A DNA stretch of 32,498 bases from Ignavibacteria bacterium (GTDB lineage: Bacteria; Bacteroidota; Ignavibacteria; Ignavibacteriales; Ignavibacteriaceae). Positions 1 to 32,498 of the stretch are shown here, one piece after another. Below the pieces are notes generated by a model. That model had not been told where the DNA came from and did not search any database. It saw nothing but the letters and a program-made list of their open reading frames with translations. The first letter of the stretch is position 1, and the number at the start of each line of letters is the position of its first letter. The stretch spans positions 1 to 32,498 of the forward strand of contig JAJTBZ010000021.1 in NCBI GenBank assembly GCA_021286645.1, in the 5' to 3' direction. The position numbers were made by a program, and so were the translations under genes.

Positions 1-1
1 C

Positions 2-127
2 GAATGGAACAAAAAAGGTGTTAACTTTTTTCTCTCCTATTTTCACGGGAATAATGTTTTCAACGAGTATTATAATGAAAGAATCGATCGATTCGGCGTC
101 GGTTTTTCAGTTGATTTCCCCGGATGA
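2..127 (+). CDS. C-terminal fragment of a probable outer-membrane beta-barrel protein (5' end outside window)
   Basis: An open frame enters from the left edge and gives 41 residues before TGA. The fragment is rich in aromatic residues with alternating hydrophobic positions (for example FFLSYFHG, then FGVGFSVDFPG at the end), which looks like the last strands of an outer-membrane beta barrel. The last residues before the stop are F-P-G, so this is not a textbook C-terminal aromatic barrel signal. Too little is present to name a family. It is followed by a gap of about 120 bases before the ABC transporter operon and need not belong to it. Confidence 0.5.
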   Translation, partial: EWNKKGVNFFLSYFHGNNVFNEYYNERIDRFGVGFSVDFPG

Positions 128-133
128 TCATTC

Positions 134-175
134 ATGGAGGATTTTCGCCTTTCACGTAAAAAAACGCTCCTCCAT
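134..175 (+). terminator. Possible hairpin downstream of the first gene
   Basis: ATGGAGGA (134-141) and TCCTCCAT (168-175) form a perfect 8-bp stem with a 26-nt loop, just after the first stop codon. No T-tract follows, so it is at best a weak terminator or a 3'-end structure. Confidence 0.3.
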
Positions 176-195
176 AGTAGCAAACAGCTAACTTT

Positions 196-220
196 CAATT
201 ATTCAATTTTAGAATAATTG
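196..220. promoter_or_regulatory. Interrupted palindrome upstream of the ABC transporter operon (candidate operator)
   Basis: CAATTATTC (196-204) and GAATAATTG (212-220) are perfect inverted repeats separated by 7 nt, ending 30 bp before the preferred ATG of the ATPase gene. The symmetry and position suit an operator. The sequence is A+T-rich, so chance is not excluded, and no regulator gene lies next to it. Confidence 0.35.
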
Positions 221-250
221 TCATTTGAACTATTTACAAAAGAACTGTTG

Positions 251-1168
251 ATGGAAAAAGTAATTGAAATTACCGGACTAACAAAAAAATACCGCCAACT
301 TACCGCGGTCAATAACCTGACCCTGAATGTGTATAAGGGCGATGTATTTGGATTCCTTGGTCCTAATGGCGCGGGGAAAAGTACTACTATACGAATGTTA
401 TTGTCATTAATTAAACCCACAAGCGGATCGGTAAAACTTTTTGGCAGCGAATTGCAAACACACAGGGAGGCGGTACTTCGCAGAGTTGGTGCTATTGTAG
501 AGAAACCCGATTTCTATGGCTACCTGACGGCTTATGCGAATCTCGAAATCTTTGGAAAACTCGCCGGGGCAGACGTATCCCGCAAACATATACTAGAGAC
601 TCTCGAACTTGTAGGGCTTGACAAGCGATACAATAGTAAAGTTAAAACATTTTCACATGGAATGAAGCAGCGCCTCGGTATTGCTCAAACACTTTTACAT
701 GACCCCGAATTAATTATCTTAGATGAACCTACCACAGGACTCGATCCTCAAGGGATGAAAGATGTTCGTGATTTAATTCTTTACTTAAGTAAAGAACGAA
801 ACAAAACTGTCTTCCTCTCTTCTCATATTTTACATGAGGTCGAATTAATCGCGAACCGGATGATTATTATAAATAAAGGATCCACGATAATAGAAGGCAG
901 TGTTTCAGAGTTACTGAATGCAAGTAAAGTACGTGTTACCATCGAAGTTAACGATATAGAAACTGCATCAGCAATTATTAAAAAAAGCGAGTTTGCCGCA
1001 TCACTCGAGGCAATTACACAAAATTGCCTGCAATTGTTTTTGGAAAGGTCGGCCATTGCACAGGTTAACAAGTTATTGGTTACCGGGGGTGTTCAGGTTT
1101 TCTCCCTGATACCTGCGAATTCTCTTGAAGAATACTTCCTAAAATTAACGGAAGGAGTAGCAGCATGA
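251..1168 (+). CDS. ABC transporter ATP-binding protein
   Basis: This is the cytoplasmic ATPase subunit of an ABC-2 type exporter. The 305-residue protein has Walker A GPNGAGKST (37-45), signature SHGMKQ (135-140), Walker B LIILDE (154-159) and the H-loop histidine (192), so it should be active. The last ~90 residues form the divergent tail often seen in drug, antibiotic or Na+ efflux ATPases (NatA/CcmA-like). I chose the ATG at 251; an in-frame TTG at 218 would add 11 residues but lies in the upstream palindrome and precedes the family's usual start. The stop overlaps the permease start (ATGA), so the two are translationally coupled. The substrate cannot be told from the sequence. Confidence 0.93.
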   Translation: MEKVIEITGLTKKYRQLTAVNNLTLNVYKGDVFGFLGPNGAGKSTTIRMLLSLIKPTSGSVKLFGSELQTHREAVLRRVGAIVEKPDFYGYLTAYANLEIFGKLAGADVSRKHILETLELVGLDKRYNSKVKTFSHGMKQRLGIAQTLLHDPELIILDEPTTGLDPQGMKDVRDLILYLSKERNKTVFLSSHILHEVELIANRMIIINKGSTIIEGSVSELLNASKVRVTIEVNDIETASAIIKKSEFAASLEAITQNCLQLFLERSAIAQVNKLLVTGGVQVFSLIPANSLEEYFLKLTEGVAA

Positions 1169-2001
1169 TTTCCCTGGTTTATCTGGAACTGTATAAAATA
1201 TTCAAAAAGTGGCGCACATATATCAGCTTTGCAGCGGTAATCGGCTTCGGACTTATTCTCCAAATAGTTATGGTTTACGAAGGTGACCATTATCTAGAAA
1301 TGATAACCAATGGTCTGGAGAATATGTTCGTCCTCTCCGGCAATTTTTTCAATGGCTATATGGTTGCGTATATGATTCTCGGCGCATTAATAGTCCATGT
1401 TCCTTTTCTTGTAACTCTTGTCACGGGTGATATGTTTGCCGGTGAAGCAACCGGCGGAACATACCGATTGCTTCTAATCCGGCCAGTCTCGCGCCTGAAA
1501 ATCAGCACCGCAAAATTTATCGCCGGCTTTATTTATACTTGTGCTATCATTATAGCGCTCATTGCCATTAGCCTGGGATTAGGTTTAATTCTATTTGGCC
1601 GGGGTGAATTACTTATTCCTTATCAGGGGATTACCGTCTTTGCAAAAAATGATATCCTGTGGCGATTTGCCTGCTCTTATGGCTATGCAATAATTGCTAT
1701 GATGACTGTTGCCTCATTATCTATGTTGTTCTCAACAATGGTTGAAAATTCAATAGGACCTATTGCAGGTACAATGGCAGTAATTATTGTCTTTATTATA
1801 CTTTCATCGATTGATATTGGAGTTTTACGTTCTATCAGACCTTACTTATTCACTACCTACACCATGAAATATCAATTGTTTTTTGCAAACGAAATTGATT
1901 TTACCGAAATATGGAAATCCATTGCTATTCTCGTAACCCATATTACCGTATTTACCGGTTCAGCCCTGTTTATTATCGTTAAAAAGGATATACTCTCATG
2001 A
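1165..2001 (+). CDS. ABC-2 type permease
   Basis: The 278-residue membrane protein is the partner of the ATPase just upstream, overlapping it by 4 bases. It starts with a short amphipathic segment (LELYKIFKKWRTYISF), typical of ABC-2 permeases, and has about six hydrophobic segments, the last near the C-terminus before a KKD tail. The motif GEATGGTYRLLLIRPVSR (around 93-110) is the conserved cytoplasmic coupling region of this family (GE...GTl..ll..PvsR). It probably forms a homodimeric pore with two ATPase subunits. The downstream gene also overlaps by ATGA, so all three are one operon. Confidence 0.9.
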   Translation: MISLVYLELYKIFKKWRTYISFAAVIGFGLILQIVMVYEGDHYLEMITNGLENMFVLSGNFFNGYMVAYMILGALIVHVPFLVTLVTGDMFAGEATGGTYRLLLIRPVSRLKISTAKFIAGFIYTCAIIIALIAISLGLGLILFGRGELLIPYQGITVFAKNDILWRFACSYGYAIIAMMTVASLSMLFSTMVENSIGPIAGTMAVIIVFIILSSIDIGVLRSIRPYLFTTYTMKYQLFFANEIDFTEIWKSIAILVTHITVFTGSALFIIVKKDILS

Positions 2002-2705
2002 TAAGTAAAAAATTAGTTTCTATTATCTGTGTACTCGTATTTACTGCATTTGCCTTCCCTCAGGAAAAGGAGGCTCACGCATTAATTGAAAAAGTAAAGT
2101 CTCGTTACGATAAAGTTCATGACTATCGGGTAACTGTAGAAGCAAACGTTGAGATGAGTGGCGTTAATATTCCCAAGATTCAAGCCGAACTTTTGTTTAA
2201 GCAACCCAATAAAATGAAAATTAATTCCGATGGCTTTGCAATGCTTCCAAAACAGGGACTGAACTTTTCACCCACATCTCTGTTTAAGGGAGATTTTGTT
2301 GCAATCTATGAAAGAAATGAGACATTCGAGAATTATAAATGCGCGGTTATTAAAATTGTGCCGAGCGAGGAAACCAGTGATGTTGCCACTGCCGTATTTT
2401 GGATTGATAAAGAGTCATCGGTTATCCGAAAAGCAATTATCACTTCCAAAACAAATGGAATAAGTACAATTCAACTACAGTATGACGAGAAATTATTAAA
2501 GCAATACCCCCTCCCATCCAATATGAAGTTAAGTTTCCCATTTAATAACGCCAGATTTTCCATGAGGCGTTCTCATGCAAATGAGGAATCAGAAAAAACT
2601 GTTAAGAAGAATGAAAACAAAAATGCAATCGTTACAATTTCATATACAAATTATAAGATCAATGCAGGCATCGCGGATTCTGATTTTGAATCGAAGAAAA
2701 AATAA
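1998..2705 (+). CDS. Exported LolA-like protein (outer-membrane lipoprotein-sorting-type domain)
   Basis: The 235-residue protein begins with a clear signal peptide (about residues 1-21, ending AFAFPQ). The mature part reads like a LolA/LolB-type fold: an N-terminal helix (HALIEKVKSRYDKVHDYRV), then beta strands with features such as 'LLFKQPNKMKINSDGF' and 'FWIDKESSVIRKAII', which match the 'f..kP.k.R....' and 'lwiD..t.l..k' patterns of periplasmic lipoprotein-sorting proteins. The C-terminus is charged (KKNENKN, then ESKKK). It overlaps the permease by 4 bases, so this ABC exporter and a periplasmic lipid- or lipoprotein-binding protein are likely co-expressed. The LolA assignment rests on pattern only. 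Confidence 0.65.
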   Translation: MISKKLVSIICVLVFTAFAFPQEKEAHALIEKVKSRYDKVHDYRVTVEANVEMSGVNIPKIQAELLFKQPNKMKINSDGFAMLPKQGLNFSPTSLFKGDFVAIYERNETFENYKCAVIKIVPSEETSDVATAVFWIDKESSVIRKAIITSKTNGISTIQLQYDEKLLKQYPLPSNMKLSFPFNNARFSMRRSHANEESEKTVKKNENKNAIVTISYTNYKINAGIADSDFESKKK

Positions 2706-2727
2706 TTATTCAATACGCTTTAAAGCC

Positions 2728-2763
2728 AAAAAGCCATCGGTGTTTTCTCCGATGGCTTTTTTG
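2728..2763 (+). terminator. Strong bidirectional intrinsic terminator
   Basis: AAAAAGCCATCGG (2728-2740) pairs with CCGATGGCTTTTT (from 2749) around an 8-nt loop, followed by a T run. The A run on the other side makes it work in both directions. It sits between the ABC operon (ends 2705) and the convergent peptidase-barrel gene (ends 2778), so it serves both. Confidence 0.9.
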
Positions 2764-2777
2764 TTAAGAGGATTCGG

Positions 2778-5700
2778 TTAGAAATCTGTTCCCAATGAGA
2801 AATAGAATACCGGCTTTGAAAACGAATTCAGGTCATAAGCCCATGCGACATCAAATTTCATCAGGAAATATAAAAACGTAAAACGAGCACCATAACCGGT
2901 TCCAAGTAATAGATCTTTTGTCAGTGTCGGCTGCCCTTTGTTTGTTTCAAAGAATTTCACATTCTTACCGTTCCAGGCACTTCCAGCATCAATAAATACG
3001 TTACCAATAACATCATGGAATAATATAGGAAGCGCGCCAGTAAGCAAATATCTGATAAGCGGGAACCGCAATTCCAGATTTGTAATCGCGTAAGTATTTC
3101 CAATCTGCTCTGCATAATTAAATCCACGCATCGGCAATACTCCTGTCAGGAAGGCGAAATCAGAGGATGAGGATAGAGGAACATCCGAAGTCGCGAATGA
3201 ACGATTTATCCAGTTTTCTACACCGCCGATAAAAAATCTTTGCGCGTTATTGCCCCGTGACATACCAGTTGAGAAACGAATGGCGAAAGAATAATCATAC
3301 CAGAATCGAAGATATGTTCTATAGTCTCCGATAACACTGTAGAAACCAAATTTTTCGGTTCGAATAAACGGATTCGCCACGAAATCCAAACGATATCTCG
3401 TTCCTTCGATAGGAGCTGTATACCCAAAAAGAGTATTATCATGGACGAAAGCAAATGAAGGCAGCAAAAAGCTTGCCTTCTCAAAACTGTCGTCGGGGTT
3501 GTCAAGATTTTCTCCCGATACATTTATAAAACTCAATCCAAAATCAAGACGATAAAACCTGTTGAACGGGTAGCTCAGTGATAATATTGCGCCATAGTTG
3601 CGGAAACGATATAGCTGCTGATCGACATAACCGTCAGGCTGCTCTCTATTCAGGTATACAAAACGTGCGGTATGGAAGCCCTGAATGCCGAAATCCAGCC
3701 GGCCGGAGAGATAATAATATGCTAATCCGTAATCGCTGTTTTTCAAATCGACCTGCAAGCTTGTCTGCCCTATCAACCGATGATTACCCAATACATCGCT
3801 ATATGATAAAACGGTTGTACCCATTAAGCCGTATAAAGAGCTAAACCCCGCGTTCGCGTAAATTATATCCGGGCTGAAATTCACTTTATATTTATTTACC
3901 CGATAATTCCCCGCGCTATCAAGATTATCGACCGGCCTGAATATTGTTGAATCCTTTACCTTGGTAATTTTGTAATAGTTCGTTTGACCAAACATATAGT
4001 TCGTGTAATCGGGTTTGCCTGTCTGAGCCTTGGCTGTATCGACATACTGCCCGGTAAAGAAATCAAGATCGCTTACCGGTTCCTGCTCTTTTTTCTGTGC
4101 CACAGAATCTTCTTTAGCTTTCGCAACTGGTTTAGGCGCGTTCTTTTCTGCTATATAAACCGAAGGTTTTAGTTCCTTTAATGACAGCTTGTCATCAAAT
4201 GGGGTTGTCATAAGGAATATATTATACCCGGATTGGTACATACTCGAAAACGACATTTTTTTCCCATCTTTGGAAAGCGATATTTGATATACCCCGTTCA
4301 TAGAATTCGTAACCGGAAGCACCTCGCCTATTGAATCCGGGGTAAATGTATCAGCGAATGATTTACCCAGATGCATTTTATATACGTTATTGATGCCATT
4401 CTTATCCGATATAAAAAGCAGTTCTGTGCAATCCGGGCTTACCATTGGACATGTTTCATCAATCCCGGGTGTATTACTCAAACGAATTATCTTACTATCC
4501 AGGAGCCGAATTGCATAAATATCAGACTGTGAATAATCATGATCTTTCATCCGCACCCGCAGCCTGTCTGTAGAGATTTCCGCACCACGGTCAGAGACAA
4601 AAAAGATAATCTTACCATCTGCTGACCAGGAAGGATCGGAATCGGTATAAATATCATTGGTCAGGTTCGATAACTGTTTATCGGCTAGTGAATAAGTATA
4701 AATATCCGACTGTGAAGCTGTATGCCCTGCGAACGTAAGATATTTACCATCAGGCGACCAATGCACTGTTCCGATCCCGGAGAATTTTAATGGTACCGTC
4801 TCAATATCCTCGGATTCAACATCAATGAGGTAGATAACAGCATACCCGCCGCTTTTAGCGGCAAGTGCTATTTTATCTCCTTTCGGAGACCATGTTAACC
4901 CCGGGGTCAGGATATTCAACTCCTCAAAGTCAGCAGTTTTATATCCACTAACTATCTTCTTTATCAATTTTCCATCCTGAGCATTCATCAGATAGACATT
5001 AAAGTATACATCACGATTGGAAATAAAAGCAATTTTATCTCCCTGGGGCGAAATTGCCGGACTCGTGTTGTAGAAGCCGCCTTCCTTCCGATGATCAGTT
5101 AAACGCTTTGCAAATTCATCCGGATCCTGGAACACATTAATATCCGGCCAATACCTTCTCTTCAGAAATTTTTTCCACCGTTCACTTAGTTCTTCCATTT
5201 TTAAACCAAGTGTAACTTTTATTGCATCTTCAATGTGCCCTTTGCTTTTTAGCTGGTGAACTATCTCGCCTACTTTTTCTTCACCATATTTTTCAGCTAT
5301 GAAATAGAAAAATGCCTGACCACCTCGATAGGCAAAATATCCGTCGAGGCGTTCCAGATCGGGTAAATATTCACTGGTAATCGCATCGCGGATAAACATA
5401 TCGGTATTCGAATCCCATCCCAACGACAAATATTCAGCCAGCCCCTCATTAAACCATAGAGGAATTGTTACATTAATATTACTTGCAATTACATTCTGAA
5501 TTGAGCCGCCATAGAACATATCATTAATTACTGCATGAACAAGCTCATGGTGAATTACATGTCGAAATAATTTGTAATTCCCGTTAAAAGGCAATACGAT
5601 ACGATTCTTAAACATTTCGGTAAAACCGCCAATACCTTCAGAGAGGGCTTCATCGGTAACATTGGTTTCCTGAAATTCATTTTGCGAATTATACACGATA

Positions 5701-5963
5701 AGAGTAATACGGTTATTAATCGCGTAGTTCAACCGTTCCTGAATAGACTTCAACGCATCCTCAATCGATTTTGCAGCGAACTCAGCCAATAACGGCCCAT
5801 CCTGATTAAAATAAATATCAAAATGTGTGGTTTGAATGAAGTACCATTCCGAACTGTGATACTGAACTTTATTTTGTCCGAATTGTGCTTTCGCAACAGA
5901 AAAGGGCAAGAGTAAAAGTACTAATACCAGTAGGTTAAAGAAACGGTAGCGTAAAGTTGTCAT
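2778..5963 (-). CDS. Exported metallopeptidase / TolB-like propeller / BamA-like barrel fusion protein
   Basis: The 1061-residue protein has three parts after a signal peptide (about 1-26, ending VAKAQ). Residues ~30-270 form a gluzincin (peptidase MA-like) domain: HELVH (139-143) with a downstream WFNEGLAEY (about 170-178) that supplies the third zinc ligand. Residues ~280-600 hold six PD40/WD40-like blades ('SPQGDKIAFISNRD', 'SPDGKYLTFAG', 'SADGKIIFFVSDRG' and others), a TolB-type propeller. The remainder, after a linker of charged repeats, is a bacterial surface antigen (D15/BamA-like) barrel ending in phenylalanine (LGTDF), a BAM signal. The ATG at 5963 puts the signal peptide at the N-terminus; an ATG at 5996 or a TTG at 6008 would give 11 or 15 more residues. 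It lies downstream of ribonuclease R on the same strand, about 110 bases away. The substrate is unknown. Confidence 0.88.
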   Translation of the reverse strand: MTTLRYRFFNLLVLVLLLLPFSVAKAQFGQNKVQYHSSEWYFIQTTHFDIYFNQDGPLLAEFAAKSIEDALKSIQERLNYAINNRITLIVYNSQNEFQETNVTDEALSEGIGGFTEMFKNRIVLPFNGNYKLFRHVIHHELVHAVINDMFYGGSIQNVIASNINVTIPLWFNEGLAEYLSLGWDSNTDMFIRDAITSEYLPDLERLDGYFAYRGGQAFFYFIAEKYGEEKVGEIVHQLKSKGHIEDAIKVTLGLKMEELSERWKKFLKRRYWPDINVFQDPDEFAKRLTDHRKEGGFYNTSPAISPQGDKIAFISNRDVYFNVYLMNAQDGKLIKKIVSGYKTADFEELNILTPGLTWSPKGDKIALAAKSGGYAVIYLIDVESEDIETVPLKFSGIGTVHWSPDGKYLTFAGHTASQSDIYTYSLADKQLSNLTNDIYTDSDPSWSADGKIIFFVSDRGAEISTDRLRVRMKDHDYSQSDIYAIRLLDSKIIRLSNTPGIDETCPMVSPDCTELLFISDKNGINNVYKMHLGKSFADTFTPDSIGEVLPVTNSMNGVYQISLSKDGKKMSFSSMYQSGYNIFLMTTPFDDKLSLKELKPSVYIAEKNAPKPVAKAKEDSVAQKKEQEPVSDLDFFTGQYVDTAKAQTGKPDYTNYMFGQTNYYKITKVKDSTIFRPVDNLDSAGNYRVNKYKVNFSPDIIYANAGFSSLYGLMGTTVLSYSDVLGNHRLIGQTSLQVDLKNSDYGLAYYYLSGRLDFGIQGFHTARFVYLNREQPDGYVDQQLYRFRNYGAILSLSYPFNRFYRLDFGLSFINVSGENLDNPDDSFEKASFLLPSFAFVHDNTLFGYTAPIEGTRYRLDFVANPFIRTEKFGFYSVIGDYRTYLRFWYDYSFAIRFSTGMSRGNNAQRFFIGGVENWINRSFATSDVPLSSSSDFAFLTGVLPMRGFNYAEQIGNTYAITNLELRFPLIRYLLTGALPILFHDVIGNVFIDAGSAWNGKNVKFFETNKGQPTLTKDLLLGTGYGARFTFLYFLMKFDVAWAYDLNSFSKPVFYFSLGTDF

Positions 5964-6075
5964 AATTTGTCTCAATTCAATTTGTGCTTTAGACATTTTA
6001 TTTGGCAAAAAAGTTAACCTGTAGTTAGGTTCTCTGGCGATTTTTGCAATATTTTATGAGAAATTCACAATTATA

Positions 6076-8268
6076 TTAATCTTCCAGAAGCATAAAATCA
6101 AGGGTTAATTTCATCTCATCTACCCGAATCAGCCGCACTGAAACTGTATCGCCAAGGCGATACGTTTTTCCGGTATGACGACCTGTCAATGAGTACTTCT
6201 TCTCATCATATAAGAAATAGTCACTTTCCAAATCACGCAGCCTTATCAGTCCTTCAGCAAGATAATCAGCTATTTCAACGAATAGCCCGTAATTGGTGAC
6301 ACCTGAAATAACTGCATGAAATTCCTCGCCCACGAATCCCTTTAAAAATTGAATTTGTTTCAATCGGATAGCGCCTCGTTCAGCTTCAACTGCTGTACGC
6401 TCTGTTGCGGATATATGCTCGCAAAAAGCTGTCAGCTCTGTCTTTCCATACATGAGTTGCTTCTTTCCGGAAATAACCCCGGTAAGTACACGATGGGCCA
6501 GCAAATCAGAATACCTTCTGATAGGTGAGGTAAAATGGGTGTAATTTTTAAATCCAAGTCCGTAATGCCCGATATTATCGGTTGAGTACTCCGCCTTGGC
6601 CATAGAACGAACTGCAAGCTCATTTACCAATACCTCTTCCGGTTTACCATGCACTGTTTCTATAATCTTATTCAGGTCTTTCGGCGATACCGGCGCACGG
6701 GGAGGAATGTTTTTGTAACCAAGCGAACGTAACAGATTAAGAAAATCCTGTTGTTTATCTTCCGAGGGTAAATCATGAACCCGGTAAACAAAAGGAATTT
6801 CCTCATTCCTTCCAGTTTTATCCTTAACAAACTGAGCTAAAAGCTTATTTGCCAACAACATGAATTCTTCCACCAGATTGTGGCTGTCATCGGTTACCCT
6901 GCGTTTAATATCAAGAGGCAATGTTCCTTCGCCAAAAACGAAACGAATTTCGGGCGTTTCAAAATTGATACTCCCTTCCCTCATTCTTTTTCTGCGCAAA
7001 ACCACTGAAAGCCTGTGAAGCAATAAAACTTCTTCTTTACAATTCGGATCAAACCCTGCATCCGATGCTTTCTTACGTCCCCGGCTTTTTACAACCGGAA
7101 TCTCGGGTATAACAGAAGGCAGCGGCAATTCAGCGCCGGTTATTATTTTCTGTACTTCTTCATAGGTAAACCGGCGTCTGCTGTTAATAACAGTTTTACA
7201 AAATTCAAAATTCTCCACTTTCCCGCGCGGGGTCAATTCTACGATGCAGGAATAGGTAAGACGGTCAACGTGCGGGTTAAGAGAGCAAATGCCATTAGAA
7301 AGCCGTTCGGGCAGCATAGGCAGCACTTTACCAGGCAAATAAACACTATTGCCGCGTAAACGTGCTTCTATATCAAGTTTACCACCCATTTCTACATAAT
7401 GCGATACATCCGCAATATGAATACCGATAGAATAATTTCCATTTTCCAAAGTTTCAATTGATAATGCATCATCAAAATCCTTTGCATCTTCAGGGTCAAT
7501 TGTCACTACTGTTTTCGCACGATAATCCCGGCGCTTCTTTAATTCCGGTGCCGGAATCTCCTGCGGGATTTGTTCCGCCTCGTTCAGCACTTCAAGCGGG
7601 AACTGTGTACGTAAGCCATGCTCATGGATTATCCCGATATAGTCATCCTCAAATGATGTATTTTTAACAAGCTCTTTAAGTATTCTTCCCTCGGGACTTA
7701 GCTTCACTGAAGTCCACTCAATATCACCAACCAGAACCCGGCTGCCAATCTTGAATTTCGTTGCTTCTTCGAAATCAACGAGAATGTCTTTATGAAAATC
7801 CGGGATATCCGGAGTAACAAAGTACATATTTCTCTGGCGGCGAAGTATCCCGGTAACGGAATCCCATTTCCGTTTAACTAATTTCGTTATTTCGCCTTCA
7901 AGATTTTTCGCATTTTGTTTCTGACGGGCAAATAATTCCACTTCAACGGTATCCCCGTTCATAGCTACGCTAAGATTTCGTTCTGCTATAAAAATATCAG
8001 GCAGTTTTTTCGAATCAGGAATAACAAAACCAAAACCCTGTCGGGTAATTTGCAATTGCCCGGTGATGGCTTTTCTTTCATCGCCAGCGAATACACAGAA
8101 TTTTTTACCTTTTCGATCGAGTATTTTCTCAACGGTAAGTTGATGAAGTACTGCTTTGAGTGACTGATATTCATGCTCCTGCATAATATCCAATTTTTTT
8201 GCTAACTGCCGAGCTTTAAGGCAGGCACGCGGATTTTTCTTAAAAAATGCAACAACTTCTTTTTTCAT
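6076..8268 (-). CDS. rnr: Ribonuclease R (RNB-family 3'-5' exoribonuclease)
   Basis: Ribonuclease R degrades structured RNA from the 3' end in the cytoplasm. The 730-residue protein has an N-terminal winged helix (about 5-65), cold-shock/OB domains, and the RNB catalytic domain, whose signature IDPEDAKDFDDAL places the metal-binding aspartates at 258, 264, 266 and 267. A C-terminal S1 domain covers about 645-730 (VISGVTNYGLFVEIADYLAEG). Length is slightly shorter than E. coli RNase R and lacks its long basic tail. I chose ATG 8268 (MKKEVVAFFKK); the frame continues upstream to a TTG at 8313, but those 15 residues look unlike coding start sequence. It lies divergently to the tRNA-His gene. Confidence 0.95.
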   Translation of the reverse strand: MKKEVVAFFKKNPRACLKARQLAKKLDIMQEHEYQSLKAVLHQLTVEKILDRKGKKFCVFAGDERKAITGQLQITRQGFGFVIPDSKKLPDIFIAERNLSVAMNGDTVEVELFARQKQNAKNLEGEITKLVKRKWDSVTGILRRQRNMYFVTPDIPDFHKDILVDFEEATKFKIGSRVLVGDIEWTSVKLSPEGRILKELVKNTSFEDDYIGIIHEHGLRTQFPLEVLNEAEQIPQEIPAPELKKRRDYRAKTVVTIDPEDAKDFDDALSIETLENGNYSIGIHIADVSHYVEMGGKLDIEARLRGNSVYLPGKVLPMLPERLSNGICSLNPHVDRLTYSCIVELTPRGKVENFEFCKTVINSRRRFTYEEVQKIITGAELPLPSVIPEIPVVKSRGRKKASDAGFDPNCKEEVLLLHRLSVVLRRKRMREGSINFETPEIRFVFGEGTLPLDIKRRVTDDSHNLVEEFMLLANKLLAQFVKDKTGRNEEIPFVYRVHDLPSEDKQQDFLNLLRSLGYKNIPPRAPVSPKDLNKIIETVHGKPEEVLVNELAVRSMAKAEYSTDNIGHYGLGFKNYTHFTSPIRRYSDLLAHRVLTGVISGKKQLMYGKTELTAFCEHISATERTAVEAERGAIRLKQIQFLKGFVGEEFHAVISGVTNYGLFVEIADYLAEGLIRLRDLESDYFLYDEKKYSLTGRHTGKTYRLGDTVSVRLIRVDEMKLTLDFMLLED

Positions 8269-8407
8269 AAAACTTTCACAACTTTCAGCGCCTGGTGCAC
8301 ATAATTTCTTCAATTTACCCTGTTTTTCCCCGCCCCACAGCCGTATTTAAACTTTAAAATAATACTTAAAGGGCACAATTCCTATTTTATAAATCCCCGG
8401 GATTTTA

Positions 8408-8415
8408 TATATTTG
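8408..8415 (+). promoter_or_regulatory. Bacteroidota-type -7 element upstream of tRNA-His
   Basis: TATATTTG matches the Bacteroidota -7 consensus TAnnTTTG. Initiation a few bases downstream would start the transcript about 5-8 nt before the tRNA. The -33 position (about 8385-8389) has only TTTTA, a weak match to TTTG. Confidence 0.5.
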
Positions 8416-8427
8416 GAATCTTGATTT

Positions 8428-8501
8428 GCTACTGTAGCTCAGTTGGTTAGAGCGCTTGACTGTGGATCAAGAGGTCAGTGGTTCGAGTCCACTCAGTAGT
8501 A
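8428..8501 (+). tRNA. tRNA-His (anticodon GTG), lacking the usual G-1:C73
   Basis: The cloverleaf is complete: acceptor GCTACTG/CAGTAGT, D arm GCTC...GAGC with GG in the loop, anticodon arm CTTGA-CTGTGGA-TCAAG, five-base variable loop, and T arm AGTGG-TTCGAGT-CCACT. The anticodon GTG reads CAU/CAC. CCA is not encoded. Most bacterial tRNA-His genes encode an extra G at -1 opposite C73; here -1 is T, position 1-72 is a G-T wobble and 73 is A. This is the pattern known from a subgroup of Alphaproteobacteria whose histidyl-tRNA synthetase reads U72 and A73 instead (see findings). Confidence 0.96.
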
Positions 8502-8503
8502 CG

Positions 8504-8536
8504 AAAGCCCCGTCTGTATGGCGGGGTTTTGCTTTT
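8504..8536 (+). terminator. Intrinsic terminator of tRNA-His
   Basis: CCCCG (8508-8512) pairs with CGGGG (8522-8526), extended by a G-T and three A-T pairs, with a 9-nt loop and a T-rich tail ending around 8536. It starts two bases after the tRNA. Confidence 0.85.
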
Positions 8537-8545
8537 TATGCAAGC

Positions 8546-9610
8546 CTATCTTTCTGTATCCACCCCAATGTTAAATACATAGTTTGTAGATATCCCAATT
8601 ATTGAACTGCCATTTTGTTTTAGCACGAGCCACAAACCGGGTTTAATTTTCCCCAGCTCAACAAAACCGGGATAAACATTCGCGGTAATAAAATAATCTG
8701 TCATACCCGATAAAAACAACGAAGCAAGCAGCGAATTGTTTCTATCGTAAAACAGCCCGACATTCCAAACTGTTTCAACAGATTTCTCATTCATATTATC
8801 TATATTTATCTGATTTTTTGCCCGTAATCCTATACCAATTGAGAGATTTGTTTCGGGCCCGGTTGGCAACGATGCCCCGGTTAGTCCATTTAGCCCGCAA
8901 TAATAGAAAAAACGAATTTTTTCCGAAAGTGGGGTTTTTACTTTAATTGAAAAATTTTGGCCTACGTTATGTACTTTCCAACCGGGTACAGTGAGCCCCG
9001 GCTGCAATGACCAGTCAGCCAGATTCAAATCCTCGCTAAAGAAGCGGCAAACTTCTTCATTACTAAATAATAATACACCGCCGATATCAAAAATCCAAAA
9101 ATCCGAAATGGGATCCACGTTTGTACCGACCGTAGAATTATTTTCGGTAATTTCATTAAGCAGCTGAAACGCAGCCATCGTGAGAACAGAAAAAGTTTTG
9201 GGATAGGGATAGCCATGATAATCAAAGTATTCTGCCATGGCCCGGTATTCCATTCCACCGCCAATCAGATGAAGTTGATAATTAGGCCACCATTGTTTTC
9301 CCTGCTTTGACCAATCCAACGGGAAAACTTCCCTACGTAAAAACTTCCACCAACCGTACTTATTAATATTCGTGAATGGATCGGAAAGATTGCGCCAAAC
9401 ATTAGTGGTACCGGTAGCAAAGTCAATTGTCCGTACATCACGCATTGCAGGCTGCAACTGTAATATATCAAAACTGCCATTGAGAATAAGAGAAACCGGG
9501 TTATACTGACTTTCACTGCCATATTCCTTACCTGTATAGTAATAATAATGCGAGAAATCCTGGCCACAGACCGCTGTGGTCAGTAACAACAGTAAAATAT
9601 ATTTCAGCAT
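8546..9610 (-). CDS. Uncharacterised exported, probable outer-membrane protein
   Basis: The 354-residue protein starts with a signal peptide (MLKYILLLLLTTAVCG, cleavage near residue 17). The mature N-terminal half is rich in W, Y and F, with 'WWPNYQLHLIGGGMEYRAMAEYF' and, later, 'NEITENNST' and 'DPISDFWIFDIGG', which are reminiscent of DUF3943/DUF2279-like membrane-associated proteins (hydrophobic helices with acidic motifs). The second half alternates hydrophobic and polar residues as in a beta barrel ('IRFFYYCGLNGLTGASL', 'ETVWNVGLFYDRNN'). The ATG at 9610 places the signal peptide at the terminus; an upstream GTG (9652) would add 14 residues. It reads toward the tRNA-His terminator. I do not recognise a function. 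Confidence 0.75.
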   Translation of the reverse strand: MLKYILLLLLTTAVCGQDFSHYYYYTGKEYGSESQYNPVSLILNGSFDILQLQPAMRDVRTIDFATGTTNVWRNLSDPFTNINKYGWWKFLRREVFPLDWSKQGKQWWPNYQLHLIGGGMEYRAMAEYFDYHGYPYPKTFSVLTMAAFQLLNEITENNSTVGTNVDPISDFWIFDIGGVLLFSNEEVCRFFSEDLNLADWSLQPGLTVPGWKVHNVGQNFSIKVKTPLSEKIRFFYYCGLNGLTGASLPTGPETNLSIGIGLRAKNQINIDNMNEKSVETVWNVGLFYDRNNSLLASLFLSGMTDYFITANVYPGFVELGKIKPGLWLVLKQNGSSIIGISTNYVFNIGVDTER

Positions 9611-9764
9611 GAATCCCGGATAATAAAAGTTCGAATATACAAATTTTTCCACAAATCATTCCGTGGAACTTCACGAAGGTTAGTGGAGTTCAATATAAAT
9701 TGACAGTGAATTATTTCCCCAACCGGAACATATTTTCTAACTTACGATATAAATTTTCATTATT

Positions 9765-9771
9765 TACGGAG
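9765..9771 (+). promoter_or_regulatory. Shine-Dalgarno site that supports the TTG start of ppa
   Basis: The purine-rich ACGGAG stretch lies 5-6 bases before TTG 9777 and is one of the clearest ribosome-binding sites in the window. It favours the TTG over the later ATG codons. Confidence 0.6.
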
Positions 9772-9776
9772 TACAT

Positions 9777-10487
9777 TTGGATTCTGTTAAAGTTGACCCA
9801 TTGTGGAAAATGATGGGTCTGTTATTTAAACCCCACCCCTGGCATGGTATTCATATTGGGAAAAACTCGCCACAGGTGGTGACATCATTCGTTGAAATAG
9901 TGCCGACAGATACTATTAAATATGAAATTGACAAAGCCTCCGGCTATTTAAAAGTAGACCGGCCGCAGCGGTATTCTAATATTTGCCCCTCACTCTACGG
10001 CCTTATTCCGCAGACTTATTGTGCGGAACGGGTTGCTGATCTCTGTGAACAGGAAACCGGGCGACAGGGCATTGTTGGTGACGGCGATCCTCTTGATATT
10101 TGCATTATTACAGAAAAAACTATTTCGCATGGCAATATTATTCTTGAAGTAATACCCATCGGCGGTTTCCGAATGATCGACGGTAATGAGGCAGACGATA
10201 AAATTATTGCCGTTCTGAAAGGAGATAACGTGTACGGGAATCTTACAGATATCAAACAATGCCCGGCCGCGATTATCGACAGGCTAAAGCACTATTTCTT
10301 AACATATAAAGAACTACCCGGCGAGTACCGGAAAGCGAAAGTTGAAATAGACCATGTTTATGGCAGAGAAGCCGCTTTTGAAGTAATTAAGAAAAGTCAG
10401 GAAGATTATAATGCCCATTTTGGTGCTATTGAAGAAATGCTTACCCAGCAACTTCGTGGCACGGATGGCAATTTTACTGCTGAATAA
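9777..10487 (+). CDS. ppa: Inorganic pyrophosphatase (family I), TTG start
   Basis: This cytoplasmic enzyme hydrolyses pyrophosphate to two phosphates and pulls biosynthetic reactions forward. The 236-residue protein carries the family I signature DGDPLD (102-107), a KYEIDKASGYLKVDR block (48-62) and YGLIPQTYC (74-82), the conserved substrate- and metal-binding segments. It is longer than E. coli Ppa (~175 residues) because of an N-terminal extension with 'HPWHGI', known from Bacteroidota-type enzymes. The start is the TTG at 9777: a good Shine-Dalgarno (ACGGAG, 9766-9771) lies 5 bases upstream, whereas the first internal ATG (about 9810) has none. It converges on the oxidoreductase operon. 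Confidence 0.93.
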   Translation: MDSVKVDPLWKMMGLLFKPHPWHGIHIGKNSPQVVTSFVEIVPTDTIKYEIDKASGYLKVDRPQRYSNICPSLYGLIPQTYCAERVADLCEQETGRQGIVGDGDPLDICIITEKTISHGNIILEVIPIGGFRMIDGNEADDKIIAVLKGDNVYGNLTDIKQCPAAIIDRLKHYFLTYKELPGEYRKAKVEIDHVYGREAAFEVIKKSQEDYNAHFGAIEEMLTQQLRGTDGNFTAE

Positions 10488-10492
10488 TAAAA

Positions 10493-10522
10493 ATCCTCCG
10501 GGCAGTGTACTACCCGGAGGAT
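10493..10522 (-). terminator. Intrinsic terminator between ppa and the oxidoreductase operon
   Basis: ATCCTCCGGG (10493-10502) and CCCGGAGGAT (10513-10522) form a perfect 10-bp stem with a 10-nt loop. The U-rich tail (TTTTATTATT) appears when read on the minus strand, so it mainly ends the oxidoreductase operon, but it can stop ppa too. Confidence 0.8.
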
Positions 10523-10546
10523 CATGCATTTCAATGTACGTGCTGA

Positions 10547-10807
10547 TTATTCTTCTTCGAGTTTCAGATCAATAAGTTTCGAAGTTACACCGGGCAGAAC
10601 TGCAATTTTCCTTGCTAATTCTTCTTTTTGCTCGGGCGTTCCGTATAATTCCATTATTAACAAACCCGATTCACTGCAATTATCCATAATCCCGTCATGA
10701 ATTCCTAAACGGGTTTTGATAATACAGCCCCAAGCCGTTAATATTTGCTGCACTTTTACAGCTGATTCAGCACGTTTACCAATAAGAACCAAAAGTACCG
10801 TTTTCAT
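10547..10807 (-). CDS. TM1266-family putative regulator (ACT-like ferredoxin fold)
   Basis: The 86-residue cytoplasmic protein has a predicted beta-alpha-beta-beta-alpha-beta pattern (TVLLVLIGKRAESAVKVQQIL; GLLIMELYGTPEQKEELARKI; GVTSKLIDL). The order 'r...a..vq.iLt.wG.iIktRlGihd' and 'GV.sK.i.l' matches the TM1266 family, named in databases as 'putative iron-only hydrogenase system regulator' from gene neighbourhood. No hydrogenase gene is seen here; it is the last gene of the 2-oxoacid oxidoreductase operon, 98 bases after the ferritin-like gene. The link with an iron-sulfur oxidoreductase suggests redox or ligand sensing for Fe-S enzymes, but that is inference. Confidence 0.7.
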   Translation of the reverse strand: MKTVLLVLIGKRAESAVKVQQILTAWGCIIKTRLGIHDGIMDNCSESGLLIMELYGTPEQKEELARKIAVLPGVTSKLIDLKLEEE

Positions 10808-10905
10808 TGCACACCTTGTTTAATTAAATTACAAATCGGGTACAATACTTATCCCACAGTATAGTATGTCAGGAAACAAAGAATTTCAGTTTCCCTGTTA
10901 CCGCC

Positions 10906-11169
10906 TTATAGAACGGTAAAACTGGAAGCTACGCCATCCAATGCCTGGGAACGGGCATGGATTTCATTGAGTTTTTGAATAATCACCAGAACTTCGGTTC
11001 GGCGTTTCTCTACTAACTCGCCAATAAAAGCTTTTACTTCCGGGGTATTGCATTCTTCAAAAACTGCTTCATAGAATCGGATTGCGGTAGTTTCCTTGCG
11101 TAAGGCTTCATTAAGCATAGCGCAGGTACTTCTACAATTATGACCGCACTGAAATTCTCTTTCTGACAT
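10906..11169 (-). CDS. Small ferritin-like/rubrerythrin-like protein with N-terminal cysteines
   Basis: The 87-residue protein is two predicted long helices preceded by C8-G-H-N-C-R-S-T-C16. The segment 'EALRKETTAIRFYEAVFEECNTPEVKAFIGELVEKRRTEVLVI' follows rubrerythrin/ferritin-like sequences (E....i.FYe......pevk.fi.eLve.e..H...), but the second-helix ExxH metal ligands are replaced by R-T-E-V, so a complete di-iron site is not evident. It would need to dimerise to form a four-helix bundle. It begins 23 bases after the gamma-subunit gene of the oxidoreductase, so it is probably co-transcribed. The three cysteines could bind a metal or be redox-active. Function unknown. Confidence 0.65.
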   Translation of the reverse strand: MSEREFQCGHNCRSTCAMLNEALRKETTAIRFYEAVFEECNTPEVKAFIGELVEKRRTEVLVIIQKLNEIHARSQALDGVASSFTVL

Positions 11170-11192
11170 TGCTCTATCCCTTGTTAATTGTT

Positions 11193-11756
11193 TTAGACAG
11201 TCATCTGAATTTGCTGAGCTGCTAATTCCCTGCCACGCAGAATTGCCTGCTCATTTAATGGAATTAAATGATGATGGCGTTCGGGCAGTACTTTTTTCAG
11301 CGCTTTCAGCACTGAATCCATGCTTACGACAGGTTTAATTTCCAGAAAAGCACCCAGCATAATCATGTTCGCTACCTGCTTTTTCTTCATCAATTCGGCT
11401 TCTTTGATTGCCGGAATTTTCAGAACTGTCAGGTCCTCCCGAGCAGGAGGGGTAATGATTGTGGATTCTTCATAGAACAGGAAACCATCTTTTTTAATAG
11501 CGGATTCAAATTTCTCCAGCGATGGCTGGTTTAAAATAATACCTGAATCAAACCGGGTAATGATCGGTGAACTGATCCGTCTGTCGGAAATGATAACAAT
11601 ACAATTGGCCGTTCCGCCACGCATTTCCGGGCCATACGATGGCATCCAGGTAGTTTCTTTAGCATCGATAATTGCCGCGTATGAAAGCACCTGGCCCATT
11701 GAAAGGACACCCTGGCCGCCAAAACCGGCAAGAATAATTTCATCAGTATGAAACAT
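11193..11756 (-). CDS. 2-oxoacid:ferredoxin oxidoreductase, gamma subunit
   Basis: The 187-residue protein is the gamma domain of the pyruvate/2-oxoacid ferredoxin oxidoreductase family, recognised from EIILAGFGGQGVLSMGQVLSYAA (6-28) and SYGPEMRGGTANCIVIIS (40-57), which contact coenzyme A and the other subunits. In the four-subunit enzyme it completes the catalytic core that oxidatively decarboxylates a 2-oxoacid to an acyl-CoA with reduction of ferredoxin. It lies 15 bases after the beta-subunit gene, in the usual operon order. The substrate (2-oxoisovalerate, 2-oxoglutarate, pyruvate) cannot be assigned from this subunit. Confidence 0.92.
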   Translation of the reverse strand: MFHTDEIILAGFGGQGVLSMGQVLSYAAIIDAKETTWMPSYGPEMRGGTANCIVIISDRRISSPIITRFDSGIILNQPSLEKFESAIKKDGFLFYEESTIITPPAREDLTVLKIPAIKEAELMKKKQVANMIMLGAFLEIKPVVSMDSVLKALKKVLPERHHHLIPLNEQAILRGRELAAQQIQMTV

Positions 11757-11771
11757 AGTAAATTCCCTTCC

Positions 11772-12554
11772 TTATGCTTTTTCCGGCACTTTCAAGTCGC
11801 CGAGTGGATAAAATGGTAACATATTTTCTTCGAGCCATTTATTTGAATCTGAGGGATTCATTTTCCAGCCGGAAGGGCAATTAGAAACGATTTCTACAAA
11901 GCAGGTACCTTTATTGAGTTTCTGATACTCAAAAGCATTACGAATAGCTTTTTTTGCCTTGCGAACTGCATTCGGGGTATGAACTGCCTGACGAGTAACA
12001 TAATACGCACCCGGAAGATGAGCGACTAAATCAGTCATTTTCAACGGGAAGCCAATCCAATCGGTTTCTCTGCCATAAGGAGTTGTAGAGGTTACCATTT
12101 TAGCGAGAGTAGTGGGAGCCATCTGCCCGCCAGTCATCCCGTAAATAGCATTATTGATAAAAACGATTAAAATATTTTCGCCACGGTTAACCGCGTGAAT
12201 TGTTTCAGCTGTTCCAATAGCGGCTAAGTCGCCATCACCCTGATAGGTAAATACATACCTGTCAGGTAATACACGCTTAACGCCGGTTGCAACGGCGCAG
12301 GCTCTGCCGTGAGCAGCTTCCTGCATATCGATATTCATGTAATGATAAGCGAATACTGAACAGCCTACCGGTGCTACACCAACTGTTTGTTCAGCAATGC
12401 CTAATTCCTGAATTGTTTCCATTAAAATGCGATGAGCTACGCCATGGCCGCAGCCGGGGCAATAGTGGAAACGGGTATCGGTAAGAGTATCGGGTTTTTC
12501 ATAAACACAATCAAAACCCTGCTGTAATTCCTGTGTTAATACGTCTGTGCTCAT
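11772..12554 (-). CDS. 2-oxoacid:ferredoxin oxidoreductase, beta (TPP-binding) subunit
   Basis: The 260-residue protein binds thiamine pyrophosphate and takes part in decarboxylation. The TPP motif GDGD...NN is present as GDGDLAAIGTAETIHA followed by NNAIYGMTGGQMAPTT (about 106-148). CPGCGHG (32-38) carries the cysteines that, with later ones, bind the [4Fe-4S] cluster next to TPP. It starts only 2 bases after the alpha-subunit stop, so the subunits are translationally coupled. Size and order fit a heterotetrameric VOR/KOR-type enzyme rather than single-chain PFOR. Confidence 0.93.
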   Translation of the reverse strand: MSTDVLTQELQQGFDCVYEKPDTLTDTRFHYCPGCGHGVAHRILMETIQELGIAEQTVGVAPVGCSVFAYHYMNIDMQEAAHGRACAVATGVKRVLPDRYVFTYQGDGDLAAIGTAETIHAVNRGENILIVFINNAIYGMTGGQMAPTTLAKMVTSTTPYGRETDWIGFPLKMTDLVAHLPGAYYVTRQAVHTPNAVRKAKKAIRNAFEYQKLNKGTCFVEIVSNCPSGWKMNPSDSNKWLEENMLPFYPLGDLKVPEKA

Positions 12555-12556
12555 TC

Positions 12557-13663
12557 TTACCTCTCTACCTCAGTCAGGTTATTAATATTCGCGGCCATCT
12601 CTTCCACTTTCGCCAAAATTTCTTCCGGCGAAGGAATAATGCCGCCCATTTTACCGGTAAAAAATACCGGTTTTTTACCATTAACAGCAAGACGAACGTC
12701 CTCAACCATTTGACCGGCGTTCATTTCTACTGTTAAGAATGCCTTAGCATCGTGCGCCAGTTCTGATATACGCTGATACGGGAACGGGAATAAGGTAATA
12801 GGCCGGAGTAGCCCGACTTTAATACCGGCTTCACGAGCCAAATCAACTGCTTTCTGGCATAAACGCGAAGAAAGACCAAACGCGGTTAAGATTATCTCTG
12901 CATCTTCGGTATGGTATTCTTCATAGCGGATTTCATTTTCTTCAATCGTTTTATATTTTTTCTGCAGGTGAATATTTACAGCCTGCATTTTTTCCGGTTC
13001 AATAAACAATGAAGTAATAATATTGGGTTCGCGGGTTTTTGGTTTCCCGACCGTTGCCCATTCCGGAACCACATGTTCGAGTGAACCTTCCGGCGGCAGT
13101 GCAACTTTTTCCATCATCTGGCCCAAGGCGCCATCGGTAAGAATCATAACGGGGTTACGGTATTTTTCGGCCAGACGGAAACCGTCAAAAACGAAATCGG
13201 CCATTTCCTGCACCGAATTCGGGGCTAAAACGATCAGGCGATAATCGCCATGCCCGCCGCCCTTCACAGCCTGAAAATAGTCACCCTGTGACGGTTGGAT
13301 AGTTCCTAAACCCGGGCCGCCGCGAACAACGTTTGCTACTACACAGGGTAATTCTGCCGAGGCTATATACGATAAACCTTCCTGCATTAAACTAATACCG
13401 GGACTTGAAGAAGTGGTCATAACGCGTGCACCGGCACCTGCCGCGCCATAGATCATGTTAATTGAGGCGACTTCGCTTTCAGCCTGTAATACTTTAAAAT
13501 TTCTTTTCGGCATTTGTTCCGTCAGATACTCGAGAATTTCTGACTGGGGGGTAATAGGATAGCCAAAATATGCATGCATACCGGCACGAATAGCAGCTTC
13601 TGCAAGCGCTTCGTTTCCTTTCATTAACCGAATTTCACGTTCCTTACTAATCTGTTCCTGCAT
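12557..13663 (-). CDS. vorB: 2-oxoacid:ferredoxin oxidoreductase, alpha subunit (VorB-like)
   Basis: The 368-residue protein combines the pyrimidine-binding domain I (GYPITPQSEI; TTSSSPGISLMQEGLSY) and domain II of the family, as in subunits annotated VorB (3-methyl-2-oxobutanoate:ferredoxin oxidoreductase). It cleaves 2-oxoacids with the TPP-bearing beta subunit. I chose ATG 13663, which follows a strong Shine-Dalgarno GGAGG with a 5-base gap; the TTG just before it (13666) adds one residue. It begins 11 bases after the ferredoxin-subunit stop. 'VorB' is a best family name; 2-oxoglutarate or pyruvate use cannot be excluded without structure-based comparison. Confidence 0.9.
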   Translation of the reverse strand: MQEQISKEREIRLMKGNEALAEAAIRAGMHAYFGYPITPQSEILEYLTEQMPKRNFKVLQAESEVASINMIYGAAGAGARVMTTSSSPGISLMQEGLSYIASAELPCVVANVVRGGPGLGTIQPSQGDYFQAVKGGGHGDYRLIVLAPNSVQEMADFVFDGFRLAEKYRNPVMILTDGALGQMMEKVALPPEGSLEHVVPEWATVGKPKTREPNIITSLFIEPEKMQAVNIHLQKKYKTIEENEIRYEEYHTEDAEIILTAFGLSSRLCQKAVDLAREAGIKVGLLRPITLFPFPYQRISELAHDAKAFLTVEMNAGQMVEDVRLAVNGKKPVFFTGKMGGIIPSPEEILAKVEEMAANINNLTEVER

Positions 13664-13674
13664 CAATTCCTCCG

Positions 13675-13905
13675 TTAGACTGCTTTTTTCGGTTTCTGTT
13701 CACGGAATACGGTAATCGCAACGTCCGGGCAGACCAAAGCACAGTTGGTGCAGCCGGTACAGTTTTGCTCTACCAGTTCTACATACCGATACCCACGGGT
13801 GTTTATGTGGGTCGAAAGACGTAAACTGCCTTGTGGGCAGGCTTCTATGCACAGCTCACAGCCCTTGCATATGTCTTTGTTGATTTCTATATAACCTTTG
13901 ATCAT
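13675..13905 (-). CDS. 2-oxoacid:ferredoxin oxidoreductase, delta (2[4Fe-4S] ferredoxin) subunit
   Basis: The 76-residue ferredoxin-like protein has two cluster motifs, CKGCELCIEACP and CTGCTNCALVCP (each CxxCxxCxxxCP), spaced to bind two [4Fe-4S] clusters. It carries electrons from the TPP-containing core to free ferredoxin. As first gene of the operon it precedes alpha, beta and gamma, the delta-alpha-beta-gamma order seen in VOR-type operons. The C-terminus is basic (PKKAV). Confidence 0.93.
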   Translation of the reverse strand: MIKGYIEINKDICKGCELCIEACPQGSLRLSTHINTRGYRYVELVEQNCTGCTNCALVCPDVAITVFREQKPKKAV

Positions 13906-13943
13906 AGAATCACTTCTTGTTTAATGATAATTTTTTTCCTTAA

Positions 13944-13960
13944 ACCAAGTTGCATGCCAA
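13944..13960 (-). promoter_or_regulatory. Possible sigma-54-like promoter of the oxidoreductase operon
   Basis: Read on the minus strand, TTGGCATG-CAAC-TTGGT resembles the sigma-54 -24/-12 consensus (TTGGCACG-N4-TTGCW), with the spacing right. The -12 GC is GG here, an important mismatch. It would start transcription about 28 nt before the delta-subunit ATG. Weak call. Confidence 0.25.
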
Positions 13961-14202
13961 TTCTTTTCTTGTGCTTTACCCGTAAAAAACATTGTTTATT
14001 CATTCTATTTTTCATTACTAAGAGTTTATATTTCACAATTTCCAATAAGTGAGAAGCAGCCGAAAAATACCCCCTTCCCCCGGGAGTAATTGGTTGTATA
14101 TTGGCTAATCAGCCATTCAACCCGAATTTTCTTTCGCTACATTATTTATTCTCCGGTTTCTCTTGGCATGAAATCGGAATTTACCGGGAATTCTACATTT
14201 AT

Positions 14203-14218
14203 TTCGACAGATATCGAA
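14203..14218. promoter_or_regulatory. Upstream operator-like palindrome (arsR-like gene)
   Basis: TTCGACA-GA-TATCGAA is an inverted repeat with one mismatch. It shares the TATCGAATTA half with the second palindrome at 14259-14274; the centres are 56 bp apart. It lies just upstream of the -33 element. Confidence 0.55.
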
Positions 14219-14225
14219 TTAAATA

Positions 14226-14257
14226 TTTGCAAACGTGAACGTGTTTTTGTATTTTTG
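14226..14257 (+). promoter_or_regulatory. Bacteroidota-type promoter of the ArsR-family gene
   Basis: TTTG (14226-14229), a 20-nt spacer, and TATTTTTG (14250-14257) match TTTG-N19-21-TAnnTTTG exactly. It lies between the two palindromes, about 33 bp before the ATG at 14290. Confidence 0.65.
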
Positions 14258-14258
14258 T

Positions 14259-14274
14259 TTCGATATTTATCGAA
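14259..14274. promoter_or_regulatory. Downstream operator-like palindrome covering the predicted transcription start
   Basis: TTCGATA-TT-TATCGAA is a perfect 7-bp inverted repeat with a 2-bp spacer. It follows the -7 element by one base and would cover the start site, an effective place for an autorepressor such as the ArsR-family protein encoded 15 bases downstream. Confidence 0.65.
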
Positions 14275-14289
14275 TTATTTTAGAATACT

Positions 14290-14865
14290 ATGACTATTAA
14301 CGAAAGTATTGATTTGTTAAAATCGCTCGCGGATGTGTCCCGCCTGCGTATTTTAAATTTGTTGCTTGAAAAACCACGCTACGTAGAAGAAATTGCGGAA
14401 TCACTCAATCTGGCCGCCTCAACCGTATCTTTTCATTTAAAAAAAATGGAAACTGCGGGTTGGGTTGAAAAGAGTAAAGTGCAATATTATATAATATACA
14501 GCCTTAAAGCCGAAGTTTTCGATAAACCATTAAGCACTCTCATTCAATTCGAAAATCCTGATGCGATGCTGCAACAGGAACGAATTGAGCGGTATCATTC
14601 AAAAGTATGCAAAGCATTTTTCGAGCAGGGCAGGCTTCAGAAACTACCGGTCCAACGTAAAAAGAGACTATTGGTACTCAATGAATTTTATAAGAAGTTT
14701 TCGCTGTATAAACCTTATACCGAAAAAGAAGTGAATGAAATAATTGGCTCAATCTACAACGATTACTGCACTATCCGGCGCGAACTTATTGAAGAGGGTT
14801 TAATGGATCGGGATGGGAGCACATACTGGATTTTAGAACAGAAAGAACAGATGAATCATGATTAA
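14290..14865 (+). CDS. ArsR-family winged-helix regulator with C-terminal DUF2087 domain
   Basis: The 191-residue protein is probably a cytoplasmic DNA-binding repressor. Residues 1-75 form an ArsR-type winged helix (LKSLADVSRLRILNLLLEKP, recognition helix STVSFHLKKM at 44-53). The C-terminal part (about 115-181; LQKLPVQRKKRLLVLNEFYKKF, then YTEKEVNEIIGSIYNDYCTIRRELIEEG) is a textbook DUF2087 domain. The classical metal-binding cysteine motif (ELCVCDL) is absent, so it is unlikely to be a standard metal sensor. The start is fixed by an upstream promoter with two palindromes. The gene overlaps the GIY-YIG gene by 8 bases. The ligand or signal is unknown. Confidence 0.9.
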   Translation: MTINESIDLLKSLADVSRLRILNLLLEKPRYVEEIAESLNLAASTVSFHLKKMETAGWVEKSKVQYYIIYSLKAEVFDKPLSTLIQFENPDAMLQQERIERYHSKVCKAFFEQGRLQKLPVQRKKRLLVLNEFYKKFSLYKPYTEKEVNEIIGSIYNDYCTIRRELIEEGLMDRDGSTYWILEQKEQMNHD

Positions 14866-15211
14866 TTTAGATGAATTTAAGAAACAATATAAATTAACTC
14901 CTTTACCAATGGGCGTTTATCAAATACGTAACATGGTTAATGGAAAGATCTTTATCGGAACCAGCAAGGATGTACGGGCACGGATAAATCGGCATAAATT
15001 CGCCCTTGAAACCGGTATTGAAGAGATAAAACCGCTTCTGCTTGATTACCAGAAATATGGTGCGGAAAATTTTTCTTTTGAAGTATTGGATTTACTGGAA
15101 CCCAAAGAAGATATGCCCGGATATGACTACACGGAAGATATATATGAACTCGGATTACTATGGTTGGAAAAATTACAGCCGTATGATGAACGGGGCTATA
15201 ATGTAAAATAA
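14858..15211 (+). CDS. Small GIY-YIG domain protein (putative nuclease)
   Basis: The 117-residue protein is a single GIY-YIG domain: GVY (19-21), NGK-IFIG (28-34, with F at the second Tyr position), R40/R42 and H46 (RARINRHKF), a glutamate in ENFSFEVL (E75) and N115 near the end. R, H and E of the active site are thus present, but the Tyr of YIG is Phe. The fold is shared by UvrC, homing endonucleases and restriction enzymes; small stand-alone members are usually uncharacterised. It overlaps the ArsR-DUF2087 gene by 8 bases, so the two are coupled. The pairing of DUF2087 regulators with such small GIY-YIG proteins recurs in other phyla as I recall, but this was not checked here. Confidence 0.85.
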   Translation: MINLDEFKKQYKLTPLPMGVYQIRNMVNGKIFIGTSKDVRARINRHKFALETGIEEIKPLLLDYQKYGAENFSFEVLDLLEPKEDMPGYDYTEDIYELGLLWLEKLQPYDERGYNVK

Positions 15212-15215
15212 AAAG

Positions 15216-15261
15216 ACGGAGTTATGGGCAACATTCTCGTACAATGAACCCATAACTCCGT
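15216..15261 (+). terminator. 13-bp perfect hairpin after the GIY-YIG gene
   Basis: ACGGAGTTATGGG (15216-15228) pairs exactly with CCCATAACTCCGT (15249-15261) around a 20-nt loop, beginning five bases after the stop codon. No T-tract follows on the plus strand, although minus-strand reading gives a U-rich tail. A terminator or 3'-end stabiliser is likely; the long perfect stem is unusual. Confidence 0.55.
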
Positions 15262-15332
15262 ACATGTATAGCGTATTATGGTATTGCTAATACCGTTACA
15301 CCCGGACAATTCTCTTAAATATCATGATTGCA

Positions 15333-15398
15333 ATATCACAAATGTATGCTTAGTAATCTGTGCCTGCCTTCACTCTCTGTTACCTTCTTTTGTGATAT
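15333..15398. repeat. Spaced 10-bp inverted repeat
   Basis: ATATCACAAA (15333-15342) and TTTGTGATAT (15389-15398) are perfect inverted repeats 46 bases apart in a gap with no gene. No transposase or target-site duplication is seen. Its role is unclear. Confidence 0.3.
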
Positions 15399-15440
15399 CT
15401 GACCGAAATCACAATTCCCGAATTTCCCTTAAATTCTACA

Positions 15441-15470
15441 AAAAAAATGGCTGCCCTTTTGAGGCAGCCA
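15441..15470 (-). terminator. Intrinsic terminator of the first T9SS protein gene
   Basis: Read on the minus strand, TGGCTGCC and GGCAGCCA form an 8-bp stem (15448-15455 / 15463-15470) with a 7-nt loop, followed by seven T residues. It lies 27 bases after the stop codon of the gene ending at 15497. Confidence 0.88.
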
Positions 15471-15496
15471 CTGTACATAAGCTAATTTTTAACTGA

Positions 15497-18400
15497 TTAT
15501 TTAACTAAGGTCATTTTACGGGTTTGAATAAAACCGTTAGCCCTTAACTGAAAGATGTACAGACCGGAGGATAATTTACTGCCATCAAACGATACCTGAT
15601 GGACTCCTGCTGCTTCTGTTCCATTTACCAGTTCAGCCATTAACTGACCGGTTACTGAATATACCCGCAATTCTACTTTCGATTCCTGCGGCAATGAATA
15701 GCTGATTACCGTTGACGGATTGAACGGATTCGGGTAATTCTGTGCCAATTCATAACTCTTTGGCGCTTCTATTTTTACCATCTTCTCTATCGAAGGAGTC
15801 ATTTTGCCATCATTATCAACCTGTTCCAGGCGATAATAGTACGTCCCTGCGTTTGCTTTTTTGTCAACATACGTGTACTGACGGGCTGAATTTGAGTAGC
15901 CTTTACCTGCTACGAAATCGATACGCTGCCAGTTCATACGGTCTGCTCCCGCGCGGACTACATAAAAGCCGCTGTTATTAACTTCTGATGCCGTTGACCA
16001 GTTCAATACCGGGTGGCCCTGCATCTGGTTTACGCTGAATGAGGTCAGTTCTACCGGTAATAAACTGCCGGTTAATAAAGTAACTACAAAGAAGTCATTC
16101 GCGTTATCGTCTGAATCCCAGCCGTTACCGGTTGTGAAATACGTGGAGGAACTGTTCTGGGCACCGGTGTTATCTTTTCTCCGCATTGCATCGGTATTTG
16201 CCGAAGGTGCTGTCGCACGGCCGGAGCCTTCATAAGCAGTTGCATTTGAACCAAAACCAATTAAATCAACTATCGCCGAAGAACTGGGGGTTGCACCGGA
16301 AAGGGTTGTGCTGTTGCTGCAGAGGGCAACTTTACCAGCAGTCGCGCTCATGTTAATACCTGTAGCATTTACGTTGGCTGTTGGTAATGCGCTGCCTGTT
16401 GCTCCACCGGAGCCAAGCTTGATGAGGAAATAGCTATCTTTTGCAATAGTTGCAGATGCAAAGGCACCGGTAGAAGACCAGGATGTACCTGTTGCACTGG
16501 CATACTGCATAGACCAGCCGGTTACATCAACCGGTGAACTGGTCGGGTTATATAATAATACATAGTCGTTGGTAAATGCCGCACCCGAATTGCCACCTGC
16601 ACCATACACCTCAGCGATAACAATATGGCTGGCTAAAGCAGGTGTTGCTTTGCTGCCGGTAGCAGTAGAAGGTGTAAGATAATTTATGTCTGTTGTTGTA
16701 CCATTATATTCATAAACAGCAACATAATAGGTAATTCCTTTAACTAATCCCGTAACGGTAACGGAGTTACCATTGCCATTATAAATAACGTAATTACCAG
16801 TACCAGTTGTGCTTCCGGAACCGAAAGCAGCGTTAGCTGTATATGAGGAGCCATCCGTAGGATCAACACTTACGGCAGAACCTTGCTTCATAACAACAAT
16901 ACGATTTGCCCCGTCACCGTTTGCCCAGGTAATAGTATACGAGTTAGCCAATATATTACTGAATGTGATAGCCGAAGCCTGAACAGTAGGATCAGCGGCA
17001 AAAGTAGTAACTGATTGCACAGTTGAATTCGCACTGACGCCTGCCGCATTGCTCGCGCGCAACTGGTAGTAATACGTAGTTGCATTCGATAAACCGGTAA
17101 CGGCTTTGGATGTTCCGGTTACATCAAGATTATCATAACCCGTAACAAACTGTGTCATTGCATTATCGGTGCAGACATCAAGTTTATATCCTGCGGCACC
17201 CGTCACAGCTGACCAGTTAACTGTAAAACCTGCTCCGCCGATTAATGATGCAGCAGATAAAGTTGGAGCAGTGCATAAGGTTATCTGTGAAGAAGTACCC
17301 GGAGTTGCTTTATAATTAATTGTTGATGTTGTACCATTGTACTCGTAAACAGCTATGTAATATGTTGTTCCAGCGGTTAAACCTGTAACAACCACACTAT
17401 TAGCGTTCCCCTGGTATACAACATAATTACCTGTTCCAAGTTGCGAACCCGAACCAAACGTGCTATTATCTGTGTACGTATTTCCATCAGCGGGATCAGT
17501 ATCAACAGCATTTCCGGCTTTCATGACCACAATCCTACCGGCACCATTACCTGAAGTGAATGCAATTGTCATCCCTGTTGTACCTACTGAAGAGATACCC
17601 GATATAGCTGCTTGTGTAGTTGGTTCACTGGCAAGAGGGCTTCCGGTGGTAACATCAATGGTGTTTGAGTTATCGCTTGCACCGCCGGCGTTGGTAGCGC
17701 GAACCCGGTAAAAATACTGTGTCTCACCATCGAGTCCACTTACCGAATAGGTGGTAACATTTCCAGTTGAAAGATCTGAATAACTACGAACGAGCGATGC
17801 GAAACCATTGTCGGTGGCAACGTCAATTTTATATCCCGTAGCTCCTGTTACAGCATTCCAGTTTGCAGAAAAACTGCCGCCGGTGACATTAGTTGCCGCG
17901 ATAGCGGTTGGAGCCGCAGGAGCAGTAATCTGATTTGCCGTTCCCGGGGTTGTGGTATAAAAATTTGTTGTAGTTGCTGAACCGTTAAATTCATAGACAG
18001 CTGCATAATATGTAGTTGCCGCACTTAACCCGGTAACGGTAACTGAATTGCCGGTACCGGAATATACCACATAATTGCCAGTTCCTAATTGAGTACCTGA
18101 ACCAAACGCGGCATTTGCAGTATAGGTAGTACCATCAACAGGAGCACTGTTAACTGCTGAACCGGATTTTACCAAAACAATACGTCCCGCACCATTACCT
18201 GAAGTAAAATTCATGGTGAATCCTGTAGCGCTAATTGCAGTAAAAGTCGGGGCACCTGCATTTGTAGTCGGTTCCGCTGCAAGTGTAGAAGTATTATTAA
18301 CAGGGTTTCCTGTAGTCAGGTATTTCTCCGAACCTGCCGAGCCATTATATTCATACACGGTAACATAGTACTGAGTACCCGCTGTTAAACCGGTAATGCT

Positions 18401-19228
18401 GGCAGTTGATCCGTTACCATTATATACAGTCTGCTCACCACTCGCGTAGATAGCGTTGGCTGTATATGTGGTAGCATCTACAGGAGCAGTAAAGCTATTG
18501 GAAGTATTAACTTTTACTATCCGATTTGCGCCATTACCACTGGTCCAGCCAATTGTTAGGCCACTGGCTGTAACAGATGAGAATGTTATAGCAGACGCTG
18601 CTGTTGTTGGAGCAGTTAATACGCCGCCGCTTGGCGTGAATGTAACATCATCCCAGCCAAGGTTATCGGAACTGCTGCCCCCCGAGTGATTAAACCGGAT
18701 ATAAATGTAATCATTATCGTTAATAGTAACATTTGTTACTGTTTGAGTTAAAGTAGTACCGGCAGAAATACCAGTAGTTGCATCATTGAAAGTTAAAGAT
18801 GAAAGTGTATTAGATAATGCACCCGCAGTGGGAACCGTTGCACTGGTATTGTTTGCCCATGTAACAGTTACCGAAGGTGATGCACTACCCGATTTCCACA
18901 TTCTGCCGGTAAATGACAGGGTAAAGCCGGTAATTGTTTGGCCGGTTTTATTCTGCAATTTCCAGGTCGCATACGCGCTGCCAGCAGAACCAGAGCCTAA
19001 ATATGACATATTCGCGTTCCCGTACCAGCCCCCCGAAGTACCGCTTGTCTGGGCTGTTCCTCTCCAGGTTGTATATCCCTGGGTTACCCAGTTGGTGGGA
19101 TCTGCGGTACCGGCAAAACCGGTAAAAGTTTCCTGCACAGCAGTAAAGCTGTTTACTGCTACCTGTGCAAAAGCTGCCTGAGAGAACACCAGGTAGCTTA
19201 TCAACACGTACAGTATTTTTTTCAACAT
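15497..19228 (-). CDS. T9SS-exported multidomain protein A (fibronectin-III repeats, lamin-tail domain, Por sorting domain)
   Basis: The 1243-residue protein is exported and probably anchored at or released from the cell surface. In order: signal peptide (1-22), a beta-sandwich-like N-terminal domain (about 23-200; ETFTGFAG...WGW-DDVTFTP), about six fibronectin-III-type modules (204-865) in the pattern A-A-B-A-B-A, where A modules share 'SGNGA(N/G)RIVxxK' and B modules 'WxAVTGAxGYKxDV', then a lamin-tail (LTD) domain (866-1056; HIVIAEVYGAGG, WDSDDNANDF), an 'LPVELTSF' domain (1057-1158), and a type A T9SS sorting domain (1159-1243; LAQNYPNPFNPST). The B2 module holds the cysteines CTAP/DVCTD, possibly a disulfide. 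It is a paralogue of the next gene. Likely an adhesin; no enzyme motif is seen. Confidence 0.92.
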   Translation of the reverse strand: MLKKILYVLISYLVFSQAAFAQVAVNSFTAVQETFTGFAGTADPTNWVTQGYTTWRGTAQTSGTSGGWYGNANMSYLGSGSAGSAYATWKLQNKTGQTITGFTLSFTGRMWKSGSASPSVTVTWANNTSATVPTAGALSNTLSSLTFNDATTGISAGTTLTQTVTNVTINDNDYIYIRFNHSGGSSSDNLGWDDVTFTPSGGVLTAPTTAASAITFSSVTASGLTIGWTSGNGANRIVKVNTSNSFTAPVDATTYTANAIYASGEQTVYNGNGSTASITGLTAGTQYYVTVYEYNGSAGSEKYLTTGNPVNNTSTLAAEPTTNAGAPTFTAISATGFTMNFTSGNGAGRIVLVKSGSAVNSAPVDGTTYTANAAFGSGTQLGTGNYVVYSGTGNSVTVTGLSAATTYYAAVYEFNGSATTTNFYTTTPGTANQITAPAAPTAIAATNVTGGSFSANWNAVTGATGYKIDVATDNGFASLVRSYSDLSTGNVTTYSVSGLDGETQYFYRVRATNAGGASDNSNTIDVTTGSPLASEPTTQAAISGISSVGTTGMTIAFTSGNGAGRIVVMKAGNAVDTDPADGNTYTDNSTFGSGSQLGTGNYVVYQGNANSVVVTGLTAGTTYYIAVYEYNGTTSTINYKATPGTSSQITLCTAPTLSAASLIGGAGFTVNWSAVTGAAGYKLDVCTDNAMTQFVTGYDNLDVTGTSKAVTGLSNATTYYYQLRASNAAGVSANSTVQSVTTFAADPTVQASAITFSNILANSYTITWANGDGANRIVVMKQGSAVSVDPTDGSSYTANAAFGSGSTTGTGNYVIYNGNGNSVTVTGLVKGITYYVAVYEYNGTTTDINYLTPSTATGSKATPALASHIVIAEVYGAGGNSGAAFTNDYVLLYNPTSSPVDVTGWSMQYASATGTSWSSTGAFASATIAKDSYFLIKLGSGGATGSALPTANVNATGINMSATAGKVALCSNSTTLSGATPSSSAIVDLIGFGSNATAYEGSGRATAPSANTDAMRRKDNTGAQNSSSTYFTTGNGWDSDDNANDFFVVTLLTGSLLPVELTSFSVNQMQGHPVLNWSTASEVNNSGFYVVRAGADRMNWQRIDFVAGKGYSNSARQYTYVDKKANAGTYYYRLEQVDNDGKMTPSIEKMVKIEAPKSYELAQNYPNPFNPSTVISYSLPQESKVELRVYSVTGQLMAELVNGTEAAGVHQVSFDGSKLSSGLYIFQLRANGFIQTRKMTLVK

Positions 19229-19455
19229 TGACGTCTTCCTTTTTTTATTATGTATAATCCTACTAATCTTTTTTCTTCCAATTCGGTGATAAGAATCCCT
19301 CGCGAGTACCGAAAACGGCTCGCTTTTGCCGGTTTTCTCTTCCGAATTTTACACAATCACTCACTTCGTGTATAACGAAGCGCACATCATCCATTCTTCC
19401 TGTCTAAAGGAAAGACAAAGCCCCCACGATTGGCCATAGAATTTGCTAAACTCCC

Positions 19456-19477
19456 AATTATAATTTCGTTTATAATT
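19456..19477. promoter_or_regulatory. Inverted repeat AATTATAA-N6-TTATAATT upstream of T9SS protein A
   Basis: Two perfect 8-bp arms flank a 6-bp spacer (TTTCGT), 228 bp before the start codon. The same arms and spacer length recur at 23710-23731, 250 bp upstream of the paralogue's start, so it is a candidate shared regulatory site. Confidence 0.45.
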
Positions 19478-19662
19478 ATTTATTATACAAATTTTTGAGT
19501 GTTAAAAATGGGTTAAAATTTTTCCCTAATCTGTCCCTTGTGCTGTGGATAACATTTATTTGGAAGAACGGAGTAATTACTCAGGTTAGGATTATTTGGA
19601 TGGAATAAAGTACAGATGTTCAATTAGCAGAAAGAATAAAGAGCAGGGTCATTTAAAATACC

Positions 19663-19691
19663 AAAGGCTGCCCGGGTAAGGGGCAGCCTTT
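19663..19691 (-). terminator. Intrinsic terminator of the second T9SS protein gene
   Basis: On the minus strand, AAAGGCTGCCC (19681-19691 side) and GGGCAGCCTTT form an 11-bp stem around a 7-nt loop, followed by a T-rich stretch (TATTTTAAAT). It resembles the terminator of the first copy but differs in sequence. Confidence 0.8.
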
Positions 19692-19713
19692 GAAGAGGAA
19701 ATTTTCCACCGAA

Positions 19714-22700
19714 TTATTTTAGTAAGGTCATTTTACGGGTTTGAATAAAACCGTTAGCTCTTAACTGGAAGATGTACAGACCGGAGGATAATTTAGTGCC
19801 ATCAAACGATACCTGATGGATTCCTGCTGCTTCTGTTCCATTTACCAGTTCAGCCATTAACTGACCTGTTATTGAATATACACGCAATTCTACTTTTGAT
19901 TCCTGCGGCAATGAATAGCTGATTACCGTTGACGGATTGAACGGATTTGGGTAATTCTGTGCCAATTCATAACTCTTTGGCGCTTCTATTTTTACCATCT
20001 TCTCTACCGAAGGAGTCATTTTGCCATCATTATCTACCTGTTCCAGGCGATAATAGTACGTCCCTGCGTTTGCTTTTTTGTCAACATACGTGTACTGACT
20101 GGCTGAGTTCGTGTAGCCTTTACCTGCTACGAAATCGATACGCTGCCAATTCATACGGTCTGCTCCCGCGCGGACTACATAAAAGCCGCTGTTATTAACT
20201 TCTGATGCCGTTGACCAGTTCAATACCGGGTGGCCCTGCATCTGGCTTACGCTGAATGAGGTCAGTTCTACCGGTAATAAACTACCGGCTGATAATGTAA
20301 CTACAAAGAAGTCATTCGCGTTATCGTCTGAATCCCAGCCGTTACCGGTTGTATAATACGTAGAAGAACTGTTCTGGGCACCGGTATTATCTTTTCTCCG
20401 TATTGCATCGGTATTTGCCGAAGGTGCTGTTGCACGGCCGGAGCCTTCATAAGCGGTTGTGCCGGAACCGAAACCAACCAAATCAACTATCGCCGAAGAA
20501 CTGGGGGTTGCACCGGAAAGAGCTGTACTGTTATTACAGATTGCCACCTTACCAGCGGTCGCACTCATGTTAATACCTGTAGCAGTTACGTTGGCTGTTG
20601 GTAATGCGCTGCCTATTGCTCCACCGGAGAAAAGCTTAATGAGGAAATAGCTATCTTTTGCAATAGTTGCAGATGCAAAAGCACCGGTAGAAGACCAGGA
20701 TGTACCTGTTGAGCTGGCATACTGCAAAGACCAGCCGGTTACATCAACCGGTGAGCTGGTCGGGTTATATAATAATACATAGTCATTTGTATAGGTTGCA
20801 CCGGAATTTCCACCCGCGCCATAAACTTCAGCAATTACGATATGGCCTGCTAAAGCTGGTGTTGCCTTGCTGCCGGTGGCCGTTGAAGGAGTTAAATAAT
20901 TGGTATTGGTTGAAGCTCCGTTGTATTCATAAACAGCCACATAATAGGTAAGACCCTTTGTGAGGCCTGTTACTGCAACAGAATTGCCCGGACCTTCATA
21001 AACCACATAATTACCGGTACCGGTTGTGCTGCCTGAACCAAATGCTGCGTTAGCTGTATAGGTAGTACCATCAGTAGGATCAACACTTACCGCGGAGCCT
21101 TGTTTCATAACTACTATCCGGTTAGCGCCATCGCCGCTTGTCCAGTTGATGGTAAATGATGTTGCTGCCGCATTTGTAAAAGTAATATTAGAGGATTGTG
21201 CCGTTGGATCAGCAGCGATAGTACTTGTTGACTGTACTGTTGAACTGGCACTTGAACCTGCCGCATTGCTTGCACGTAACTGATAATAATATGAAGTAAC
21301 CGGTGAAAGACCGGAAACTACTTTCGATGATCCCGTTACATCCAGGTTGTTGTACCCGGTTACAAACTGTGTCATACCATTATCAGTGCATACATCAAGC
21401 TTATATCCGGAAGCACCGGTAACTGCCGACCAGTTAATGGTGAATCCCGCGCCGCCAACAGAAGTAGCGGCTGATAAAGTCGGTGCAGTACATACTGTAA
21501 TCTGCGAACCAGTTCCGGGGGTTGCTTTATAATTAATAGTTGCTGCTGAACCATTGAATTCATAAACAGCAACATAATAAGTTGTTCCTGCAGTTAAGCC
21601 GGTAACAACAACACTGTTTCCTGTACCCTGGTAAACAACATAGTTACCTGTACCGAGCTGTGTACCGGAAGTAAATGCAGCATTATCTGTGTAGGTATTA
21701 CCATCTACAGGGTCGCTGTCGACGGCAGTACCCGATTTCATTACAACGATGCGTCCGGCTCCGTCACCAGAGGTGAAGTTAATCGTCATACCGGTTGTAC
21801 TTACCGAAGCGAAACCGGAAATTGCTGCCTGGGAGCCAGGTTCAGTTGCTAACGGGCTGCCCGTTGTTACATCAATAACGTTCGAGTTATCACCGGCGCC
21901 GCCGCCATTAATAGCACGTACACGGAAGTGATAATCAGTATTTCCGGCTAAACCGCTTACAGAATATGTCGTAACGTTACCGGTAGAAAGATCATTGTAA
22001 CCGCTTACCATAGAAGTAAAGCCTGCATCGGTAGCGACATCAAGTTTGTAACCCGTTGCACCGGTTACCGCGCCCCAGTTAGCCGAGAAACTACCACCAG
22101 TGATATTTGTACCGGCTGTTGCCGTGGGGGCTGTAGGAACGGTTATTTGGTTAGCCGTGCCGGGAGATGTTGTATAATAATTAATTGTTGTTGATGAACC
22201 ATTATATTCATAGACGGCGAAATAATAGGTTGTAATAGCACTTAACCCAGACACAGTAACTGAGTTTCCTGCACCCACGTAAACTACATAGTTTCCGGTA
22301 CCAATCTGGCTGCCGGATCCGAATGCAGTGTTTGCAGTATAAGTAGTACCATCAACAGGGTTACTGTTTACCGCAGAACCTGATTTCATAAGGACAATGC
22401 GTCCAGCACCGTTACCCGAAGTGAAATTTATTGTCATTCCACCGGTTGAAATTGCCGAGAAAGTGGGGTTCCCTGCATTGGAAGTAGGTTCTGTTGAAAG
22501 AGTATACGAGCTACTTACCGGGTTACTGCTGGTTAGATATTTTTCCGATCCGGCAGAACCATTATATTCATAGACGGTAACATAATATTGAGTACCGGCT
22601 GTTAAACCTGTAATAGGAACTGAAGCACCATTCCCGTTATAAACAGTTTGCTCACCGCCTGCATAAGTCGTGTTGGCAGTATATGTCGTGTTATCTGTCG

Positions 22701-23460
22701 GAGCAGTAAAACTATTTGAAGTATTCACTTTAACAATCCGGTTTGCGCCATTTCCACTGGTCCAACCGATTGTCATTCCACCTGTGGTTACAGAAGAGAA
22801 TGTAATTGCTGATGCCGCCGTAGTCGGAGCGGTAATGGCACCCCCGGTTGGGGTAAATGCTACATCATCCCAAGCGAATCCATCAGAGTTTGACCCACCG
22901 GCATGGATAATTCTTACAAATATATAATCGTTGTTAGCGATTGATAATCCTGTAACAGTTTGAGTAAGAGTAGCTTGAGTTGCAATATTTGCTGTTGCAT
23001 CATTGGCCGTCAAACTTGAGAGTGCTGTTAGCGTGCCCGAAGCGGGAACTGAACTTGAAGCACTATTTGAATATGATACTGTCAGCGTAGGACTCGCAGA
23101 CGTATTGCTCTTCCACATGGTAACTTTATAGGAAATAGTAAAGCCCGTGATTGTTGATCCAGTTGTATTCCGTAAAGTCCAAGTAGCATTCGCTGCAGTA
23201 GCATTAGCAGATCCCAAATAACCTAAACTATTATTTCCATACCAACCAGCATTAGTTGAACTGCTACTCATTGTTGAACCTCTATAATTATTTCCAGAAG
23301 TTCCAGATGCAGATAGAGTCCAATTCGTTGGTGGAGTGGACGTACCCAAATATCCAGTATAAGTTTCGGTAACAGTTGAGAAGCTAGCAATATTTTGTTG
23401 AGCAAAACTCAGATTTCCCAACAAAATAATGCTTAGCACAAAAAGTAATCTTTTTGTCAT
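19714..23460 (-). CDS. T9SS-exported multidomain protein B (paralogue of A)
   Basis: The 1248-residue protein has the same architecture as A: signal peptide (1-~20, ending SFAQ), N-terminal beta domain, six fibronectin-III modules (A-A-B-A-B-A), LTD, LPVELTSF domain and type A T9SS sorting domain. I chose ATG 23460 (MTKRLLFVLSI), which has AGGA 9 bases upstream; an ATG at 23475 or an earlier start would add residues that do not look like a signal peptide. The C-terminal ~190 residues differ from A at only about eight positions, while the fibronectin part differs widely at the nucleotide level (see findings). The copies lie head-to-tail, 485 bases apart. Likely a surface adhesin. Confidence 0.92.
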   Translation of the reverse strand: MTKRLLFVLSIILLGNLSFAQQNIASFSTVTETYTGYLGTSTPPTNWTLSASGTSGNNYRGSTMSSSSTNAGWYGNNSLGYLGSANATAANATWTLRNTTGSTITGFTISYKVTMWKSNTSASPTLTVSYSNSASSSVPASGTLTALSSLTANDATANIATQATLTQTVTGLSIANNDYIFVRIIHAGGSNSDGFAWDDVAFTPTGGAITAPTTAASAITFSSVTTGGMTIGWTSGNGANRIVKVNTSNSFTAPTDNTTYTANTTYAGGEQTVYNGNGASVPITGLTAGTQYYVTVYEYNGSAGSEKYLTSSNPVSSSYTLSTEPTSNAGNPTFSAISTGGMTINFTSGNGAGRIVLMKSGSAVNSNPVDGTTYTANTAFGSGSQIGTGNYVVYVGAGNSVTVSGLSAITTYYFAVYEYNGSSTTINYYTTSPGTANQITVPTAPTATAGTNITGGSFSANWGAVTGATGYKLDVATDAGFTSMVSGYNDLSTGNVTTYSVSGLAGNTDYHFRVRAINGGGAGDNSNVIDVTTGSPLATEPGSQAAISGFASVSTTGMTINFTSGDGAGRIVVMKSGTAVDSDPVDGNTYTDNAAFTSGTQLGTGNYVVYQGTGNSVVVTGLTAGTTYYVAVYEFNGSAATINYKATPGTGSQITVCTAPTLSAATSVGGAGFTINWSAVTGASGYKLDVCTDNGMTQFVTGYNNLDVTGSSKVVSGLSPVTSYYYQLRASNAAGSSASSTVQSTSTIAADPTAQSSNITFTNAAATSFTINWTSGDGANRIVVMKQGSAVSVDPTDGTTYTANAAFGSGSTTGTGNYVVYEGPGNSVAVTGLTKGLTYYVAVYEYNGASTNTNYLTPSTATGSKATPALAGHIVIAEVYGAGGNSGATYTNDYVLLYNPTSSPVDVTGWSLQYASSTGTSWSSTGAFASATIAKDSYFLIKLFSGGAIGSALPTANVTATGINMSATAGKVAICNNSTALSGATPSSSAIVDLVGFGSGTTAYEGSGRATAPSANTDAIRRKDNTGAQNSSSTYYTTGNGWDSDDNANDFFVVTLSAGSLLPVELTSFSVSQMQGHPVLNWSTASEVNNSGFYVVRAGADRMNWQRIDFVAGKGYTNSASQYTYVDKKANAGTYYYRLEQVDNDGKMTPSVEKMVKIEAPKSYELAQNYPNPFNPSTVISYSLPQESKVELRVYSITGQLMAELVNGTEAAGIHQVSFDGTKLSSGLYIFQLRANGFIQTRKMTLLK

Positions 23461-24032
23461 AATCGTTTTCCTCATTAAGTATATATATAATTCATAAATC
23501 TCACTACTCAGAAGGGAGTTCAGGCACTCGAAGAGAAGCATTTCTATCAGAACGGCTCACACTCGAACAACAAATGTTTACTGAACCAACTTCATACAAT
23601 CAAGACTATTCTCCAGCAAGAATAACCCGATCAAACTCATTCTTAGAAACAAATTGCAATCTTTTGATTCTAAGGGAGTAAAAACTACTAACAAATAGCG
23701 GAATAATCTAATTATAACTATTTTTATAATTATTCACTGTCACCCCGGTTAACTCGTTATTGTCTATTGTGTTAGCCCGTACTTTCCCCTGCCAATGGTG
23801 ACATTCTTTTACACCCAAAAATTATCTGTTCCAAACTACGCTTTCTGTATTAAGTAGATGTTACTACAGTATTAAGGATTGCCCCTAAATAGTGTTTTAT
23901 ACGCGTGTAAATAATTCTATTCTACAAGGTATAATGCCTTATTAAGTAAGGGTCTATAATGATAATAACTCAGATAACTGAGCAAAAAACCGTATCTTTA
24001 ACATCCAATTATTGATTATAAAGTGAAAGTAC
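23461..24032. other. 572-base intergenic region between T9SS protein B and proS
   Basis: No gene is seen. It holds the leader of T9SS protein B with the shared inverted repeat (23710-23731), and on the plus strand promoter-like TATAAT boxes at about 23930 and 23955, a short CTCAG-ATAA-CTGAG hairpin near 23969-23982, and TATCTTTA near 23993 before proS. None is decisive. Confidence 0.6.
23710..23731. promoter_or_regulatory. Inverted repeat AATTATAA-N6-TTATAATT upstream of T9SS protein B
   Basis: Two perfect 8-bp arms flank the spacer CTATTT, 250 bp before the start codon at 23460. The arms match those upstream of T9SS protein A exactly; the surrounding leaders are otherwise hard to align, so the element stands out. 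Confidence 0.45.
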
Positions 24033-25721
24033 ATGAGACAGAGTAAGACATTTATTCCTACCCTGAAGGAAGTTCCGAACGAAGCTACAGTGCAAAGCCA
24101 CATCCTGATGCTGCGCGCCGGCATGGTTCGTTCGCTGGGCGCCGGAATTTATTCATTTCTGCCGCTTGGGTATAAAGTGGTAAAAAAAGTATGCGATATT
24201 ATCCGAAAAGAAATGGAATCTATTGAAGGTCAGGAATTTCACCTGCCGGCTCTCAACCCACGGGAAATTTGGGAAGAAACCAATCGTGTAGAAGCTTTTG
24301 GCGATACTTTGTTCCATATTAAAAACCGGGATTATGTACTTGCCCCCACGCATGAAGAAATAATGACCTGGCACGCCCGCCGTGTTTTAAAGTCATACAA
24401 GGATTTTCCACAGATCTGGTATCAGATTCAAACGAAGTTCCGCAATGAGCCCCGCCCACGCAGCGGTGTATTGCGCGGAAGACAGTTTCTCATGAAAGAT
24501 GCCTATTCGTTTGATATTTCATCTGAGGGATTAGACATATCTTACGAAAAGCATAACAAAGCATATCATCGTATTTTTGACTCTTGCGGGCTGCAATATT
24601 TTGTTGTAGGTGCTTCAAGCGGTGCCATGGGTGGCAGCGGATCAGAAGAGTTCATGGTACCTTCCGATGCCGGTGAAGATACAGTAGCACACTGTAAACA
24701 GTGCGGCTATTCAGCGAATATAGAAATTGCCGATGCAATTCCGGAGTTAACTAACCGCTCCGACGAATCGAAAACCGTGTATGAAATATCGACTCCGCAA
24801 GTAAAATCTATCGATGAGCTCTGCGCGTTTCTTCAAATTACCGAAGAGCATTGCGCAAAATCACGGGTGTATATTGTTGATAACAGCCCCGTACTCGTGC
24901 TTATGCAGGGTAATGACGAAGTAAATGAAACGAAACTGGGAAAGACATTGGGTACCCCGTTCCGCCCTGCGCATCATGATGAATTGCAGGAAATTACGGG
25001 CGCGGATGCCGGCTCAATCGGACCAATTGGTTTTACGGGACGAATTATTGCCGACAGGCGATTGAAAGACCGGAACAACCTTTTTAGCGGTGCGAATAAA
25101 AACGATTTTCACCTCGGAGGGATTGATCTGACAAGGGATATTCCTACTCTCGAATACAACGACCTCCGTACCGTAACAAGCGGTGAACGCTGCATTCGAT
25201 GTAATGAAAAAATTGGTGTTTTTACTGCGATTGAACTCGGACATATATTTAAGTTAGGAACAAAATACTCAGCTGCGATGGGTGCATTGTTTACCGACGA
25301 GAAAGGCGATGAACATCCTATAATTATGGGCAGCTACGGAATTGGCGTTGAGCGTGTTATTGCATGCCATATTGAGCAGCATCATGATGAGCGAGGAATC
25401 GTTTGGGATAAATCGCTTGCCCCGTTTCAGGTGCATCTTCTTGGTTTAAATATGAAAAAAGATATTATCAGGGAAACCGCGGAGGAATTATATACTGAAT
25501 TACAAAACGCGGGATTCGAGGTGCTCTTTGATGATCGCACCGATGCCCTGGCAGGATTCAAATTCAACGATGCCGACCTGTTAGGTATGCCTGTACAGGT
25601 AATCGTTGGCGAAAAGAAGCTCCCGGAACAAAAGGTGGAAGTAAAATTCAGGAAAACCGGCGAACGGAAAGACGTTCCAATGGATCAGTTAATTCAGGAA
25701 ATTACAAACTATCTCTCATAG
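24033..25721 (+). CDS. proS: Prolyl-tRNA synthetase (bacterial type with insertion editing domain)
   Basis: This cytoplasmic class II enzyme charges tRNA-Pro. The 562-residue protein contains the motif 2 block FRNEPRPRSGVLRGRQFLMKDAYSF (136-160), the APTHEE proline-site element (104-109), motif 3 GSYGIGVERVIACHIEQ (433-449) and the C-terminal anticodon-binding domain. An insertion of about 225-400 is the YbaK-like editing domain that removes mischarged Ala, flanked by cysteine pairs C221-C224 and C387-C390 like those of E. coli ProRS. Length matches the bacterial (ProS type 1) form. The start is ATG 24033; no strong Shine-Dalgarno is seen. A 317-residue gene follows 13 bases later. Confidence 0.97.
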   Translation: MRQSKTFIPTLKEVPNEATVQSHILMLRAGMVRSLGAGIYSFLPLGYKVVKKVCDIIRKEMESIEGQEFHLPALNPREIWEETNRVEAFGDTLFHIKNRDYVLAPTHEEIMTWHARRVLKSYKDFPQIWYQIQTKFRNEPRPRSGVLRGRQFLMKDAYSFDISSEGLDISYEKHNKAYHRIFDSCGLQYFVVGASSGAMGGSGSEEFMVPSDAGEDTVAHCKQCGYSANIEIADAIPELTNRSDESKTVYEISTPQVKSIDELCAFLQITEEHCAKSRVYIVDNSPVLVLMQGNDEVNETKLGKTLGTPFRPAHHDELQEITGADAGSIGPIGFTGRIIADRRLKDRNNLFSGANKNDFHLGGIDLTRDIPTLEYNDLRTVTSGERCIRCNEKIGVFTAIELGHIFKLGTKYSAAMGALFTDEKGDEHPIIMGSYGIGVERVIACHIEQHHDERGIVWDKSLAPFQVHLLGLNMKKDIIRETAEELYTELQNAGFEVLFDDRTDALAGFKFNDADLLGMPVQVIVGEKKLPEQKVEVKFRKTGERKDVPMDQLIQEITNYLS

Positions 25722-25734
25722 AGAAACAATAAAT

Positions 25735-26688
25735 ATGGCAAAGAAAAAGAATTACACCGTTAAAGAAACGGAAAAAAAACAGTTCATTCCACCGGTTTTC
25801 CCGTTGGATTTACACGATGACTTCGTTATACCGGCAGCCGGGTTACACACGAAAACGCCCGTACCGGAAAATTTTCTCGAACCGGATTTAACGAAATGTA
25901 AACCGGCACTGTCATATCCTCAGGAAATGCTCGATACCGTTGAACCCATTATCCGGGATATGATGCAGGAAAGTGATGTATCCCGCGGCATGGAAAAAGC
26001 ATATGATATGATAAAGAATTATCCTGATTTCCCTGAACCGTTTTTTATTCTGGGAGTTCTTTCAGCTGATCCGGGAAATGCTTACCTGTTTTTTAAGAAA
26101 TGTGTTCAACTCGGGTATAAATATCTCGGTGAAGAATTCCTTCGGGTATATCGCGGATCGCTTGATGCGGTGCCGATGGCTAAATCCATGCTGTTATCGT
26201 TTAAGAATATGGCAAATAGCGCCTGGCACCTCGGTCAGCACGATGAATACTTCCGGTTAAGTTACGAATTGCTAAACCTGCAGGAATTAGATCGTATCGG
26301 CGCGCGTCAGCGCTTATATATACGCCTGCTGCTAAAAAAAGAATATCATCAGATGAATGTTCTGATGAGTAAATACCGGGAAGATGCCTGTACGGCAGCT
26401 TTGTATTGCAAAGCAATCCATTTGTTTGTAACCGGTGCTCCTGAATCACTCTCACGCGAAGCTCTCGCAACGGCTATCAGGAATAACGAGGCAGTGATTG
26501 CTTTAATGTTAAATGCCAACGCCCTTCCACCAGATGCCGAAGAACAAGAGTTGCTTCTTTGGGAAGAGGCCGGTGATTTTTTAAGTGACGCTGTGGAATT
26601 ATTCCAGAGTAATGAAAAGATTATTGAGTGGTTATTACAGACAACTATGCAAATAGTTCGGGCCAACACACCCCAGCCCCGATTCTAA
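25735..26688 (+). CDS. Uncharacterised helical-repeat (TPR/ST7-like) protein downstream of proS
   Basis: The 317-residue protein has a lysine-rich, proline-containing N-terminus (MAKKKNYTVKETEKKQFIPPVFP) and then predicted helices with TPR-like spacing (for example MEKAYDMIKNYPDFPEPFFILGVLS and WHLGQHDEYFRLSYELLNLQ). A segment 'CTAALYCKAIHLFVTGAPESLSREALATAIRNNEAVIALML' resembles the small motif of ST7-like/TPR proteins that follows 'W.y..aL..f...G....Ar.al..A...N..v...Ll'. No signal peptide or membrane segment. It starts 13 bases after proS and probably shares its transcript. Function unknown; a scaffold or protein-protein interaction role is plausible. Confidence 0.75.
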   Translation: MAKKKNYTVKETEKKQFIPPVFPLDLHDDFVIPAAGLHTKTPVPENFLEPDLTKCKPALSYPQEMLDTVEPIIRDMMQESDVSRGMEKAYDMIKNYPDFPEPFFILGVLSADPGNAYLFFKKCVQLGYKYLGEEFLRVYRGSLDAVPMAKSMLLSFKNMANSAWHLGQHDEYFRLSYELLNLQELDRIGARQRLYIRLLLKKEYHQMNVLMSKYREDACTAALYCKAIHLFVTGAPESLSREALATAIRNNEAVIALMLNANALPPDAEEQELLLWEEAGDFLSDAVELFQSNEKIIEWLLQTTMQIVRANTPQPRF

Positions 26689-26698
26689 TTTAAAATGC

Positions 26699-26724
26699 AA
26701 AAAGGCGGCAATTGCCGCCTTTTT
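26699..26724 (+). terminator. Strong bidirectional intrinsic terminator
   Basis: GGCGGC-AATT-GCCGCC (26704-26719) is a perfect hairpin flanked by five A residues and five T residues. It ends the proS operon and, read in the other direction, the convergent lipoprotein gene that stops at 26742. Confidence 0.92.
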
Positions 26725-26741
26725 GTATTATTCAAATTCTT

Positions 26742-27413
26742 CTAATTTCTACGTTTTCTAAACAGGAATACTATCACTATTACTAAAACCAATCCGGCAA
26801 GCACCAAGATCCAAACCGGGGTTTCCTTTAGCTTGTAGGGGCGGAATGTTACTGATATAGTCTTACCTTTACCAAGCTCTTCAATTTTATACTTCCACGA
26901 GAGGGTTTTATTATTAACCGAGGTGGCATTGTGTGTAATTATTTCACCCGGGAAATTATACACGTATTCGACCGTATATTTATTGGTATCCAGGCCGAAA
27001 CCGCTCATAACAGGAGGAATAAATTGTGTAAAGATTTTCTGCCCGCTGGCACCATCCTGCATAGAGAAAGCAGCGTCGGTAAATGGTTTAGTCTTATTTA
27101 ATGAATCAATACAATCGAAGGCAAATTCGACATAACTATGACAAGTACTGTCGGTAGTATCGGTATAAACTTTAACATCTTTCAATTTAATGAACTTCGA
27201 TGTAAATTCCCTGCGTACGGAATCTTTATTAAAAAGTCCCAGTTTTTCGCTCATATTGCCTTCATCGGTAGGAATTATCTTCATCCAATAATGCAATTTC
27301 ATGGTACCCGAACCATCGGTTAATAAATTAACTTCCTGATGATAATTCAAGCAGCCACAAATTCCCAACGACAACGCCAAAGCAAAAACAAAACTGTATA
27401 AACGACTACGCAT
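26742..27413 (-). CDS. Putative lipoprotein with C-terminal membrane anchor
   Basis: The 223-residue protein has a lipoprotein-type signal (MRSRLYSFVFALALSLGICG|C, modified cysteine 21) and, unusually for a lipoprotein, a C-terminal transmembrane helix (WILVLAGLVLVIVIVFLF) with a basic end (RKRRN). The extracytoplasmic part starts with YHQEVNLLTDGSGTMKLHYWMKI and is beta-strand rich. The arrangement (lipobox, beta domain, C-terminal TM helix) resembles LppM/DUF3153-like proteins, but I place this only tentatively. The ATG at 27413 is chosen over an upstream TTG (27437). It is divergent from the FmdB-like gene and convergent with the proS operon. Confidence 0.7.
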   Translation of the reverse strand: MRSRLYSFVFALALSLGICGCLNYHQEVNLLTDGSGTMKLHYWMKIIPTDEGNMSEKLGLFNKDSVRREFTSKFIKLKDVKVYTDTTDSTCHSYVEFAFDCIDSLNKTKPFTDAAFSMQDGASGQKIFTQFIPPVMSGFGLDTNKYTVEYVYNFPGEIITHNATSVNNKTLSWKYKIEELGKGKTISVTFRPYKLKETPVWILVLAGLVLVIVIVFLFRKRRN

Positions 27414-27507
27414 TTCTCTTATTTCCAAATAATTCAAATCAATCCGGTAAAGTTATATAAAATTTTTGTCTTTTTCATTATTTTTACGTCGTAAATATGG
27501 AGTTACT

Positions 27508-27783
27508 ATGCCTACGTATGAATATGTATGTACTGAATGCGCGAATGAATTTGATGCTTTTCAGAGTATAACAGCGGATCCGTTAACCGAATGCCCGAAG
27601 TGTAAAGGCAAAGTGAAACGGAAAATCAGCGCGGGGCTCAGCCCTATTTTTAAGGGTTCGGGTTTTTACCAGACCGATTATAAAAAATCTTCAACCGGAA
27701 CAGGATCCACTATCGCGAAAAAAGATAGTTCTTCCTCTGAAAGCTCGGCTTCATCCAGTTCCGAAAGCGCAACTACCAAATAA
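27508..27783 (+). CDS. FmdB-family zinc-ribbon protein
   Basis: The 91-residue protein starts MPTYEYVCTECANEFDAFQ and carries CxxC...CxxC (CTEC and CPKC), the zinc ribbon of the FmdB/CxxC_CXXC_SSSS family, usually annotated as a putative regulatory protein. It is cytoplasmic, with a serine-rich, low-complexity tail (SSSSESSASSSSES). ATG 27508 follows GGAG with a 5-base spacer; an upstream in-frame start would add 14 residues unlike the family. The role of such proteins is not established. Confidence 0.88.
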   Translation: MPTYEYVCTECANEFDAFQSITADPLTECPKCKGKVKRKISAGLSPIFKGSGFYQTDYKKSSTGTGSTIAKKDSSSSESSASSSSESATTK

Positions 27784-27803
27784 TTGTAAGCGCCTGTACA
27801 CTA

Positions 27804-27834
27804 TTGCCGCGGAATATTTCTATTTCCGCGGCAA
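27804..27834 (+). terminator. Hairpin downstream of the FmdB-like gene
   Basis: TTGCCGCGGAA (27804-27814) and TTCCGCGGCAA (27824-27834) form an 11-bp stem with a 9-nt loop, 20 bases after the stop codon. A T run occurs only about 10 bases later, so it may be a weak terminator. The next gene starts 37 bases further on. Confidence 0.5.
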
Positions 27835-27871
27835 ATCAGGTGCTTTTTCGTAAAACCAAGCGGGATAATTC

Positions 27872-29884
27872 ATGAAGAAAAAGGCTGCCCCGATACAATC
27901 TGCTTCCCCGTCAAGTAAACTTCTGAGTTCGAGTTATGTACACCTGATTGCTATTGCCGTTATTATCATTGGTATTTACGGAAAATCTGCTTCATACGGG
28001 TTAACAGGATTCGATGATTTCCATATTATTAAACACAATATGCAATTCCTTTCTTCATGGAATAATATTCCGACGGCTTTTACCACTGATGCATTTTTTA
28101 AAAAAACTGATGGCGTATTTTACCGCCCTCTGCAGACACTTAGTTATATCGTTGACGCTCATTTCGGAAATAATAGTTACAGTATATTTCACATCCACAA
28201 TTTTCTTTTATTATTGGCGGCCCTCTATAGCATATATTTTCTGCTATTAGCGATGGGATTTAATAAGAATCACGTTTTTTGTGCTATAGCCCTTGTAGCG
28301 GCACACCCCCTGCTCGTTCATAGCGGCTGCTGGCTTCCTGCCCGGGGTGATATCCAACTTTTATTCGCGGGCAGTTTATCCTTCTTGTTTTTTATAAAAT
28401 ACCATCGAGAAAATTCGTATCTATTTCTTGTATTACATTTTATTACATTTCTCATCGCAGTATTTGCCAAGGAAACTGCGGCGCTGCTTCCTTTAGTATT
28501 TTTGCTATTTATTTATGCCTCTTCGGCTGGCATGATGTTCAGAAAACATCAGATGATTCTCGTTACCGGATGGGTGCTGATTTTCCTTATTTATGCTATA
28601 TGTCGCTTCAACGCCTTATCGGGGCAGAACCAATTTGCCTTTTCTTTCATCACATTCCTTTACTATAGTTTAACAATACCAACCATTCCCGGGGCACTGC
28701 TGGCTCCGCTATGGTTAAATCCCATGCCCCAATTTACCGTTCTTCATGCAGCCCTTGGTTCTATTATTTTACTTGCATTATGCATATCATGCAGAAAAAA
28801 GACCGGGCAATGGAACAGAATGCAGCTATTCGGATTAGTATGGTACATTTTGCTAACTTTACCTCCATTGGTATTTGTATCTCCAAACCAGGATAAAAGC
28901 TATGATTACCTTGAGCACCGGGCGTTATTACCAATGGTTGGACTGATAATAGCGGTATTGACATTTGTTAAGAATTCACTCTCCTTCCAAAAGTATAAAA
29001 AGGGTGTTGCAAACACGTTTGTTGGCATTTCAATACTTTTTGCAATACTCGCGTTTAACCGCGCGGAGACATATGCCAATCCTATGGACTTTAACCTTGC
29101 AATACTGGCCCACAACGAAAAAAACATACTCGCGCTGGATGGGTTAGGGGCTGAATACGTTGAGCATGAAAACTATGAAGCTGCATATACTTGCTTTGAT
29201 AAAGCACTCGAGATAAAACCCACGCTGTTAACTTCACTCAGCAACCGGGCATTGCTCAGGACAATGAAGAAGGATTTTTCCGGCGCGCTCACTGACTTAA
29301 ACAAGGTAATTCAAGCCAGGCCAATGCCCGAATACCTTGTAAATCGGGCTGTAGTATACCGGGCAATGGGGAATTTTACCGCCGCGCACGAAGATATAGC
29401 CAGGGCACTGTTACTTGATAGTTCACGGGCCAATACATATATAGAGTTAGCGCGTTTATTGAAGAGCGAAGGCGATTTTACACGCGCAAAGCTATCTGCC
29501 GAACAGGGCATTGCATATAGTCCTGATAATGCAGAGGCATATATTGAACTTGCCGATATACTCAACAATCAACAGAATTTTTCTGAATCTTTAACCGCCG
29601 CGAACAGAGCAGTAGAAATCGCGCCCGGTAATATAAAATGCTGGATCAACAGGGGGTTGGCGAAAAACAACCTGCACGATCCCGAGGGGGCGTACAATGA
29701 TTTTTGCAAAGCATTGCTGATAAACCCTCAGGCAATGGATGTACTGTATTTACGGGGAATGGTACAGTTAACTCTTCATCGGCCAGACGAGGCAAAGAAT
29801 GATTTAATACAAGCTGCCCGCCTGGGCAGTGTTGCAGCACAAAATATGTTAATTCGCATAGGGAGTGGCAATGGAAAAAACTAA
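27872..29884 (+). CDS. TMTC-like GT-C family membrane protein with C-terminal TPR repeats
   Basis: The 670-residue protein has an N-terminal integral-membrane half of about ten hydrophobic segments and a C-terminal tetratricopeptide half (about 420-665) with repeats such as EAAYTCFDKALEIKPTLLTSLSNRALLRTMK. The first extracytoplasmic loop contains FDDFHII and YRPLQTLSYIVDAHF, followed by WLPARGD in the next region, the pattern of TMTC/GT-C O-mannosyltransferase-like proteins (DD, yRP, HP...W..gR.D). It probably transfers a sugar from a polyprenyl-linked donor to an exported acceptor. It overlaps the following glycosyltransferase gene by 14 bases. Confidence 0.82.
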   Translation: MKKKAAPIQSASPSSKLLSSSYVHLIAIAVIIIGIYGKSASYGLTGFDDFHIIKHNMQFLSSWNNIPTAFTTDAFFKKTDGVFYRPLQTLSYIVDAHFGNNSYSIFHIHNFLLLLAALYSIYFLLLAMGFNKNHVFCAIALVAAHPLLVHSGCWLPARGDIQLLFAGSLSFLFFIKYHRENSYLFLVLHFITFLIAVFAKETAALLPLVFLLFIYASSAGMMFRKHQMILVTGWVLIFLIYAICRFNALSGQNQFAFSFITFLYYSLTIPTIPGALLAPLWLNPMPQFTVLHAALGSIILLALCISCRKKTGQWNRMQLFGLVWYILLTLPPLVFVSPNQDKSYDYLEHRALLPMVGLIIAVLTFVKNSLSFQKYKKGVANTFVGISILFAILAFNRAETYANPMDFNLAILAHNEKNILALDGLGAEYVEHENYEAAYTCFDKALEIKPTLLTSLSNRALLRTMKKDFSGALTDLNKVIQARPMPEYLVNRAVVYRAMGNFTAAHEDIARALLLDSSRANTYIELARLLKSEGDFTRAKLSAEQGIAYSPDNAEAYIELADILNNQQNFSESLTAANRAVEIAPGNIKCWINRGLAKNNLHDPEGAYNDFCKALLINPQAMDVLYLRGMVQLTLHRPDEAKNDLIQAARLGSVAAQNMLIRIGSGNGKN

Positions 29885-30608
29885 AGTAATTGTAGTACTC
29901 CCCGCTTTCAATGCAGCTAAAACGCTGCGCCAAACCTGGGAAGGAATTCCAAAGAATTTGGTTGATGAAATCATTCTTGTTGATGATTGCAGCATTGATA
30001 ATACCATAAAAGTTGCAAATGAGCTCGGCATTACTGTTATACCTCATGCTCTCAATCTGGGGTATGGAGGCAATCAGAAGACTTGTTACAAATTGGCATT
30101 AGAGCGTGATGCGGATATTATTATCATGCTGCATCCCGATTATCAATACCCCCCGGAACTGGTACCGGTAATAACAGCTCTGTTATCTTCGGGAAAATTC
30201 GATATTGCCATTGGCTCTCGTATTTTAGGCGGGAAGGCTGTGAAATACGGGATGCCCGTATATAAGTATATCAGTAACAGAATACTTACACTCGTTCAAA
30301 ATCTGTTCTTGGGAGTTAAGCTCTCCGAATATCATTCAGGATACCGTGGTTTTACGCGCGAAGCACTTATGTCAATACCGTTCACTGAATTTCATGATGG
30401 TTTTGTCTTTGATGCAGAAATGCTAAGTGCAATGGTGTACCGTGGATTCTCCATTGGCGAGTTTACCTCGCCTTGCAGGTACCACGAGAATGCTTCATCA
30501 ATTAACCTGTTGAAGAGTATTAATTACGGAATAGGCTGTATCACGCTTGCTATGCAATTTCGTCTTGCAAGGCTCGGGATGCGCACAGGTATATTTCGAA
30601 AACTATAA
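29871..30608 (+). CDS. Family 2 glycosyltransferase (polyprenyl-phosphate sugar transferase-like)
   Basis: The 245-residue cytoplasmic GT-A fold enzyme has the GT2 nucleotide-sugar segment VVLPAFNAAKTLRQTWEGI, DEIILVDDCSIDNT, GYGGNQKTCYKLALERDADIIIMLHPDYQYPPE (the usual DxD-like position reads HPDY), and IGSR. Membrane anchors are lacking, as in many polyprenyl-phosphate mannosyl/glucosyltransferases (DPM1-like). ATG 29871 follows GGGAG at 29861-29865 with a 5-base gap; the GTG two codons earlier is possible. The start lies inside the upstream TMTC-like gene, so the two are coupled, and this enzyme may make the lipid-linked sugar used by that protein. That link is inference. Confidence 0.87.
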   Translation: MEKTKVIVVLPAFNAAKTLRQTWEGIPKNLVDEIILVDDCSIDNTIKVANELGITVIPHALNLGYGGNQKTCYKLALERDADIIIMLHPDYQYPPELVPVITALLSSGKFDIAIGSRILGGKAVKYGMPVYKYISNRILTLVQNLFLGVKLSEYHSGYRGFTREALMSIPFTEFHDGFVFDAEMLSAMVYRGFSIGEFTSPCRYHENASSINLLKSINYGIGCITLAMQFRLARLGMRTGIFRKL

Positions 30609-30614
30609 AAAGTA

Positions 30615-30646
30615 AACGGCAGCAGAGCCGGGGCTCTACTGCCGTT
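30615..30646 (-). terminator. Terminator hairpin between convergent glycosyltransferase and sugar-nucleotide genes
   Basis: AACGGCAG-C-AGAGCC and GGCTCT-A-CTGCCGTT form a long stem with one mismatch and a tiny GG loop. The minus-strand reading is followed by a T-rich stretch, so it terminates the operon read from the right and probably the plus-strand pair as well. Confidence 0.8.
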
Positions 30647-30672
30647 ACACACATCATCAAAAGTACTTCAGT

Positions 30673-31482
30673 TTACCCCGCGAAAAATTCTTTCATCCGA
30701 TACAACTGTTCAAGAATAGTATCGGTCGCGTATTCTTTTGTTAATTGATATTTACTTGCCAGGCTTCTGTCGCAAGCTTCTGCAGCCTCTACCGGCGTTA
30801 CCTGCACATTTAAATTATACACTTCACTTATCTGGTTAACAAGTTCCATTTTCGTAACTGTATTGGGCGAATGAATATGGAAAATACCGGGGCGATAGGC
30901 ATCGTTCATTATTAGACGGTGGATGATATCGGCCAGATACACCGTTGTAACGCCATTCCATTGGTGATTGGTAAAACCGTTAACCGTTTTCCCTGCACTG
31001 GAACGAACCCATTCAAGCAGTGAACGGCTCTGCCCAAATTCTTCACCGATTATCGAAGTACGAAGGGTCATCATTTCATTTGTCTCACCCGCATTCTTGG
31101 TCATGCCATATACATCTTCTGCGTCGAAAAAATCGTCTTCCTGGTAGCGGCCTTTTTTACCGCTGTACACGCAATCGGTTGTAACATGGAAACATAAGGC
31201 CCCAGCCTCTTCGGCAAGTTTCGCTAAGTTTCTTGGGAAAATGGAATTCACCCGCAGAACATCTTCGATACTCATCTTCGCGATTTGCGGCTTAATAACA
31301 CCTGCACAATTAATCACATATCCCGTGGTCGGAACGAATTCTTCCAGTTTAGTAATCGGGTCCTTGGCTATATCAAATTCTTCTCTGCTGATTGCTTTCA
31401 CATCGTGGCCTGCACGTTTAAAAAATCGTGTCATCGCGCAGCCAAGCATCCCTTTCGAGCCAATTATTAATACACTTTTCAT
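30673..31482 (-). CDS. SDR-family sugar-nucleotide reductase (RmlD-like)
   Basis: The 269-residue protein is a cytoplasmic extended SDR enzyme. The NAD(P)-binding motif GSKGMLG (8-14) and the catalytic YxxxK (Y125, K129 in YGMTK) are present, with TTDCVYSG, the serine/threonine region typical of RmlD (dTDP-4-dehydrorhamnose reductase-like). The closest general group is dTDP-4-dehydrorhamnose reductase or a related sugar-nucleotide reductase/epimerase, but the exact sugar is not assignable. It starts 4 bases after the cupin gene in an operon with an epimerase, supporting activated-sugar synthesis for envelope polysaccharide or protein glycosylation. Confidence 0.85.
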   Translation of the reverse strand: MKSVLIIGSKGMLGCAMTRFFKRAGHDVKAISREEFDIAKDPITKLEEFVPTTGYVINCAGVIKPQIAKMSIEDVLRVNSIFPRNLAKLAEEAGALCFHVTTDCVYSGKKGRYQEDDFFDAEDVYGMTKNAGETNEMMTLRTSIIGEEFGQSRSLLEWVRSSAGKTVNGFTNHQWNGVTTVYLADIIHRLIMNDAYRPGIFHIHSPNTVTKMELVNQISEVYNLNVQVTPVEAAEACDRSLASKYQLTKEYATDTILEQLYRMKEFFAG

Positions 31483-31486
31483 CGCG

Positions 31487-31933
31487 TTACCTTTCCTCTA
31501 CAGACCAGGGATTCCAATATCGTGCTTCAAACCGAAAATCATCGTTCAGGCTATCCTGGAGATATGATGTGGAAAAAAATTGAATTTTCAAATCGTCGCT
31601 CAAGTTCATAAAGCCATTCGCGTATCCGGGTGGTATATAAAGCACCGAGGGAGTTTTTTCACTCATCACATACCTGTGTACTTTTGCTTCGGCTGAAGGG
31701 TTATCCCAATTATCTATTTTAACGCAGGCAACTATTGCAGAGCCTTTGGGAATAAATACATATTTCCCCTCCTTTTTATGACCATGCCAGGCACGAATAA
31801 AACCCTTGGTATGGTTTTCTACCATATAAAAACGCTTAACTTCTTCGAAATTAAAATCATTTACAAAACTCACCGCACCACGGTCATCAACCGCGATTCC
31901 GCCTTTTATCAGAGTAGGTTCATTTGGTAACAT
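31487..31933 (-). CDS. Cupin-type sugar-nucleotide epimerase/isomerase (RmlC- or WxcM-like)
   Basis: The 148-residue protein is a small cupin. IRAWHGHKKEGKYVFIPKGSAIVACV gives the histidine/acidic pocket, and SVLYIPPGYANGFMNLSDDLKIQFF matches the RmlC/WxcM beta-strand that contains a 'P.g..hGF' element (here YANGF). It is shorter than RmlC (~180 residues), and the C-terminus reads RFEARYWNPWSVEER. A 3,5-epimerase or a 3,4-ketoisomerase of dTDP- or other nucleotide sugars is likely; I cannot choose. The ATG overlaps the preceding stop by one base (TAATG), so it is coupled to the epimerase gene. Confidence 0.78.
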   Translation of the reverse strand: MLPNEPTLIKGGIAVDDRGAVSFVNDFNFEEVKRFYMVENHTKGFIRAWHGHKKEGKYVFIPKGSAIVACVKIDNWDNPSAEAKVHRYVMSEKTPSVLYIPPGYANGFMNLSDDLKIQFFSTSYLQDSLNDDFRFEARYWNPWSVEER

Positions 31934-32498
31934 TATTTTCCCTCCATCTCTTTTAAATATGCCTGATTCGAGTACCGGGTACTGTTCAAATTTTTGATTC
32001 GTTTTGTTTCAACTAAGTATTTCAACTCATCAATACCTTCATCGATTGAATGAATTGAACGGAATCCAAATTCATCCTGTGCCTTATGACTCGTTACCCG
32101 GTAATTACGGGTATCCTGGAATGGCATATCGGTTTCTTCAATAATGATATCGGGGAAATGATTCCTTACCTGATAAGCCAAATCGCGAATGCGTACATTT
32201 TGCCTGTGCAAATTGTAAACGCCCGTAATTCCACTTTCCAGATTCATACATACCGCATTAGCAACGTCTTTTACATGTAATAACGGCCTGAATTGATCGC
32301 CGCCAAAGACGCTAATCTTTCCAACTGTTGCCGCTTTAACCGTTAATATATTAACAACAAGATCAAGCCGGATTCGGGAGTATAAATCGCCCACACCAAA
32401 CAGCGTACCCAATCGGAAAATAACTGCATTTTTATTATGCAGGTACTCCTCTGCTTTCAGCTTTGTTGAAGCATAGAGCGACAAAGGTTTCTTGGGCG
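31933..32498 (-). CDS. NAD-dependent nucleotide-sugar epimerase/dehydratase, 5'-truncated by the window edge
   Basis: The visible part is 188 residues, without the N-terminal Rossmann glycine motif, which lies beyond 32498. The catalytic YxxxK is seen as YASTK close to the edge, followed by FRLGTLFGVGDLYSRIRLDLVVN and a C-terminal substrate domain with FGGDQFRPLLHVKDVANAV and GVYNLHRQNVRI, typical of extended SDR epimerase/dehydratases (GalE/RfbB relatives). The substrate is unknown. It is the first visible gene of a minus-strand sugar-nucleotide operon. Confidence 0.85.
   Translation of the reverse strand, partial: PKKPLSLYASTKLKAEEYLHNKNAVIFRLGTLFGVGDLYSRIRLDLVVNILTVKAATVGKISVFGGDQFRPLLHVKDVANAVCMNLESGITGVYNLHRQNVRIRDLAYQVRNHFPDIIIEETDMPFQDTRNYRVTSHKAQDEFGFRSIHSIDEGIDELKYLVETKRIKNLNSTRYSNQAYLKEMEGK

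Follow-up and report, generated by a model that had tools for sequence, protein, structure and literature searches.

The window, the whole stretch of 32,498 nucleotides analysed here, carries a single tRNA gene, an intact tRNA-His(GUG) at positions 8428 to 8501 of the forward strand. The gene matches Rfam RF00005 over its full length (74.2 bits, E = 1.1e-14), the third-best score among the 43 tRNA matches in its own genome, and ARAGORN places a tRNA-His(gtg) at 8428-8502. All seven pairs of the acceptor stem form by position, with G1 (8428) facing T72 (8500) in a G1:U72 wobble; the discriminator base A73 lies at 8501 and is followed by CGA, and CCA is thus not encoded. The base at -1 (8427, forward strand) is T, where canonical tRNA-His has G, the additional base by which nearly all bacteria mark this tRNA. 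A sequence-only reading of this DNA had described these same features, namely, T at -1, G1-T72, A73, and no encoded G-1, and the sequence, ARAGORN, and Rfam bear it out. Folded alone as RNA, the gene gave no cloverleaf (z = -0.31), and the evidence used here is the covariance-model match.

A tRNA scan of the whole genome, suggested in that reading, identified this gene as the sole tRNA-His among 43 distinct tRNA genes (ARAGORN typing at 40 loci). A second, canonical tRNA-His accompanied by a standard HisRS, which would have pointed to a secondary role for the gene, was sought in this genome and not found. The assembly (G000, 3.72 Mb) is 99.02% complete but consists of 108 contigs, so that an overlooked second tRNA-His is possible but unlikely. 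The odd acceptor end is the one feature that might suggest a decayed secondary gene or contamination. Since the gene scores among the best tRNAs of its genome and is the only tRNA-His found there, since the genome has a contamination figure of 0.05%, and since a second genome of the same genus (G363) has an identical acceptor stem and the same placement beside rnr, we give this explanation hardly any credence. A pseudogene was rejected on the basis of the Rfam score and the sole copy.

Directly 3' of tRNA-His, an intrinsic-terminator-like hairpin with a T-rich tail is predicted at 8504-8530 on the forward strand (one site, compared to a mean of 0.4 and sd of 0.6 in shuffles), and the predicted fold of 8502-8540 has an energy of -18.3 kcal/mol (z = -4.64). 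Upstream, the 14-mer TATATTTGGAATCT at 8408-8421 (forward strand) might represent a promoter -7 region, judged by its resemblance to TAnnTTTG, the -7 box of Bacteroidota promoters. An exact string search of 35 own-genome loci and the window found this 14-mer again upstream of tRNA-Glu in the Arg-Glu tRNA cluster. A sigma-70-like match at 8386-8413 was no better than chance (one promoter-like site versus a mean of 0.8 in shuffles). The tRNA gene adjoins rnr, as it does in G363. Elsewhere in the window, two long, similar tandem proteins with T9SS type A sorting domains are encoded at 15497-19228 and 19714-23541, and at 14290-15211 an ArsR-like regulator gene overlaps a small gene whose product is similar to group I intron endonucleases (53.5 bits, slightly short of the cut-off of 56.05). 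The Bacteroidota-like reading of the host is based on the T9SS sorting domains and on named Bacteroidota metagenome-assembled genomes (MAGs) in the same HisRS sub-clade.

In our comparison set of tRNA-His genes with C73, all 34 distinct gene-plus-leader sequences had G-1 and G1:C72, and absence of G-1 and C73 from the window gene is therefore not chance variation. Among 25 distinct gene-plus-leader sequences with A73, the base at -1 was T in 21, C in 2, A in 1, and G in 1, and the 1:72 pair was G:U in 21 and C:G in 4; tRNA-His of RA.bin91 escaped the A73 pattern and is outside these counts. In a yak reticulum Bacteroidales MAG (G297, locus L224), an A73 tRNA-His has an encoded G at -1, leaving G-1 and A73 unpaired. 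The frequent T raises the question of whether U-1 is retained and pairs with A73, yielding an 8-bp acceptor stem in which U-1:A73 replaces G-1:C73. However, T is common at -1 in the tRNA genes of the own genome (23/43, with G in 1/43), which gives no sign of this position being marked for retention, and in the four remaining A73 sequences this base is C (twice), A, or G. We consider retention of U-1 very improbable.

The own genome encodes one HisRS above the hisS cut-off, a protein of 523 amino acids on contig C70, outside the window, containing the HisRS core and anticodon-binding domains. In a comparison with plasmid records, the best 18 matches were all alphaproteobacterial, from Paracoccus, Ruegeria, Sinorhizobium, Shinella, Methylobacterium, and other genera, and 37.8 to 44.8% identical; the matches ranked below these (22 more among the best 40 of 86) came from other groups and were at most 30.6% identical. 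Identity to six canonical HisRS of the phylum, including three from the same family, was 24.5 to 27.8%. The best solved-structure match was another HisRS, 3net (150.6 bits), and human cytoplasmic HisRS scored 145.6 bits, both with identity far below that of the alphaproteobacterial enzymes.

Motif 2 of this HisRS reads EAKLDPGRFREF: PQxGR is altered to LDPGR, with Asp in place of Gln (KLDPGR) and one extra residue inserted into the loop. We take the aligned Gln site to be Gln123 of PMC3937112, where a figure legend on the motif IIb loop describes Gln123 as contacting G-1:C73 and assigns Gly123 to Alphaproteobacteria. All 38 HisRS rows of the A73 clade contain xPGR[FY], and the Gln site is altered in 37 of them. 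Asp is present in 18 rows, including that of the window's genome, Gly in 15, Met, Leu, Glu, and Ser in one each, and Gln in one (G359); the Gly rows are all those of Alphaproteobacteria, Planctomycetota, Phycisphaerae, and RA.bin91. Of the 18 rows representing HisRS of other types, 17 retain Gln here, and PQxGR was found in 13 of the 14 from the Bacteroidota phylum; the lone exception among the 18 is Lys in a Stenotrophomonas HisRS fragment (286 amino acids). Thus, the own pair lacks both canonical features, the encoded G-1 paired with C73 and the Gln in the motif 2 loop, and its HisRS also lacks the derived Gly123, having Asp and the insertion instead. In G359, which belongs to the same family, an A73-type HisRS retains Gln (KLQPGR), and its tRNA-His was not found by pattern; loss of Gln is hence not absolute within the A73 clade.

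The residue at the Gln site also varied with the first acceptor pair. Four tRNA-His genes with C1:G72, adjoining hisS at L084, L088, L089, and L090, are partnered with enzymes in which this site is occupied by Met, Leu, Glu, or Ser, and 20 genomes with G1:U72 and an aligned HisRS have Asp (15) or Gly (5). It is possible that the 1:72 pair and the Gln site have co-evolved; the four C1:G72 partners form one HisRS sub-clade, and the covariation may therefore reflect a single event.

In a tree of 55 HisRS rows, all 38 A73-type enzymes formed one clade (100/99). The HisRS of the window's genome belonged to an 18-row clade (100/100) consisting of nine rows of its own family, held together weakly (84/68), and nine MAG rows (96/87) assigned to Saprospirales, Saprospiraceae, Lewinella, Chitinophagales, Bacteroidales, or Bacteroidota. 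Joined to this clade at 100/100 was a sister group of 15 rows (94/87), composed of two Planctomycetota/Phycisphaerae MAGs, RA.bin91, and 12 Alphaproteobacteria. The alphaproteobacterial rows formed a clade of their own (100/99), which excludes this HisRS; it is not nested among them. Families f5 and f8 of the window's class fell outside the joined groups, with the branching order unsettled. With groups named after the tree had been seen, approximately unbiased (AU) tests rejected a single clade for the A73-type HisRS of the window's class (p = 4.9e-30) and were borderline for a single clade of all Bacteroidota A73-type HisRS (p = 0.047). The named HisRS set comprised the best 80 of at least 593 candidates, so that other phyla are thinly sampled. 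The Stenotrophomonas fragment, the G319 HisRS (in two pieces), and the G363 HisRS (243 amino acids) were not included in the tree. We define here a wider A73-type tRNA-His/HisRS clade by a single HisRS clade, xPGR[FY], and a partner tRNA with A73, and the own pair belongs to it.

Caulobacter tRNA-His is reported to have U72 and A73, and the sequence-only reading had considered the bases of the window gene to be exactly those read by the Caulobacter-like HisRS. This holds for the tRNA with regard to U72 and A73; the HisRS, in contrast, shares one clade with the G-1-less alphaproteobacterial enzymes as a sister lineage, distinguished by Asp for Gly and the inserted residue. The same reading had raised the possibility that G-1 is added after transcription. 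Eukaryotic tRNA-His has A73 as its discriminator, opposite which Thg1 places G-1 according to the passages on this reaction in PMC4284800, and a eukaryote-like addition would leave charging conventional. The search for a Thg1-like protein proposed there (PF04446, E 0.001) yielded no match in the own genome and was positive in one of 14 control genomes, Methanosarcina acetivorans. Moreover, the HisRS lacks the Gln described in PMC3937112 as contacting G-1:C73, and its clade, which goes with G-1-less tRNA, includes Alphaproteobacteria, reported to be without Thg1 and G-1 in the corresponding passages of PMC4284800. We rejected eukaryote-like addition for want of a Thg1 match and assign it a very small residual probability.

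We surveyed both genes across genomes. In the phylum, 7 of 296 genomes have a HisRS scoring at least 244 bits to the query, the next best scoring 168 bits, and A73 tRNA-His was found in the same seven, six by the first pattern and the seventh (G039) by a looser one. C73 tRNA-His was found in 231 of the 296, of which 214 were identified by pattern and 17, from 22 retested genomes, were judged by eye; 58 were left untyped. None of the seven genomes with A73-type HisRS yielded a C73 tRNA-His by these patterns. In the family, 11 of 80 genomes carry A73-type HisRS, and tRNA-His was typed in 51, leaving 29 untyped. Of the typed genomes, 10 have A73, nine of them with A73-type HisRS and one without (G379, 82% complete); the other 41 have C73, and none of these carries A73-type HisRS. 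In two of the 11, G319 and G359, the pattern search found no tRNA-His. Among 17 named genomes with A73-type HisRS, 13 gave the 3' half of an A73 tRNA-His, 12 of which were seen as whole genes, and no tRNA-His was found by pattern in the other four (three Bacteroidales MAGs and one Paracoccus). A loose pattern applied to seven genomes gave mostly chance matches, controls giving nearly as many. Wherever both genes were found in these sequences, HisRS type and discriminator base are associated without exception. In Salipiger mangrovisoli (G307, L230), the one inspected of two A73 tRNA-His copies is a lone 3' half on contig C44 near 69866, with the second match near 81117, about 11 kb away; this looks like a repeat marking the attachment site of an element that entered tRNA-His.

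In canonical members of the family, tRNA-His is flanked by tRNA-Arg(tct) and tRNA-Glu(ttc). Nine of the 41 genomes with C73 were inspected, including G140; eight show Arg-His-Glu and the ninth His-Glu. Probing with the Arg-Glu region of the own genome, combined with ARAGORN, revealed that Arg adjoins Glu without His in 9 of the 12 genomes of the A73 set (G000, G363, G180, G380, G360, G379, G359, G378, and G313); the other three (G320, G361, and G319) were uninformative, the cluster being rearranged, cut, or not resolved. Near the His-less cluster of the own genome (contig C16, L024 1200-1440), partial degenerate copies of tRNA-Pro flank an intact tRNA-Pro, as seen by eye. With the acceptor stem set aside, the body of the window tRNA reaches an identity of no more than 0.763 with the C73 tRNA-His of its own family, whereas its 12 nearest tRNA bodies are all A73 and 0.814 to 0.915 identical. 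The mean best identity of nine family A73 tRNAs shows a modest gap, 0.895 to other A73 tRNAs versus 0.847 to family C73 tRNAs. Taken together, body identity and the missing His in the Arg-Glu cluster fit loss of the native gene better than its editing.

Convergent change of the native tRNA had been another suggestion of the sequence-only reading. The resident tRNA-His would have lost G-1 and exchanged C73 for A73 in place, and HisRS would have adapted to the change or been exchanged; Ardell and Andersson are said to have proposed such a model for Alphaproteobacteria. Although this would result in the same tRNA end state, it is at odds with the tRNA body, which resembles A73 tRNAs from elsewhere, with the loss of His from its native cluster, and with the location of A73 tRNA-His beside hisS in relatives. 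We regard in-place change as unlikely, albeit somewhat less so than the rivals discussed above.

At eight loci (L084, L088, L089, L090, L092, and those of G313, G360, and G361), an A73 tRNA-His precedes a hisS of the same orientation by 53 to 173 bp, with hisS start codons chosen by script, and in RA.bin91 the distance is 59 bp. All nine tRNA-hisS spacers analysed (L084, L088, L089, L090, L092, L253, L252, L198, and L115) contain at least five consecutive T and a hairpin by prediction, as does the DNA following the window tRNA; the hairpin may serve as an attenuator or just terminate the tRNA transcript. The distance is larger in G180 (2.8 kb) and G378 (5.5 kb), and in three f5 genomes tRNA-His is located on the hisS contig, 3 to 9 kb from hisS. 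In G000, G363, G320, G255, and G039, the two genes are on separate contigs, and linkage is thus seen in relatives of the own genome only. The hisS loci of Alphaproteobacteria that were scanned (L093-L096, L128, L130, L149, and L156) showed no tRNA-His.

In an rpoB tree of 28 of 30 genomes (SH-aLRT only), the 11 family genomes carrying A73-type HisRS grouped with a C73 genome, G342, at 99. At least two label changes are needed on this tree, G342 being placed inside the A73 clade with modest support; G342 retains the Arg-His-Glu cluster. Absent from the tree were G336 (split rpoB) and G381 (no match). In G336 (C3:8901-12463) and G363 (C301:39-2911), rpoB appears as two separate matches, reflecting a split gene, a frameshift, or an assembly error. 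A single acquisition followed by vertical descent would fit these data best. A viral vector for the pair found no support, as none of the 12 pattern matches in viral contigs searched for HisRS was a HisRS by tblastn.

HisRS phylogeny, the exceptionless association, tRNA-hisS linkage in relatives, and the vacated native locus together argue strongly for transfer of the pair, the remaining suggestion of the sequence-only reading. We propose, with a probability of roughly 0.87, that the window tRNA-His is part of a foreign, matched tRNA-His/HisRS pair, acquired horizontally, which displaced the native pair in the ancestor of the sub-clade. The ancestor of about six genera in the family would have received a tRNA-hisS cassette and subsequently lost its resident pair, and in the window's genus tRNA-His would have come to adjoin rnr, apart from hisS. 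RNase P would then cleave at +1, the site it uses in other tRNAs, and thereby remove the -1 base; the C-terminal domain of HisRS would read the GUG anticodon and the motif 2 loop lacking Gln would read A73/U72, and a tRNA without G-1 would thereby be charged.

As far as we searched, the occurrence of the G-1-less tRNA-His switch outside Alphaproteobacteria appears to be new, though it may have been noticed earlier. The acidobacterium Solibacter may also have a G-1-less tRNA-His/HisRS pair, for which no literature support was found among the matches listed. Nor did the papers listed in the literature searches include a report of G-1-less tRNA-His in bacteria outside Alphaproteobacteria, and among bacteria with this trait the relevant passages of PMC4284800 name solely alphaproteobacterial groups. 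We see about even odds that G-1-less histidine identity is an older, compact tRNA-His/hisS cassette that replaced resident pairs in several phyla, and that Alphaproteobacteria, alongside Bacteroidota, Planctomycetota, and other groups, are one of its recipients or descendants. If this is true, the cassette could spread because its matched pair is orthogonal to that of the recipient, where no adaptation of the tRNA is required. In passages of PMC3937112 and PMC5370408, tRNA identity rules are presented as resistant to horizontal transfer, and PMC5370408 regards the eukaryote-like state of Alphaproteobacteria as possibly convergent with eukaryotes. A phylum-crossing cassette would demonstrate a one-step swap of an identity rule and would caution against use of the G-1 trait alone as a phylogenetic marker. 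Cassette pairs might also provide new HisRS/tRNA-His pairs, maybe orthogonal to those of E. coli.

Among known systems, the canonical bacterial pair shares with the own pair the GUG anticodon and the HisRS core and anticodon-binding domains, but differs in G-1:C73 and in a distant HisRS. Eukaryotic cytosolic tRNA-His likewise has A73 and no encoded G-1; there, Thg1, without a match in the own genome, adds G-1, which is absent in Acanthamoeba and Trypanosoma brucei according to the passages on these organisms in PMC4284800. Archaeal-type TyrRS and TrpRS in candidate-phyla bacteria, as portrayed in PMC5370408, similarly combine a transferred synthetase with foreign tRNA identity rules, although our case concerns another amino acid and other donors. 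The alphaproteobacterial "RRCH" pair, exemplified by Caulobacter crescentus in the passages of PMC3937112 describing it, shares the lack of an encoded G-1, A73, G1:U72 in the genes compared, a HisRS from one and the same clade whose motif 2 loop has xPGR[FY] and no Gln, and, as far as the account in PMC4284800 bears on it, no reported Thg1. The Caulobacter pair is orthogonal to that of E. coli through the discriminator, position 72, and G-1 (as outlined in PMC3875453), and A73 is cited as a minor element for Caulobacter in a passage of PMC5370408. The own pair differs from the RRCH pair in its host, a Bacteroidota-like lineage with T9SS sorting domains, in a HisRS at most about 46% identical and outside the alphaproteobacterial clade, in Asp rather than Gly at the Gln site together with the one-residue loop insertion, and in the linkage of tRNA-His to hisS in its relatives, a linkage not seen in the scanned alphaproteobacterial loci.
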